Below, one piece after another: positions 1-64,000 of a stretch of DNA of 64,000 nt (position 1 is the first letter of the stretch; each line of letters starts with the position of its first letter). A program made the position numbers and the translations under genes. The DNA comes from Bradyrhizobium viridifuturi. Lineage in GTDB: Bacteria > Pseudomonadota > Alphaproteobacteria > Rhizobiales > Xanthobacteraceae. Location: positions 186,001 through 250,000 of the forward strand of contig NZ_LGTB01000003.1 of assembly GCF_001238275.1 (NCBI RefSeq). Direction: 5' to 3'. The notes under the pieces are model-generated. The model ran no database searches, was not told where the DNA came from, and worked only from the letters and a program-made list of their open reading frames with translations.

Positions 1-1256
1 GTTTTGGCAGCTACGGCTTCCCGGAAAGCCACGCCGCGAGTTTCGCCCAGCTCGTCTACATCTCCTCATGGCTGAAGCATTATCACCCCGATGCGTTCTG
101 TTGCGGCCTGCTCAACTCGCAGCCGATGGGCTTTTATGCCCCGGCGCAGATCGTCGGCGACGCCCGCAAGAACGGCGTCACGGTGCGCGAGGTCGATGTC
201 TCCCATAGCTTTGCGCAGAACACGCTGGAGGAGCAGGTCGGCGATTATTGCGCAGTGCGGCTCGGCTTCCGCCAGATCGACGGGTTTCACTGGCTCGATG
301 AGGACGAGGAGCGGTTGAAATCCCTCCAGTCGTCATTCCGGGGCGCGCAAAGCGCGAGCCCGGAATCCATTTCTCAGCGTAACAGTGGCCTGATGGATTC
401 CGGGCTCGCGCCAAGAGGCGCGCCCCGGAATGACGGGGAGCAAGACTGGGCCGACCGCATCGTCGCGGCGCGCAGCCGCCGGCCATTCACCTCGCTGGAA
501 GAGTTTGCCCGCGACACCGGTCTGCCGAAGCGCGCGCTGATCCTGCTCGCCGATGCCGATGCGTTCCGCTCGCTCGGGCTCGACCGCCGCGAGGCGCTGT
601 GGGCGGTGCGGCGGCTGCCCGACGACGTGCCGCTGCCGCTGTTCGAGGCCGCGACCGCGCGCGAGCAGCCGGATGAGGGCGCAAAACCGCTGCCGGAAAT
701 GCCGCGCCCCGAGCAGGTGGTCGCCGACTATCAGACCATCCGCCTGTCGCTGAAGGGCCATCCGATGGAATTCCTGCGCGAGATGTTCACCAGGGAGCGC
801 GTCGTCGCCTGCCACACCATCAACCGCAGCAACGATCGCCGCCGCGTTCGTTGCGCCGGCGTGGTGCTGGTGCGGCAGCGGCCGGGCAGCGCCAAGGGCG
901 TCGTGTTCATGACACTGGAGGACGAGACCGGCATCGCCAACATCGTGGTCTGGCCGAAAGTGATGGAGCAGTACCGCAAGGAAGTGATGGGCTCTCGCCT
1001 GATCCTGGTCGAGGGCTATATCCAGAGCAGTCCGGAGGGCGTCACGCATCTGGTGGCGCAGCGCATGACCGACCGCTCCCACGATCTGATCGGCCTCGCC
1101 AACGAATCGCTGTCTCGCAAGCATCCCGTGCCGGCCGGCCCAGCGCTGATCGAGCCGCTCAACGACGACCGCCGGGATCACGGCGACAACTCGCCGCAAA
1201 GGATCCGCCATCCCCGCAACGTCCGCATCCTGCCGCCGTCGCGGGACTTTCATTGA
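1..1256 (+). CDS. dnaE2: Error-prone DNA polymerase DnaE2 (ImuC), C-terminal part
   Basis: The gene enters from the left edge; the first complete codon is at base 3. The visible 418 residues begin with the C-family polymerase stretch FGSYGFPESHAASFAQ, continue through a helix-hairpin-helix region with LADADAFRSLGLDRR, and end in an OB-fold (GVVFMTLEDETGIANIVVW) typical of DnaE-type alpha subunits. The short tail after the OB-fold and the SHAASFA stretch fit the DnaE2/ImuC branch, which does SOS-induced translesion synthesis with ImuA and ImuB; those genes would lie upstream, outside the window. A palindromic repeat at 332-434 is translated in frame and adds about 35 residues between the two halves of the hairpin region. 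Family assignment is confident. Whether the interrupted protein is active is unknown. Confidence 0.93.
   Translation, partial: FGSYGFPESHAASFAQLVYISSWLKHYHPDAFCCGLLNSQPMGFYAPAQIVGDARKNGVTVREVDVSHSFAQNTLEEQVGDYCAVRLGFRQIDGFHWLDEDEERLKSLQSSFRGAQSASPESISQRNSGLMDSGLAPRGAPRNDGEQDWADRIVAARSRRPFTSLEEFARDTGLPKRALILLADADAFRSLGLDRREALWAVRRLPDDVPLPLFEAATAREQPDEGAKPLPEMPRPEQVVADYQTIRLSLKGHPMEFLREMFTRERVVACHTINRSNDRRRVRCAGVVLVRQRPGSAKGVVFMTLEDETGIANIVVWPKVMEQYRKEVMGSRLILVEGYIQSSPEGVTHLVAQRMTDRSHDLIGLANESLSRKHPVPAGPALIEPLNDDRRDHGDNSPQRIRHPRNVRILPPSRDFH
332..434. repeat. Palindromic repeat inserted in frame in dnaE2
   Basis: The left arm GTCATTCCGGGGCGCGC (from 332) and the right arm GCGCGCCCCGGAATGAC (ending 434) are perfect reverse complements. 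The pairing continues inward through GCGCGAGCCCGGAATCCAT on both sides, leaving a loop of about 20 bases. The dnaE2 reading frame stays open through the whole element. A half copy (GTGCCCCGGAATGAC) lies at 1819-1833. The element resembles the intergenic palindromes common in Bradyrhizobium; that likeness is from general knowledge, not from a search. Confidence 0.85.
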
Positions 1257-1319
1257 AGTTGATGCAGATCAAAGCCATCGCCGAGCTCGCGTAAGACAAG
1301 GCACAAGAAGGAGACCGGG

Positions 1320-1535
1320 ATGTCCACAACCGAGATCGCGAAGCGTCATTTCTCAGCGGCACTTGCAGATGCAAAGTCCACCGGACTGGATCACGACGCT
1401 CTCTGCCGTTCGCTGCTCGGCCTCGTCGTTTCGAAATACCTTGAAAACCGGAGCGTCGCCGACGTCCAGTCGGAGCTTCGCTTCATTGCCGACAATTGCG
1501 ACCCCGACACAGACTTCGCATTCATGCGTCCCTAG
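1320..1535 (+). CDS. Small conserved-looking hypothetical protein (71 aa)
   Basis: The ATG at 1320 follows a good ribosome site (AAGGAGACCGGG). The 71-residue product is soluble and mixed in charge, with no signal peptide or membrane segment. I do not recognise a named domain. The middle part (LGLVVSKYLENRSVADVQSEL) looks helical. Codon use matches the surroundings, and the spacing from dnaE2 (64 bases) would allow co-transcription. The stop at 1533-1535 falls directly before a GlcG-like remnant in the same frame, so the natural C-terminus could have been altered by the rearrangement that brought the remnant in. Confidence 0.6.
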   Translation: MSTTEIAKRHFSAALADAKSTGLDHDALCRSLLGLVVSKYLENRSVADVQSELRFIADNCDPDTDFAFMRP

Positions 1536-1803
1536 ATCTGGACTACGCACGGACTGTCGCGCCATCGCAGCGTTTCCGAGCACAAGGCGCACACCACGAC
1601 GCGCTATCGGCGTCCCACGCTGACGTTCGAAAACCTGATGGGAAAGGGAGCATCCTTCTCCTATCTCGCGACGCTCGACGACGTGATCGCCTCGCGCGGC
1701 CGCAACCTGCTGATCGTCGACGGCAAAGGTCGTCGGCGCCATCGGCGGTTCGGGCTCGCAGGACAATGTGATCTTGCTCGCCGGCCAGGCCGCGCTGAAG
1801 TAA
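1536..1803 (+). pseudogene. Remnant of a GlcG/HbpS-like (DUF336) protein
   Basis: Reading from 1536 gives THGLSRHRSVSEHKAHTTT, then a stretch typical of the DUF336 (GlcG/HbpS, haem-binding or glycolate-locus) family: RRPTLTFENLMGKGASFSYL and LDDVIASRGRNLLIVDGK. The frame then breaks at about 1727 (an extra A in GGCAAAGGTC) and resumes as VVGAIGGSGSQDNVI, ending AALK and a stop at 1801-1803. The N-terminal part and a start codon are missing. It is therefore a 5'-truncated, frameshifted relic. This lesion is an insertion, unlike the one-base deletions seen elsewhere in the window. Confidence 0.7.
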
Positions 1804-1911
1804 GGCGTGACGTGATGCGTGCCCCGGAATGACGAGAGATGGAGTATGTCTCTCAATTTAGTTCGGCTTTTCAGAATTTGACTTGACGCCGCCCCCAACT
1901 CAGATGTTCAA

Positions 1912-2330
1912 TATGCCCGTCTCACCCGATACGAGGGGCGGATCGCGATCGTCACGAACGCGGGTCGAGATGCGGTGGACGCCGAATGCGCGACTGACGA
2001 GTGCGCATGACGCGGACGGCGAAGTCGTGTGGTCCTGACGCCCTCATGGCAGGTGTCTCTTCACATTGCGCGGTGCGCGTGGCGAAGACGGTGACAAGCA
2101 AGCCTGGTCTCGCCGGGGAGAGCACGAAGTAAGCCGTAGCCCATCGCGCAGGGAAAGCCGGGTTGTTTCCGGTTACACCTGTGGTCCTACCCCCGAGCTT
2201 CCTACCCATTGCTCGGGGCCCATGGGTGCGATCGGCACCCGGCTTTCCCTGCGCCCTCTGTTCAAGGAGAGGGTGAAACGAACAGCAAACCTCGGGCGGA
2301 TCACGCCGCGAGAACGCTGATCCGCGGCTT
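1912..2330. repeat. Intergenic element with nested inverted repeats
   Basis: No convincing gene lies between 1804 and 2419. The stretch holds two nested hairpins. The outer one pairs GCGCAGGGAAAGCCGGGT (2146-2163) with ACCCGGCTTTCCCTGCGC (2237-2254), a perfect 18-base match. The inner one pairs CCCCGAGC with GCTCGGGG around 2191-2219. The preceding text (GACAAGCAAGCCTGGTCTCG, GAGAGCACGAAGTAAGCCG) resembles a repeat I associate with Bradyrhizobium and Rhodopseudomonas genomes. The outer limits given are approximate. Open frames inside it (for example 2066-2320) have no protein-like character. Confidence 0.55.
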
Positions 2331-2419
2331 ACGTGCGAATGCTTACACCAAGCTTACAACTCGCCACCGTCGGCTTGGTCCTGCATTCGCAAATGGATGA
2401 ACTCTTCGGCAGCTGCATA

Positions 2420-2707
2420 CTATTCCACCGCGGCCCCCACCGGCGGTCCGCCCGGCGGGCGGTGCAGAAAGGTGATCGACGCATAGGCGCCGACCCAGGA
2501 GCCGGCTGCCGCGAAGGCGACGTAGAGCCAGTTTTCGGTGTAGCTGATCACCGCATAGGAGGAGAGCACGTACCAGACGCTGCTCCAGGTCGCCGCCGGC
2601 ACGCGCTTGCGCGCGACGACCGCAGAGGTGAACATGACGTAGACCGCGTCGGTCGCCGCGGTCGCGAGGAAGACACCGCCGGCGGTGAGGGGATCGATGG
2701 CAGCCAT
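2420..2707 (-). CDS. Small membrane protein, hypothetical (95 aa)
   Basis: The product has about three hydrophobic segments: residues 8-28 (LTAGGVFLATAATDAVYVMF), about 40-60 (SSVWYVLSSYAVISYTENW) and 63-80 (YVAFAAAGSWVGAYASI), followed by a short Pro/Gly-rich tail. That suggests a small inner-membrane protein. The start ATG at 2707 follows AACAGGAGTTGCA on the minus strand, a plausible ribosome site. I do not know a function. The gene stands alone between the inverted-repeat element and a pair of REP-like palindromes that would be upstream of its promoter. Confidence 0.7.
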   Translation of the reverse strand: MAAIDPLTAGGVFLATAATDAVYVMFTSAVVARKRVPAATWSSVWYVLSSYAVISYTENWLYVAFAAAGSWVGAYASITFLHRPPGGPPVGAAVE

Positions 2708-2736
2708 TGCAACTCCTGTTCGGCTCGGGCAGAGCT

Positions 2737-2838
2737 AAGGCATGATGCGGAAAAGTGCGAAGCGGTTTTCCGAAAACATCATGCCCAAACAAGGCATGAT
2801 CCGGAACAGCGTGAAATGGTTCTCCGAAAGATGGTTGG
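2737..2838. repeat. Two tandem REP-like palindromes
   Basis: The first copy (2740-2784) reads GGCATGATGCGGAAAAGTG ... CGGTTTTCCGAAAACATCATGCC, and the second (2793-2835) starts GGCATGATCCGGAACAGCG. Each folds on itself through GGCATGAT/ATCATGCC and CGGAAAA/TTTTCCG. The same family recurs at 5707-5752 and 13543-13589. Confidence 0.75.
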
Positions 2839-2900
2839 GATCGGGCACCGCCTTTTTGTCATCATGCTGAGGCATAGAATAATCACAAACAGGAACGCGC

Positions 2901-4307
2901 ATGCAGGGCATCCGTGAAATCCTCGCCGATATCTGGACCGGCGCCGGCGGTACGTCGTCTGCGCTCGATGCGGTCAAGCTGACCGGCAGCGAGCCGCAAC
3001 TGCCTTCGTCGTTTCGGGTCGCAGCCGCTGCGCAGGCGCCGATCGCAGCCGCGGGCCTTGCCGCGGCCGAAATCTGGAAGGCCCGCAGCGGGGACGGGCA
3101 GGAGGTCGCGGTCGATATCCGCCATGCCGTCGTCGAATGCCGCAGCGAGCGCTATTTGCGCGTCGACGACAAGCCGCCGCCGCCAGCCTGGGACAAGATC
3201 GCCGGCGTCTACCGTGTCAAGGACGACCGCTTCGTCCGCCTTCATACCAATTTTCCGCATCACCGCGACGCCGTCTGCAGGGTGCTTGGCTGCAATGCCG
3301 AGCGTGACGAGGTCCAGGCCGCGCTCTTGCAGTGGGACGGCGAGGCGTTCGAGACCGCGGCCTATGAAGCCGGCGGCGTCGTCGCCTTGATGCGCTCGCA
3401 TGACGAATGGTCGGCGACGCCGCATGCCAAGGAGCTGGCAAAACTGCCGCTGATCTCGATCGAGAAGATCGGCGAGGCCGCGCCAAAGCCTTGGCCCGCC
3501 GGGAAGCGGCCGCTGGCCGGCATCCGTGTGCTCGACCTGTCGCGCGTGATCGCCGGTCCCGTCGCCGGCCGCACGCTCGCCGCGCACGGCGCCGACGTGC
3601 TGCTGATCTCCGGTCCCGATCTGCCTGCTATCCCCTGGCTGACCATCGACACCGGCCGCGGCAAGCTGACGACGTTCCTCGAACTGCGCAGCGAGGAGGG
3701 GCGGGGCGTGATGCGCAATCTCGTGGCGCAGGCCGATATTCTCTCGCAGGGCTATCGTCCGCAGGCGATTGCGCGGCTCGGCTTCTCGGCCGAGGAGGCG
3801 GCCCGCATCAATCCCGGGATCGTCTATGTGACGCTCTCGGCCTATGGCCATGCCGGTCCGTGGGCGGAGCGGCGCGGCTTCGATTCGCTGGTGCAGACCA
3901 CGACCGGCTTCAATCATGCCGAGGGACAGGCGGCCGGCGTCGGTGGACCGAAGGAATTGCCGGCCCAGATGCTCGACCACGCCACCGGATATTTCATGGC
4001 GTTCGGCGCCATGATGGCCAAGGCACGCCAGGCGCGCGAGGGCGGCAGCTGGCATGTTCGGGTATCGCTGGCGCAAACCGGGCGCTGGCTGCGGAATCTC
4101 GGCCGCCTCGAGGCGGGCCTCGCGACCGAGGACCTGAAGGCGGATGCGGTGCAGCCCTACATCGAGCGGCTTCAGTCCGGTTTTGGCGCGCTGAGCTCGG
4201 TCCGGCACGCCGCCATCCTGTCGCGCACCCCGGCCCATTGGTCCCGTCCGGCGATGCCGCTCGGCAGCCATCGTGCGGAGTTTCCTGCCCCGGAGTTTCC
4301 CGGATGA
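2901..4307 (+). CDS. CoA-transferase family III (CaiB/BaiF) protein
   Basis: The 468-residue protein belongs to the class III CoA-transferases, which move CoA between carboxylic acids in the cytoplasm. The core from about residue 210 is diagnostic: LAGIRVLDLSRVIAGPVAGR is the family's entry strand-helix, IDTGRGKLTTFLEL follows, then NPGIVYVTLSAYGHAGPWAE and RRGFDSLVQTTTGF. The Asp of GFD (about 327) sits where the catalytic Asp of formyl-CoA transferase is found. The N-terminal 200 residues look like a second, diverged partial copy of the fold (AAAEIWKARSGDGQEVAVDI), as in the long members of the family. Substrate cannot be told. The start ATG at 2901 follows AACAGGAACGCGC. The gene appears monocistronic. 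Confidence 0.87.
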   Translation: MQGIREILADIWTGAGGTSSALDAVKLTGSEPQLPSSFRVAAAAQAPIAAAGLAAAEIWKARSGDGQEVAVDIRHAVVECRSERYLRVDDKPPPPAWDKIAGVYRVKDDRFVRLHTNFPHHRDAVCRVLGCNAERDEVQAALLQWDGEAFETAAYEAGGVVALMRSHDEWSATPHAKELAKLPLISIEKIGEAAPKPWPAGKRPLAGIRVLDLSRVIAGPVAGRTLAAHGADVLLISGPDLPAIPWLTIDTGRGKLTTFLELRSEEGRGVMRNLVAQADILSQGYRPQAIARLGFSAEEAARINPGIVYVTLSAYGHAGPWAERRGFDSLVQTTTGFNHAEGQAAGVGGPKELPAQMLDHATGYFMAFGAMMAKARQAREGGSWHVRVSLAQTGRWLRNLGRLEAGLATEDLKADAVQPYIERLQSGFGALSSVRHAAILSRTPAHWSRPAMPLGSHRAEFPAPEFPG

Positions 4308-4458
4308 GACATTCAGCCGCCGTTCAGGCTATCCGAACTTTAACGACGCGCACCGCCGAAATACGATTTTTAGGTTGTTTGCAACGCCAATTCGGCACTA
4401 TTAGCGCACCGCTGGGGCTGTCCCGCCGGAAGCTGCAACGATCGACCCCGCGGACCGC

Positions 4459-5706
4459 ATGCTGAAAGAGTTTACCAAGAGAATGCAGAGCTTTAGCCGC
4501 CCGCGTTTGCTCGTGGCCGCGGCGGTGCTGGTGGTCGCCTGCGCGGGCGCCTATGGCTACACCCGTTTCGGCTCTGAAAAGCAGGCGCCATCGGAAGTCT
4601 CCAGCCAGTCCCGCAAGGGCGGCACGCAGTATGCGCCGTCGGCCGCCGAGTGGGCCAGCCTGACCTTCCAGACCGTGTCCGAGCACACGTTCCGCTCCGA
4701 GCTGGTGACCGAAGGCAAGATCGGGATCGATGAGGACCGTTCCACCCCGGTCTACTCGCCTTACACCGGGCGGGTGACGCGCCTCCTGGTGCGGCCGGGC
4801 GATGCCGTGGCGAAGGGGCAGCCGCTGTTCGTGATCGAGGCGGCCGACACCGTGCAGGCGCAGAACGATTACGTCGCCGCGATGACCGGTCTCAACAAAG
4901 CTCAGTCGGCACTCGACCTGGCGCAGATCCAGGAAAAGCGCGCCAAGGACCTGTCCGAAGGCAAGGCGATCCCGCTGAAGGATTACCAGACTGCGCAGGC
5001 GGCGCTGGTGCAGGCGCAGAACGATGCGCGCTCGGCGCAGACGCTGCTGGAAGCCGCGCAGAACAAGCTGCACATCCTCGGCTTCGGCGACGACGCCATC
5101 ACGACCTTGCAGCAGAAGGGCCGTCTCAATCCGGAGACGACGGTGTACGCGCCGATCGGCGGCACCGTGGTCCAGCGCAAGGCCGGCCCCGGCCAGTATG
5201 TCTCGACCGGCGCCAGCGATCCGGTCTACGTGATCGGCGATCTCTCGACGGTCTGGCTGATCGCCTTCGTCCGCGAATCCGATGCCGATAATGTCGCGAT
5301 CGGGCAGGACCTCAGCTTCAGCGTGATGGCGCTGCCCGGCAAGCTGCTGAACGCCCGGGTCAACTATGTCGCCGCCGCGATCGATGCGACCTCGCGCCGG
5401 CTGCTGGTCCGCGCCACCATCGACAATGCCGATAATCGGCTGAAGCCCGAGATGTTCGCCAATGTGACGCTGTATTCGAAAGGCGATCACCCGGCGGTCG
5501 GCGTGCCGAAGCAGGCGCTGATCTACGAGGGCGATCAGGTTCGGGTCTGGGTCGCGAAAGCCGACGACAAGACCATCGAGCTGCGCCAGATCAAGCCCGG
5601 CCTCATCAATGGAGACCTCGTCGAGGTCGCCGGCAATCTCAAGCCTGGCGAGCAGATCGTGACGAAGGGAAGCCTCTTCATCGACCGCGCCGCCTCCGGC
5701 ACCTAA
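4459..5706 (+). CDS. RND efflux periplasmic adaptor subunit (HlyD/CusB family)
   Basis: This is a membrane fusion protein that would bridge an inner-membrane RND pump and an outer-membrane TolC-type channel. Residues about 15-35 (RLLVAAAVLVVACAGAYGY) form the N-terminal anchor. Then come a barrel-sandwich (lipoyl-like) half, VYSPYTGRVTRLLVRPGDAV, an alpha-helical hairpin rich in Ala and Gln (about 130-205), the return half YAPIGGTVVQRKAGPGQYVS, and a beta-barrel and membrane-proximal region. The pattern matches CusB/CzcB adaptors of heavy-metal RND systems, but the N-terminal metal-binding methionines of CusB are not evident, so the metal is uncertain. The pump gene starts 86 bases downstream, with a REP-like palindrome in the gap. 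An internal ATG at 4483 is an alternative start. Confidence 0.88.
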   Translation: MLKEFTKRMQSFSRPRLLVAAAVLVVACAGAYGYTRFGSEKQAPSEVSSQSRKGGTQYAPSAAEWASLTFQTVSEHTFRSELVTEGKIGIDEDRSTPVYSPYTGRVTRLLVRPGDAVAKGQPLFVIEAADTVQAQNDYVAAMTGLNKAQSALDLAQIQEKRAKDLSEGKAIPLKDYQTAQAALVQAQNDARSAQTLLEAAQNKLHILGFGDDAITTLQQKGRLNPETTVYAPIGGTVVQRKAGPGQYVSTGASDPVYVIGDLSTVWLIAFVRESDADNVAIGQDLSFSVMALPGKLLNARVNYVAAAIDATSRRLLVRATIDNADNRLKPEMFANVTLYSKGDHPAVGVPKQALIYEGDQVRVWVAKADDKTIELRQIKPGLINGDLVEVAGNLKPGEQIVTKGSLFIDRAASGT

Positions 5707-5752
5707 GGCATGATCCGGGAAAGGGGAAACCGGCTTTCCGGATCGACCATGC
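5707..5752. repeat. REP-like palindrome between adaptor and pump genes
   Basis: GGCATGATCCGGGAAAGGGG and CGGCTTTCCGGATCGACCATGC are related to the copies at 2737-2838 and 13543-13589. It begins one base after the adaptor stop codon. It could stabilise or attenuate the message between adaptor and pump; that is inference. Confidence 0.65.
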
Positions 5753-5792
5753 TCAACAAGAAAAATCCTTCCAGCTGAAAGCGCCGATCTGA

Positions 5793-8918
<3,126 letters not shown>

Positions 8919-8926
<8 letters not shown>

Positions 8927-9887
8927 AGCCGTAGAGCCGTGCGGGATTGTCGACCAGGATGGTCTTGCGGGTCGCGGCATCGGGCGCCCAGACCGGAAGC
9001 TGGTTGAGGAGGCGGCCATCGTCGATCTGGTACAGCGGCGTCACGTCGGTGACCTTCTTGCCCGCCGGTGTCACCGAATCCGGATGCGGCCAGTCGGTGC
9101 CCCAGACGATGCGCTCGGCATTGGCAGCGATCAGCGCCTGCGCCAGCGGCGTGGCGTCGGCATAGTCGGGCGCAAGCTTGGAGGCGCGGTAGGCGCCGGA
9201 GATCTTGACGTAGGCCTTGCCTGATTTGACCAGCGCGAGCAGGTCATCAAACCCCGGCTGGCCCGTGCCGAGCGCGGCCTCGGCGCCGCCGAAATGGTCG
9301 AACACCACGGGCACCGGCGCTGCCGCGACCAGATCCTTGATCGCGGAGATCATGGCGAGGCTGGTGAAAAGCTGGACATGCCAGCCGCGCGCCTTCATCC
9401 GCTCGATCGCGGCCGAGAAGCGCTGCCGGCCGACATTGGGATCGTTGACGCCGCCGGTCGCAAGGTTGAGGCGGATGCCGCGGAAGCCGGCGTTCTGCAT
9501 GGCGGCGAGATCGCTTTCGCTGGTCTTGTCGTCGATCACGGCGACGCCGCGCGCCGTGGGGCCGCGCGCCGTCATGCCGAACAGGGTCGAGGAATTGTCG
9601 GGGCCGTAGACGCTCGGCGTCACGATCACCACGCGCTCGACATGCAGCGCCTTGTGCAGCGCGCTCATCTCCTCCGGAGAGGCCGGTTCCGGCGTATAGA
9701 CGCGGCCGGCGAAGAACGGGAATTTCTCGGGGTCGCCATGGATGTGGGTGTGGCAGTCGCATGCACCGGCAGGCACGTCGAAGTTCACCGGGGTCGATGG
9801 TTGCGCTGCCTTGGACAATGCGTTGCTGCTGGTCATGGTCACTCCCGCTGCGATGGAAGCCAGCATCATATCGCGTCGCGTCAGCAT
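8919..9887 (-). CDS. Tat-exported amidohydrolase family 2 protein
   Basis: The 322-residue protein starts with a twin-arginine signal (MLTRRDMMLASIAAGVTM) and is probably exported folded to the periplasm. The mature part is a TIM-barrel amidohydrolase of the 2-pyrone-4,6-dicarboxylate lactonase-like type: CDCHTHIHG supplies the HxH metal site, VVFDHFGG a further metal-site His, and IVWGTDWPHPDS the late Asp. The closest well-known relatives (LigI) hydrolyse lactones in aromatic degradation, but the substrate here is unknown. Its 3' end overlaps the pump gene's 3' end by 8 bases. It is convergent with the pump and lies downstream of tolC on the same strand, with about 140 bases between. Confidence 0.85.
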
Positions 9888-10025
9888 TGGACGTCTCCCT
9901 GCATGCTCGGCTGTTATGCGCGCACTCCGCGCACCGGCATTATCGGTTGCCTGCGGGGGCGGAGGTTATCGGCGGAGAGAGCGGGCGGAAAGGGCCGGTT
10001 CGCGCTGCGACCGGTTCCATCAGGC

Positions 10026-11443
10026 CTATTGCCCCGACGGCGTGCGCAGGCCGTGCCAGGCGTCGCGCACCTGATGGTAGTGCACTTCGGGCAGATAGTC
10101 GGGCGTCTTGAGATTGAGCGTCTTGACGTCGAGCCGTCCGACCGCGCTGAGCAGGGTGTAGGAGGCGATCACGCGGTCGCGCTGCGCGCCGATCAGACGG
10201 GCTCGTGCCGTGATCAAGTCCTGCTGGGCGTTGAGCACGTCGACGGTGGTGCGCTGGCCACCGGCGCCTCCTTCTGCACACCTGCGAGCGCGACCTCGGC
10301 GGCCTTCACCTCGGACTCGGAGGCCGACACCGCAATCTTGGCGCCCTCATTGGCGACCCATGCGCTGACCGCGGCGGTCTTGGCCTGATTGCGGACCTGA
10401 TCCAGCACGAGGCGGCTCTGCGCGGCCACTTCCTTGGCCTGCCGGGTCTGCGAGGCCGCGGTGCCGCCGTCATAGATCGGCTGCGTGACCTGGCCGATCA
10501 CCGAGGCCTGGTCCGTTCCGAACGTACCGAGCGTCTGGTCGTTGTCGCGGCTGCGGCTGACGCTACCCTGCAGGGTAACGTTCGGCATCAGGCTGCTCTC
10601 GGCGACGCGGATCGAGGTCGAGGCGACATCGACGTCGAAGCCGGCCGCGGTCACGGCGGGATGCTCGCGCAGCGCAAGCGCGATCGCATCCTCGCGGCTG
10701 CGCGGCAGCAGCCGGTCGGTGGTTTCCGCCGGCCGCAATTGCGACGGCGGGTTGCCGACCACCTGCGCATAGGTGGCCTGGCTGACCGCATAGTTGACCT
10801 CGGCGGCGTTGAGATCGGCGAGGCCGCGGTTGAGGCGCGCCTCGGCCTGGGCCGTATCGGTCGGCGTAACATCGCCGGCATTGAGGCGGCGCTGCGTGAT
10901 CGCCTGGGTCTCCTTCAGGAAGGCGACGTTGGACCGCTGCGCCTCGACCAGGGTCTGGTTGGCCAGCACGTTGGTATAGGCGGTGACAGCATCGAGCAGC
11001 ACGCCCTGGCCGACATTGCGCAGCGCCTCGCGGCCGGATTGCACCTGCAATTCGGCGACGCGGACGCTGTTGGCGGTCTTGAAGCCGTTAAACAGGGTCT
11101 GGGTCACCGTGACCCCGATCTGCCACGGCTTCAGCGTCGCGGTCTGGATGACGTTGCCGGGTAGCTGGTCGCGGACCGCCTGCAGGCCGAGCGAAAGGCC
11201 GGCCACGATCTGGGGACGATAGCCGGCCAGCGCCTGCGGAACGTTCTCGTCGGTGGCGCGCTGGCGTGCCCGCTCGGCATTAAGCTGCGGATTGGTCTGG
11301 TACGCCTTGACCAGGGCCTCCGGCAGGCTCTCGGCGCGGGCCGCGGTGTCAGTCAGCAGGGCGCATGCCAATGCGCCAAGGCCGATGCCCGACAAAAGCA
11401 CGCGCCTCGCTACGTCGCCAATATCAGCGGCACGCCCAACCAT
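10026..11443 (-). pseudogene. TolC-family outer membrane efflux protein, frameshifted
   Basis: With one base restored this gives about 472 residues, the usual TolC length. The start ATG at 11443 precedes a signal-like segment (VLLSGIGLGALACALLTDTA) ending before AESLPEAL, the typical start of mature TolC. Coiled-coil repeats follow in two halves, each with the family's strand motifs (VTVTQTLFNGFKTAN; GQVTQPIYDGGTAASQTRQ). The frame breaks in GAGGCGCCGGTGGCC (about 10261-10268 on the plus strand). Past the break, QRTTVDVLNAQQDLITAR continues the family's conserved C-terminal helix to a stop at 10026. It would be the outer-membrane exit for the RND system to its left or a general type I/RND partner. 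Like the pump gene, it is disrupted by one missing base. Confidence 0.85.
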
Positions 11444-11684
11444 GTGATCCCGCACACCAAAACCCCGGCAATCCGCTCCCGCGGACGCCGTCGACACATC
11501 TACCTGTTTACGGGGCGGCACCGCCACAGGCAAACCGCCCCGCGACATCTGCACATCATTTCGGTTCTTGTCTGTTGCCGGTTCGTCACAGGCGAACGCG
11601 ACTGTCATATGAAGTATAAGTTCGAACCGCCGCCCGTCGATTCAGCAACGCCGGTTATCCACCGCCTGCCTGGGTTCATTGCAG

Positions 11685-13547
11685 ATGCCTAAGTATTTCT
11701 CCGACCCCGAGGCGATCGCGGAGCACATCATTCGTGACGTCGGAACCAAGCTGGTGGTGGGGCTGCCGCTCGGCCTCGGCAAGGCCAACCATATCGTCAA
11801 CGCGCTGTATGCGCGGGCTGTCGCCGATCGCTCGATCAATCTGACGCTGTTCTCCGCGTTGACGCTGGAAAAGCCGAAGCCGATGAACCTGCTAGAGCAG
11901 CGCTTCATCGGCCCGGTGATCGATCGCCTGTTCGGCTCCTATCCGGATCTCGCTTATGCGGACGCGCTGCATCGCGGAGCGCTCCCGCCCAACATCAAGG
12001 TGATCGAATTCTTCTTCCTCGCTGGGCAGTGGCTCTATCGACCGTTCGCCCAGCAGCACTACATTTCCGCCAATTACACCCACGCGGCGTCATATCTGCT
12101 GTCGCGCGGATTGAACGTCGTCCCGCAGCTCGTCGCCAAGCGCGTAGTCGACGGCGTGCCGCGATACAGTTTGAGCTGCAACACCGACACGACGCTCGAT
12201 GTGTTGCGCGCCCGCGCGCAGGGGCGGGCGTCATTCAAGCTGATCGGCCAGGTCAATTCCGAGCTGCCGTTCATGCCCGGACCCGGCGATCTTCCGGCGG
12301 ATGAATTCGCCGCGGTGCTCGACAGTCCCGACGCCGATTTCCCGTTGTTCGCGCCGCCGTCGGAGCCGATCAGCGATACCAAATATGCCCTCGGACTGCA
12401 CGCCGCCGGTCTGGTCCGCGACGGCGGCACGTTGCAGATCGGCATCGGGCAGGTTGGCGATGCGCTGGCGCAAGGGCTCGTGGTCCGCCACCGCGACAAC
12501 GCCCAATTCCACGGCATCATGCAGCGGCTTGCGCCCGGTACCGCACAGCTCGCGGTGGCCGAGACCGGGCCGTTCGAGAAGGGCCTCTACGGCGTCAGCG
12601 AGATGCTGTTCGAGGCGTTCCTCGCACTGATCGATATAGGCATCCTCAAGCGCGACGTCGACGGCGTAATCCTGCACGGCGCATTCTTCCTCGGACCGCA
12701 ATCGTTCTATCGCGCCCTGCGCGAGATGCCACCGGAGCAATTGGCGCGCATTCAGATGATGCCGGTGTCCTTCACCAACGAGGTCTTCGGCGACGAGGAC
12801 GGCAAGCGCCGTGCCCGGGTCGATGCGCGTTTCGTCAACAACGCGATGATGGCGACGCTGTTGGGCGCTGCGATTTCCGACGGGCTCGAGAATGGCCAGG
12901 TCGTCAGCGGAGTCGGCGGCCAGTACAATTTCGTAGCCCAGGCGTTTGCGCTCGAGGGCGCGCGCTCGGTGCTGGCGCTGGAGGCAACCCATCAATCCGG
13001 CCAGCAAACGCAGTCGAACATCCGCTGGTCGTATGGCCATGAGACCATTCCGCGGCACTTGCGCGATATCTTCGTCACCGAATATGGCGTTGCCGATGTC
13101 AGGGGGAAAACCGATGCGGACGTGATCGCGGCAATGCTGCAGATCTCGGACTCCCGCTTCCAGGGTGAACTGCTGCGGCAGGCCAAGGACGCCGGCAAGC
13201 TGCCGCGGAGCCATGAGATATCAGCGGCTCATCGCGAGAACTATCCCGAGCGGATCCGCGATGCGCTGAAGCCCGCGCGCGACGCCGGGTTGCTGCCGTC
13301 ATTCCCGTTCGGCAGCGACTTCACCGACGTCGAGCAGCGGCTGATTCCGGCGCTGCAGATATTGCAGCAGGCGCAGCGTACGCCGCTGCAGCTCGCCGGC
13401 ATGCTGTGGCAGGGGATGCGGCATCCGCCCGATGCGGCTGACCGCGAATGCCTGGCGCGGCTCGGCCTCGACAAGCCGACGCACGTCGACGAGCGCGCCT
13501 ATCGTGCGCTCGTCACCGCGGCATTGCAACGGAGCCGCAACGCGTGA
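11685..13547 (+). CDS. Acetyl-CoA hydrolase/transferase family protein
   Basis: About 620 residues with the two-domain fold of acetyl-CoA hydrolase/transferase. The N-terminal half has LVVGLPLGLGKANHIVNALY and the middle has LHAAGLVRDGGTLQIGIGQV. The C-terminal half holds SGVGGQYNFVAQAFALEGAR, the glycine-rich CoA-site segment typical of the family, and HLRDIFVTEYGVADVRGKTD. Such enzymes move CoA between acetate and other short acids, or hydrolyse acetyl-CoA. This protein is longer than bacterial 4-hydroxybutyrate CoA-transferases (about 430) and belongs to the long form. ATG at 11685 is preferred over an upstream TTG at 11679. The gene is followed by REP-like palindromes and lies convergent to the enoyl-CoA hydratase gene. 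Confidence 0.85.
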   Translation: MPKYFSDPEAIAEHIIRDVGTKLVVGLPLGLGKANHIVNALYARAVADRSINLTLFSALTLEKPKPMNLLEQRFIGPVIDRLFGSYPDLAYADALHRGALPPNIKVIEFFFLAGQWLYRPFAQQHYISANYTHAASYLLSRGLNVVPQLVAKRVVDGVPRYSLSCNTDTTLDVLRARAQGRASFKLIGQVNSELPFMPGPGDLPADEFAAVLDSPDADFPLFAPPSEPISDTKYALGLHAAGLVRDGGTLQIGIGQVGDALAQGLVVRHRDNAQFHGIMQRLAPGTAQLAVAETGPFEKGLYGVSEMLFEAFLALIDIGILKRDVDGVILHGAFFLGPQSFYRALREMPPEQLARIQMMPVSFTNEVFGDEDGKRRARVDARFVNNAMMATLLGAAISDGLENGQVVSGVGGQYNFVAQAFALEGARSVLALEATHQSGQQTQSNIRWSYGHETIPRHLRDIFVTEYGVADVRGKTDADVIAAMLQISDSRFQGELLRQAKDAGKLPRSHEISAAHRENYPERIRDALKPARDAGLLPSFPFGSDFTDVEQRLIPALQILQQAQRTPLQLAGMLWQGMRHPPDAADRECLARLGLDKPTHVDERAYRALVTAALQRSRNA

Positions 13548-13639
13548 TCCGGAAAAGTGCGAAGCGGTTTTCCGACGAGATCATGCGAAAACAAAAACTA
13601 AGCGCGATCACGCCCCAACCTGATCGCATCGCGCTTTAG
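13543..13639. repeat. REP-like palindrome plus a second hairpin between convergent genes
   Basis: GATCCGGAAAAGTGCGAAGC ... TTTTCCGACGAGATCATGCG (13546-13588) is a copy of the 2740 family. The adjoining AAGCGCGATCACG ... TGATCGCATCGCGCTT (about 13599-13638) is a separate hairpin. Together they span the whole gap between the converging genes, and either may help end transcription. Confidence 0.7.
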
Positions 13640-14415
13640 CGGTTCTTGTTGACCGGCTTGCGCTTCTCGATGAAGGCCGCCATGCCCTCGGAGCGATCCT
13701 CGAGCGCGAAGGTCGAGTGGAACAGGTTGCGCTCGACATTCATGCCTTCCGAAAGCGGCGTCTCGAACGCGCGGTTGATGGCTTCCTTGGCCATCGCGGC
13801 GGCCGGACGCGACATCGAGGCGATCTTCTCGGCCGCAGCGAGCGCCTCTTCCTGCAGCTTGTCGGCCGCAACGATCCGCGACACCAGGCCCGAGCGCTCG
13901 GCTTCGGCCGCATCCATCATCCGTCCGGTGAGGCAGAGGTCCATCGCCTTCGACTTGCCGATCGCGCGGGTCAGGCGCTGGGTGCCACCGATGCCCGGGA
14001 TGGTGCCGAGAGTGATTTCCGGCTGGCCGAACTTGGCGGTGTCGGCCGCGATGATGATGTCGCACATCATCGCGAGCTCGCAGCCGCCGCCGAGCGCATA
14101 GCCTGCGACCGCCGCAATGGTCGGCTTGCGGCACCGGGCGACGCGGTCGCCGCCGATCGCGGTGAAGTCGCTGTTGAACATGTCGATGAAGCCCTTTGGC
14201 TGCATCTCCTTGATGTCGGCGCCGGCCGCGAAGGCCTTCTCGCTGCCGGTGATCAGGATGCAGCCGATCTTGTCGTCGGCCTCGAGATCGTCGACCGCCG
14301 CGGCGATCTCGCGGAACACGCCGAACGACAGCGCATTCAGCATTTTCGGCCGGTTCAGCGTGATGACGCCAACCGGTCCCTTGCTTTCGACGATGATGAA
14401 TTCGAACGTAGCCAT
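13636..14415 (-). CDS. Enoyl-CoA hydratase
   Basis: The 259-residue product has the full crotonase pattern. [19 protein letters not shown] opens it, [11 protein letters not shown] forms the first oxyanion-hole region, and [20 protein letters not shown] holds the second, with the first catalytic Glu (GGGCELA). [20 protein letters not shown] carries the second catalytic Glu (QPEI) and [20 protein letters not shown] follows. Both catalytic glutamates are present, so hydration of trans-2-enoyl-CoA in fatty-acid beta-oxidation is well supported. ATG at 14415 gives the standard N-terminus ([10 protein letters not shown]); a longer upstream frame has no family match. The gene seems to be transcribed alone. 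Confidence 0.93.
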
Positions 14416-14541
14416 GACGCAAACCCCGTGCCTGATTTGGCGGGCAATGTGCCCGCTGGCGGGATGCGCTTCAAGTGGCTGAAGCGAGGCTTTGGGCCGC
14501 GGTGCGGCGCTATCCCGCGCCGCAAGCCGCAAGTGCCTCGG

Positions 14542-15225
14542 CTAGGCCATGAACATGCGTGCGGCGGAGGCCACCGTGAGCAGGGCGCCGAAGCCGATGA
14601 AGATCTTCCCGATCAGCGAGGTCTGGTCCCAGCTCGCGCTGTCGCTGCTCGCCAGCACCGGGGCCGGCTTGGGTGCCGCTGCGGCAGCAGGCGGCGGCTG
14701 CACAGCCGGCGTCTCCTGCTGGGCGGTCTGCGGCTGAGCCGGTTGCGGTTGCTCCGCCGGCTGCGCCTGTTGCAGGGCCCGGTCGAGGTCGTTGAGCTGG
14801 TCGGATGCGACCACGCCGCCGTCGGGTTGCGCGTCGGCGGGCTTGTCGGAGGCGGCCATGATGGGATTGACGCTGGCGGGCGGGGGGCTCGCACTGCCGT
14901 CGCCGGAGGTCAGCTCCGCATTGGCATTGGCGACCGTGGCCGGCATGCCGGCCGACGTCACACTGCCGGCATCCTTGCCGGCCGTCTTCTTGGTCTCGGA
15001 TTTGTCGGCCGACTTGTCGGCGGTCTTGGATGAGCTGTGGCGCGCATGGCGCCGGACATGCCGCGAACTCTGCGCGGACTTGTCGGTCGTTGCGCTGTCA
15101 GATTTCGATGCCGCTGCGTCCGAACCGGCCGCATGCGCCGGCAACGGAACAGCGAGGCACATCGTAAGCCCGGTCAGCCCTGTCGCAACCATCAAGGCCA
15201 AGCGCCCATTGGCTTTGATCTTCAT
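14542..15225 (-). CDS. Exported Ala/Pro-rich low-complexity protein, hypothetical
   Basis: The start at 15225 follows GGGAGATCATCAG and gives a clear Sec signal peptide (LALMVATGLTGLTMCLAVPL, cut near AHAAGSD). The mature protein is low complexity: a Ser/Lys/Asp-rich part (about 35-95) with many SADKS-like pieces, then a Pro/Gln/Ala-rich part (PAEQPQPAQPQTAQQ). It ends in a hydrophobic segment (LIGKIFIGFGALLTVASAA) that could anchor it in the membrane. No enzyme domain is visible. Proteins of this kind often sit in the envelope, but no role can be assigned. Confidence 0.65.
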   Translation of the reverse strand: MKIKANGRLALMVATGLTGLTMCLAVPLPAHAAGSDAAASKSDSATTDKSAQSSRHVRRHARHSSSKTADKSADKSETKKTAGKDAGSVTSAGMPATVANANAELTSGDGSASPPPASVNPIMAASDKPADAQPDGGVVASDQLNDLDRALQQAQPAEQPQPAQPQTAQQETPAVQPPPAAAAAPKPAPVLASSDSASWDQTSLIGKIFIGFGALLTVASAARMFMA

Positions 15226-15552
15226 TCTGATGATCTCCCCATTTCGCCCGTCCCAAAGCCGAAATGAGACCCCGCTGCGTGTCCACACCGGGGCAAAAAA
15301 AGGGAATCTTCGGGCATCAGGGGGCAAAAGCTGGGCAATTTCGTCCCAGCAGGTGTTCGGCGGCCGCAGCCCCGATGCTTGTCGGACCGATCGGTGTTAT
15401 GAGCCGTGACGTCTGCAAACCCGCCGGAGCGATTCTCAGAGCCCGATCTCCGGCGCGGCCTGGCCGGAGGACCGCGATCACGAATTCGTGATGTTCTGGG
15501 TTGGCCGCGTAACGAACTGAAAGATCGGCCGAATTGCAATTCAGGAGCCTGC

Positions 15553-16098
15553 GTGCGCGAACGTGAGGATGAATGGACCGACCTGATGCGGTCGGCCATT
15601 TCTGGCGATGACGCGGCGTATCATCGCTTGCTCAAGGCCATCACGCCGGTACTCCGTGCCGCGGCGCGACGCGGCCTGGCGCGCGCGGGACAACCGGTCG
15701 ATCAGTCCGAGGACATCGTGCAGGACATCTTGTTGGCGGTGCATTTGAAGCGACAGACCTGGGACACGAACGCGCCGTTCGCGCCGTGGCTGTTCGCGAT
15801 CGCGCGCAACAAGCTGATCGACGCGCTGCGCCGCCGCGGCAAGCGCATCTTCGTCAACATCGATGACTTCGCTGAAACGCTACCGGGGGAAACGCCGGAG
15901 CCGACGGCATCGCCCGGTGAGGTCACCGCCCAGCTCCAGGCGCTACCGCCGCGTCAGCGCGACGTGCTGCAATCGATCGCGGTCGACAGCACCTCGATCA
16001 AGGACACCGCGGCGAAATTCTCGATGACCGAGGGCGCGGTGCGGGTCGCGCTGCATCGCGGGCTTGCGAGCCTCACCGAGAAATTACGGGATCGTTGA
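15553..16098 (+). CDS. ECF-type RNA polymerase sigma factor (NrsF-linked)
   Basis: The 181-residue protein has region 2 (about 15-85: LARAGQPVDQSEDIVQDILL and FAPWLFAIARNKLIDALRRR) and region 4 (about 125-180: LQALPPRQRDVLQSIAVDS, with the helix-turn-helix FSMTEGAVRVALHRGLASL). The GTG at 15553 is placed 5 bases after an AGGAG site and is preferred over the upstream ATG at 15406, whose extra 49 residues match no sigma factor. The next gene, 2 bases downstream, encodes its likely membrane-bound anti-sigma factor of the NrsF type. Such pairs respond to envelope or redox stress in alphaproteobacteria; the signal here is unknown. Confidence 0.9.
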   Translation: MREREDEWTDLMRSAISGDDAAYHRLLKAITPVLRAAARRGLARAGQPVDQSEDIVQDILLAVHLKRQTWDTNAPFAPWLFAIARNKLIDALRRRGKRIFVNIDDFAETLPGETPEPTASPGEVTAQLQALPPRQRDVLQSIAVDSTSIKDTAAKFSMTEGAVRVALHRGLASLTEKLRDR

Positions 16099-16100
16099 GC

Positions 16101-16739
16101 ATGGATACGGATCAACTCATTCGAACCCTTGCCGCCGACAATGCCTATCGCGCACGCCCGATCGGTCTGGCGCTGATGCTGGCGCTGCTGGCGGCGGCGC
16201 CGGTCTCGCTGCTGATCTTCTTCGCCGAGCTCGGCGTGCGGCCCGACGTGATGACCGCGATGCATAATCCGTTCTTCGATCTGAAATTCGCGGTGACCCT
16301 GGCGCTCGCCGCCTCGGCGATCGCGGTCAGCCTGCATCTGTCGCGGCCGGAAGCCTCGCTGCGCAGTTTCGGCTGGTGGCTGCTGATTCCCGCCGGCATC
16401 CTCGTTGCCGCGATCAGCGGCGAGATGATGATGCCGCAGCGTACGCCGATGATGACGCGCCTGATCGGCAAGAACTCGATGGCGTGCATGACCGCGATCC
16501 CGGCGATGTCGTTGCCGCTGCTGGTCGGCGCGCTGTACGGGCTCAGGCAGGGTGCGCCGGCGCGGCCGGCGGTGGCCGGCGCGGTGGCCGGCCTGCTCTC
16601 GGCCGGGCTCGCCGCAACCGTCTATGCGTCGCATTGCACCGATGACTCGCCGCTGTTCGTCGCCACCTGGTATACGCTGGCGACCGCGATCGTCGCGAGC
16701 GTCGGCGCGCTGATGGGGAAGCGGGCGTTGCGGTACTAG
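16101..16739 (+). CDS. NrsF family (DUF1109) anti-sigma factor
   Basis: The 212-residue protein is almost entirely membrane: six hydrophobic segments (for example LALMLALLAAAPVSLLIFF, FAVTLALAASAIAVSL and LLIPAGILVAAISGEMMM). This is the DUF1109/NrsF architecture: a short cytoplasmic N-terminus (MDTDQLIRTLAADNAYR) followed by a six-helix bundle. NrsF proteins hold their ECF sigma factor inactive at the membrane. Two cysteines (in NSMACMTAI and YASHCTDDSP) are in places where redox sensing has been proposed for the family. A TTG at 16095 overlapping the sigma stop is an alternative start. The two genes clearly form one operon. Confidence 0.88.
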   Translation: MDTDQLIRTLAADNAYRARPIGLALMLALLAAAPVSLLIFFAELGVRPDVMTAMHNPFFDLKFAVTLALAASAIAVSLHLSRPEASLRSFGWWLLIPAGILVAAISGEMMMPQRTPMMTRLIGKNSMACMTAIPAMSLPLLVGALYGLRQGAPARPAVAGAVAGLLSAGLAATVYASHCTDDSPLFVATWYTLATAIVASVGALMGKRALRY

Positions 16740-16740
16740 A

Positions 16741-16784
16741 GCGTTTTCGAGCGAAGTGGGTACCGGTTCGCGTGAAGAAAACGC
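16741..16784. repeat. Palindromic repeat (GCGTTTTC family)
   Basis: GCGTTTTC at 16741 pairs with GAAAACGC ending at 16784, around GCGAAGTGGGTACCGGTTCGCG. The same element, diverged, is at 44755-44825. It sits two bases after the anti-sigma stop codon, between converging genes, and could serve as a transcription end. Confidence 0.7.
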
Positions 16785-16797
16785 CTCAAACAGCAAT

Positions 16798-17903
16798 CTA
16801 GGCCGCGGGCGCCGACTGCTGCATGCGATGGAAGCGCAGCACCTGCTGCGCGGTGGAAGGCCGCAGCCGCTCATAGGTGTCCTTGCAAGCCTGCAAGTCG
16901 GTCGGCTCGCCGCCTGAGATGTCGTCGCGCAGATTGATGATCGATCGCACCGTCGACCATGACAGGCCCGACACCTTGGCCAGGATCATCACGCCCTCGG
17001 CGCGGGTTTCGATCATCATGTTCTCGGCGACGCTGACCGAGACATTGGCGAGCGCGGCAAGCGAGGCATTGGTCTCGTCGAACTTGCCGGCCTCGGCGAA
17101 GGCCGCAAGCTGGAATTCGTCGAGCCGGCCGTCCTGGTAGAGCGACTTGACCAGCGCATGCGCGATCGTGGTGTCCGGCGTCACGGCGGCGGGCGCCGAA
17201 CGCGCGCGTCGCGTGGCTTCCTTCACCGCGATCGGGATCTCCTTGGCCTGCTGCGGATTGGCGGCCTCGAGCCGCTGCCTGACGGTGTCGGAGCCTTGGC
17301 GACCAGCTTGAGATAGAGATGCCGTGGGATGTTCGGGCGCAGGCCGACGCAGGTCGACAGATTGTCGTCGCCCTCGGCGCGGCTGACCAGGCGGGTGAAG
17401 CCGCGCTCGGTGAACTCCGCGCCGGGATTGTTGACCGCGCTCTGGATCACCTCGTCATTGCCGCGCAGCACCAGCACGTCGGTGACGGCGCCGCTCAGCG
17501 TCTTCCGGTTCGAGATCGCGAGCAGATGCGCCTGGCTCTTGCTGCGTGCCGTCTCGATCAGGGTGTCGTCGTCGAGCCGCGGCGACAGCGTCAGCACCGG
17601 GCCTGCGACCTCGATCAGATCGTCGAATGCAAGGGTGCGGATGGTCTGCGGCGGCGCGGTGTCGATCGGGGCAAGGCGGTTGGCGAGCAGCGCCTTGGCC
17701 GAGTTTTCGATGTGCTCGAGCAGGCACTGGAAAACGTCGTCGAACAGCACGATCTGCTCGTCCGAATAGTTCACCGAGCCGTTGATGAAGAGGTCGGTCA
17801 CGCGGCGCAGCGTCTCGACGCGGCGGGCGACGGTGCCGTGCGCGAGCGTCGTCTGCAGCTCGTCGAGCAGACTTTCGGGGGCGGTCTCGGGCTTCAAACT
17901 CAT
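16798..17903 (-). pseudogene. DUF2336 domain protein, frameshifted
   Basis: Restoring one base gives about 368 residues. The first frame (start ATG 17903, MSLKPETAPES) covers the DUF2336 helical repeats: VETLRRVTDLFINGSVNYSD, then FDDVFQCLLEHIEN and RPNIPRHLYLKLVAKA. The frame breaks in AAGGCTCCGAC (plus strand about 17291-17296); AAGGCCTCCGAC would restore SDTVRQRLEAANPQQAKEIP and lead into the second frame, which ends at 16798. DUF2336 proteins are all-helical, HEAT-like and of unknown role, and are common in alphaproteobacteria. A second family member is at 52032-53003. The reading on both sides of the break is well conserved, so the break may be a sequence error. Confidence 0.8.
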
Positions 17904-17964
17904 GACTCTGTCCTGGAGCGGTGGCGACGGCTTCTCCGGCGCCAAATTGGGAAATGAAACGATG

Positions 17965-19113
17965 TCAGGCGCTGGCGATGCGGTTGCGTCCTCTCGCCTT
18001 GGCTGCGTAAAGCGCGCCGTCGGCGCGGGCGAGTAGCGTGTCGGAGTTTTCGTTCGGCTTGAGCGTCGTGACGCCTGCGGAGATCGTCACCCGCATGCCC
18101 GGCGAGAATGCGCTCCAGTCGAGATCGGCGATGATCGCACGCAGCCGCTCGAGCGCGCGCATCGCCTGATCCTGCGACAGGTCGGGCAACACCAGCAGGA
18201 ACTCCTCGCCGCCGTAGCGGCCGAAGCGGTCGATGCTGCGGAGATTGGCGAACATGCCGATGGCGAAGGTGCGCAGCGCCTCGTCGCCGATCGGGTGACC
18301 GTACACGTCGTTGATGCGCTTGAAATGGTCGAGGTCGATCAGCGCCACCGCGCAGGAGCTGCCGTTGCGGGTGCAGCGCGCGATCTCGTCATCGAGCGTG
18401 CGCATAATGCTGCGGCGGTTGGAGGTGCCGGTCAGCTCGTCGAGCTCGGCGAGCTCCTCGATGCGCCGGTAGGCCTCCTTCAGCTTCACGCCGCTCTGAT
18501 ACAGCGATTGCTGCATCGAGCTCGAGAAGATGCCGAGATACATGCAGCGCCCGATCGTCAGTGCGAACACCAGCATGGTGCCGAGGCGGTCGATCCGGGT
18601 GCCGGTCGGCATCCCGATCGCCTTGTCGGTGCCGAGGAACAGGGCGGCGAGGCCCAGCACCATGATGGTCCAGACAACAGCAGTCTGCCGCGCCGAGGTA
18701 CGCAGCGCACCGAAGCCGAACACCACGAACAGGTTGCAGAGGAACAGCACGCCGACTTCAGGCGCGATGTAGGTGAACACCAGCAGGTTCACCATGTTGA
18801 CGGCCGATTGCGGGGCGACCAGGTAGTGGTCGCGGAAGCGCTCGTGAAAGCCGCGCTCGGAGAGCAGTACATAGACCGCGACAAGGGCAAGGCCGGTCAG
18901 GGCATAGCCCGCCGCGACCAGGACCGACGTGGTACCGGAATGCGCGTAGATCAGCAGCACGGCGGCGTCGAGCACGAAGCAGGCAGCGATCATCGACTGG
19001 ATCTGGCGCCGCTGCCTGGTCCGGCGCGCGAGCCGCTCGACCGTCAGCCTGGGACGGCCGCTTTCCGATGCGCCCGCGATCGGACTGGGAAGTGACGACG
19101 CAGCGCTGCCCAT
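17965..19113 (-). CDS. Membrane-bound GGDEF diguanylate cyclase
   Basis: The 382-residue protein has a membrane N-terminus with about six segments (AACFVLDAAVLLIYAH, VLVAAGYALTGLALVAVYVL, MVNLLVFTYIA, GVLFLCNLFVVFGFGAL and others), a linker helix, and a C-terminal GGDEF domain from about residue 220 (LAELDELTGTSNRRSIM). The active-site loop is GGEEF (about 304), an active variant. RSID lies five residues before it, so the RxxD product-inhibition site is present. It should make cyclic di-GMP from two GTP and respond through the membrane part, which resembles no sensor I can name. The domain order is typical of alphaproteobacterial cyclases. Confidence 0.92.
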   Translation of the reverse strand: MGSAASSLPSPIAGASESGRPRLTVERLARRTRQRRQIQSMIAACFVLDAAVLLIYAHSGTTSVLVAAGYALTGLALVAVYVLLSERGFHERFRDHYLVAPQSAVNMVNLLVFTYIAPEVGVLFLCNLFVVFGFGALRTSARQTAVVWTIMVLGLAALFLGTDKAIGMPTGTRIDRLGTMLVFALTIGRCMYLGIFSSSMQQSLYQSGVKLKEAYRRIEELAELDELTGTSNRRSIMRTLDDEIARCTRNGSSCAVALIDLDHFKRINDVYGHPIGDEALRTFAIGMFANLRSIDRFGRYGGEEFLLVLPDLSQDQAMRALERLRAIIADLDWSAFSPGMRVTISAGVTTLKPNENSDTLLARADGALYAAKARGRNRIASA

Positions 19114-19531
19114 GGTCTCGCCATTGGTGAAATCCGGCGAAAATCTAAGTGGGAAAGCCTTTAGGTTTGGTATCTTTTGGAACCGAATTTGCTCCGGTGG
19201 AACCCGGTCATCGCCCTTGTTTCATAAGGGGAATCCGTTCACCGAGGGGGACCGGGAGCGGGCCCGCCGCGAGCTTGCGCCAACGCCGGCTTCGCAACGG
19301 CGCTGGCTTGCCGGCTAAGGCTTGATATGGTCCGGCCGGACGGTGGGCGTCCGCGAGAGTTTTTGGTGTTATGATACCGATTGTTGAGTCTCCGGCGATT
19401 TTTCCTCATTCGGATCGCCGACTGTGTCATAGATCACACATGCGGTCTGGACATTGCCGTAATGTGAAGAATCTTGGCTCTCGCGTCGAACCACCCACCA
19501 CCCCCCTCAGACCAACTTTGCGAGACGGCCA
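19114..19531. other. Gap upstream of the second ECF sigma gene, with GGAACC motifs
   Basis: No gene is seen here. The stretch contains two GGAACC hexamers (19179-19184 and 19199-19204). The second is followed after about 15 bases by GTTT, which loosely resembles the GGAAC-N16/17-GTT promoters read by EcfG-type or other ECF sigma factors. The distance to the sigma gene (about 300 bases) makes a link uncertain. An ECF autoregulated promoter nearer 19532 could not be picked out by eye. Confidence 0.3.
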
Positions 19532-20101
19532 TTGAGCGCGACACAGGCGGCTTCAGACGAGGTTCTGATCGCTCGGATCGCTCAAGGCGACCGGCTCGCC
19601 ATGCAGGTGCTGTACGGACGGCATCATGTCAGGGTGTACCGCTTCGGGCTTCGGCTCGTGCGGGACGAACAGGTGGCGGAGGATCTCATCAGCGAGGTCT
19701 TTCTGGACGTGTGGCGTCAGGCGGGCAAGTTTGAGGGACGATCCGCCGTTTCAACCTGGCTTCTGGCGATTACCCGGTTCAAGGCGTTGTCCTCGCTGCG
19801 GCGAAGGAAAGACGCCGAACTGGACGATGAGGCCGCGAACGCGATCGAGGATACGTCCGACGATCCGGAAACGGTGGTGCAGAAGAAGGACACCGGCGCG
19901 ACGCTGCGTAAGTGCCTGACGGGACTATCAGCGGAACACCGGGAGATCGTCGATCTTGTCTACTATCACGAGAAATCCGTGGAAGACGTCGCTGAGATCG
20001 TCGGGATTCCGGAGAACACCGTGAAGACGCGCCTGTTCTATGCGCGCAAGAAACTTGCCGAGTTGCTGAAGGCAGCCGGTGTCGAGCGAGGTTGGCCATG
20101 A
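19532..20101 (+). CDS. ECF-type RNA polymerase sigma factor
   Basis: A standard 189-residue group IV sigma factor. Region 2 spans about 10-90 (VLIARIAQGDRLAMQVLYG; RDEQVAEDLISEVFLDVWRQ; STWLLAITRFKALSSLRRR). Region 4 spans about 125-180 (LSAEHREIVDLVYYHEKSVE; VGIPENTVKTRLFYARKKL). The TTG start at 19532 follows GAGACGG and gives a normal N-terminus (MSATQAASDEVLIAR). Its stop overlaps the next gene's ATG (ATGA), so sigma and anti-sigma are translationally coupled. The neighbouring genes, an anti-sigma and a secreted S8 protease, suggest an envelope-facing regulon. Confidence 0.93.
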   Translation: MSATQAASDEVLIARIAQGDRLAMQVLYGRHHVRVYRFGLRLVRDEQVAEDLISEVFLDVWRQAGKFEGRSAVSTWLLAITRFKALSSLRRRKDAELDDEAANAIEDTSDDPETVVQKKDTGATLRKCLTGLSAEHREIVDLVYYHEKSVEDVAEIVGIPENTVKTRLFYARKKLAELLKAAGVERGWP

Positions 20102-20853
20102 TGGCTGCGAGCAACAAGAAGGTGCAGGGTCAGGAACCTGACGATGTCGAGATGCTGCTGCCCTGGCACGCGGCCGGCACGCTGAACGCGCGCGACGCGC
20201 GCCGCGTCGAGGACGCGCTCGCGTCCGATCCGGAGCTGGCCCGGCAGTATGCCGTCATCCGCGAGGAATATGCCGAGACCATCGGCCTCAACGAGAGCCT
20301 CGGTGCGCCCTCGGCGCGCGCCATGCAGAAGCTGTTTGCTGCGATCGATGCCGAACCGGAACGCAAGCCATCGGCAGGTGCACGCATGTCGGCCGGGATC
20401 TCGGAGTTCTTTTCCAAATTGTCGCCGCGGACGCTGGCCTGGTCGTCCAGCCTCGGCGCGCTCGTGGTGCTGTTGCAGGCCGGCGTGATCGGCGCGGTGC
20501 TGATGCGCAGCCAGCCGGCTTCGTTCCAGACCGCCTCGCTCGACGTCGCTGAACAGCGCAGCGCGCCAAGCGCGGCCGTTGCACCTTCCAGCCCTGCGCC
20601 CAGTGCGCCGATCACCCGCGACCTCGGTGCCAGCGTGGCTGCAACGCCGACACGGCTCTTGGTGCGCTTCACGCCGGACGCCAGGATCGCCGACATCACG
20701 TCGCTGCTGGAGAATTACCAGGGCTCGATCGTCGACGGGAAGGGCGGCATGTTCCGGTTGCAGTTCCGCGCGATGGACAAGGACGGCGTCGCGTCGCTGA
20801 TTGCCCGCTTGCAGAAGGAGAAGATCGTCAGCCTCGCGGTGGAGACACCGTAG
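20098..20853 (+). CDS. Anti-sigma factor with propeptide-like periplasmic domain
   Basis: The 251-residue protein has three parts. A cytoplasmic helical part (about 1-95) opens with DVEMLLPWHAAGTL, like zinc-finger-type anti-sigma domains but with no Cys ligands. One membrane segment follows (about 120-142, SLGALVVLLQAGVIGAVLM). After an Ala/Ser/Pro linker, the periplasmic domain (about 180-251) reads TRLLVRFTPDARIADITSLL, ENYQGSIVDGKGGMFRLQF and KEKIVSLAVETP. That pattern (an RFxPdA start, helix, GxIVDGxxxGxxRL, then an ending with a VxxVE-like strand) resembles propeptides of subtilisin-like proteases. The next gene encodes such a protease with a similar propeptide of its own. The sigma link is well supported by overlap; the propeptide likeness is my reading of the pattern and has not been tested. 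Confidence 0.82.
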   Translation: MMAASNKKVQGQEPDDVEMLLPWHAAGTLNARDARRVEDALASDPELARQYAVIREEYAETIGLNESLGAPSARAMQKLFAAIDAEPERKPSAGARMSAGISEFFSKLSPRTLAWSSSLGALVVLLQAGVIGAVLMRSQPASFQTASLDVAEQRSAPSAAVAPSSPAPSAPITRDLGASVAATPTRLLVRFTPDARIADITSLLENYQGSIVDGKGGMFRLQFRAMDKDGVASLIARLQKEKIVSLAVETP

Positions 20854-20890
20854 ACTGCGGCTGACGGTGCTGCGCCGACTTGAGGTCACC

Positions 20891-22562
20891 ATGACCGCCA
20901 ACGGCCGGACCAGATCGACGAACAGAGCGGCCGTCGCGGCCGCGGCGTTGCTGCTGGTTTGCCTGTCCGGTTCGGCCTACGCCCAGAATTTCATGCGATC
21001 GCCGATCAGCGGTGGGCCACAAATGTCGCCCGGGCCGCAGGTCAATCTCGGAATCGGCAGGGCCGGTGGAGGGTTCGGCGGCACCACTGGCCGCACGCCG
21101 CTCTCGGCGGACCGCGGCCCGGCTGCGTCTTGGACCGGCGAGGGGCCGCGATCGGGAATGCGGCCGCCCAATGCACGCGACGCGCCTCGTTTCTCCGCTG
21201 GCTGCGACGACGGCGACCGCGGCCAATGCTCCGACCGGCCGGTCGCCGGCAACGGTGGCGGCAAGGGCGCAGCGAGGAAGGGCAGGGCCGGCGGTGGCGG
21301 CACGCGCGCGCAGGACGTGGCGGGCACGCGAACCGTGCCGAACGAACTCGTGGCGGAGATCGACGGCGCCTTGACCGAGGCCGAGACCGATGCGCTCGCG
21401 CGCCGCCATGGCCTGAGGCGGATTGCCTCGCAGAATATCCCGTTGCTCGGGGCGACCGTCGGCCTGTTCCGCATGGCCGGCAATCGCTCGGCCGATGCCG
21501 TGAGCCGCGAATTCGCAAACGACAGCAGCGTCCGCTCCGTGCAGCCGAACTACCGTTACGCGCTGCAGGACCAGAACACGCCATCTGGCGGCAATGATCC
21601 GGCGCTATATGCGCAGACGCAGCTGCATCTGCCCGAGGCGCACCGGCTGGCGCGCGGGATGAATGTCACTCTTGCCGTCATCGATTCCGGCATCGACGCC
21701 GCGCATCCGGAACTGGCGAACACGGTCGCGGATACGTTCGATGCGCTCGGCAGCAAGGATGGCCCGCACGCCCACGGCACCGCCATCGCCGGCGCGATCG
21801 CAGCGCGCGTCCGGCTGACGGGGAGCGCGCCGGAAGTGCGGATCCTGGCGATCCGCGCCTTCGGTGCGGTTGCCGGCGGCGCCGAGAGCACGTCCTATGT
21901 GATCCTCAGGAGTCTCGACCACGCGGTGGCGCACGGCGCGCAGATCGTGAACATGAGCTTTGCCGGACCGAAGGATGCACTTGTCGAGCGCGCCGTGGCG
22001 GCCGCTGCTGCGAGCGATGTCGTGCTGGTCGCCGCGGCCGGCAATGCCGGCCCGAAATCACCGCCGCTGTATCCGGCCGCTATCCCGACGTAATCGCCGT
22101 GAGCGGGATCGATGCCGGCGGACGGCTCATGGCGGCATCGAACCGCGGCAGCCATATCGCGCTGGCGGCGCCGGGCGCGACATTCTCGTGCCGGTGCCGG
22201 ACGGCAAGTACCAGCTGATGTCGGGCACCTCGTTTTCGGCCGCGTTCGTCAGCGGCATCGCGGCGCTGGTGCTGGAGCGCAGTCCGGCTTTGAAGCCTGC
22301 CCAGGTGAGAAGCATCCTGACCAGCACGGCCCGCGATCTCGGGACACCTGGGCGCGACGATCTGTTCGGGGCCGGGGAGGCGGATGCGCTTGCCGCGGTG
22401 ATGGCGGCGACCAGCGCGCCCGTCGCGTCGGCCGTGGACAATCCGCCGCAGCCCGCGCCGGCGCCGGACGGCAATAACACTTCCGTGAGCCGCGCGTTGA
22501 ACGAAGGCGCGCCGTCGGTCGCATCTGATGATTCCGCTGCAAATCATCGGGCTGCACAGTGA
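20891..22562 (+). pseudogene. Secreted S8 (subtilisin-like) serine protease, two frameshifts
   Basis: Corrected for two missing bases this encodes about 557 residues. A Sec signal (AAVAAAALLLVCLSGSAYA) leads into a Gly/Pro-rich linker. A propeptide follows (VPNELVAEIDGALTEAETDA; SSVRSVQPNYRYALQDQN). The catalytic domain carries Asp in TLAVIDSGIDAAHPEL (about 264), His in DGPHAHGTAIAGAIAAR (about 294), Asn in AAAGNAGP and Ser in MSGTSFSAAFVSGIAAL (about 448). The frame breaks at GGCCGCTATCCCG (about 22077-22082) and again at GGGCGCGACATT (about 22174-22180). Adding one C at each restores YPDVIAVSGIDAGG and APGADILVPVPDG. The whole triad is present across frames, so the gene may be intact in the organism. 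It follows the anti-sigma gene by 37 bases and likely shares its operon. Confidence 0.85.
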
Positions 22563-22639
22563 TTTTCGGCGCCGGACGCCGGCAACGGTGCGATGGAACC
22601 GGGCGACGAAAGGTTAAAAAAATCGCCGACGATTTGAAC

Positions 22640-22780
22640 GTCGGCCTTCCTCTCACGACTTATGTGTGTGGGAGCGGTTTATCCCTCCCCGGCTATATCA
22701 GGCGCGAGCGCCCATCCACCCCAAGCGCCCATATGGCTTTGACCCGTCCGGTTGTCCCCCCGGACGGGTCTTTCATTTTG
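22640..22780 (+). ncRNA. Candidate small RNA or structured 3' region
   Basis: Between 22563 and 23122 there is no gene. This part contains a hairpin with GGGAG (22670-22674) pairing CTCCC (22684-22688), a further GC-rich fold around 22701-22730, repeated C-runs (CCCTCCCC, CCACCCC, CCCCCC) that could pair with ribosome sites, and a strong terminator at its end. This is the layout of a free-standing small RNA, but it may equally be the end of the protease message. No convincing promoter could be placed. Confidence 0.35.
22741..22779 (+). terminator. Rho-independent terminator
   Basis: GACCCGTCCG (22741-22750) pairs perfectly with CGGACGGGTC (22761-22770) around the loop GTTGTCCCCC and is followed by TTTCATTTT. 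It would end transcription from the sigma/anti-sigma/protease operon or from a small RNA just upstream. Confidence 0.8.
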
Positions 22781-23122
22781 GGGATGCCTCACGGATGACG
22801 GACAGGCCGAACGGAGCCGCGCATGCTGCGCTGGACTGTGTGATCGTGACGGTATGACAGCGTGCGATGGCCGCGCCGATTTGCTGTGGATCATTCGGCT
22901 GCGCAGTAAATCGAAGCGGCGCGCATCGCCATCATGCAAGTCGATGACTTGACGAAGGTTCGAGCAAGAAACTCCGTAGTAGAGCGGAATTCTTTGATCG
23001 CCCGCCGTCGATTAAGAATTTAGTTAGACTTTATTTACCTTTTCCACAGAATATCAGTGTCACGTCCAGTTGATTCGGTTCGGTTGCGTCTGCGTCCGTT
23101 TCTTTCCCTGCGGGCAAATTCA

Positions 23123-23617
23123 ATGACACATCGGACCGACGTGGCCAGAGGCCAGGAGATTGTTGCGCGCTGGTGCAACCTCGCCGAGCAAAGGCTGGAG
23201 CACCTCAACGAGCTGTTCGAGACCGGACGCTGGCGCCGCTATCACAGCGAGCAGGCCTTTCTCGAGAACATCAGGGAAGCCCGCGCCGCTGTCGACATCT
23301 GGCGGGAATTGCTGACCCGCGAAGCCTCACTCGACAATTCGCCGATCGACCTGTCCTGGCTCGGCCGTGGCAAGTCGAAGCTGCCACCGCCCGATCTCTC
23401 GCCGCTGCCGCAGCGCCGCGCGGAGGCTGCGGCCCTGGCGGAGGCCGCGATGACCGCGGTTGCCGCCGCGCTGGAAACGGCGGCCGAAGTGCTCGACCAG
23501 CCGCCCGTCGTCGCCGACGCACCGCCGCTGGAGATGCCCCCTCCGGTGATGCCGCCGCCGGTGCTCGATCTCGACACCATCCAGCGACGCTATCCGCTGC
23601 TGCGCAACGCGCTCTAG
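23123..23617 (+). CDS. TIGR03809-like hypothetical protein
   Basis: Starting at ATG 23123 the product is 164 residues. The N-terminal 75 residues (ARGQEIVARWCNLAEQRLEH, LFETGRWRRYHSEQAFL, ENIREARAAVDIWRELL) match my memory of the TIGR03809 family, a helical domain of unknown role found in the Bradyrhizobium group. The rest is Ala/Pro-rich and ends in VLDLDTIQRRYPLLRNAL. A GTG at 23057 would add 22 residues with no family support. A TIGR03808-like gene lies two genes downstream, as the consecutive family numbers would suggest. No signal peptide is seen, so it is probably cytoplasmic. Confidence 0.72.
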   Translation: MTHRTDVARGQEIVARWCNLAEQRLEHLNELFETGRWRRYHSEQAFLENIREARAAVDIWRELLTREASLDNSPIDLSWLGRGKSKLPPPDLSPLPQRRAEAAALAEAAMTAVAAALETAAEVLDQPPVVADAPPLEMPPPVMPPPVLDLDTIQRRYPLLRNAL

Positions 23618-23723
23618 GCCGAAGGGGTCCGCGACCCTTGGTCGCGGCTGCCGGCATTTCCGAGAGAGCGAGGTTTTCTCTAAGGCGGATTGTTAAGCGC
23701 TGCTGCGAATAGTCCGGCTGATC

Positions 23724-24377
23724 GTGAACTCGACCAGCGCGGCCGTTGCCATGCCCTACATCATTGTCATAGCAGCCTTCGGTGGCTTCGGCTCGGCTAC
23801 GTTGGCGTTCCTTGCCACACATTCGTTCGCCCTGATGATCCCGGCGGCGATCCCCGGCATTGTTTTCGGTCTGGCGCTGGCAGCCGTGGCACTCCGGCAG
23901 CTCGGCCTGCCACTCGGCGCGAATTTTGCGGATTACCGCAGCGCCGCGGGGATGCGCGCGATCAATCAAGTCACGAGGCGCTTCCTGAATATCGCGCTGA
24001 CAACGGCTGTCGTCGTGTCGATCGTAGAGTTCACTGGTCAGCTGGCTGGATTGATTTCCATCTTCGTCACCTTGCCGGCCGGCATTGCCGTCATCGTGGT
24101 CTACACGCTCTACCGGTGCTGGCAGGTCTCCGATCCCGGCCTGCTCGGCAGGCTTGACGTCGTTCTCATCGCCAGCTGCATCGGTGCCGTCTTGTTGACC
24201 GGCTTCCTGCTGTATTCGTTCATGACGAGGACGCCTGACTGGGACATGTCGGCGTCGGACGTCTTCAGATTGCTGTCCGTTGTGAATTGCGCGGCGGCGC
24301 TGGCCGCGGCGATGCTCGCCGTTCTCTGCATCGGCTTCGTCCACCGCTGGATGGGGCCGACCGGGGCCTCGCGCTAG
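23724..24377 (+). CDS. Multi-pass membrane protein, hypothetical
   Basis: The 217-residue product has about six hydrophobic segments: MPYIIVIAAFGGFGSATLAF, FALMIPAAIPGIVFGLALAA, FLNIALTTAVVVSIVEF, LISIFVTLPAGIAVIVVYTL, DVVLIASCIGAVLLTGFLL and VVNCAAALAAAMLAVLCIGF. It reads as a small integral inner-membrane protein. I do not recognise a family. The start is GTG at 23724, with an ATG at 23751 as the alternative. Its stop overlaps by 4 bases the end of the convergent beta-helix gene. Confidence 0.65.
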   Translation: MNSTSAAVAMPYIIVIAAFGGFGSATLAFLATHSFALMIPAAIPGIVFGLALAAVALRQLGLPLGANFADYRSAAGMRAINQVTRRFLNIALTTAVVVSIVEFTGQLAGLISIFVTLPAGIAVIVVYTLYRCWQVSDPGLLGRLDVVLIASCIGAVLLTGFLLYSFMTRTPDWDMSASDVFRLLSVVNCAAALAAAMLAVLCIGFVHRWMGPTGASR

Positions 24378-25744
24378 CGCCGCACCGCGTTGGCGCCGAC
24401 CACGAGCTGTGCATATTGCTGGGCGCCGGATGTTGACAGATCTGACGTGACGGGACGCGCGTGGTCGAGACCGATCACCGCGCCGCCAGGGGTTTCCGCG
24501 ATCATGTTGTTGTTGATCAGTGCGGAGCCTGCGCCCGGCACCACCGAGACGCCGATGCCGACCAATGCCTTGCGGATCACATTGCCGGTAATGGCGACGT
24601 CGCGCAGATACTTGCCCCAGCCGGCGACGATGCCGAAGGTCGGCGCGCTCTCGATCACGTTGCCGGTGACGGTGCTGTCCGCCTCGACATAGATGCCGAT
24701 GCCGGCGCCGTCGTTCGGGTCGGTGCCGACAGGGCGCTTCGGCAGCAGGTTGCGGATGATGTTGCCCTGGACCACCGCGATCCGGCCACCTTCGTTGAAA
24801 TTGCACACGGAGACGCCGATCGAGGCGCCGTCGACGGTGTTGTTGGCGATCACGGCGGCCTCGAACGAGAACTCCGAATAGAGCGCGACCTCGCGGACAT
24901 TGCTGACGCTGTTGTCCGTGATGTGGATGTTGGAGGCCGAATTGCCGCGCACCGCCGAGAAGTCGCAGTTGCTGATGCGGTTGCCGCGCACGATCACGTT
25001 GCCGGCGCGGAACGCGTTGATGGCGTTGCCGTACTGCCCGGAGCCGCCGGGGCCGGCCTTGATGTCCTCGATGCGGTTGTCGGCGACGATCGAGCCGTCG
25101 TCGCCGATCGCACTTCGCAGGATCTCGATGCCGTTGTCGTTGGTACCTTTGATGGTGTTGCGCGCGACCATCAGGCCCAGCGCGTCGAACGAAACCAGCG
25201 CGGTCGATGCGATACCCGCGAAGATGTTGTTGCTGACGTCGCCCGACATCTGTTCGAACCAGATGCCGGCGCCGCCGCTGCCGATAAACTGGCAATCGGT
25301 GATGCGGATGTCGCGCCCGGACAGGCAATGCACGAGGCCGCGCCGTGCCGGCAGCGGGATGCTGCCGCCATCGAAAGAAAGGCCCATCAGGACGATGCCG
25401 CCGGCGCCTTCGGCTTCCAGCAGCGAGGCGCCGCCGTTGAACACCAGCCGGCTGGCGCCGCGCACGCCGATCAGCTGGCTGCCGGGTGCAAGCCGCAACG
25501 GGCTGCTGCGGTAGACGCCGGGCGGGAATGCCAGCGGCACCTGCGCGCGCGCGGCGTCATCGATCGCGCGTTGCAGGTTGCGGGTCTGGTCGTCGGGGCT
25601 GCCGGGGCGCACGCCATATTGCGTGACGTCGCGGCCGAGCGAGCCGGCAGATTGCGCCGCGCGCGCCGCGTCCGGCGACATCGCCAGCGCGCCGGCGACT
25701 CCGGCGGCGGATGCTCCGATCAGGTGGCGGCGGTTGACGTCCAT
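24374..25744 (-). CDS. Tat-exported right-handed beta-helix repeat protein (TIGR03808-like)
   Basis: The 456-residue protein has a twin-arginine signal (MDVNRRHLIGASAAGVAGAL). The mature part is a pectate-lyase-like beta-helix. It opens with DVTQYGVRPGSPDDQTRNLQ, the start seen in pectate-lyase-3-like proteins, and then carries many imperfect rungs of the form NxIxxxxxxGIxV (VARNTIKGTNDNGIEIL, VRGNRISNCDFSAVRGNSA, VTGNVIESAPTFGIV, ITGNVIRKALVGIGV). This matches the TIGR03808 description, a Tat-exported repeat protein of the Bradyrhizobium group. No polysaccharide lyase active site can be pointed out. ATG at 25744 is preferred because GAGGG lies 7 bases ahead; ATGs at 25750 and 25765 are possible. 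Confidence 0.82.
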   Translation of the reverse strand: MDVNRRHLIGASAAGVAGALAMSPDAARAAQSAGSLGRDVTQYGVRPGSPDDQTRNLQRAIDDAARAQVPLAFPPGVYRSSPLRLAPGSQLIGVRGASRLVFNGGASLLEAEGAGGIVLMGLSFDGGSIPLPARRGLVHCLSGRDIRITDCQFIGSGGAGIWFEQMSGDVSNNIFAGIASTALVSFDALGLMVARNTIKGTNDNGIEILRSAIGDDGSIVADNRIEDIKAGPGGSGQYGNAINAFRAGNVIVRGNRISNCDFSAVRGNSASNIHITDNSVSNVREVALYSEFSFEAAVIANNTVDGASIGVSVCNFNEGGRIAVVQGNIIRNLLPKRPVGTDPNDGAGIGIYVEADSTVTGNVIESAPTFGIVAGWGKYLRDVAITGNVIRKALVGIGVSVVPGAGSALINNNMIAETPGGAVIGLDHARPVTSDLSTSGAQQYAQLVVGANAVRR

Positions 25745-25892
25745 GGGCATGGCCCTCGCAAACATTGGCGAGCGATGACGTTCGCGGGTCGAGTGTTAGC
25801 GCGAAACGCGGCGCGGCATGGTGAACACGCGGCCGCAGCTAGGCGATTGTTGGCGGTAGGGTTAATCGCGGGTGGAGCGGATGGCTCTCCGC

Positions 25893-25977
25893 CGTCATTG
25901 CGAGAAGCGATAGCGTCGAAGCAATCCATTTCTCCGCATGTGTCGAAATGGATTGCTTCGCTTCGCTCGCAATAACG
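25893..25977. repeat. Palindromic repeat (GTCATTGCGAG family)
   Basis: CGTCATTGCGAG ... GAAGCAATCCATTTC on the left pairs with GAAATGGATTGCTTCG ... CTCGCAATAACG on the right, with a short loop near CTCCGCATGTGTC. It is a long near-perfect inverted repeat in the gap between the Tat-exported protein gene and a small gene. Confidence 0.8.
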
Positions 25978-26020
25978 GGGTGAGAACCGGGATTCAGATG
26001 TCAAACAGCTTATTCGGTGG

Positions 26021-26115
26021 TATCACCCGCGAAGGCGGGTGATCCAGCATTCCAGAGACGCCAGTAAATGAACTGAGAGGCCGCGGCGTACTGGATGCCC
26101 GCAAGTGCGGGCATG
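26021..26115. repeat. Second intergenic palindromic repeat
   Basis: TCACCCGCGAAGGCGGGTGA folds on itself, followed by TCCAGCATTCCAGAGACGCC, GTACTGGATGCCC and GCAAGTGCGGGC. The pieces match the layout of another repeat family common in Bradyrhizobium and related genomes. Together with the element at 25893 it fills most of the 420-base gap upstream of the gene at 26166. Confidence 0.6.
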
Positions 26116-26165
26116 GCCTGTGTGCGTTTCCGTCTTCAAGTCATTCCCAGAACAGGTCCCGGTCA

Positions 26166-26381
26166 ATGAACGAGCATGCATGGTATGAAGTCTGGGTTGA
26201 TGACACCGCCCGTCCCCCTTACGTCCTGATTTTGCTTTCGGATAAATCTGGATCGTCATTCGATATTTATGACCCCGGCGAGAAGTCAATCTGCCACACA
26301 ACGAGCTCTTACCAAGACGCCATGTTCTGGCTCACAGAAGATGAATACACAAAGGTTGATGGAAGGATGGACCTTGCTTAG
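26166..26381 (+). CDS. Small hypothetical protein of atypical composition (71 aa)
   Basis: The ATG at 26166 follows ACAGGTCCCGGTCA, a fair ribosome site. The product is acidic and aromatic-rich (HAWYEVWVDDTARPPYVLIL, SSFDIYDPGEKSICH, AMFWLTEDEYTKVDGRM) and reads as a small globular protein with alternating strands. The sequence is visibly lower in G+C than its neighbours, and it sits right after two palindromic repeats. Both suggest later acquisition. I do not recognise a family. It is convergent with the pyroglutamyl-peptidase gene, 18 bases away. Confidence 0.6.
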   Translation: MNEHAWYEVWVDDTARPPYVLILLSDKSGSSFDIYDPGEKSICHTTSSYQDAMFWLTEDEYTKVDGRMDLA

Positions 26382-26399
26382 ATCGCAGAACGGCTGACC

Positions 26400-27092
26400 T
26401 CACGCGAAGCCGCGATCCGCGGCGTTCCGGTTCGTGAGAACACTGTCGGCACGCGCGGCCTGCCGGGTCAGTTTCACCAGCTCCAGCAGCATGGCCTCGC
26501 CGGCATCGACGAGTGCGTCCAGCGTGATCGATGGTTTGCCGGTCGCGGCCGTTCCGTCATGCGCGAGCGGCGGGATGTGGACGAATTGCGCGAGGTGCAG
26601 GCAGTTGTCGCCGTTCACGGCCTCGATCGCGCGCCAGCTCAGATAGTTGCAGAGATAGCTGCCGGCGTCGCGCGATGCGCGTGCGTCGATGCCGGTGGCG
26701 AGCGCCGCGCGCAGCAGTTTTTCGCTGTGCGGTCCGAACAGCTGGGCGTCGGCGCCATCAGTGATCGAGCCCTTGCGCGCGTGCTGGCGGCCGGCATCGG
26801 GGAAACGCGTCGTCACCGCGTTGCGGGCGCGACTTTCGATCCGCAGATAGGACGTGCGGCCGGCGAGGCCGAACATCAACAGCGCATGCGGGCGATGGCT
26901 TGCGATCAGCTCCGGCAGTTCGCGGTCGACGGCCGCGTAAGTGACGTCGAAGATGTGGCTCGTCAGTGCAATGTCGTCGAAGGCCGGGCGGCGCAGCGCG
27001 GTCAAGCGCTTCACCAATGGCATGGTGGGGTTGAACGGCGCACCCGGGAACGGTCCGAAGCCGGTGAGCAGGATGCGCAGTCGGCCGCTCAA
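26400..27092 (-). CDS. pcp: Pyroglutamyl-peptidase I (peptidase C15)
   Basis: The 230-residue product matches C15 peptidases, which remove N-terminal pyroglutamate in the cytoplasm. LRILLTGFGPFPGAPFNPT is the family's opening motif. The catalytic residues are all found: Glu in GRTSYLRIESRARNA, Cys in SRDAGSYLCNYLSW and His in AQFVHIPPL. The likely start is a TTG at 27092, whose codon overlaps the stop of the MeaB gene (TTGA), so it should be translated by coupling. A longer frame upstream is the antisense shadow of meaB. Its place at the end of a methylmalonyl-CoA mutase cluster is not explained by known function. Confidence 0.85.
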   Translation of the reverse strand: MSGRLRILLTGFGPFPGAPFNPTMPLVKRLTALRRPAFDDIALTSHIFDVTYAAVDRELPELIASHRPHALLMFGLAGRTSYLRIESRARNAVTTRFPDAGRQHARKGSITDGADAQLFGPHSEKLLRAALATGIDARASRDAGSYLCNYLSWRAIEAVNGDNCLHLAQFVHIPPLAHDGTAATGKPSITLDALVDAGEAMLLELVKLTRQAARADSVLTNRNAADRGFA

Positions 27093-28080
27093 TGCAGCAT
27101 CTCCGCGATCTGCTCGGCGGCGACCGCGGGCGAGATGCGGCCGGCGGCGACCTCGGCCTCCATCTTCTTCACCTTGGCGCGGATCGCGGCGTCCGAGCGC
27201 AGCCGCGCCATCATCCGGCTTTCCAGCATCGACCACATCCACTTCACCTGCTGCTCGCGGCGGCGTTCTGCGAACTCGCCCGAGGCGTTCATCGCGGTGC
27301 GGTGGTCGAGGATCGTCTGCCAGAGCTTGTCGAGCCCGGCGCCGGTCAGCGCGGAATAGGTCTCGACCGGCGGATGCCAGTGCTCGGAGCGTGGCGCGAG
27401 GATGTGCAGCGCGCTGCGATAGTCGGCGGCGGCAAGGTTGGCGCGCTTGAGGTTGTCGCCGTCGGCCTTGTTGATCGCGATCATGTCGGCGAGCTCGACG
27501 AGGCCCTTTTTGATGCCCTGCAACTCGTCGCCGGCACCCGGCAGCATCAGCGCCAGGAAGAAATCGGTCATGTCGCAGACTGCGGTCTCGGACTGGCCGA
27601 TGCCGACGGTCTCGATCAGCACGACGTCGAAGCCGGCCGCCTCGCAGAGCAGCATCGCCTCACGGGTTTTCGCCGCGACGCCGCCGAGCGTGCCGGAAGA
27701 GGGCGAGGGCCGGATGAAGGCCTGATCGGACACCGCAAGCCGCGCCATCCGCGTCTTGTCGCCGAGGATCGAGCCGCCGGTGCGCGCCGAAGAGGGATCG
27801 ACCGCCAGCACCGCGACCTTGTGGCCGCGCTCGATCAGGAACATGCCGAGCGCATCGATGGTGGTCGACTTGCCGACGCCGGGCGAACCGGTGATGCCGA
27901 CCCGCACCGCCTTGCCGGTGTCGGGCAGCAGCATCTGCACCAGCTCGCGCGCGAGGCCTGGTGATCGCCGCGCCGGCTCTCCACCAGCGTGATCGCCCGC
28001 GCCAGCGCCGCGCGGTGGCCGGCGCGGAGGTCACGGGCGAGGGCACGGATGTCGGAAGAGGCAGGTTTCGATGCGATCAT
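27089..28080 (-). pseudogene. meaB: MeaB/ArgK-type GTPase, frameshifted near N-terminus
   Basis: This G3E-type P-loop GTPase (MeaB, older name LAO/AO transport ATPase) protects and repairs methylmalonyl-CoA mutase. Corrected for one base it has about 330 residues. The first frame gives MIASKPASSDIRALARDLRA and AITLVESRRGDHQ. It breaks at CAGGCCTCGCG (about 27953-27958 on the plus strand), and adding one base restores LARELVQMLLPDTGKAVRV. Then come the Walker A GITGSPGVGKSTTIDALG, the switch region VDPSSARTGGSILGDKTRMA, LIETVGIGQSE, and the base-recognition motif INKADGD. Its mutase partners are about 1 to 5 kb upstream on the same strand. The gene may be intact in the organism. Confidence 0.87.
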
Positions 28081-28172
28081 GGTCCTGCTTTACAACGGCC
28101 GGCCATTGCAGGCGAGGGGAACGCGGATCGGCATCGGCAGGCCTTGTTGATGAAAAGGCTTGATTGATGAGC

Positions 28173-28973
28173 CTATTGCGGCTCGTCCGCGTCGCCCTTC
28201 GGCCGCGCGCCGGCGAAGATCTTTGCGCCTTCCGGTGTCAGATACGGCTTCAGCGTCTCCCACGGCACGAAGATCACGTACTGGCCTTCGGCGTAGGGGC
28301 CGACGGCGTAAGGCGGGTAGTGGAAAGTGAGGCCGGAGCTCTTGCCCGACACGGTCGACGGCGCCAGCGTCACGGCGCCGATCTTGAGCAGGGTCGGCTT
28401 CAGCTCCTTGTACCACTCGGCGGTTGCCGTCTCGCCGGTGCCGCGCCGCTTCTTCTCGGTGTTCAGGGCGCTGACGACGGCCTTGCGCATCGCTGTCAGG
28501 GTCGGGCCGTTGTCGGCAGTCTCGGTGAAGAACGGGCGGATGCTGATGCGCTTCTTCTCCGTTGTGTCCCACAGGATGGTGTTGACGTCGGAGTTCGGAT
28601 GCGCGCCCAGCGTGTTCATGTAGTCGTCGCGCAGCACGCTGACATAGCGGCCGTCCACGACCGAGCGTACCGAATATTTGCGCTCGAACGAATAGCCGCC
28701 GCGTTCCTTGAACAGGTCGGGCTCCTGTTTGCGATCGGTCGCCGCCTCAGCAGCGTTCTTGTCGATCCACTTCTTGCCTTCGGCGAGGCAATCGGCCGCC
28801 AGTGCGCCATCTGACTTGATCTTGTCGTCGAGATAGACGCTGGCCTCGATGCTCGCGTTCTTGATGGTGGCGTCGGGCTTTGGATCGGCGGCAAGCGCCG
28901 GCAGGCAGAGGCCTGCCAGCAGGGCGGCAAGGCCCATGATGCGGGCAGGCGTCATCAAGCGAGCGGCGCGCAT
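28173..28973 (-). CDS. Exported DUF3298/RsiV-like domain protein
   Basis: The 266-residue protein starts with a signal peptide (IMGLAALLAGLCLPALA, cut before ADPKPD). The mature part matches the DUF3298/DUF4163 arrangement: YSVRSVVDGRYVSVLRDDY, YMNTLGAHPNSDVNTILWD with the typical GGAHPN-like turn, SIRPFFTET, and a C-terminal LTFHYPPYAVGPYAEGQ, the most recognisable DUF3298 motif (YxPYEVGPYAAG). The domain is known from the lysozyme-binding anti-sigma factor RsiV and from many periplasmic proteins of unknown role. It lies between the mutase large-subunit gene and meaB, 37 bases after the former, so it may belong to the same transcript. Confidence 0.82.
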   Translation of the reverse strand: MRAARLMTPARIMGLAALLAGLCLPALAADPKPDATIKNASIEASVYLDDKIKSDGALAADCLAEGKKWIDKNAAEAATDRKQEPDLFKERGGYSFERKYSVRSVVDGRYVSVLRDDYMNTLGAHPNSDVNTILWDTTEKKRISIRPFFTETADNGPTLTAMRKAVVSALNTEKKRRGTGETATAEWYKELKPTLLKIGAVTLAPSTVSGKSSGLTFHYPPYAVGPYAEGQYVIFVPWETLKPYLTPEGAKIFAGARPKGDADEPQ

Positions 28974-29010
28974 GGAAAACTCCAGATGGGAGGGGACGAA
29001 TGCGGCGGCG

Positions 29011-31170
<2,160 letters not shown>

Positions 31171-31182
31171 TCCTTGGCTTCC

Positions 31183-31653
31183 TTAGTCATGATCCGGATG
31201 CTGATGGCTGACGATCGTCGCCATCTTCTCCGGTCCGTAATTCTGCATCGTGGTCTGGCTCGGCAGATTGGCGATGCCGACCACCCAGCCGTGGCGGGAC
31301 TCGGTTCCGAACTGCTGCGTCGGGATCACCCGGTCCGGCCGGTCGAAGGCGCCGGTCATGATCTCGATGCGGGGGCCGTCAATCCGCCGGAAGCTGAGCG
31401 GCGTGCCGCAGGCGGCGCAGAAGTCGCGCTCGGCGATCGAGGAGGATTTGAACGCCGCCGGCTTGCCGCGGGTCCAGGCGAAATCCTCCTTGTTGATGTC
31501 GGCGAAGGAGGCGAACGGTGCACCGGAGGCCTTCTGGCACATCCGGCAGTGGCAGATGCTGACCCGGTTCGGTGCCGCGGATACCGCAAAGCGCACGGCG
31601 CCGCACTGGCAGCCGCCGGTCAGAACGGGTTTTGCTAGTGCCTCTGCCGTCAT
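31183..31653 (-). CDS. GFA family zinc-binding protein
   Basis: The 156-residue product has the CENP-V/GFA fold signature: GGCQCGAVRF, then CHCRMCQKASGAPFASF, and FCAACGTPLSF. These supply the Cys clusters for the structural and catalytic zinc ions. The family is named after the glutathione-dependent formaldehyde-activating enzyme, but many members lack that activity, so the substrate is unknown. The gene starts inside the end of the small mutase subunit gene (4-base ATGA overlap) and ends 12 bases before the large subunit gene. It is therefore firmly inside the mutase operon, an unusual position. Confidence 0.88.
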   Translation of the reverse strand: MTAEALAKPVLTGGCQCGAVRFAVSAAPNRVSICHCRMCQKASGAPFASFADINKEDFAWTRGKPAAFKSSSIAERDFCAACGTPLSFRRIDGPRIEIMTGAFDRPDRVIPTQQFGTESRHGWVVGIANLPSQTTMQNYGPEKMATIVSHQHPDHD

Positions 31654-33524
31654 GCCTGCTCCATCCGCCGATAGGCGTCGCGCAATGTCGCCAGCGCATC
31701 ACCGCCGGCGAAGACGAACTCACCGATGCCGGCTGCCCGCAGCGCCGCTTCCTGGTCACCGGGCCGCCCTGCCAGATACATATGCCTTGCTCCGGCGCCG
31801 TGAAGGGCCCTGGCGGCCTCGGTGGCGCTGGCGGCATAGACCTTGTCCGAGGAACAAATGCACGCCGTCGCGGCGCCCGAGGCCTTGAAGGCCGCGACGA
31901 GTGCCGCCGGGTCGGCAAAGCCCTCGGTGTCGATGACCTCGATCCCGCCGGTCTCGAAGAAGCTCTTTGCGAATGTGGCGCGGGCCGTGAAATCGGCCGG
32001 CGTGCCGAGATTGGCCAAGAAAATCTTCGGCCGCGCGCCACGGGCCTTCAATGCGGCGTCGGATTTGTCGCGCAGCGCCTCGAACGGCTCGGCGAGCCGC
32101 ATCGGCGCGAGGGCATCGAACCTGACCTTGGCATCAGGCGTCGCCATCGGCGCCGACGGCTTCACGTCCAACACTGCGAGGACTTCTTCGTGCAGGTTGG
32201 GGAATTCGCTGGCGCCGGTGAGGATGTCGCGCCGCTTCGCCACGTTGGTCTCGCGCTGCGCCCGCGTTGCGGCGACCTTCTGCTGGATGAGCCCGTGTTC
32301 GAGCGCGGGGAAGATGCCGCCGGCCTTCTCGATTTCCTGGAACAACGTCCACGCCGCCTCGCAGAGCTGCGAGGTCAGCGTCTCTATGCCGCCGGCGCCG
32401 GCCGCGGGATCGGAGACCTTGGCGAGGTTGGACTCATCGAGCAGCACGAGCTGCGTGTTGCGGGCCACGCGCCGCGCGAAATCATCCGGCAGGCCGAGTG
32501 CCAGCGTGTGCGGCAGCACGGTGATCGCGTTGGCGCCGCCGAGCCCGGCCGCGAAGGTCGCGATCGTCGCGCGCAGCATGTTCACATTGGGGTCGCGCTG
32601 GGTCAGCATCCGCCAGGCGGTCTGCGCGTTGACGAAGATCGGTTTCGGCGTGAGGCCGCAGGCCTGTTCGATCCTTGCCCACAGGCGGCGCAGCGCGCGG
32701 AATTTCGCCATGGTCAGGAACTGGTCGGCATCGGCGCTGAGGCGGAACGAGATCGCCGCACGCGCCGCATCGAGGTCGATGCCGGCAGCTTCCAGCATCC
32801 GCAGATAGGCGACGCCCAGCGCCAGCGTGAAGGCGAGCTCCTGCACCTCGGAGCCGCCGGCATCATGCACCGGCCGGCCATCGGCCAGCACGAACGGCCC
32901 CTTGAAGCCGCGCTTGATCAGGCCGTTGACCACCTGGCCGAACGACTTTTCGTAATTCGGCCAGGCGATGGCCGCTGCGCCGCGCACCGCCATGGTGCTG
33001 AGCGCCTGATAGTTGAAGTGCAGGTCGAGCTTGGCCGGGTCGAGCTTGCGGGCCTCGACCATGTCGGCGAACGTCTCGCCGGCGTTCTCGCGTCCGATCA
33101 CCGGGTTGAGCGCAATCATGATGCCGGCATCGAGATGGACGCCGCCGCAGGCGCGCGCCAGCGTCTTCTTGCTGGCGTCGGCCAGACCAAAGCCGCGCGT
33201 GCCGGGACCGCCGGCGAACTCGAATTCGAGGCCGGTCGCGCCGTTCTCGAGATCCTGCAAGGCCTGTGCATTGGCCTGCGCGGCATCGGGATGATCGACC
33301 CGTTGCAGGATCTGCCAGGGCATCGCGGCGGCGCGGCCCGGAAGCGGACTGGCGTTGGTGGCGCGGCGGTAGATCGGATCGATCTTCAGGCCGTCATAAG
33401 TCTTGCCGACCAGCTTCTCGAACGGCGCGCCCTTCAGCACGCCGTCGACCAGCTTGCGCCAGTCGTCATAGGTCGCAGCTGGAAAATCCGAAGCCAGAGG
33501 CAAATCGTCAGTCGAGGTCGTCAT
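31650..33524 (-). CDS. mutA: Methylmalonyl-CoA mutase, small subunit
   Basis: The 624-residue chain resembles the large subunit in its barrel but is diverged, as in the heterodimeric enzyme where the small subunit does not bind B12. Visible stretches are YDGLKIDPIYRRATNASPLP, MPWQILQRVDHPDAAQANAQ and VARNTQLVLLDESNLAKVSD. The C-terminal cobalamin-like domain reads KIFLANLGTPADFTARATF: the DxHxxG histidine is missing. ATG at 33524 gives the usual short start (MTTSTDDLP); an upstream in-frame ATG at 33587 adds residues with no family match. It begins the minus-strand series mutA, GFA, mutB, DUF3298, meaB, pcp. Confidence 0.93.
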   Translation of the reverse strand: MTTSTDDLPLASDFPAATYDDWRKLVDGVLKGAPFEKLVGKTYDGLKIDPIYRRATNASPLPGRAAAMPWQILQRVDHPDAAQANAQALQDLENGATGLEFEFAGGPGTRGFGLADASKKTLARACGGVHLDAGIMIALNPVIGRENAGETFADMVEARKLDPAKLDLHFNYQALSTMAVRGAAAIAWPNYEKSFGQVVNGLIKRGFKGPFVLADGRPVHDAGGSEVQELAFTLALGVAYLRMLEAAGIDLDAARAAISFRLSADADQFLTMAKFRALRRLWARIEQACGLTPKPIFVNAQTAWRMLTQRDPNVNMLRATIATFAAGLGGANAITVLPHTLALGLPDDFARRVARNTQLVLLDESNLAKVSDPAAGAGGIETLTSQLCEAAWTLFQEIEKAGGIFPALEHGLIQQKVAATRAQRETNVAKRRDILTGASEFPNLHEEVLAVLDVKPSAPMATPDAKVRFDALAPMRLAEPFEALRDKSDAALKARGARPKIFLANLGTPADFTARATFAKSFFETGGIEVIDTEGFADPAALVAAFKASGAATACICSSDKVYAASATEAARALHGAGARHMYLAGRPGDQEAALRAAGIGEFVFAGGDALATLRDAYRRMEQA

Positions 33525-33631
33525 CCGCCCAAATCGTCCTTCACCGGCCCCGCGAGGGGACCCCTTGATTTGGCCGGAAATTGCCACGGGCGGGCGGCCA
33601 AGCCAAACTTTTGTTTGCGGCGGATCGGCTT

Positions 33632-34123
33632 TTAATCGAGGTCCGCAAGGCGGAAAATACCGTCGGTCGAGACGTTTGCCAGCGCATCCGCGACGCGGTG
33701 GCCGGCAATGACGCGGTCGGGGGCGATCTCGGCCAGCGGCACCAGCACGAAGGCGCGCTCGAACAGACGCGGGTGCGGCAGCGTCAGTTCCGGCTTGTCG
33801 AGTGTGACGTCGTCATAGGCGATCAGGTCGAGGTCGAGGGTGCGCGGCCCCCAGCGCTGCTCGTTCTTGCGGTCGCGGCCGAATTTGGTTTCGATCTTGT
33901 GCAGCGTGAACAGCAGCGCATGCGGATCGAGGCTGGTGTCGATCTCGATGCAGGCATTGATGAAGCTATCCTGCTGCTGATCGCCCCAGGGCGGCGTCGA
34001 GTAATCCGACGAGCGCGCCACGAGCGCGGCCTGCGTCATGCCGCAGATATTGGCGATCGCCTTGCGGAACGTCGTGCGGACATCGCCGACATTGCCGCCG
34101 AGTGCGATCAGGACATCGGCCAT
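33632..34123 (-). CDS. folK: 2-amino-4-hydroxy-6-hydroxymethyldihydropteridine pyrophosphokinase
   Basis: The 163-residue protein is HPPK, which transfers pyrophosphate from ATP to hydroxymethyl-dihydropterin in folate synthesis. ALGGNVGDVRTTF is the opening motif, SSDYSTPPWGDQQQDSFINA covers the substrate loop, and RWGPRTLDLDLIAYDD is the family signature with the two magnesium-binding Asp residues. LPHPRLFERAFVLVPLAEIA closes it. It follows folB by 4 bases on the same strand and ends the folP-folB-folK operon. Confidence 0.96.
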   Translation of the reverse strand: MADVLIALGGNVGDVRTTFRKAIANICGMTQAALVARSSDYSTPPWGDQQQDSFINACIEIDTSLDPHALLFTLHKIETKFGRDRKNEQRWGPRTLDLDLIAYDDVTLDKPELTLPHPRLFERAFVLVPLAEIAPDRVIAGHRVADALANVSTDGIFRLADLD

Positions 34124-34127
34124 CAGG

Positions 34128-34508
34128 TCAACCGTGAGGCAGCGGGTGGCGCGAGCGGGTCAGCACCACGCCGACATCGTCGAAGATCGCCGCGATCGGT
34201 GCATGCGGCTTGTGCACCGTGACCTTGACCGCCCTGACGCGCGGGAAGGTCGCCAGGATGTCCTCGGCCACCGCGCCGGCGGCGCGCTCGAGCAGCTTGT
34301 AATTGGTGTTCTTGAAGGCCGACGTCGCGGTCGCCACCACGTTGGAATAGGAGACCGTGTCGGAGAGGCGGTCGGTGCGCGAGGATTCCGAGAGGTCGGT
34401 GTAGAGCTCGAGGTCGATGACGAAGCGCTGTCCGACCTCGGTCTCGTGTTCCATCACGCCATGGCGGGCATGGATGACGATCCCGGAGATGAAGATCGTG
34501 TCGGTCAT
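34128..34508 (-). CDS. folB: Dihydroneopterin aldolase
   Basis: The 126-residue product matches FolB, which cleaves dihydroneopterin to hydroxymethyl-dihydropterin and glycolaldehyde. The N-terminal strand FISGIVIHARHGVMEHETEV contains the conserved HGVxxxE. SDTVSYSNVVATATSAFKNT is the pterin-binding region, YKLLERAAGAVAEDILATF carries the Glu that anchors the pterin, and VTVHKPHAPI holds the conserved catalytic Lys region. Its start overlaps the folP stop by 4 bases, which indicates coupled translation. Confidence 0.94.
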   Translation of the reverse strand: MTDTIFISGIVIHARHGVMEHETEVGQRFVIDLELYTDLSESSRTDRLSDTVSYSNVVATATSAFKNTNYKLLERAAGAVAEDILATFPRVRAVKVTVHKPHAPIAAIFDDVGVVLTRSRHPLPHG

Positions 34509-35362
34509 TGCTGTCCCTCGATTGCCGCGGCGACCCGCAGCGCCTGAACGGTTTCGGCGACGTCATGCGCGCGGATGATGCGGGCGCCGTTCTGCGCCGC
34601 GATCAGGTGCGCGGCGAGCGAGCCGCCGATCCGCTGTTGCGGCTCCGATGGCACCACCGTGCTGATGAAGCGCTTGCGCGAGGCGCCGACCAGCACCGGC
34701 AGGTGGAATGCATCGAGCTCGGAGAGGCGCGCCAGCGCGATCATGCTCTGCTCCGGCGTCTTGCCGAAGCCGATGCCGGGATCGAGCACGATCCGGTCGG
34801 ATGCGATGCCGGTGCGCGCCGCGATATCAAGCGAGCGTTCGAAGAATCCCGTGATGTCCCGCATGATGTCGATCGAAGGATCGGCGCTCTCGCGATTGTG
34901 CATGACGATCACCGGCACGCCGCGTGCAGCGACGACGCCCGCCATGCCGGCGTCGCGTTGCAGGCCCCAGACGTCGTTGGCGATCACGGCGCCCTGGTCG
35001 AGCGCCCAGGCCACCACCTCGGATTTCATGCTGTCGATCGAGACCGGTACGCCGAGCGCGATCACCTCGGCCAGCACCGGCTTCAGCCGCGCCATTTCTG
35101 CCTCGGCGGTGACCGGCTGCGAGCCGTAGGGGCGGGTCGATTCCGCGCCGATATCGATGATGTCGGCGCCCTCGGCGACGAGCCTGCGGGCCTGCGCCAG
35201 CGCCTGCTCCGGTGCGATGAACTGTCCGCCGTCGGAGAACGAATCCGGCGTCACGTTCAGGATACCCATGACCGCCGGATAGGGCCGCGACAGCAGCGCC
35301 GGCAGCACAGCTGATACGGCCGGGCCGGTCATCGCCGACGCTATGGGCTTGATCGCCGTCAT
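34505..35362 (-). CDS. folP: Dihydropteroate synthase
   Basis: About 285 residues. The enzyme joins hydroxymethyl-dihydropterin pyrophosphate to p-aminobenzoate and is the sulfonamide target. MGILNVTPDSFSDGGQF is the first family signature, ADIIDIGAESTRPYGSQPV the second, and VSIDSMKSEVVAWALDQGA and VLDPGIGFGKTPEQSM follow, with LPVLVGASRKRFI and IIRAHDVAETVQALRVA at the end. All the phosphate and pterin contacts I know appear. ATG at 35362 (MTAIKPIASAM) is preferred; an ATG at 35392 adds ten residues. It is the first gene of folP-folB-folK. Confidence 0.95.
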   Translation of the reverse strand: MTAIKPIASAMTGPAVSAVLPALLSRPYPAVMGILNVTPDSFSDGGQFIAPEQALAQARRLVAEGADIIDIGAESTRPYGSQPVTAEAEMARLKPVLAEVIALGVPVSIDSMKSEVVAWALDQGAVIANDVWGLQRDAGMAGVVAARGVPVIVMHNRESADPSIDIMRDITGFFERSLDIAARTGIASDRIVLDPGIGFGKTPEQSMIALARLSELDAFHLPVLVGASRKRFISTVVPSEPQQRIGGSLAAHLIAAQNGARIIRAHDVAETVQALRVAAAIEGQQ

Positions 35363-35461
35363 GCGGTGGCTTTGCGCTGACCGCAGCGGCAAGTCAAGGT
35401 GTCGCGATGATGGCCGGCGCCGGCGGTGCCGAATGCCGTTAAGGCAGGCTAATAGGGGATG

Positions 35462-35869
35462 CTAATAGGTGATTTTGGGAGGCAGCTTGCGTGCCTCTTC
35501 AATCAGCAGCTCGACTGACTTCTCCGACGGCATCACGCGGACGAGCTTCCGCCGCACGTTGGCGTCCTTCATGCTCTGTGCCAGCCGTGACGGGTTGCGA
35601 TGGGCGAGCTCGCGCACCGTGGTAACGCCGGCGGCGCGGACCAGGCCGACCTTCGCCTTACCCATTCCGGGAATCCGCATATAGTCGGAGATGTTGGCCC
35701 ATTCGAGCAGTTGTTGTTCGCTGATCCCGGTCTTGGAGGCGAGCGCCTTGCGTCCCTTGACGGTGCGGGCGGCTTCAAGCAGCGCGTCGGTCGTGCGGAT
35801 ACCCTGTGATTTCAGTTTGGTGGCGCAATAGGCGGACAGGCCTTCGATCTCGGAGAGGGGGTATGTCAT
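35462..35869 (-). CDS. DUF4332 domain protein (helix-hairpin-helix)
   Basis: From ATG 35869 the product is 135 residues. It reads as two pairs of helix-hairpin-helix units: LSEIEGLSAYCATKLKSQGI, ALASKTGISEQQLLEWANIS, MRIPGMGKAKVGLVRAAGVT and VRELAHRNPSRLAQSMKDAN. This is the layout of DUF4332, a domain proposed to bind DNA or nucleotides by likeness to HhH repeats. The start is chosen by the family-typical opening (YPLSEIEGLSA); the frame extends upstream without family features. The gene stands alone between the fol operon and a DUF2267-like gene. Confidence 0.78.
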   Translation of the reverse strand: MTYPLSEIEGLSAYCATKLKSQGIRTTDALLEAARTVKGRKALASKTGISEQQLLEWANISDYMRIPGMGKAKVGLVRAAGVTTVRELAHRNPSRLAQSMKDANVRRKLVRVMPSEKSVELLIEEARKLPPKITY

Positions 35870-35924
35870 GATACTCGTATGCAGGTAGAAGGGAGCGCGC
35901 GTGCAAGGGCGTGGGGAGAGTGCT

Positions 35925-36290
35925 TCAGGCAAACTGGCTGAGGCCCGGCGTCCCCGAGATGATCTCGCCCATTTGATCCGCTCCGATTTTGTCGCGACCG
36001 AACCTGAAAAGTTCACGCGCGACGTTCTGAATTTCACTCATGCTCAGGCCAAGCGCCATCAGCCGGGTGCCGACAGCCATCAGCCCGCCGCCCATCAACC
36101 GCGATAGACCACCGCTGTTGTTGGAGGCGGCGATTGCCGCTTCGGCGCCGGGGATTTGGTCGATCAGAGCCTGAACTTTGTCGGAAGGTCCCTCGTTACG
36201 GAGGAAACCCAGAACGATGCCGATGGTTTTTTCAGCGACAGCGCCATCGATGCCGGCCTTCGCGGCCAGCTGTCCAACCAGTTCGTCCAT
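35925..36290 (-). CDS. DUF2267-like small helical protein
   Basis: The 121-residue protein begins MDELVGQLAAKAGIDGAVAE, continues KTIGIVLGFLRNEGPSDKVQ, has a Gly/Met-rich middle (GGLSRLMGGGLMAVGTRLMA) and ends in LGLSMSEIQNVARELFRFGR and a short tail. The helical N-terminus with AEKTIGIVLGFL resembles the DUF2267 group, and the Gly-rich centre suggests a flexible or membrane-touching segment. The assignment is by pattern only. ATG 36290 follows GGGGCAAG. A longer upstream frame is not supported. Confidence 0.6.
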   Translation of the reverse strand: MDELVGQLAAKAGIDGAVAEKTIGIVLGFLRNEGPSDKVQALIDQIPGAEAAIAASNNSGGLSRLMGGGLMAVGTRLMALGLSMSEIQNVARELFRFGRDKIGADQMGEIISGTPGLSQFA

Positions 36291-36603
36291 CTTGCCCCGC
36301 CTCAACCGGACTTTGCCGTATCGTTCTTGAGGATTTATCTTGAGCGCCTGTGTCACGAAATACAAGCGATCCGCGCATTTCAGTTCGTATTCTTTTTCGA
36401 TCGCGCCGTGACTGTGGCCTCGCTGCAAGAGTGAGCGGCGGATTCACACCATCTTGTCGCAATGCGCAATGCCTTTCGTCACTTTGCCGGGAATAAAATA
36501 TGAGGAACTGCTGGCGCGACAATATACGCCGGCATCCGCCGACGGTTTCAATCGAACGGCAAGATGCAATATGATGCCCTCGGTTCGAATGGATCGATCC
36601 GAT

Positions 36604-36618
36604 TTAAATCTGCGTTAA
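36604..36618. promoter_or_regulatory. CtrA-like box ahead of the HerA-like gene
   Basis: TTAAATCTGCGTTAA is an exact TTAA-N7-TTAA, the consensus for the alphaproteobacterial cell-cycle regulator CtrA. It ends 11 bases before the ATG at 36630. That is close to the start, so binding there would overlap the promoter or the leader. Function is inferred from the motif alone. Confidence 0.5.
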
Positions 36619-36629
36619 GAGGCGAAGCG

Positions 36630-38252
36630 ATGGCGACCTCCGACAACAAATTGGCCGATACCGACGAGAAGATTTTTGTCGGCAAGGGCGAGGAGACAGC
36701 CTGGTTGACGCTGGCGCTGGCCAATCGGCATGGCCTCGTCACCGGCGCGACCGGAACCGGCAAGACCGTCTCGCTTCAAGTCATGGCCGAAGGGTTTGCG
36801 CGCGCCGGTGTTCCGGTTTTCGCAGCCGACATCAAAGGCGATCTCTCCGGTATCTCTGAAGTCGGCGAGGCCAAGGACTTTATAGTGAAGCGGGCCCAGC
36901 AAATGGGCTTGACCTTCCAGGCGGATCAATTCTCGACCGTATTCTGGGATGTGTTCGGCGAGCAGGGCCATCCGGTGCGTGCGACCGTCACAGAGATGGG
37001 ACCGTTGCTGCTGTCGCGGATGCTCGATCTGAACGACGTGCAGGAGGGCGTGCTCAATGTTGCCTTCCGCGTCGCCGACGAGAACGGCCTCACGCTGATC
37101 GACATGAAGGATCTGCGCGCGCTGCTGGATGCGATCGCGCCCGACGGCAGCAAGAAGGGCGCCGACGACGGCGAGGACCCGTTGGCGTCGATCCGCAAGG
37201 CCGCGCAGAGCTACGGCAACGTGTCCAAGGCCACCGTCGGAACGATCCAGCGTCAGCTGCTGGTGCTCGAGAACCAGGGCGGCGCAAAATTCTTCGGCGA
37301 ACCGGCGCTGACCTTGAAGGATTTCATGCGGACCGACCGCGACGGGCGCGGCATGGTTAATATCCTCGTCGCCGACAAGCTGATGCAGAGCCCGCGGCTT
37401 TACGCCACGTTCCTGCTCTGGATGCTGTCGGAACTGTTCGAGGAATTGCCGGAGGCCGGCGACTTGCCGAAGCCGAAGCTGGTGTTCTTCTTCGACGAGG
37501 CGCATCTCCTGTTTACCGATGCGCCCAAGGCGTTGATGGACAAGATCGAGCAGGTGGTGCGACTGATCCGCTCCAAGGGCGTCGGTGTCTATTTCGTCAC
37601 GCAGAATCCGATCGACGTGCCGGACAAGGTGCTGGCGCAGCTCGGCAACCGCGTGCAGCACGCGCTGCGCGCCTTCACGCCGCGCGACCAGAAGGCGGTC
37701 GCCGCGGCCGCGCAGACCTTCCGGCCCAATCCGAAGCTCGACACCGCGCGGGTGATCATGGAGCTCGGCAAGGGCGAGGCGCTGGTCTCGTTCCTCGAGG
37801 GCGGCGGCACGCCGTCGATGGTCGAGCGGATCATGGTGCGGCCGCCGTCGGCGCGGATCGGACCGATCACGCCGGAGGAGCGCAAGGCGATCATGGATGC
37901 GAGCCCGGTGAAGGGCAAATACGACACCGCGATCGACGCCGAATCCGCCTACGAGATCATCCAGAAGCGTTTGTCGGGTGCTGCGGCGCCGGCCGAGGGT
38001 GGCGCCGGCGGTGGGGGTGGCGGCATCCTCGGCGAGATCGGCGCGATCGCCGCCACGATCTTCGGCACCAATGTCAAGCGCGGCCGGCTCTCGACCGGGC
38101 AGGTGATTGCGCGCAACGTCACGCGCTCGGTGACCGACAAGGTGGTCGGCGGCGTGGTCGCAGATCTCGGCAAGTCGGTCGGCGGTTCGGTTGGCGGCTC
38201 GATCGGCCGCGCGCTGGTGCGCGGCGCGCTCGGCGGAATCCTGCGCAGGTAG
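36630..38252 (+). CDS. HerA-like ATPase (DUF853 family)
   Basis: The 540-residue protein is a P-loop ATPase of the HerA/FtsK superfamily, DUF853 group. Walker A is LVTGATGTGKTVSLQVMAEG, and VFAADIKGDLSGISE follows. Walker B is LVFFFDEAHLLFTDAPKAL, then comes the sensor-like YFVTQNPIDVPDKVLAQLGN and an arginine-finger region HALRAFTPRDQKAV. The C-terminus is Gly-rich (GGVVADLGKSVGGSVGGSIG), usual for this group. Family members are predicted DNA-handling motors of unproved role. ATG 36630 fits the family start (MATSDNK); an upstream ATG at 36564 is less likely. A CtrA-like box lies just upstream. Confidence 0.88.
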   Translation: MATSDNKLADTDEKIFVGKGEETAWLTLALANRHGLVTGATGTGKTVSLQVMAEGFARAGVPVFAADIKGDLSGISEVGEAKDFIVKRAQQMGLTFQADQFSTVFWDVFGEQGHPVRATVTEMGPLLLSRMLDLNDVQEGVLNVAFRVADENGLTLIDMKDLRALLDAIAPDGSKKGADDGEDPLASIRKAAQSYGNVSKATVGTIQRQLLVLENQGGAKFFGEPALTLKDFMRTDRDGRGMVNILVADKLMQSPRLYATFLLWMLSELFEELPEAGDLPKPKLVFFFDEAHLLFTDAPKALMDKIEQVVRLIRSKGVGVYFVTQNPIDVPDKVLAQLGNRVQHALRAFTPRDQKAVAAAAQTFRPNPKLDTARVIMELGKGEALVSFLEGGGTPSMVERIMVRPPSARIGPITPEERKAIMDASPVKGKYDTAIDAESAYEIIQKRLSGAAAPAEGGAGGGGGGILGEIGAIAATIFGTNVKRGRLSTGQVIARNVTRSVTDKVVGGVVADLGKSVGGSVGGSIGRALVRGALGGILRR

Positions 38253-38345
38253 CATCGCGACGACCTGACCGGAGGCAACCAGCTTTGCCTTCGCCGGTTG
38301 CCGCGCTACAACGTCGGCAATGTCCAAACAAAAAGGATATCCGCG

Positions 38346-39746
38346 ATGTCCAACGCCAAGCTGCAGCCCGTTCTCGACCGCATCGATGCCGATTTCGACA
38401 ACAGTCTCGAGCGGCTGTTCACGCTGCTGCGGATCAAATCGATCTCTGCCGATCCGGCCTTTGCCAACGACTGCAAGGCGGCCGCCGATCATCTCGCCAA
38501 GGATATCGCAACCCTCGGCTTCAAGACCGAGGTGCGCCCGACCGCCGGCCATCCGGCCGTGGTCGGCAAGCTGAATGGCTCGACCGACGGGCGCCCGCAC
38601 GTGCTGTTCTACGGTCACTATGACGTGCAGCCGGTCGATCCCTTGAATCTCTGGCATCGTCCGCCGTTCGAGCCCGTCGTGACCGACCATGCCGATGGAC
38701 GCAAGATCATCGTCGCGCGCGGCGCCGAGGACGACAAGGGACAGTTGATGACCTTCGTCGAGGCCTGCCGCGCCTGGAAGAATGTGACGGGATCGCTGCC
38801 GGTCGACATCACCATCGTCATCGAGGGCGAGGAGGAGATCGGCTCGAAGAATTTCGTGCCGTTCCTCGAGGCGAACAAGGCCGAGCTCAAGGCCGACTTC
38901 GCGCTGGTCTGCGACACCGGCATGTGGGACCCCAACACGCCGGCGATCACCACCTCGCTGCGTGGCCTGGTCTATGACGAGGTCAAGATCAAGGCCGCCA
39001 ATCGCGACCTGCATTCCGGCGTGTTCGGCGGCGGTGCGCAGAACCCGATCCGGGTGCTGACGCGGATCCTCGGCGGCCTGCATGACGACAACGGCCACAT
39101 CACCATCCCCGGTTTCTACGACGGCGTGAAGGATTTGCCGCCGGACATCCTGGCGCAGTGGAAGCAGCTCAACCTGACGCCGGAAAGCTTCCTCAAGCCG
39201 ATCGGCCTTTCGGTGCCCGCCGGCGAAAAGGATCGGCTCCTGATCGAACAAGTCTCATCGCGGCCGACTTGCGACATCAACGGCATCATCGGCGGCTATA
39301 CCGGCGAGGGCTCGAAGACGGTAATCGCGGCCGAGGCGTCGGCGAAGGTCTCGTTCCGCCTGGTCGAGGGACAGGATCCCGAGAAGATCCGGCAGGCGTT
39401 CCGCGATTATGTGAAGTCGCGCGTGCCGGCCGACTGCAAGGCCGAGTTCATCGATCATTCCTCGGCGCCGGCGATCGCGCTCGACTGGAACATGAAGCCG
39501 CTGGCGGCAGCCCGCCGCGCGCTGACCGACGAGTGGGGCAAGGAGGCGCTGCTGATCGGCTCCGGCGCCTCGATTCCGATCGTCGCCGACTTCAAGCGCA
39601 CGCTCGGCCTCGACAGCGTGCTGGTCGGCTTCGGGCTCGACGACGACAACATCCATTCGCCGAACGAGAAGTACGATCTGAAGAGCTACCACAAGGGCAT
39701 CCGCTCCTGGGCGCGGATCCTGGCCGCCTTCGCCGACACCAAATAG
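38346..39746 (+). CDS. M20 family metallopeptidase (dipeptidase)
   Basis: The 466-residue protein belongs to the M20 dipeptidases related to carnosinase and the DUG1 group. LFYGHYDVQPVDPLNLWHRP holds the first metal His and the catalytic Asp. ARGAEDDKGQLMTFVEA has the bridging Asp. VIEGEEEIGSKNF has the catalytic Glu and a metal Glu. LVCDTGMWDPNTPAITTSLR gives another metal Asp, and FGLDDDNIHSPNEKYDL near the end the last metal His. The lid domain (about 205-380) is present. It would hydrolyse small peptides in the cytoplasm. ATG 38346 (MSNAKLQ) follows AAAAGGATATCCGCG. A rho-independent terminator lies 20 bases downstream. Confidence 0.92.
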   Translation: MSNAKLQPVLDRIDADFDNSLERLFTLLRIKSISADPAFANDCKAAADHLAKDIATLGFKTEVRPTAGHPAVVGKLNGSTDGRPHVLFYGHYDVQPVDPLNLWHRPPFEPVVTDHADGRKIIVARGAEDDKGQLMTFVEACRAWKNVTGSLPVDITIVIEGEEEIGSKNFVPFLEANKAELKADFALVCDTGMWDPNTPAITTSLRGLVYDEVKIKAANRDLHSGVFGGGAQNPIRVLTRILGGLHDDNGHITIPGFYDGVKDLPPDILAQWKQLNLTPESFLKPIGLSVPAGEKDRLLIEQVSSRPTCDINGIIGGYTGEGSKTVIAAEASAKVSFRLVEGQDPEKIRQAFRDYVKSRVPADCKAEFIDHSSAPAIALDWNMKPLAAARRALTDEWGKEALLIGSGASIPIVADFKRTLGLDSVLVGFGLDDDNIHSPNEKYDLKSYHKGIRSWARILAAFADTK

Positions 39747-39765
39747 GCGAGAGGCCCCGAACGTG

Positions 39766-39797
39766 AAAACGCCGCCCGGAATTGGGCGGCGTTTTGA
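39766..39797 (+). terminator. Rho-independent terminator of the M20 gene
   Basis: AAAACGCCGCCC (39766-39777) pairs perfectly with GGGCGGCGTTTT (39784-39795) around the loop GGAATT. The flanking A and T runs allow termination from both directions, so it could also serve the convergent aldolase gene. Confidence 0.9.
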
Positions 39798-39850
39798 TTC
39801 CGATAGTGCAGAGGGTGTTGGCGGATAGCCTACCCGAAGATTGTGAAATT

Positions 39851-40630
39851 TCAATCACGGTAACCGGGGTTGACCCGGTCGAGCTTGCGCAGCAGCGGCG
39901 GCCAGACCAGCTGGGTCGAGCGCAGCTCAGCGCGGTCCGGGTTGGAGAGCAGCTCGGTGTTCTTGTCGATCGCGAGCTGGTCGACCGGGTAGGCGATCGG
40001 GCCGAGCGCACGGGTCGCCACCTGCATCGAGCAGGCGCGCTCCAGATGGTACATCCGCTCGAAGGCGGAGGCGACCGAGCGGCCGACCGTCAGCGTGCCG
40101 TGATTGCGCAGCAGCATGTGGTTCTTTGTGCCGAGATCGCGCTGCAGGCGCGGGCGCTCGTCATGATCGAGCGCGATGCCTTCATAGTCGTGATAGGCGA
40201 GATCGTGGGTGACGAGCTGCGCGGTCTGGTTCAGCGGCAGCAGCCCGTCGGGGCCGCTCGACACTGCTGTACCGTCGATGGTGTGCAGATGGAGCACACA
40301 GCCGGCGTCCTCGCGCACCTCGTGGATCGCCGAATGGATGGTGAAGCCGGCCGGGTTGATGCTGTAGTCGCTCTTCGAGAGCTGGTTGCCGTCGAGGTCG
40401 ACCTTGACCAGGCTCGACGCGGTGATCTCGTCGAACATCAGCCCGTAGGGGTTGATCAGGAAGTGATGCTCGGGTCCGGGCACGCGGGCCGAGATGTGGG
40501 TGTCGACCAGATCGTCCCAGCCATAGAGTGCGACAAGCCGGTAGCAGGCGGCGAGATTGATCCGCTGCTCCCATTCCGCCGCGCTCATATCCGACGGCAC
40601 TTCCTTCAGGCGCGCTTCCGCTGGCGACAT
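39851..40630 (-). CDS. Class II aldolase/adducin family protein
   Basis: The 259-residue protein matches the class II aldolase/adducin fold, a zinc-dependent group that includes fuculose phosphate aldolase. AACYRLVALYGWDDLVDTHIS opens the domain with a conserved Asn-like/His pocket, FLINPYGLMFDEITASSLVK follows, CVLHLHTIDGTAVSS carries the HxH zinc pair, and MLLRNHGTLTVGRSVASAFE supplies the third zinc His (NHG). Substrate is unknown; many genes of this type in rhizobia act in unassigned sugar or aromatic routes. The gene is convergent with the M20 gene, with a terminator between. Confidence 0.9.
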   Translation of the reverse strand: MSPAEARLKEVPSDMSAAEWEQRINLAACYRLVALYGWDDLVDTHISARVPGPEHHFLINPYGLMFDEITASSLVKVDLDGNQLSKSDYSINPAGFTIHSAIHEVREDAGCVLHLHTIDGTAVSSGPDGLLPLNQTAQLVTHDLAYHDYEGIALDHDERPRLQRDLGTKNHMLLRNHGTLTVGRSVASAFERMYHLERACSMQVATRALGPIAYPVDQLAIDKNTELLSNPDRAELRSTQLVWPPLLRKLDRVNPGYRD

Positions 40631-40798
40631 GTCGATTGCTCCCTTGATGGCTGTTTCCTGCGTCGAACCTAGCGTCGGCGCCGGATCGCGACAAGGCAGC
40701 GTAAGGGCGTGACAGTCATGTCAGCATGCGGCGGCTGGCCCACGATCCGGGAGATCATGCTCCGGAAATGGGCAGGAGCGTAACGAACGTGCTTTGCG

Positions 40799-42448
40799 CT
40801 ACGGCGCCGGGATCGCCAGCAGGCTCGAGATGCTGCGGCCGCGGATGTCGTAGACGCGGGCGAACACGACGTCGTCGCGCTTGATCTCGACCATCACGGG
40901 CGCGGCAAGACCCTTGCAGTAGAACTCGCCGAGCGTCATCGCGAAGTCGGCGGCATTGCTGTCCCAGCCGATCGTGAAGTCGGGCCCGAGCGCGACCTGC
41001 GCGGGGCGCTGCGGTCCGCACACGGCGACCTTCCACTTGCGGTTCTGCGGCGGCACTTCCTGCCGCTCCGCCAGCTGCTCGCGCAGCCCGTCGGAGGCCT
41101 GCTTCAGCGCCAGGCCCCAATAGTCCAGCATGAAGAAATTGTCGGCGGTCCGTACCGTGCCGGCGATGTGGTTGAAGTGGGTGTACTGGTACGGATGCAG
41201 GCGGATCATCTCGCTGAGCGGCAGCAGCAGGCCGAACGCGAACACCGCGAGCGCCGCCGGCTGCCAGGCGCGGCGGTTCTCGCCGAGCCAGTCCATGCCG
41301 CGGGCGAACGCGACGCCGCCGAGCACCGCCATCGGCGGAATCACGAAGATGAAATGGCGGATGCCGTTGTAGAGCGCCGGCCGCTTCACCATCGCGATCA
41401 CCAGCGGCAGCGTCGCCGCCAGCGTCAGCATCAGCATGATCGACTTGCGCTTCGCGGTCACATCGTTGCGCGACAGCGACATGAAGGTCGCGATGACCGC
41501 CGCGGTCAGCAGCACCAGCAGCACTTCGGGAAGCTGCAACGCGAACAGCGTGGGCAGATAGGACCACGGCATGTCCGGCACCGACACCAGCGCGCCGTCG
41601 AACATCTCCTTCCACGGCTTCTCGAAGAAGTGCGAGAAATAGGTCACCGCTTCCAGCGGATGGCCGGGCTCCATGATCGACCACGGCCAGATCAGGCCCA
41701 TGACGAGATAGCCCAGCACAAGCCCCGGCAGCAGCACATAGACGACATGGGCGAAGCGGTGGGTCGCCTCGCGCGTGCCCTGCTTGCGGACTTCCTCGAT
41801 GAAGAGCGGGATGAAGCCGATCACTGCGTAGATCAAAGCGAGGCCGCCGAGCACGCGGCAGCCGATCGACAGGCCGGCACCCAGGCCCACGATCAGGATC
41901 GTGCGCGGCGACGGTGCCGGATATTCCTCGAACAGGCGGACGAGACCCAGGATCAGGACGATCATCGCCACGGCGAACGGCGCGTCCTTCGGGTTCATGA
42001 ACATGTGGCCGTAGAAGGTCGGGCACAGCGCCAGCAGCAGCAGCGCCGCCAGTCCCGCCAGCGGGCCGCCGACACGCCGCGCCAGGCGCCAGGTTACGGC
42101 AAGCCCGATAACGCCGACGACGGCGCCGAGCAGGCGGCGCGTCTCGAACAATTCGAGCGGAATGATCTTGTGCAGCAGGGCGGCCGCCATGTCGAAGCCG
42201 CCGCCGTACATATAGAGGTTGGCAAACGACAGCGCGCCGGTGTCCTTAAAGCCGGACCCGTACATGCGGAGCAGGAGGTCGGCATATTCAGCGTGGGTGT
42301 AATCGTCCCAGCCAAGACCGTAATCGCGGAAAGTGAGGCCGGCGACCACCGCGACCACGCCGAGGACGAGGAATGCGAGATCGTCGCAGGTCTTCTCCAC
42401 GGAGCGCCGCGCAGGCGCCTCGATGGCAGACGTCGTGATCGATGACAT
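40799..42448 (-). CDS. Multi-pass membrane glycosyltransferase-like protein (PMT/ArnT type)
   Basis: The 549-residue protein has about ten to twelve membrane segments (LAFLVLGVVAVVAGLTF, LLGAVVGVIGLAVTW, GGPLAGLAALLLLALCP, VAMIVLILGLVRLF, VVYVLLPGLVLGYLVMG and others). An early luminal loop, DYGLGWDDYTHAEYADLLL, has acidic residues where PMT/ArnT-type (GT39/GT83-like) transferases place the catalytic Asp. The family moves sugars from polyprenyl carriers to lipid or protein acceptors at the periplasmic face. The C-terminal 100 residues (HFNHIAGTVRTADNFFMLDY and after) form a soluble domain. The exact donor and acceptor are unknown. Confidence 0.75.
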   Translation of the reverse strand: MSSITTSAIEAPARRSVEKTCDDLAFLVLGVVAVVAGLTFRDYGLGWDDYTHAEYADLLLRMYGSGFKDTGALSFANLYMYGGGFDMAAALLHKIIPLELFETRRLLGAVVGVIGLAVTWRLARRVGGPLAGLAALLLLALCPTFYGHMFMNPKDAPFAVAMIVLILGLVRLFEEYPAPSPRTILIVGLGAGLSIGCRVLGGLALIYAVIGFIPLFIEEVRKQGTREATHRFAHVVYVLLPGLVLGYLVMGLIWPWSIMEPGHPLEAVTYFSHFFEKPWKEMFDGALVSVPDMPWSYLPTLFALQLPEVLLVLLTAAVIATFMSLSRNDVTAKRKSIMLMLTLAATLPLVIAMVKRPALYNGIRHFIFVIPPMAVLGGVAFARGMDWLGENRRAWQPAALAVFAFGLLLPLSEMIRLHPYQYTHFNHIAGTVRTADNFFMLDYWGLALKQASDGLREQLAERQEVPPQNRKWKVAVCGPQRPAQVALGPDFTIGWDSNAADFAMTLGEFYCKGLAAPVMVEIKRDDVVFARVYDIRGRSISSLLAIPAP

Positions 42449-42787
42449 AGCTAGTGGTACCGGCGTGCCTGTGGCCCAGTTTGGCGCTTTAGGGCCTCAT
42501 TCCCCGGCATCCATAGCGCAGTTCCGTTTCCGAGTAATTGGTAATTGTGGCGTAATTTCCCAGATGCGTTGCAATAAATTGGCAGCAATTCGTAGCCAGT
42601 AAATCTACGGAAGCGGGTGCCGGGGCGGCGCGATGTGACCCGCGAGGACGACGCGCGTTCGCGCGGTTAAGCGGGATTTTAGGGAACTCTGCCTACAATT
42701 GGCGGTTGGCGGTGTGGGCAATATGACGGTATCGTGGCGTTGGTGGCCCACACCGATTTTCGGTCGGGTCTTCCGGGGGTTAGTTCA
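42449..42787. other. Divergent gap, no gene seen
   Basis: This 339-base stretch separates divergently oriented genes and holds their promoters. TTAAGCGGGATTTTA (42667-42681) is one base off the CtrA consensus. No hairpin, repeat family or protein-like frame stands out. Confidence 0.4.
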
Positions 42788-43666
42788 ATGAAGGTTGGTC
42801 TGTTGGTCGTCGGCGCGGGCCTGGTTGTGGTGGGCTTGGCGGCGGTCGGCTTGGGAATCCCCAACAAGGAATTCAGCGTCGGCGGTACGTTGATCACGAC
42901 GGGCGTGACCGGCGTGTGCACGGGCGCAATCGTGCTGGCGCTTGCCGCCGTGCTCGGGGAACTTCAGGTCATCGCGGCGCGGCTCGAGCCGGGTGCCGCC
43001 GGCGCCAGGATTGAGCTTCCGCCTGCAACTTCCCCGCGCAATGCCCCTGACGATGCGGTGTTCCCGCCGCCGCGTGAGCCGAAGGTCGCCGCACCCCCGC
43101 CGGTCCCGCCGGCCGCGGGCGCGACGCCGCCACCCTGGCACGACGAACTCGCCACGCGCAGTGCGCCAGCCGAGGCATCGCCGCCCGCGCCGGGCACAGC
43201 GCCTGCGGATGGCAGCGCGCCGCCGAAGCGGCGCAACCTGCTGTTCTCCTCCTCGCGGAAGGAGCGTGAGCGGACCGAGGCACGGGCTGCCGAGCCGCTG
43301 ACGCCGGATTTGCTGTCGGCGGAACTGCGTCCGGGTCCCGCCGCGGCGGCCGACCCCGCGCCGGCAACGTTCGACGACGCATGGCCCAAGGCCGATCGGC
43401 CGAGGTCGGTCGACGTCGCGCCGCGGCGCGGCCCACGGGCGCCATCGACCTTCGGCGAGGCGCAGTCGGCGGCCGCGTCGCCGTCATCAGGCCATCCGCC
43501 GCCGCCGCAGGAGCAGCCCCCGGTGACCGTGCTCAAGTCGGGCGTCGTCGACGGCATGGCCTATTCGCTCTATTCGGACGGATCGATCGAAGCGCAGATG
43601 CCCGAGGGTATGATGCGGTTTGCCTCGATCGACGAGCTCCGCTCGCATCTGGAGCAAAGGCCGTAG
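42788..43666 (+). CDS. Membrane-anchored Pro/Ala-rich hypothetical protein
   Basis: From ATG 42788 (after GGGGGTTAGTTCA) the product is 292 residues. Two hydrophobic segments lie near the start: VGLLVVGAGLVVVGLAAVGL and LITTGVTGVCTGAIVLALAA. A long Pro/Ala/Arg-rich, probably disordered region follows (about 75-235, with PPPREPKVAAPPPVPPAAGA). A short folded end closes it (VLKSGVVDGMAYSLYSDGSI, then MRFASIDELRSHLEQRP), which looks like a small beta-rich domain. The gene seems well adapted to the genome's codon use. No known family is recognised. It probably has its tail in the cytoplasm. Confidence 0.65.
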   Translation: MKVGLLVVGAGLVVVGLAAVGLGIPNKEFSVGGTLITTGVTGVCTGAIVLALAAVLGELQVIAARLEPGAAGARIELPPATSPRNAPDDAVFPPPREPKVAAPPPVPPAAGATPPPWHDELATRSAPAEASPPAPGTAPADGSAPPKRRNLLFSSSRKERERTEARAAEPLTPDLLSAELRPGPAAAADPAPATFDDAWPKADRPRSVDVAPRRGPRAPSTFGEAQSAAASPSSGHPPPPQEQPPVTVLKSGVVDGMAYSLYSDGSIEAQMPEGMMRFASIDELRSHLEQRP

Positions 43667-43849
43667 ATCTACGGCAATACTTGCGAACAGCCGGCGCGAA
43701 GTCTAAGACACGGCTGTTGTTGTCAGATTTTCTGTAATCCGCTCATATTCGCGAAGTAGTACGCGATTCTGTTGATGTATTGTTGCGCGCGGATACTGCC
43801 CGAACGGCGTGCGGCGCCGCGCCGTCGAGAGCACGGGGAAGGTTGAGCC

Positions 43850-44263
43850 ATGTCCGATACATCAGGCAAAACGCCGGTCGAGCTGACCGCCAACATCGTT
43901 TCGGCCTATCTCAGCAATAATCCGACGCCGGCCTCGGACATCCCGAACCTGATCGGTCAGGTCCATGCCGCGCTGCTGCGGGTGTCGAGCGGCCGCAGCG
44001 ATATGCCGAGCGAGCCGGCCAAGCCTGCGGTGTCGATGAAGAAGTCGATCACGCCGGAATATCTGGTGTGTCTCGAGGACGGCAAGCGATTCAAGTCGCT
44101 CAAGCGCCATCTGCGCACCCAGTACAACATGACCCCCGAGCAGTATCGCGACAAATGGGGGCTGCCGGCCGACTATCCGATGGTGGCGCCGAACTACGCG
44201 GTGGCGCGATCGCAGCTGGCCAAGAAGATGGGCCTCGGCCAGCAGGCGCGGAAGCGGAAGTAA
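43850..44263 (+). CDS. MucR/Ros family transcriptional regulator
   Basis: The 137-residue protein belongs to the Ros/MucR family, DNA-binding regulators of exopolysaccharide, motility and cell-cycle genes in rhizobia. ELTANIVSAYLSNNPTPASD and IPNLIGQVHAALLRV form the N-terminal oligomerisation region. The DNA-binding part is SITPEYLVCLEDGKRFKSLK and RHLRTQYNMTPEQYRDKWGL. The classical Ros finger has two Cys and two His ligands. Here the second Cys position is Asp (CLED) and the second His position appears as Tyr, as in relatives reported to fold without zinc. It is convergent with sufE, only 3 bases apart. Confidence 0.92.
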   Translation: MSDTSGKTPVELTANIVSAYLSNNPTPASDIPNLIGQVHAALLRVSSGRSDMPSEPAKPAVSMKKSITPEYLVCLEDGKRFKSLKRHLRTQYNMTPEQYRDKWGLPADYPMVAPNYAVARSQLAKKMGLGQQARKRK

Positions 44264-44266
44264 CAC

Positions 44267-44698
44267 CTACGCGGCGGACGCCAGCGCCTCGCGGGCATCG
44301 TTGCGGATGCGATCGACCATCGAGCGCAGGCCGTTGGAGCGCTGCGGCGTCAGATGGTCGCGGAAGCCGAATTCGTCGAACAGCGCGAGCGCATCGGTGT
44401 CGAGGATCTGCTGCGGCGTGTGCCCGGAAAACAGCGTCAGCACGATTGCGACCAGGCCGCGCACGATGTGGGCGTCGCTGTCGCCGATATAGATGAGGCG
44501 CGGTTCGCCATTGGCATCGCGCTCGATCCGCTTCGACAGCCAAACCTGGCTGACGCAGCCCTGCACCTTGTTCTCGGCCGAATGCTCCGCCTCCGACAAC
44601 GGCTCAAGCGTGCGGCCGAGCTCGATGACGTAGCGGTAACGGTCGTCCCACTCGTCGAGCAGCGCAAAATTGTCCCTGATTTCGTCGATCGTCGTCAT
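44267..44698 (-). CDS. sufE: SufE family sulfur-transfer protein
   Basis: The 143-residue protein matches SufE, which accepts sulfur from the cysteine desulfurase SufS for iron-sulfur cluster assembly. MTTIDEIRDNFALLDEWDDR and YRYVIELGRTLEPL form the N-terminal helices. NKVQGCVSQVWL carries the active-site Cys in the conserved QGCxSxVW loop. GLVAIVLTLFSGHTPQQIL and LTPQRSNGLRSMVDRI follow as in the family. The gene is away from a suf operon in this window. Confidence 0.95.
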   Translation of the reverse strand: MTTIDEIRDNFALLDEWDDRYRYVIELGRTLEPLSEAEHSAENKVQGCVSQVWLSKRIERDANGEPRLIYIGDSDAHIVRGLVAIVLTLFSGHTPQQILDTDALALFDEFGFRDHLTPQRSNGLRSMVDRIRNDAREALASAA

Positions 44699-44754
44699 CG
44701 TGGCCCGCGTCCTGTCCTCAGGGGCTTATATAGGAAGGCGGGCCGCGAAAGCGA

Positions 44755-44825
44755 TGAAAATGGAACCGGTTCCCTGCGGTTTTGACGTGTTTTCCTGGCG
44801 CGAACCGGTACCCGTGCTCACGGCA
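44755..44825. repeat. Diverged copy of the GCGTTTTC palindromic repeat
   Basis: GATGAAAATGGAACCGGTTC and GTGTTTTCCTGGCGCGAACC, followed by GGTACCCG, echo the element at 16741-16784 (TACCGGTTCGCG, GAAAACGC). It sits between sufE and the DUF5330 gene and slightly overlaps the latter's end. Confidence 0.5.
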
Positions 44826-45195
44826 TCGGCGGCGGGTGGAATTCGATCGCCTGGTCGTCGGCAGTCAGCGTGTCGCGGGATGCCAAGGCTTGATCGGTAT
44901 CGTCGTTGCCGATGGATCCGGTGTGATCGGGCTTCTTGTCGGTGATCATCTGGTAAAGCTTGCGCGCCCCGTCGGTCGCGCGCTGGCCGATCGCGGTCGC
45001 AGCCTGGCCACCGACTTCGCAGGCCGACGGCTGACGCTTGCAGAACTGACCCATGTCGTTGATCGTCGCGGTCGCGGCCGACACCGCGTCCGACGCGCTG
45101 ATCTGCGGCGTCTTGTCGGCTTCTGGTGTTTTGTCTCTCGGCAGCAGCACGAGCACAAGCCCGAGCCAGAATGCCAAACGCAGCAGGAAGAACAT
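44818..45195 (-). CDS. DUF5330-like membrane-anchored protein
   Basis: From ATG 45195 the product is 125 residues. The N-terminal hydrophobic stretch MFFLLRLAFWLGLVLVLLP is an uncleaved anchor or signal. The rest is soluble: ASDAVSAATATINDMGQFCK and RQPSACEVGGQAATAIGQRA contain two cysteines (FCxxxPSAC), the typical DUF5330 pattern, and TDGARKLYQMITDKK follows. It probably faces the periplasm, where the two Cys could pair. Role unknown. The frame continues upstream to 45504 without family features. Confidence 0.75.
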   Translation of the reverse strand: MFFLLRLAFWLGLVLVLLPRDKTPEADKTPQISASDAVSAATATINDMGQFCKRQPSACEVGGQAATAIGQRATDGARKLYQMITDKKPDHTGSIGNDDTDQALASRDTLTADDQAIEFHPPPMP

Positions 45196-45608
45196 GGCGC
45201 GATCCCGGTCGTCTATCTTGTCTTTTGCTTCTTCGCGGTCGATGCCGCTGTTTGCCTCAGAGTTAGCATCGGTCGATAAATCGGAAGTATCTGCATTGAA
45301 GTAAATCCGCCGAAAAATCGCGGAAAATTCGCCTGAATTGATTCGCCGTAAATTTTCGATTGATGGCGGCTTTTGGCTGCCGGAGACCGCGGCTGCGCCG
45401 CGTCCACCATTTCGAAACCATAGCTGGTCGCGCCCGGAAACCAGCCGTTCACCATCCCTGACAAATGAGCGGTGAATGGCAGCCTCGAAGCCTCGCCAAT
45501 GCACGGTGTTTGGCGGCAGGCCACCCCGCCTTAGCGTTCGCTTAAGTTCGCTCTGACACGTTGACCTGCAATCACGAAGGAGGCGTTCCGGCGCGTCTGT
45601 CTTGACGA
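45196..45608. other. Gap upstream of the histidine kinase gene
   Basis: This 413-base stretch has no convincing gene; short frames in it lack ribosome sites and protein character. Around 45275-45360 it is A+T-richer than the surroundings (GAAGTAAATCCGCCGAAAAA, CGTAAATTTTCG), as expected for divergent promoters. A near-consensus CtrA box lies at 45532. Confidence 0.4.
45532..45546. promoter_or_regulatory. Near-consensus CtrA box upstream of histidine kinase gene
   Basis: TTAGCGTTCGCTTAA matches TTAA-N7-TTAA with one mismatch. It ends 62 bases before the kinase start at 45609, a normal distance for regulation. Evidence is the motif only. Confidence 0.35.
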
Positions 45609-47433
<1,825 letters not shown>

Positions 47434-47441
<8 letters not shown>

Positions 47442-48198
47442 ACAGACTTTGGACGATGATGAAAAGCCGCGCCGTCGGCGCGGCGCCAAGGCAGTGGCCA
47501 TCGCGGCCGAGGAAGAGCGCGGCCTCGTGCTGCGCTTGCTGCTGCACAGTCCGAAGGACCTGATCGCCGGCGTGCTGGCCCTGTCTGCCATCGTTGCGAT
47601 CCTGATCAATGCGCTGTTCCTGCAGGCCGGCCGGCATCCGTCACCGATGTTCGGCGGCTCGGTGGTGACGCTGCCGCCGCCGCCTCCGGCTGTCGCGGCC
47701 GCCAGCCCGATGCCGCGCCCGCGTCCCGCCGAGGCTGCCGCCCGATCCGTCGAGCCGGCTGCCATGGAGCCGTCCAGGCCGGTCGACGTGAAGCCGGTGG
47801 AGACCAAGCCGGCCGAGACCAGGTCCGTTGAAGCCAAGCCGGAGCCGAAGCCGGTTGAAGCCAAGCAGGTCGATCCGATGGCCAACCTGGTGCTGAAGTC
47901 GACCGCCGCGCCGCCGGCGGCCGCACCGACCCCGGCCGCCGCGCCATCCAGCGTCATGCGTCCGCCGGCGCCGATCCCGACCGCACATCTGAGCCCGGCC
48001 GGCAAACGCATCGCCGCGGTCCAGCGGACGCTGACGGAGTATGGCTACGGCCAGCTCAAGCCGACCGGCACGATCGGTGTGGACACCCAGCACGCGATCG
48101 CGAAGTTCGAGCGCGCCCGCAAGCTGCCGGTGACCGGCCAGATGTCCGATCGTCTGGTGCGCGAACTCGGCACGATGATCGGGCACCCGATCGACTAG
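47434..48198 (+). CDS. Membrane-anchored peptidoglycan-binding domain protein
   Basis: The 254-residue product has a charged cytoplasmic N-terminus (DDDEKPRRRRGAKAVAIAAE), one membrane helix (LIAGVLALSAIVAILINALF), and a long Pro/Ala/Glu/Lys linker (VKPVETKPAETRSVEAKPEP). At the C-terminus is a PG_binding_1 domain (about 185-250: AGKRIAAVQRTLTEYGYGQL; DTQHAIAKFERARKLPVTGQ). It would anchor in the inner membrane and bind cell wall. The GTG start at 47434 overlaps the kinase stop by 8 bases, so the two are coupled; perhaps the kinase activity is tied to wall growth or division. That link is inference. Confidence 0.85.
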
Positions 48199-48209
48199 TG
48201 CTTTTCTCT

Positions 48210-48240
48210 CGTCATGGCCGGGTGTCATCCGGCCACGACG
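48210..48240. terminator. Palindrome between convergent genes, probable terminator
   Basis: CGTCATGGCCGG (48210-48221) pairs with CCGGCCACGACG (48229-48240) around GTGTCAT, with one mismatch. It resembles the CGTCATGGCCGGG repeats scattered in such genomes. Its place between converging genes suggests a bidirectional transcription end, although no T-run follows. Confidence 0.5.
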
Positions 48241-48264
48241 GCTCTTCTTCGCGTTGAACTGGCC

Positions 48265-49908
48265 TCAGACTGCTTCGCCCAGCAGAACGTCCCTGACCTC
48301 GTCCGAGAACAGCTTCTTGCGGCCGGCAAGCAGCACCCATTCCGGATCGTCGCGATCCGGTGTGGCGTGCGGCATGCCGTGATCGAGCAGCGCCTGCGCG
48401 CAGCCAGCCCAATCGCCGCCGCCGATCGGTTCATTGCAGGAGGCCCACGACAGCGAGCCGGACGCGTTGTCGCCGAAGCCGTGCTGCTCGGTCCACTCGG
48501 CACCGTGCTCGAGCAGGAAGCGTGTCAGCCCGGCGTTGCCGCGGAACACCGCGTGATTGAGCGCCGACGCATCCCAGTCGCCGGCGCGCACCGCAATAGG
48601 CCAGCCGAGCTCGACCATCAGCCGCACCGCTTCGTCGCCGCCCGCCGCGGCGAGTTCGGGGAGCAGCCGCAACTGCTGTGGTGAAAGCGAAGCCGGGAGA
48701 TCGGGCCGGCCGGCCTGGATCCGCCGCGCCTCGATCGCGTTGCCGCTGCTGCACGCCGCGACGAACCGCTCGTCATCGGCGAGCATCTCCTCACCAGTGC
48801 GCTCGCGCAGCAATTCCGCGACTTCGGTCAGGCCGAATTGCAGGGCGTAGCGATAGGCGCTGAGGTCATCCGGCGTCGTGACGTGCGGGTCAGCGCCGGC
48901 GTCGAGCAGGGTCGCAATGCACTTCCGCGACCGCCGTCGCCGGATCGCCCACATCAACGGTGAGCCGCAATCAGTCAGCGGCGCATTGCGGGCAGGTTCG
49001 TTCGGATTGCCGCCGTGCCGGAGCAGCAATTCGAGCGCCGGCACGTTCTCGTCGTCGAGCACCTTGTACATCGCGTTGGTGCCGGCGATCCGCGCGCCAT
49101 GTTCGAGCAGCACGCCTGTCGTCAGGGAGCCCTCGAGCGAGTGGTACAGCGATTCATTGTCGTTCGGATCGGCGCCGGCTTCGAGCAACAGCCTGGTCAA
49201 CTCGAGATCGTGGTTTTGCCCGGCGGCGCCATATAGAGCCGACAGCGGATTGCTGTCGTCGGGCGCGTCGAGCGATCCTGGCGGCCAGCGGCTGCTGATG
49301 CGCTGGTCGGGATCGGCGCCGGCTTCCAGCAGCAGGCGCGCGCAGCGATGCAGCTGCGCCCGAAACTCCGGAGTCTGCAGAAGGCTCGAATGCGTCACCG
49401 CGACCAGTGGCGGTAGTTTTAGAGGTCCGCCGGGACGATTGACCCATGTGGGATCATGGGCAGCGGTGCGCCGCAGTGTCTCCTCGTCGCCAATAGCGCA
49501 AGCGAGATAGGGATCGTCGGCTGCGAGACCTGGATCCTCGGTGAGCACCCGTATCGCAACACGCGGGTGCGCGCGATCGCTGGTGCCGGCGACATCAGCG
49601 GCATAGACCAGTTGCAGCCATCGCCGCACGCGGTCGGCCTTGCTTTTGCCGGGCGGCAATTGGGCTTCGACATAGCGCCGCAGGTCGGGCCATGAGGCGA
49701 AGCCGAGATCGCGCGCCACGCAGGACTGCGCGTCATGGAGCCGCAGATCGAGTGCGTCGAGTTGAGCGTCGCTGCGTCCGGCCGCCGCCGGAAGCGCCTG
49801 CCGAAAACGGGCGTAAGCCTCCGGCGCCTGCCGCCGGTAAAGGCGGATCAGCTCCTTGGCCTGCTTCTTCAGATGTTCGAGATTCAATCGCGCGGGCGAT
49901 CGGTTCAT
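48265..49908 (-). CDS. Ankyrin-repeat domain protein (547 aa)
   Basis: The N-terminal 90 residues (MNRSPARLNLEHLKKQAKEL; DAQSCVARDLGFASWPDLRR) are of a kind often placed before ankyrin repeats in bacterial proteins. From about 170 onward there are repeated ankyrin units, most clearly CARLLLEAGADPDQRI, ELTRLLLEAGADPNDN, PALELLLRHGGNPNE, KCIATLLDAGADPHVT and GLTRFLLEHGAEWTE. No signal peptide or catalytic domain is seen; the protein is probably cytoplasmic and binds a protein partner. ATG 49908 follows GGAGGTTGCC on the minus strand, a good ribosome site. Role and partner unknown. Confidence 0.85.
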   Translation of the reverse strand: MNRSPARLNLEHLKKQAKELIRLYRRQAPEAYARFRQALPAAAGRSDAQLDALDLRLHDAQSCVARDLGFASWPDLRRYVEAQLPPGKSKADRVRRWLQLVYAADVAGTSDRAHPRVAIRVLTEDPGLAADDPYLACAIGDEETLRRTAAHDPTWVNRPGGPLKLPPLVAVTHSSLLQTPEFRAQLHRCARLLLEAGADPDQRISSRWPPGSLDAPDDSNPLSALYGAAGQNHDLELTRLLLEAGADPNDNESLYHSLEGSLTTGVLLEHGARIAGTNAMYKVLDDENVPALELLLRHGGNPNEPARNAPLTDCGSPLMWAIRRRRSRKCIATLLDAGADPHVTTPDDLSAYRYALQFGLTEVAELLRERTGEEMLADDERFVAACSSGNAIEARRIQAGRPDLPASLSPQQLRLLPELAAAGGDEAVRLMVELGWPIAVRAGDWDASALNHAVFRGNAGLTRFLLEHGAEWTEQHGFGDNASGSLSWASCNEPIGGGDWAGCAQALLDHGMPHATPDRDDPEWVLLAGRKKLFSDEVRDVLLGEAV

Positions 49909-50133
49909 GGCAACCTCCGTGCATCATCGCCGATGGTCCACAAAACCGGCTGCACAAAGGCTTGGTTGGCCGCGTATTTGGTGCAAGTGGGTTCAACCCT
50001 TCCCGTGGACCCGGGTGCGGCTTGCACCGCAGATGCAAGGATATGGGCGAGCATTGTATCGGTCAACCCGCCGCTCCGTGACATCATCTGTGACAATTGG
50101 ACGTGGCCGCGCCGCTGGCCTATAGGTCGGCGC

Positions 50134-50477
50134 ATGCGATTGAAAACCAGCATATGGGTGGCGGCGTATCTGCGCCGCTGCCAGACCGAAGGCGTGTTCG
50201 GAGCGGTCCGCAAGAAGGGCGCCGAGGAAGCCGGCGCCGTGTTCGTCAAGGTGGCGCTGATGGACGGCAACGCGATGCTGTATGCGCCGGCGCCGCAGAC
50301 GGTCTATGACGACAGCCGTCCGGTCGAGCGCTTGTTCGTAGCGACCGCGCCGCAGCCGGTGTCCGAGCCGTCGGTCGAGGAGCGGTTGACCAAGGAGCTC
50401 CGCTTCGATCCCGACGCTGGATCGTCGAGACTGAAGACCGCGCCGGGCGGCATTTTCTCGATCTGGCGAAGGCCTAG
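50134..50477 (+). pseudogene. DUF1491 family protein, frameshifted near its end
   Basis: From ATG 50134 the protein reads MRLKTSIWVAAYLRRCQTEG and VFGAVRKKGAEEAGAVFVKV, then LYAPAPQTVYDDSRPVERLF and EPSVEERLTKELRFDPD. This is the DUF1491 pattern, a protein of about 114 residues common in alphaproteobacteria and of unknown function. At CCCGACGCTGGATC (about 50411-50417) one base is missing. With GCC TGG the frame would continue WIVETEDRAGRHFLDLAKA to a stop at 50475-50477, a typical family ending. As printed the frame instead runs on to 50697 with non-family sequence. The gene may be intact in the organism. Confidence 0.8.
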
Positions 50478-50844
50478 GCGCAGCCTCGGCTGCCGGGGAA
50501 GCAAGGCGCATTTGATGGCCGCTTGCTCCACGGCGGCGGCGCAAATCCCGACATCCAACGACCTCATGATCGGACCAGATCTCGTCGAGTCCTTTGGGAT
50601 CGCGCGACGTGGCCAAACGAAGCTGCGGTCGATCGGTGTGGTGCACCGATGCACAGCCGTTGTCGAGCAAAGCGTAGTCCCGTTCAGCAATCTGTGACCC
50701 TAGGTACGCTGCCAAGGGCCGAGCCGGTGAGCGCATCCGCGTGAGTCGGCCGGCGTATCTCAGACGATCAGGCGAGCGAACGCCTGATGACGGCTTGCAT
50801 CAGTGCACTCTGGTCGATTGTCTCTCGCGCCCCGGAAACATCCC
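50478..50844. other. Gap with no recognised gene
   Basis: This 367-base stretch between the DUF1491 gene and the alkene reductase gene has frames open on both strands (for example minus strand 50304-50690) but none with family likeness or a good ribosome site. Composition is more mixed than the neighbours. It could be debris from an old insertion; no transposase motif could be named. Confidence 0.35.
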
Positions 50845-51951
50845 ATGTCCAGCCTTGACGTCCTGTTCAGATCCTACCGCCTGAACGCTCTCAATCTGCC
50901 GAACCGTGTCGTGATGGCTCCGATGACGCGGTCCAGGTCTCCGGGCGGCGTACCCACCGCCGAGGTCGCCGGCTATTATCGGCGCCGCGCAGAGAACGGT
51001 GTCGGTCTCATCATCACGGAGGCAACAGGGGTTGGTCGTCCGGCTGCACTCAACGAGCCCGATATGCCCCGCTTCTACGGCGAGGCGGCACTGGCTGGCT
51101 GGAAGAAAGTGGTGGACGAGGTTCACGCGGCAGGTGGGCGCATCGTGCCGCAGCTGGTTCATGTGGGGCATAAGGTCTCGAGCGCGGTGCCCGACTGGAC
51201 ACCCCCTGCGCCCTATGAAAGTCCCCCGGGGCTTTCAGTGACAGGCGAGCGCGTCAATCGACCGATGAGCGAGGCCGACGTGGCCGACATCATCGACGCG
51301 TTCGCGAAGGCGGCAATGGATGCCGAGCGGCTCGGCTTCGACGGCATAGAGCTGATGGGGGCGCACGGCTATCTCATCAATCAGTTCTTTTACGACCATC
51401 TCAACTTGCGCGACGACGAATACGGTGGCTCGACGCTCATCGAGCGTTCTCGCTTCGTGGTCGAGATTCTGAACGCAATCCGGTCGGTGGTGGCCTCGGG
51501 CTTCCCGGTGATTCTCCGCCTCTCGCAATGGAAGCCGAAAGACTTCAGTTCACAGTTGGCCGCGACGCCGAAGGCGCTGGAACAGTGGCTTTCCGTCCTT
51601 GTCGACGCTGGAGCGGATGCCTTCCACCTCTCGCAGCCGAAGTTCTGGCTGCCCGCTTTCCCCGAAATCGATCGGGAACTGAACCTTGCGGGCTGGGCGA
51701 AGAAGCTTACGGGAGTCACCGCGATAACCGTTGGCGCCGTTGGCCTGTCCGGTGACGTGTACGCGTCTCTTGCGGGCGAGAGCGCCCAATCCACGCCGCT
51801 GGACGGGCTGCTGAGGCGGCTGGAACGCGGCGAGTTCGACCTGGTCGCGGTCGGACGCGCGTTGCTGCAGGATGCCGCCTGGCTTGAGAAAGTACGGCAA
51901 GGTCGCGAGATCGCCGAGTTCACGCCGGCTGCGTTCGCCAGCCTGAGTTAA
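50845..51951 (+). CDS. Old Yellow Enzyme family alkene reductase
   Basis: The 368-residue protein is an FMN-dependent TIM-barrel reductase of the OYE/NemA type. RVVMAPMTRSRSPGGVPTAE is the family start with its substrate Thr. AGGRIVPQLVHVGHKVS gives the conserved Gln. LGFDGIELMGAHGYLINQFF holds the catalytic-site His with the following HGYLI motif, and LNLRDDEYGGSTLIERSRF is a diagnostic stretch. FDLVAVGRALLQDAAW closes the phosphate site. It should reduce activated C=C bonds using NAD(P)H; the physiological substrate is unknown. ATG 50845 follows CCCCGGAAACATCCC. It stands alone on its strand. Confidence 0.92.
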   Translation: MSSLDVLFRSYRLNALNLPNRVVMAPMTRSRSPGGVPTAEVAGYYRRRAENGVGLIITEATGVGRPAALNEPDMPRFYGEAALAGWKKVVDEVHAAGGRIVPQLVHVGHKVSSAVPDWTPPAPYESPPGLSVTGERVNRPMSEADVADIIDAFAKAAMDAERLGFDGIELMGAHGYLINQFFYDHLNLRDDEYGGSTLIERSRFVVEILNAIRSVVASGFPVILRLSQWKPKDFSSQLAATPKALEQWLSVLVDAGADAFHLSQPKFWLPAFPEIDRELNLAGWAKKLTGVTAITVGAVGLSGDVYASLAGESAQSTPLDGLLRRLERGEFDLVAVGRALLQDAAWLEKVRQGREIAEFTPAAFASLS

Positions 51952-52031
51952 TCAACGGGTGGCGGCGGCACCGCGACAAGCTTGCCGCGTGAACAAGTCC
52001 ATGCTCCGAACAAAGCTAAGTTGGCCGAGCC

Positions 52032-53003
52032 TTAGCTTCCAGACTTCTGATTGCGTATAGCGGGCGCGCTGCCGGGCTGCACCGCCGGTCGCGTCGGCGA
52101 CGATGCCGTGCGCACGCGATGTCGCTCGTCATCATAGAGCGCCGAGCGATACTTGTTGCGAGCCACCGCCATGGTCGAGCCGCGCCAGGCCGCCAGCATC
52201 ACCAGCGCCGAGCGCTCGCCGAGGCGATCGTAGAGCCGCGACAGCCGGTAGACATAGTTGACCGACGAGCCGGCTTCCGGATTGAGGAACATCAGGATCC
52301 GCTGGAACGCTGCGCTCGATACGTCGAGCGCCCGCATCGCGCAGGCGAGCGGCTCGCCGCCGGGATCGTTGACGACGTCGGCGGCGATCCGCGATGGCAG
52401 GATCAGCGCTTCACCGAGTTCGAGCGTGAAGTTGTCGAGGTCCTCGGCAAACGCCGCCATCTCCAGGATATGGATCGCGCGTGCGGCGCGTGCCGCCGGA
52501 ATTCGTGCCGCGGCCTTCAGCGGCGTCGCCTGCAGATTGTGCAGGATCTGCGCGCGCTCCCTTACGCCGGCGGCAAAGAACATGTCGGAGAGTTCGGCGG
52601 CATCGTTCGGCCGCATCGCAAGGCTCGCGGCCATCCGTTGCTCGGCCTCGGTCGGAATCCTGGCCGGCGGCGTTGACGCTGCGGGCGCGGCAATCGGCGC
52701 GGCCGCCGGCACCGGCTGGTCCGGTCCGGTGCGTCGCAGCCCGAGCTTGTCCATGATCCCGGCGGGCGTTGCCGGATAGATCGCAAGCCGCGCGCGGACG
52801 GCGGCGCGGGTCGCGTCGTCGACCTCGTCGATCAGCCGCGACGTCAGCTCGACGAACTGGCGCTCTTCATCGGCGGAGTGTGCGCTGGCCTGCACATAGA
52901 GGTCGGTCAGGACACGCAGCAAAGTGGGACGGATGTCGACACCCTCGCGGCGGGAGAGCGTCATCAGCCCATCGAAACCAGGAAATAGCGGAGCTGCGCT
53001 CAT
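52032..53003 (-). CDS. DUF2336 domain protein
   Basis: The 323-residue helical protein opens FPGFDGLMTLSRREGVDIRP and TLLRVLTDLYVQASAHSADE, then VELTSRLIDEVDDATRAAVR, the N-terminal DUF2336 repeats. A Pro/Ala-rich linker (about 95-115) follows, then a second helical part (MFFAAGVRERAQILHNLQAT; AFAEDLDNFTLELGEALILP). The family has no assigned role. It is intact here, unlike the relative at 16798-17903. Two exact CtrA-like boxes lie 71 and 173 bases upstream, so cell-cycle control is plausible but inferred. Confidence 0.8.
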   Translation of the reverse strand: MSAAPLFPGFDGLMTLSRREGVDIRPTLLRVLTDLYVQASAHSADEERQFVELTSRLIDEVDDATRAAVRARLAIYPATPAGIMDKLGLRRTGPDQPVPAAAPIAAPAASTPPARIPTEAEQRMAASLAMRPNDAAELSDMFFAAGVRERAQILHNLQATPLKAAARIPAARAARAIHILEMAAFAEDLDNFTLELGEALILPSRIAADVVNDPGGEPLACAMRALDVSSAAFQRILMFLNPEAGSSVNYVYRLSRLYDRLGERSALVMLAAWRGSTMAVARNKYRSALYDDERHRVRTASSPTRPAVQPGSAPAIRNQKSGS

Positions 53004-53073
53004 CTCGGCGTACGCGACTTGCCAGTAAGATTCGGTTTGAAAACCCTGTGGCAGCGAGCCTACGCAGGCAGTT

Positions 53074-53088
53074 TTAAGACGCAGTTAA
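53074..53088. promoter_or_regulatory. CtrA-like box upstream of the DUF2336 gene
   Basis: TTAAGACGCAGTTAA is an exact TTAA-N7-TTAA placed 71 bases ahead of the DUF2336 start on the minus strand. It lies in a regulatory position for that gene. Evidence is the motif and its clustering with the boxes at 53176 and 54980. Confidence 0.55.
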
Positions 53089-53175
53089 GGAAAACAAGCC
53101 GTGAAGCCGAACGCTCGAATTTGCGCGTGTCTATTGAGGCACAGCGCCATATCCGTAACCGTCCGTATCGGCAGT

Positions 53176-53192
53176 TTAAGATGTCATTAACC
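53176..53192. promoter_or_regulatory. CtrA-like box, identical to one at 54980
   Basis: TTAAGATGTCATTAACC contains an exact TTAA-N7-TTAA and is repeated base for base at 54980-54996. It is 173 bases upstream of the DUF2336 gene and 40 bases past the end of the GT87 gene. The identity of the seven spacer bases suggests either common descent by duplication or boundaries of an inserted segment. Confidence 0.5.
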
Positions 53193-53231
53193 TCGCGAAG
53201 AGGGGAAACCGGCATAAAGCGCTCGGTTGGG

Positions 53232-54482
53232 TCAGCGCGATTGCGCTGGTGCTTGCGGCTGCGACTCTACCAGTGCGCTGGAGATCAACGATGATCCGCC
53301 CGCTAGAGCGTCGGGGGAAGATGATCTGATCCAGATCAATACCAACAGAAGCAAGACGATTTCTGGGCTTAACGGAACACCACAGTACATGCCCGCGAGC
53401 CTGGCGATCGCGGGCAGGCCCCAAGCCGCAGCGAGTGCGGATTTTTCAAAGGGGCGGAAGCCGGTTTTCAATCCCTCATTTGTCAGTGCTGCGATGGGCA
53501 ACGCCAAAAGTACGAAGTCGTAGTCCAAAACAAAAGGAGTGCTCAACAGCATCGCGGTCGCTGCAGCTCCAGCTCGCAACGATAGCGAAGCTTTACCGCG
53601 CCAGATGAGCCACAGTAGCGCCGCCGCGAAGATCGCCACCGCTGCTTGCGCAGCGTATGCCAGGTTGACCCCTGCACCAAGGAGTCGTGCAGCGGCAAAC
53701 ACGCTCTGCATCTTTCCGAGGCCGATCATCTGTTCTTCCAGAATGGCCTTGGTCATAGGAAGAATTGATTGGAAGTTGGACCAAATCTCCGGTCCGAACA
53801 GCAACGTGGCTGCTGCAATCTGCGCTGCGAGGCTGAGGGCCGCGCCTAAGGCCATTTTCCAGTTGTTGCGTGCCAGCATTACAACAGCCAGCATGGGCGC
53901 GAATTGCGGCTTATAAAGCATGCACCCCAGAATGACTCCCGCCAGAACGGGTCGTCGCTCGGATAGAAGCAGACCAGATCCAATGATCGCGACTGAAAGA
54001 AAGCCGTTTTGACCGTGGCTTGCGTTGAGAAGAGCGGCTGGAAATCCCAAAATCGGGACGAGCGCCTCCGATGACGCGGGAATGAATTTCCTGACTGTCA
54101 CAACGTAGGCCGTTCCTGTTGCGGCGAGCCAACAGAAAAGGGATGGCAAATAGGGCACGAGACCCAGTGGCGCCACCATCAAAAGCGCCGTTGGTGGGTA
54201 CAGCCATGCGAAGTATTCGACTTCTTTGCCAAAGAGCTTTGTCTGGGCAGCATGATGCTGAAGCGGATGATACGCGTCTGCAGCATTACCCGTCAGGACG
54301 AAGTTTGAAGCGGTCCAAAAACTCGCGAAGTCCGTGCCTATTGGCTTGTCGTAGAAGCCAAGGTTGCCACGCGCGACCAAAACATTCGCCACGAAGACGA
54401 ATGCGCCAACTATCAGGAACACGGCTGGATATAGTTTCGCGCGCTTTGCTGTTAGCCACGAGCCCGAAATTAGCCAAGCCAT
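53232..54482 (-). CDS. GT87-like (DUF2029) membrane glycosyltransferase
   Basis: The 416-residue protein has about ten membrane segments (YPAVFLIVGAFVFVANVL, LVPILGFPAALLNASHGQNG and others). An early acidic loop, DKPIGTDFASFWTASNFVLT, contains the DF motif of GT87 polyprenyl-phosphate-dependent mannosyltransferases. AWLYPPTALLMVAPLGLVPY and SHGQNGFLSVAIIGSGLLL are also typical of DUF2029 proteins. G+C is visibly lower than the surroundings, with many AAG, ATT and TTT codons, which suggests acquisition by transfer. No other sugar genes are adjacent. Substrate unknown; it could modify a surface lipid or polysaccharide. Confidence 0.8.
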   Translation of the reverse strand: MAWLISGSWLTAKRAKLYPAVFLIVGAFVFVANVLVARGNLGFYDKPIGTDFASFWTASNFVLTGNAADAYHPLQHHAAQTKLFGKEVEYFAWLYPPTALLMVAPLGLVPYLPSLFCWLAATGTAYVVTVRKFIPASSEALVPILGFPAALLNASHGQNGFLSVAIIGSGLLLSERRPVLAGVILGCMLYKPQFAPMLAVVMLARNNWKMALGAALSLAAQIAAATLLFGPEIWSNFQSILPMTKAILEEQMIGLGKMQSVFAAARLLGAGVNLAYAAQAAVAIFAAALLWLIWRGKASLSLRAGAAATAMLLSTPFVLDYDFVLLALPIAALTNEGLKTGFRPFEKSALAAAWGLPAIARLAGMYCGVPLSPEIVLLLLVLIWIRSSSPDALAGGSSLISSALVESQPQAPAQSR

Positions 54483-54688
54483 TTTGGGAAGTGTCGCCTG
54501 TTGAACTTGATAACTTGGCCTTACCGATCCGACGTTGGTTGTCTGGACTGGCGAAAAACGCGTCAGCCGTCACCTGACCTTGGGCCGTTAAGTCTGGGCG
54601 GGCCCAAGAGAAAGAATTAAGGCGAGCGCACCTGAAAAAGCTTCATGAGGTAGTACCTGGCAGCAAACGACTAACGCTATCATTGCAA

Positions 54689-54907
54689 TCAAGGGGCGAG
54701 CAACGGGGATAGCGGCCGTTGATTAACGGTTGCCCCGCTCGAGCTGGAAGACTGTTCGCCGTCCGGGCTTTCGATCATCGTGTCGATACCGGTGATTGGC
54801 GCGCGGCGCGCCGCATCGCCGAGGTGTTGATGCCGTTGGAATGCAGCCGTGTCTTCAGCTCGGCGCGCCGGGGCGGCAAGTGAGATGATCTCCGATCCGG
54901 TGATCAT
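54689..54907 (-). CDS. Small hypothetical protein (72 aa)
   Basis: The ATG at 54907 follows a strong ribosome site (GGAGGAGAGGAGACT), which is the main reason to accept the gene. The product (MITGSEIISLAAPARRAEDT; TVNQRPLSPLLAP at the end) is polar, with Arg/Ala pairs and a Ser run, and is probably disordered. I know no family. It lies between the GT87 gene and the CtrA-like box at 54980, reading toward GT87, with 206 gene-free bases between. Confidence 0.55.
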   Translation of the reverse strand: MITGSEIISLAAPARRAEDTAAFQRHQHLGDAARRAPITGIDTMIESPDGEQSSSSSGATVNQRPLSPLLAP

Positions 54908-54979
54908 AGTCTCCTCTCCTCCGTCCGTAGTCTTGCGGATGCGCCAGGACCAAAAGACAGCCTGATCAATGCCTTAGCG

Positions 54980-54996
54980 TTAAGATGTCATTAACC
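54980..54996 (+). promoter_or_regulatory. CtrA-like box upstream of the 55063 gene
   Basis: TTAAGATGTCATTAACC is an exact TTAA-N7-TTAA, identical to the sequence at 53176-53192. It ends 66 bases before the ATG at 55063, a usual distance for activation of the small-protein/lipoprotein pair that follows. Confidence 0.55.
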
Positions 54997-55062
54997 ATGC
55001 CCGTTCTTAACTCGGTGAGCGCGGGGCAAATCATGTCCGTGCGGGGCCAGAGAGAACGGAAC

Positions 55063-55257
55063 ATGGGCACCATCGTTGAGTTTCCGGCGGATGCGGCTGC
55101 GCGGCGGCCGAGCACGGCCGGTGCTGCCGGCGAAGGCATGGGGACCGTGCTGATCCTTCCCGTCGTGCGGATCGAACGAACGACGGAGGAGACCGGCGGT
55201 GGTCGCGGACCGGAGCAGGGCACTGCGCAGGGCCGCCGTCGCCGACGGCGCTCCTGA
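55063..55257 (+). CDS. Small hypothetical protein (64 aa)
   Basis: From ATG 55063 the product begins MGTIVEFPADAAARRPSTAG, continues GTVLILPVVRIERTTEE, and ends in a run of arginines and a serine (GRRRRRRS). The basic tail could bind nucleic acid or membrane. Upstream in-frame ATGs at 54985, 54997 and 55033 are possible starts; 55063 is preferred because the MGTIVEFPAD opening looks like a natural start and GAGAGAACGGAAC precedes it. The next gene begins 16 bases downstream. No family is recognised. Confidence 0.6.
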   Translation: MGTIVEFPADAAARRPSTAGAAGEGMGTVLILPVVRIERTTEETGGGRGPEQGTAQGRRRRRRS

Positions 55258-55273
55258 TCGCGGATAGCGTGCA

Positions 55274-56041
55274 ATGCCCGCGCCTGCGCAGCGGACCGCC
55301 GCTTGGCGGTCATTCCCGACGCTGATCCTGCTGGTCGCGGGCTCGGCGCTCGCGGGCTGCAGCGGCGGCGATTTCGGCCGCACCCGGGCCGATTTCCGCA
55401 ACGACGACATGCATCGCTGGATGGGCGCCGAGGCGACCGGCAGCATCGGCAAAAACGCCTCGCAGTTTCAGCTTACCGAACACGAACGCCAGCTGCGCGA
55501 TCTCGCCTATCAATTCGTCGAGCCGCCGCTGTCGCGTCCGGCGTGGAAGAGCGTGTTCGGCGACTACCAGCCGCTGCCTTCGCCGTGGCGGCAGAAGGCG
55601 GTGTTCGATCGCACCGCGTACGGCCGCAACCTGATCGACGAGCCGCATCGCTCGTTCGCCTCGCGCTATTCGCTGCTGATCGACCAGGTCCGCGACGATA
55701 TCACCCGGTTCGAGCCGTTCTTCGCGACGGCGATCCAGGTGATCGAGCTCGACCGCAAGCGCAGTGCCAGCCTCAACATGATCGCGGACGTGTCGCCGCG
55801 CGAGCGGGCCGATGCGGTGGCGCGGATGGAAGAGAACACGCTGATCGTGCAGTGGGTCCAGCAGGCCCTCGAGCGGCGGATCTCGTCCTATCGCTGGGCG
55901 CTGGAGCGGCTGGTGATCCAGGCGCCTGACGGCATGGCTGCTGATGCCGAACGCCAGATCAACGAACTCGCCCGGCTCACCGCCAATGCGCCGCTGGTCT
56001 CGGGACCGGTCACGGGCCAGGCCGTGGTGACGAAGGGCTAG
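55274..56041 (+). CDS. Lipoprotein, hypothetical (255 aa)
   Basis: The N-terminus FPTLILLVAGSALAGCSGGD is a lipoprotein signal with lipobox LAGC (Cys at about 29), so it should be lipid-anchored in the envelope. The mature part is helical and charged: NASQFQLTEHERQLRDLAYQ, FVEPPLSRPAWKSVFGDYQP, RYSLLIDQVRDDITRFEPFF and RISSYRWALERLVIQAPDG. No known domain is recognised. It follows the small basic protein gene by 16 bases and may share its transcript and the CtrA-like box. Its last 32 bases overlap the end of the convergent LysR gene. Confidence 0.75.
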   Translation: MPAPAQRTAAWRSFPTLILLVAGSALAGCSGGDFGRTRADFRNDDMHRWMGAEATGSIGKNASQFQLTEHERQLRDLAYQFVEPPLSRPAWKSVFGDYQPLPSPWRQKAVFDRTAYGRNLIDEPHRSFASRYSLLIDQVRDDITRFEPFFATAIQVIELDRKRSASLNMIADVSPRERADAVARMEENTLIVQWVQQALERRISSYRWALERLVIQAPDGMAADAERQINELARLTANAPLVSGPVTGQAVVTKG

Positions 56042-56891
56042 CCCGCTTCATCTTCCTGGAACTGGTGCGGCGACTGCTCGCCTGCCGTGGCAGGCTCGCA
56101 ATGAACGCCTTCAGCGCATCAGAGGGCGGATGGGCCGAGGGGTAGGCGAGGCCGACCTGGCGCGTGACGTCGACATCGATCGCGCGCACCGCGACGTCCG
56201 GATTGCCGCGTGCCACGCCTTCGGGGACGATCGCGACGCCGACCCCGGCCGCGACCAGCGCCATCGCCCACTCCTCCGATTCCGCGATCGCCACCGGCTT
56301 GCGCGGCGGTGCGGTGCGCTTGAAGAACTCCTGCTGCTCGCAGTGGCAACGATCGATCATCGGAACGCCGGCGAAGTCGCTGGTCCGCAGCGTCTCCTTG
56401 AGGGTCAGGGGATGCGACGGCGGCAGTGCCGCGACATAGCGCTCGCTCCACAGCGGGATGAAGTGCTCACCGGGCGCGATCATGGTTCTCGCGACGATCC
56501 GCGCGTCGGCCTTTTGGCCGGCGCCGACCAGCCGAAGCGCGAGATCGGCGTTGCCGGTCAGCGGCTTGAGCAGGGCGATGGTCCGAGCCTGATCGAGCGT
56601 CCGCAACAGACCGAGCGTCAGCGCCTGCTTCGTCGCCGGCTTGCGAAACAGGTTTCGCGCCGCGTCCGCCTCATCGATGATCTTGCGGGCGATGCCGTGG
56701 AACTGCGCGGCTGATTCCGTCGGCGCCATGCCCTTCTTGTGCCGGATGAACAGCGTGGTGCCGAGCTCCGCCTCGAGATTGGTGATCGCCGCGGAGATCG
56801 ATGGCTGCGAGATGAAGCAGCGCTTTGCCGCAGCGGTCAGATTGCGCTCGCGGTAGACCGCGGCGAAATAGCGGAGTTCGCGGATATCCAT
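56010..56891 (-). CDS. LysR family transcriptional regulator
   Basis: The 293-residue protein has the LysR winged helix-turn-helix at the start (MDIRELRYFAAVYRERNLTA; SQPSISAAITNLEAELGTTL; FIRHKKGMAPTESA). A periplasmic-binding-like effector domain follows (LTLGLLRTLDQARTIALLKP and VALVAAGVGVAIVPEGVARG-like end pieces, for example AMALVAAGVGVAIVPEG). It is divergent from the metallo-hydrolase gene at 56983, and a 13-base T-N11-A palindrome lies between, the usual LysR arrangement. It probably controls that gene and itself. The inducer is unknown. The Arg/Ser-rich C-terminal tail runs over the lipoprotein gene's end. Confidence 0.93.
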   Translation of the reverse strand: MDIRELRYFAAVYRERNLTAAAKRCFISQPSISAAITNLEAELGTTLFIRHKKGMAPTESAAQFHGIARKIIDEADAARNLFRKPATKQALTLGLLRTLDQARTIALLKPLTGNADLALRLVGAGQKADARIVARTMIAPGEHFIPLWSERYVAALPPSHPLTLKETLRTSDFAGVPMIDRCHCEQQEFFKRTAPPRKPVAIAESEEWAMALVAAGVGVAIVPEGVARGNPDVAVRAIDVDVTRQVGLAYPSAHPPSDALKAFIASLPRQASSRRTSSRKMKRASPSSPRPGP

Positions 56892-56901
56892 AGGAATGTC
56901 C

Positions 56902-56914
56902 TATCGTATCGATA
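56902..56914. promoter_or_regulatory. LysR-type operator (T-N11-A palindrome)
   Basis: TATCGTATCGATA (within CTATCGTATCGATAG, 56901-56915) is a perfect dyad with three central bases and fits the T-N11-A box of LysR regulators. It sits 11 bases from the LysR start and about 70 bases from the divergent gene's start. CCATAGG (56888-56894) and CCTATGG (56931-56937) form an outer inverted pair around it. Confidence 0.65.
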
Positions 56915-56982
56915 GAAAGACAATATTTTACCTATGGAAATGCGAGTGGCAAGTCTGCGCCTGGCACAGCGGAGGATTTGTC

Positions 56983-57822
56983 ATGCGCATTCATCATCTC
57001 AACACCGGCACGATGTGCCCGATCGGAAGGCGGCTCGTGAACGGCAGCGGCAGCATCTTCCAGCGGGCGCGGATGGTCTGTCACTGCCTGCTGGTCGAGA
57101 GCAATGACGGCCTGGTGCTGGTCGATACCGGCATCGGGCTTGGCGACATCGCAGACCCGCCGCGGCTCGGGCGCAAATGGGTGCGGCAGACCACGCCGCG
57201 GCTCGATCCGGCCGAGACCGCGGTCCGCCAGGTGACGGCACTCGGCTTCTCGCCCGACGACGTGCGTCACGTGCTGCTGACGCATCTCGATCGCGACCAT
57301 GCCGGCGGCGTGCCGGACTTTCCGAAGGCCAAGGTGCACGTCCATCGCAGGGAGTACGACATGGCGGTGACGCATCAGGTGACGCCGCCGGAAGGACGCT
57401 ACATCACGGCGCAGTGGAAGCACGGGCCGGACTGGGCGTTCTATGGTGCCGGCGGCGAGGACTGGTTCGGCTTCAGGGGTGTGCGGGCGCTCGGCGACCG
57501 CGAGCCGGACATCCTGATGATCCCGCTACCGGGCCACACGCTCGGCCATTGCGGCATCGTGGTGCGCGACAAGGATAGATGGCTGCTGCACGCCGGCGAT
57601 GCCTATTTCCACCATGCACAGCTCGACGCCAGGCCGCGGATCCCGCTGGTGCTCGGTCTGTTCCAGCGCCGGGCCGACATGGATCGCGCGACGCGCATCC
57701 AGAACCAGGAGCGGCTGCGCCAGCTGAAGGCCGCGCATGGCTCCGATGTCAAGATCGTCAACAGCCACGACCCCGTCGACTACGAGACCTGCCGTTGCGG
57801 CCGGCACGCGCTCGCTCTCTGA
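56983..57822 (+). CDS. MBL-fold metallo-hydrolase
   Basis: The 279-residue protein has the metallo-beta-lactamase fold. CHCLLVESNDGLVLVDTGIG is the opening strand pair, VRHVLLTHLDRDHAGGVPDF is the metal motif, in which the usual HxHxDH reads HLDRDH so the second His is Asp, and ILMIPLPGHTLGHCGIVVRD gives the third-site His. WLLHAGDAYFHHAQL supplies the bridging Asp and VKIVNSHDPVDYE the last His. The substitution occurs in other MBL proteins, so activity is still possible. ATG 56983 follows GGAGGATTTGTC. Divergence from LysR suggests induction by its substrate. The reaction is not known; lactonase or thioesterase are options. Confidence 0.88.
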   Translation: MRIHHLNTGTMCPIGRRLVNGSGSIFQRARMVCHCLLVESNDGLVLVDTGIGLGDIADPPRLGRKWVRQTTPRLDPAETAVRQVTALGFSPDDVRHVLLTHLDRDHAGGVPDFPKAKVHVHRREYDMAVTHQVTPPEGRYITAQWKHGPDWAFYGAGGEDWFGFRGVRALGDREPDILMIPLPGHTLGHCGIVVRDKDRWLLHAGDAYFHHAQLDARPRIPLVLGLFQRRADMDRATRIQNQERLRQLKAAHGSDVKIVNSHDPVDYETCRCGRHALAL

Positions 57823-57995
57823 TTTGACCGCGCGGTCCGCATTCGACCTTCGTCGTAGAGTTTGCTGCGATCCTGGCGCGATCGTTGCGTCCACCTTGCC
57901 AATTGAAATTCGAGCGATGGAGATGCCAGTATTTGGGCGGAGTTGCGCCGGCTCCTTGTTTGACGTCGATTGTCTTGGGGCAGGTAGGGGTGGCA

Positions 57996-59111
57996 ATGAC
58001 GGACATTGACTTCGAGCGCATCGTGGACCGGATCCATGAGGCTGCTGTCGTTCCAGACCTGTGGCCGGACGTTCTCGAAGACATCGCGCATGCCGGCGGC
58101 GCCCATGGCATGGTGATGATCAGCTCGGGCACCGATCGGTGGAGCGGTGTCTGGAATGGCGTGGTGACGTCACCATCGATCGAAGAGGCATTCTCGGCCT
58201 TCATCAGCGAGGGCATTGCCAGTCGTACTGAGACGACTCCGAGACTGCTGGCACGGGATCACCCTGGTTTCGTCAGCGAACAAGACGTCTTCACGCTGGA
58301 GGAATGGGAACGCGATCCGTATCGGACGGAGTGGAACAAGAAGTGGGGTTTCGAGCACGCCTGCGCGACGGCCGTCCATAGTCCGTCCGGCGAGCTCGTC
58401 GTGTTTCATATGGAAAGACTCGCAGGCCAGCCGGCTTTTTCGCGGCAGGATCTCGATTTTCTCGACCGGTTTCGTCCCCATCTCGCGCGGGCGAGCCTGC
58501 TGGCGACGCGCTGGCGTCTGGCGCGGATGCAGGCGGCGACCGAGGCTCTGGCGCTCGTCGATTTGCCGGCGTTGGCGATTGAACGATCCGGACGTGTTCT
58601 GGTGGCGAACGCCTTGATCGAAGGGATGACGGACGTCTTGCGCTGGCTCCCCGGCGACCGTATCGCGATGAGGGACGCCGCGGCTGACACCCTCCTGCGT
58701 GCCGGTTTGTCCCAGCTGGGGTCGCCGCTTGAGAAGGCCGTGCATTCCTTTGCAGCGTGCCGCGCAGACAATCAGGACCGCGTGGTTGTTCATCTGGTGT
58801 CGATGCCCGGCGAAGCGCGCGATGTTTTCGATGGGGCGGTGGGCATCCTGATCGTGACCCCGGTCACGGCACCTGAAGCCCCGAGCCTTGCGCTCATTCG
58901 CGGACTCTTCGATCTCTCTCCCAGCGAAGCGCGTGTTGCCCGCGGCATCGTGCAGGGACAGACGATCGGTGATATCGCGGCACTTCACGGGCTAAGCCGC
59001 GAAACGATCCGCAACCAGGTCAAAGCGGTGTTTGCCAAGACGGGAACACATAGCCAGCGGGATGTCGTCGCGCTGCTCGGCGCCATCCCGAAACTGACGG
59101 TTACCGGCTAG
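57996..59111 (+). CDS. LuxR family transcriptional regulator
   Basis: The 371-residue protein has a C-terminal LuxR/FixJ helix-turn-helix (about 310-365: LFDLSPSEARVARGIVQGQT; IAALHGLSRETIRNQVKAVF). The N-terminal 180 residues contain a possible ligand-sensing region (FERIVDRIHEAAVVPDLWPD; WGFEHACATAVHSPSGELVV), a GAF/PAS-like pattern rather than a homoserine-lactone domain. A second PAS-like stretch follows (LPALAIERSGRVLVANALIE). No autoinducer-binding signature residues were noticed. The start at ATG 57996 follows AGGTAGGGGTGGCA. Its end overlaps that of the convergent DUF1254 gene by 4 bases. Targets are unknown. Confidence 0.87.
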   Translation: MTDIDFERIVDRIHEAAVVPDLWPDVLEDIAHAGGAHGMVMISSGTDRWSGVWNGVVTSPSIEEAFSAFISEGIASRTETTPRLLARDHPGFVSEQDVFTLEEWERDPYRTEWNKKWGFEHACATAVHSPSGELVVFHMERLAGQPAFSRQDLDFLDRFRPHLARASLLATRWRLARMQAATEALALVDLPALAIERSGRVLVANALIEGMTDVLRWLPGDRIAMRDAAADTLLRAGLSQLGSPLEKAVHSFAACRADNQDRVVVHLVSMPGEARDVFDGAVGILIVTPVTAPEAPSLALIRGLFDLSPSEARVARGIVQGQTIGDIAALHGLSRETIRNQVKAVFAKTGTHSQRDVVALLGAIPKLTVTG

Positions 59112-59728
59112 CGCTTGCGTGCCGCGGGCGGCGGAGCCGGCGCGGGGAGCGGCGGCGGGGCTTCCTGCTTGGCCGCGACCGGCTCGGCCTGCACCTTGCA
59201 GGATGACGCCGCGAGCGAGGCCTGCGCCTGCGGCATCAGGCCGGGCTCGGGCGCCAGTGCCTTCAGCAGGATCAGGCCGGTCGAGGTCGGCGAGTCGATG
59301 ATCAGCCGGTCGGCGGCGGTGATTTCCTCGTCCTCCGGCAGCTCGTTGTGCTGCGCTTCCGTCATCAGGTCGAGCTCGATCACCTTCTTGCCGGCGGAGC
59401 GGTCGTTGATCGCGTAATAGGCGACCTCGTTGCGGGTGTAGAACGACACCGACGTGTAGGCCTGGCTGACCGGCACGGTGAGCTTGAGCGGCCCGGTCGA
59501 GAGATCGTAGCGGCAGATCGCCACCGCGAAGGCCGGATCCATCAGCGGCATCGGCGAGTGGCTCGGGTCGGCCAGCGGCAGCTGCGTCACCTCGTTGAGC
59601 TTGGTCATCGGCGTCAGGCGCGAATAGGCGTCCTGCGAGGCGATGCGTGGCAGCGCCAGCACGCTGACGAGATGCACCACGCCGCCGAGCAGCACGCCTG
59701 CGAGGATGGTGAACAGCACGCGGATCAT
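59108..59728 (-). CDS. DUF1254 domain protein
   Basis: The 206-residue product starts with a membrane anchor or signal (LFTILAGVLLGGVVHLVSVL) and continues with a DUF1254-like region: PRIASQDAYSRLTPMTKLNE, PLMDPAFAVAICRYDLSTGP, TSVSFYTRNEVAYYAINDRS. It ends in a Pro/Ala-rich tail. DUF1254 usually occurs fused to DUF1214 in one larger protein; here the DUF1214 part is the neighbouring gene, and the ATG at 59728 overlaps that gene's stop by 4 bases. The two parts would be made together. Function unknown; probably periplasmic. Confidence 0.83.
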   Translation of the reverse strand: MIRVLFTILAGVLLGGVVHLVSVLALPRIASQDAYSRLTPMTKLNEVTQLPLADPSHSPMPLMDPAFAVAICRYDLSTGPLKLTVPVSQAYTSVSFYTRNEVAYYAINDRSAGKKVIELDLMTEAQHNELPEDEEITAADRLIIDSPTSTGLILLKALAPEPGLMPQAQASLAASSCKVQAEPVAAKQEAPPPLPAPAPPPAARKR

Positions 59729-60302
59729 GGGCAGCCCGTCGTTGCGATCGAGGGCATCGGCGCGTCGCGCTGGGTGCGGGTCGCGACCCCGACCGGCGTG
59801 TCGTAGAGCCGCAGCATCAGTGCGTAGCGCTCGATGCCGCCGGTCGGCAGCCAGTTGCCGGCGCGTGAACGCGAGGCGATGTGGATCTCGAACGTGCCGT
59901 CGGAGGCGCGCATGATCTCCTGGCTGGTGAAGCCGTAGCGCTGCAGCGAATTCGCGACCAGGTGGCCCTTGCGGTCGAACAGCGTCAGTGTCCAGAACCG
60001 CGCCGCCGGCGTCACGCCGCTGACGACGATGTCGCAGCGGCCGTCGAGCGGCTTGTTCTTGTCGTCTGATGTTGCCGAGAACGCGATGCCATCGCCGGTG
60101 CCGATCGGCAGCTCGCCGCTGCGCGCGATGGTGGCGCGCGAATAGGGGTCGACGTCGGAGGTGCCGTTCTTCGGCCGCGCCGTCCAGGCGCGATCTTCAG
60201 CGTGCCGAGATCGGTGCCGCGCGTCGCCGTCGCGTAGGTCAGCCCGAGGCCGACGGCGGTGGCGATGACGAGTGCCAGCAGGGTGGTGAGGAGCAGCCGC
60301 AC
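59725..60302 (-). pseudogene. DUF1214 domain protein, frameshifted
   Basis: The likely GTG start at 60302 is 1 base after the penicillin-binding protein stop. The first frame gives a signal or anchor (LLLTTLLALVIATAVGLGLT) and ATATRGTDLGTLKI. It breaks at AAGATCGCGCCTGG (about 60187-60192 on the plus strand). Restoring one base continues AWTARPKNGTSDVDPYSRAT, then ARFWTLTLFDRKGHLVANSL and EIHIASRSRAGNWLPTGG, a clear DUF1214 pattern, to a stop at 59725. Corrected length is about 192 residues. As printed, the first frame is open from the upstream gene and only seems to extend that protein. Confidence 0.8.
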
Positions 60303-60303
60303 G

Positions 60304-62576
60304 TCAGTTCTTGCGTGGCACGGAAGGGGGCGCGCCGTCCGGTCCGGCCGCGGCAACGTAGTTTCGGGGAACGCCAGCGCGCTCGAGGACTCCGGCTTGC
60401 CGGTCTTCGCGGGCTCGTTCAGCGTGGTCTTGCCGGTCGTCTTGGCGGCGTCGTCGAGCAGCTTCTCGACGCGGACCAGGATATCGGCGCCGCGCTTGGT
60501 CAGCACCGGCGGCGGACCCGGCTTGGTTTCCAGCACGCGCGGCGCCGCGTTGGCCTGGGCATTGGCCTGCGCCGGCTGCGGCGGCAGCTTCTGGCCCATG
60601 CCGACGCCGTTGAGCTCGCGCACTTCCACGCCCTGATGCGCGGCGACCATGATGTCGTGCCAGGTCTGCGCCGGCAGCGAGCCGCCGGTCATGCGGTTGG
60701 TCGGCGAATAGTCGTCATTGCCGTACCACACCGCGCAGGTGAAATTGCCGGTGTAGCCGACGAACCAGGCGTCGCGATAGGCATTGGTGGTGCCGGTCTT
60801 GCCCGCGGTCGGAATGCCGTCGAGCGCGGCGCGGCGCGCGGTGCCTTCGCTGACCACGTGGCTCATCATGCCGGCCATGTCGGCGGCGATATTCGGCGGG
60901 ATGGCCTGCCGCGGCTTCGGCCCGTCGCGGTCCCAGCGCCAGACGAGGTCGCCGGCGCCGGTGCGCACCTCGAGCACCGAATGCGGCGTCACCGCCTTGC
61001 CGCGGTTCGGGAAGGTCGCATAGGCCACCGCGTGTTCCAGCACCGTGACTTCGTCGGAGCCGATCGGCAGCGACGGCGTATCCGGCAGCGGCGCCTTGAG
61101 GCCGAAGCGGCGCGCCACCTCGACGATCTTGGCGCGGCCGGCCTTCGGGCCTTCCTTCCCGCCGAGCATGATCGAGAGCTTGACCGGCACCACGTTGATC
61201 GAACGGGTGATGGCCTGGGTCAGCGTCACCTGACCCGAATAGGAGTGGCCATAGTTCTGCGGACACCAATTGCCGATACAGACCGGGCCGTCGACGATCT
61301 TCGAGTTCGGCGTGAAGCCGTTCAGCAGCGCCGTGGTGTAGACGTAAGGCTTGAACGACGAGCCCGGCTGCCGGTAGGCGTCGGTGGCGCGGTTGAATTG
61401 GCTTGCGCCATAGTCGCGGCCGCCGACCATGGCCCGGATGCCGCCGTCGAGATCGGACACCACGGTCGCGGCCTGCGTCGCGTGATAGTCGCGGCCGAAC
61501 TGGCGGAGCTGGTTCTCGATCGCTTCCTCGGCCGCCTTTTGCACATTCATGTCGATCGCGGTGCGGACCACGAAGACGCGCTCGGTGTAGGATTTCGGGA
61601 AAGTGTCGACCAGCTTGCGCATCTCGTCGAAGGCGTAGTCGAGATAGTAGTTCGGCGAGTTCTCGTCGCGCCGGTCGACCGCGACCGCCGGATTGCGGCG
61701 GGCGCCGAACACCTGACCCTCGGTCATGAAGCCGGCATCGACGAGGTTGTCGAGCACGACGTTGGCGCGGGCGCGCGCCGCGGGCAGGTTGATGTGCGGG
61801 GCGTATTTGGTCGGCGCCTTGAACAGGCCGGCCAGCATCGCGGCTTCCGCGAGGTTCACGTCGCGCACCGACTTGTTGAAGTAGAAATGCGCCGCGCCGT
61901 CGACGCCGAACGTGCCGCCGCCCATATAGGCGCGGTCGAGATAAAGCTTGAGGATCTCGTTCTTGGTGAGCCGCGTCTCGAGCCAGATCGCGAGGAAGGC
62001 TTCCTTCACCTTGCGCTCGATGGTGCGCTCGTTGTTCAGGAACAGGTTCTTGGCGAGCTGCTGGGTGATCGACGAACCGCCCTGGCGCACGCCGCCGGCC
62101 TGCGCATTGGTGACGAGCGCGCGGGCGAGGCCGGGCACGTCGATGCCGAAATGGTCGTAGAAGCGGCGGTCTTCGGTCGCGAGCGTCGCCTTGATCAGAT
62201 TGTCCGGAAAGTCTTCCAGCGGGATCGAGTCATTATGCTTGATGCCGCGGCTGCCGATCGGGTTGCCGTAGCGGTCGAGGAAGGTGACAGCGAGGTCGGA
62301 TTTCTTCAGCCAATCCTCGTCGGCGGTCTCGCGGAAGGCCGGGATCGCGAGCGTCAGCATCAGGATCATGCCGCCGAGCCCGATGGTCGCGGCCTCCGAC
62401 AGCGGCTCGATGAACACCCAGCGCTTCCAGCGGCCGACGTAGAAGCGGTCCATGAACGTGGAATAGCGCTCGTAGAGCTCGCGCAGGCCCTTGCCCGACG
62501 AGAACAGCGTCGAGTCGATACGCGCATCGAGGTCCAGGAAGAAGTTCCGGACCTTCTGTTTCCAATGCGACGGCAT
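60304..62576 (-). CDS. Class A penicillin-binding protein 1A (frame lost near C-terminus)
   Basis: About 757 residues after correction. One N-terminal helix (ATIGLGGMILMLTLAIPAF) is followed by a GT51 glycosyltransferase domain with ATEDRRFYDHFGIDVPGL (catalytic Glu, about 134) and GGSSITQQLAKNLFLNNE. The transpeptidase domain has the active Ser in QPGSSFKPYVY (about 408), SxN as TRSINVVPVKL and KTGTT in TAGKTGTTNAYRD (about 592). It polymerises and cross-links peptidoglycan at the inner membrane. A base appears to be missing near 60349-60353; restoring it gives the ending GPDGAPPSVPRKN and a stop at 60304. Otherwise the frame runs falsely into the DUF1214 gene. All catalytic parts lie before the break. 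Confidence 0.93.
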
Positions 62577-62863
62577 GATCTGAAAGGACCGGACCCTTGA
62601 TCAGTTTGACAGCACTGCGGGCGCCCAAACGGGCACAGGCCAGCGTCTTGCTTCGATGTTGCGGCAATCCCAAGGCGCTTTTGCGTCGTTGGGGACTCGT
62701 TCCACGTTCTATCCGAGCGGCTGCCATAAACCAATGGCGCGGCTGGTGAATTTAATGAAAGCCCTAACGCTGCCCACCGGCTTTTTCGACCCCGCAGTAC
62801 CACCCACTTGCGCCGGCCGCGCCGGCGTCCCAAGAAGAGCTTTATTGCCATATCAGGGACAGC
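62577..62863. other. Divergent gap, no gene seen
   Basis: This 287-base stretch separates the penicillin-binding protein gene and the YcgN-like gene and should carry both promoters. A slightly A+T-rich patch (GGTGAATTTAATGAAAGCCC) lies at about 62750. Frames read through it have no family likeness. Confidence 0.4.
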
Positions 62864-63385
62864 ATGACCGCACCGCCCAAGCGCACGTCGGGCCAGGAGG
62901 GATTCTTCTGGAAAACCAAGGCGTTGGAGGAAATGTCCAACGCCGAATGGGAGAGCCTGTGTGACGGCTGCGCACGCTGCTGCCTGGAAAAGCTCGAGGA
63001 CGAGGACACCGGGAAGATTTACTTCACCCATATCTCCTGCAAGCTGCTCGATGCCGGCCTGTGCGCCTGCAAGGACTATTCGAACCGCTCCGAGCAGGTT
63101 CCGGATTGCGTCCGCCTCACGCCCGAAAATGTCCGCACCCTGAACTGGCTGCCGCCGAGCTGCGGCTACCGCCTCGTGGCCGAGGGGCGCGACCTCTATT
63201 GGTGGCATCCCCTGATTTCGGGCGATCCCAACACCGTTCACGAAGCCGGGGTCTCGGTGCGCGGCCGGGTGGAGGGCACCGAGATCGATGTCAACGACGC
63301 TGATCTCGAGGATCATATCGTGCGCTGGCCGGCGTTGCTGCCGAAACGGGCCCAATTGAAGAAGCGCCCGAAGGCCTCCAAGTAG
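62864..63385 (+). CDS. YcgN family cysteine cluster protein
   Basis: The 173-residue product matches the YcgN/UPF0260 family. [20 protein letters not shown] carries the CDGCxxCC cluster. [20 protein letters not shown] has three more Cys, and [20 protein letters not shown] and [20 protein letters not shown] follow as in the family. The conserved cysteines suggest a metal or iron-sulfur site, but no function is established. It is probably cytoplasmic. The start ATG 62864 follows ATCAGGGACAGC. It stands alone. Confidence 0.92.
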
Positions 63386-63576
63386 AATTCCGAGCCGTAA
63401 CGGGGACGTGCCGGAGCTGATGCCGGCGCTTTCGCGATCACGTCGTCGCGAGAACATTGCTGCGGGATGCACCCATGCGCTGGGGTGCCTGCCTCAGCAG
63501 CGAATTGCTGCATAAATTGCAAAGCAGAGAATGATTCCATCGCGGGACGCGCCCGCGCAGCAGCATTACGCCCCAA

Positions 63577-64000
63577 ATGAACAAGTATGAACGGCAGAGC
63601 CCGTTTCCTGCCGACCAATCGACATTGCCTGACGACATTGCCGAAGAGCTGTCTCATCTCCCAAGCGAGGTGATCGAACTCAGCGACGCGCCGCCGCTGG
63701 CGCCGCCGGCACCGCTCAATCCGGACGAAGTCCGCACCATCGTGATCAGCCTGATGCTGACGATGTTCCTGGCCGCGCTCGACCAGACCATCGTCGCGAC
63801 CGCGCTGCCGACGATCGGGCGCCAGTTTCACGACGTCACCAACCTGTCCTGGGTGATCACGGCCTATCTGCTCGCCTCGACGGCGGTTGCGCCGGTGTTC
63901 GGCACGCTGAGCGACATCTATGGCCGCCGCGTCATGATCGTCACCTCGCTCAGCCTGTTTGTGGTAGGCTCGGTGCTGTGCGCGATCGCGCCCAGCATGA
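63577..64000 (+). CDS. MFS transporter, DHA2 (14-helix) family, N-terminal part
   Basis: The gene runs off the right edge; 141 residues are visible. A polar cytoplasmic start (MNKYERQSPFPADQSTLPDD) of about 45 residues leads into TM1 (VISLMLTMFLAALDQTIVAT), with the DQTIVxTALPTI motif typical of EmrB/QacA-type drug exporters, then WVITAYLLASTAVAPVFGTL (TM2) and the family loop motif SDIYGRRVMIVTS. TM3 follows (LSLFVVGSVLCAIAPSM). It should be a proton-driven drug or metabolite exporter in the inner membrane. ATG 63577 is the first start in this frame; no clear ribosome site was found. Confidence 0.88.
   Translation, partial: MNKYERQSPFPADQSTLPDDIAEELSHLPSEVIELSDAPPLAPPAPLNPDEVRTIVISLMLTMFLAALDQTIVATALPTIGRQFHDVTNLSWVITAYLLASTAVAPVFGTLSDIYGRRVMIVTSLSLFVVGSVLCAIAPSM

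Follow-up and report, generated by a model that had tools for sequence, protein, structure and literature searches.

A predicted subtilase prodomain-like sensor in a membrane anti-sigma factor encoded beside an S8 protease gene in Bradyrhizobium

The window analysed here, a stretch of 64,000 nucleotides from Bradyrhizobium viridifuturi, contains three neighbouring genes that encode an ECF sigma factor, an anti-sigma factor and an S8 subtilase, in this order on the + strand. Sequence profiles and a predicted fold suggest that the system is a membrane anti-sigma factor bearing a new kind of sensor, a C-terminal domain that resembles the prodomains of subtilases. Outside Bradyrhizobium, the linkage to protease genes follows this domain, and does so across the phylum. 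In the model that we regard as likely, with a confidence somewhat short of even, the S8 protease would dock on the prodomain-like domain, cut the adjoining linker and thereby start the release of the sigma factor.

The source is a draft Bradyrhizobium genome (G000) of 8.8 Mb in 152 contigs, and all coordinates below refer to the + strand of the window. The sigma factor gene (19532..20101) starts with TTG and encodes 189 amino acids; its product matches Sigma70_r2 and r4_2 above cut-off, as well as NCBIfam NF009168 over residues 1-189 of 189 (E 1.2e-104). As is usual for membrane-bound ECF anti-sigma factors, the anti-sigma gene (20098..20853, 251 amino acids) neighbours an ECF sigma gene, and its start overlaps the stop of the latter. 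The encoded protein, which is predicted to hold back the sigma factor, is 97% identical to that of Bradyrhizobium sp. CER78, and it is present in 36 of the 36 Bradyrhizobium genomes examined, the source genome counted in. The S8 subtilase gene follows at 20891..22562. A reading made from the sequence only had described the site as a sigma/anti-sigma/S8 protease operon; all three genes are found and the set is confirmed, but the protease is not one open frame here.

In particular, comparison with the intact protease of a relative (Bradyrhizobium sp. CER78, locus L053; tblastn) places the protease in three reading frames, at 20891-22087, 22024-22185 and 22173-22559, with Peptidase_S8 matched in two pieces. 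Both frame breaks lie in the stretch 22077..22185, with neighbouring frames joining at 22024-22087 and at 22173-22185; no single open frame contains the catalytic Asp, His and Ser. The protease gene is broken in this draft assembly, and a draft error and a real pseudogene both fit. The adjacent secreted subtilisin-like protease of the sequence-only reading corresponds to this S8 gene, whose product has a signal-peptide-like N-terminus, read off the sequence (residues 1-31 from the ATG at 20891; 20891..20983). The prodomain of the protease itself (21311..21550) is placed by the fold order in the intact relative and by a match of 17.4 bits, below the cut-off of 21, to PF22148, the Pfam family of fervidolysin-type subtilase prodomains; the L053 prodomain matches this family as weakly (17.1 bits).

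Elsewhere, the protease is mostly intact. We examined 80 named relatives' loci, which are the top 80 among 320 confirmed matches and nearly all titled Bradyrhizobium. In 71 of them the protease reads through in a single frame and has all three catalytic motifs; six of the remaining loci are without a protease, two are partial and one runs off its contig, so that 8 of the 79 readable loci lack the protease or part of it. Locus L051 of G003 likewise shows no protease. The catalytic residues D266, H296 and S449 are invariant or nearly so among 27 aligned partner proteases. The anti-sigma gene is kept at every locus with a lost or partial protease, which indicates repeated protease loss in Bradyrhizobium; there, the protease is dispensable while the domain stays conserved. 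By eye, a short 3' remnant of the protease gene seems to be kept in several of the six protease-less loci, and a transposase-like sequence takes the place of the protease at L071.

The anti-sigma factor consists of a putative N-terminal sigma-binding part, one predicted membrane helix, a linker and the C-terminal domain. The N-terminal part matches anti-sigma models weakly, all of them below cut-off (zf-HC2 at 0.046; NCBIfam antisigma NF052375 at 34.2 bits), and the protein contains no cysteine, so it does not qualify as a zinc-binding (ZAS) anti-sigma factor. The helix was called as the best hydrophobic 19-residue stretch (residues 118-136, 20449..20505; hydropathy, mean KD 2.22). Between helix and domain lies an Ala/Pro/Ser-rich linker of 49 residues (137-185, 20506..20652), the putative site of the first cut. 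The domain itself, supported by AlphaFold, PF22148 matches in its family and hhalign, spans 66 residues (186-251, 20653..20850); the span of about 180-251 given earlier agrees at the last residue, and the start is moved to 186. Judging from the order of helix, linker and domain and from what such anti-sigma factors are known to do, the domain probably faces the periplasm.

The sequence-only reading held that this domain looks like a subtilisin propeptide, that the propeptide of the protease has a similar pattern, and that a fold unlike a propeptide would speak against it. From 56 aligned anti-sigma domains (A3), AlphaFold predicts a beta-alpha-beta-beta-alpha-beta topology with a pLDDT of 91.5, which is that of a propeptide, and the predicted prodomain of the intact partner protease has the same order of elements (E150-159, H165-174, E177-185, E190-197, H203-211, E216-227); the contrary evidence named by that reading was thus not found. 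This fold is the common ferredoxin-like one found in unrelated families, and Foldseek and VIA-align did not tell propeptide structures from those of ACT, Lrp or ribosomal S6.

Sequence profiles discriminate the prodomain relation better than the fold search does. PF22148 matches 14 of the 56 anti-sigma domains, and any other Pfam family at most two. When ten domains were scanned singly, four matched PF22148, three of the ten passing the gathering score of 21 bits (at 23.9, 29.0 and 27.5 bits). The window's own domain gave no PF22148 match when scanned alone, so its relation to PF22148 comes through alignment to its family. In hhalign, the 56 anti-sigma domains align with 27 partner prodomains (A5) at a score of 26.5 and a probability of 57.8%, compared with a maximum of 17.3 over 100 column shuffles and 11.6 for the reversed alignment; by these controls, the likeness of the two profiles exceeds chance. 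Moreover, a search of 12113 open frames with the domain profile finds an S8 protein of 1406 residues (L217) at residues 200-231 (E 2.4e-4), ahead of its catalytic part; the reverse search with the prodomain profile found no anti-sigma factor. The domain shares its fold order with PF22148, and relatives of it give profile matches to that family; PF22148 prodomains, however, precede an S8 catalytic domain, whereas here a membrane anti-sigma factor carries the domain at its C-terminus.

The propeptide of pro-subtilisin ends in residues that follow its last strand and sit in the active site. In the protease model, the chain likewise goes on after E216-227, whereas the window anti-sigma factor stops at its last strand, with no tail to enter an active site. 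The same holds for its relatives: over 196 distinct domain matches, L217 among them, the median number of residues past the domain end is 0, and more than seven are found in only 6 of the 196, one of the six being an S8 protein. The domain could therefore grip the enzyme by its surface and leave the active site free.

This bears on a reading that we consider quite unlikely, namely that the domain is a tethered inhibitor or titration sensor, which would hold free protease at the membrane so that the anti-sigma factor changes shape and another protease makes the first cut. The domain is homologous to inhibitory prodomains, and precedents exist: RsiV, the anti-sigma factor of sigma V in Bacillus subtilis, binds and inhibits the lysozyme that it senses, this binding being required for site-1 cleavage (excerpt of PMC5014341), and a stand-alone subtilisin propeptide-like protein inhibits Plasmodium SUB1 (excerpt of PMC6993865). 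In the absence of a tail to plug the active site, however, docking followed by cutting of the linker is preferred over inhibition.

The known systems resemble the proposed one in part. Site 1 of RsiV is cut by signal peptidase (excerpt of PMC7406223), and membrane anti-sigma factors of this sort are in general processed by two cuts (excerpt of PMC10202637). The window anti-sigma factor would be like RsiV in that the outer domain of a membrane anti-sigma factor would bind an enzyme; it differs in its sensor domain, since a Pfam scan up to E 10 gives only zf-HC2 and did not find the RsiV sensor domain. Furthermore, RsiV senses lysozyme, whereas the candidate enzyme here is a protease encoded beside its sensor. 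The SUB1 inhibitor is likewise a prodomain-like protein that works in trans on a subtilase, though it is a protease inhibitor for which the excerpt notes no link to anti-sigma factors. ECF54 sigma factors are similar in gene context, with subtilase and CHAT (caspase-related) genes around the sigma gene, and proteolytic control has been proposed for them; they are described as acting without an anti-sigma factor, whereas here an anti-sigma factor with a prodomain-like sensor stands in between (excerpt of PMC8999054). No mention of subtilisin or propeptides was found in the excerpt of PMC7406223, nor of subtilisin or the S8 family in that of PMC10202637. In the open-access papers searched, no description of a prodomain-like anti-sigma sensor was found.

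The sequence-only reading had named frequent occurrence of this anti-sigma type without a nearby S8 gene as evidence against it. Two surveys, from which all Bradyrhizobium genomes were excluded, show the opposite. When they are combined, an S8 gene is close by at 85 of the 95 sites whose anti-sigma factor bears the domain (a C14, or caspase-family, gene at five more and neither at five), compared with 5 of 42 sites of related anti-sigma factors without it. The first survey comprised 79 sites, namely profile sites from sampled genomes, 385 within the class and 398 within the phylum, plus five extra sites, and found S8 within 2.6 kb at 42 of 47 sites with the domain and at 5 of 32 without (Fisher p 2.4e-11, not a true probability, as the sites share ancestry). 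In these 42 cases, the S8 gene is downstream on the same strand in 38, upstream in two and divergent in two; thus, the linkage survives changes in gene order. The second survey took in 250 and 200 genomes from two more orders and examined 60 loci out of 104 places, the others being mostly weak N-terminal matches; the domain was found in 50 of the 60, 44 of these with S8 (one seen only in wider flanks), and none of the 10 loci without the domain had S8 in flanks of up to 1.5 kb. In the totals, seven sites shared by both surveys are counted once and five further sites are added. Three first-survey rows were dropped (G049, whose anti-sigma gene is cut by a contig end and has S8 upstream; G051, without a profile match; and G036, where the profile had hit an S8 protein), and G1063, G1121, G1162 and G1027 are left out of the counts though their match reaches the domain. 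Protein relatives of two such anti-sigma factors carry names such as Tahibacter, Dokdonella and Roseateles in one case, and Kiloniella, Sneathiella and Curvivirga in the other.

With S8 beside 85 of 95 domain-bearing sites, it is likely that the protease docks on the domain. It is, by comparison, unlikely that the two share a regulon only, the domain being a ferredoxin-like sensor of another signal or a dimer module of ancient prodomain origin and the S8 gene the main target of the sigma factor. Such a reading draws on the commonness of the fold, on the retention of the domain after protease loss, on the lack of covariation beyond that of the sigma factor (see below) and on the S8 genes beside domain-less anti-sigma factors; it fits poorly with a linkage that tracks the domain and with a sensor that resembles the prodomain of the very enzyme family encoded alongside. 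The five domain-less anti-sigma factors that adjoin S8 genes, four of them divergent, indicate that the link between sigma switches and S8 is broader than the domain; one of them carries a 17 kDa surface-antigen domain (PF16998) instead.

Among the domain-bearing sites without S8, C14 genes lie near the anti-sigma gene at L236, L190 and L192 (Pfam), L193 (motif scan) and L257/L310 (profile); as the first four supplied the sequences for the profile, L257/L310 is its sole independent match. Among the loci scanned for C14, none has S8 and C14 together. Sites with neither are G394, G836, G1200, G810 and G877, the first four being second copies in genomes where the other one is S8-linked. It counts for the docking model that, of the 10 sites without S8, five have another protease family and four are second copies. 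A strict version, in which every such anti-sigma factor needs its S8 gene, is rejected, since the protease has been lost in Bradyrhizobium and other copies are orphans or linked to C14.

The domain might also be a folding or maturation sensor that aids or reports the folding of the pro-protease, the sigma factor then answering to unprocessed protease; we judge this highly improbable. Subtilase prodomains do serve as folding helpers, and partner proteases retain a prodomain of their own, a fact that can be cited on either side. The linkage to C14 does not fit.

The docking model starts from the gene order, the fold prediction, the profile relation, the protease linkage and the missing tail, and we infer every step past linkage and homology. 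The simple model of the sequence-only reading, in which the protease would bind or cut the domain and so free the sigma factor, is supported in part, within three limits: the fold is of a common type, the tail is missing, and in Bradyrhizobium the domain persists after protease loss. The secreted S8 protease, rid of its own prodomain, would dock on the domain of the anti-sigma factor; as this domain is tailless, the active site of the docked enzyme would stay free and could cut the linker, after which an intramembrane protease would finish the release of the sigma factor, and the latter would drive the protease gene. At loci that have lost the protease, a different protease or signal would have to act, or the switch would stay shut. 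It is possible, though on the unlikely side, that there is a widespread class of proteobacterial anti-sigma factors that use a subtilase prodomain as the sensor of a co-encoded protease, their dedicated first cutter, and that in some lineages the partner was swapped for a caspase-family enzyme and the sensor retained. If true, a protease-inhibitor module would have been turned into a gene-control sensor by which the cell reads its own secreted protease, the protease behind the first cut would be identified for a widespread set of sigma switches, and the versions linked to C14 would offer a natural experiment in how a sensor switches between protease partners. With three neighbouring genes, a domain of 66 residues and an enzyme that is secreted, the idea is readily testable.

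Several observations count against the docking model, namely the protease loss and the three frames of the protease gene in the window, the absent covariation, the unspecific fold search and the lack of a single-domain PF22148 match in the window, along with the pairing of the same domain with C14 proteins, which are not known to have such a prodomain, and the five domain-less anti-sigma factors beside S8. Selection was estimated from ten anti-sigma genes with a lost or broken protease against their nearest intact relatives, on branches shared with intact sisters. Their pooled dN/dS is 0.16 for the sigma-binding part, 0.38 for the helix, 0.39 for the linker and 0.26 for the domain, compared with 0.17, 0.12, 0.24 and 0.20 in 69 intact pairs. 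By these estimates, the domain is clearly under purifying selection even where the protease is lost, and constraint on the sensor side may have eased a little, a small effect in the expected direction. Covariation, a weak test, was assessed in 61 non-redundant pairs of 219. Beyond the sigma factor, the domain and the catalytic domain show none (partial correlation 0.075, compared with a null maximum of 0.16); for the N-terminal part the value is 0.162, slightly above its null maximum of 0.154, and the domain given the N-terminal part gives 0.218, a figure without a null distribution. A domain that outlives its protease and does not covary with it tells against a tight one-to-one bond.

Upstream of the sigma gene, an alignment of 75 sequences shows conserved blocks. 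In the source genome, one pattern drawn from them matches the sigma promoter region exactly and, with two mismatches allowed, six further places, compared with one for the backward control.

Genes for S8 (subtilisin-type) proteases adjoin anti-sigma factors that lack the prodomain-like domain at L199, L202, L204, L226, and L228, loci from surveys outside Bradyrhizobium, and the arrangement is divergent in four of these five cases. The anti-sigma factor at L228 carries a 17 kDa surface-antigen domain (PF16998). Anti-sigma factors that do bear the prodomain-like domain are found near genes of the caspase family (Peptidase_C14) at further loci from which S8 is absent, namely, L236 (2753-3553), L190 (2-658), L192 (3927-5942), L193 (2-1501), and L310 (4922-5848). 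L190 and L193 each contain a second anti-sigma-like frame, which also has a prodomain-like domain and is adjoined by a sulfate-permease-like gene.

Locus L217 encodes an S8 protein of 1406 residues (L217:5092-9309), and the anti-sigma domain profile matches this protein in a region N-terminal to its catalytic part. Inspection by eye located a thermolysin-like HExxH motif in the later part of the protein; thus, two proteases are perhaps combined in a single chain.

In Bradyrhizobium ivorense CI-1B, where the anti-sigma gene is kept, most of the protease gene appears by eye to be replaced by transposase-like sequence (L071, about 6800-7700). The draft genome from which the window derives contains a further S8 match (L044; G000:C58:5153-6153) that is divided between two open frames and therefore reflects either frame errors in the draft or subtilase decay.

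Within the window, a second sigma-like gene occupies 15406-16098 (+ strand), and immediately 3' of it lies a small gene (16095-16739, + strand), several stretches of which are hydrophobic; together, they look like a further sigma/anti-sigma pair of a type that differs from the main module.
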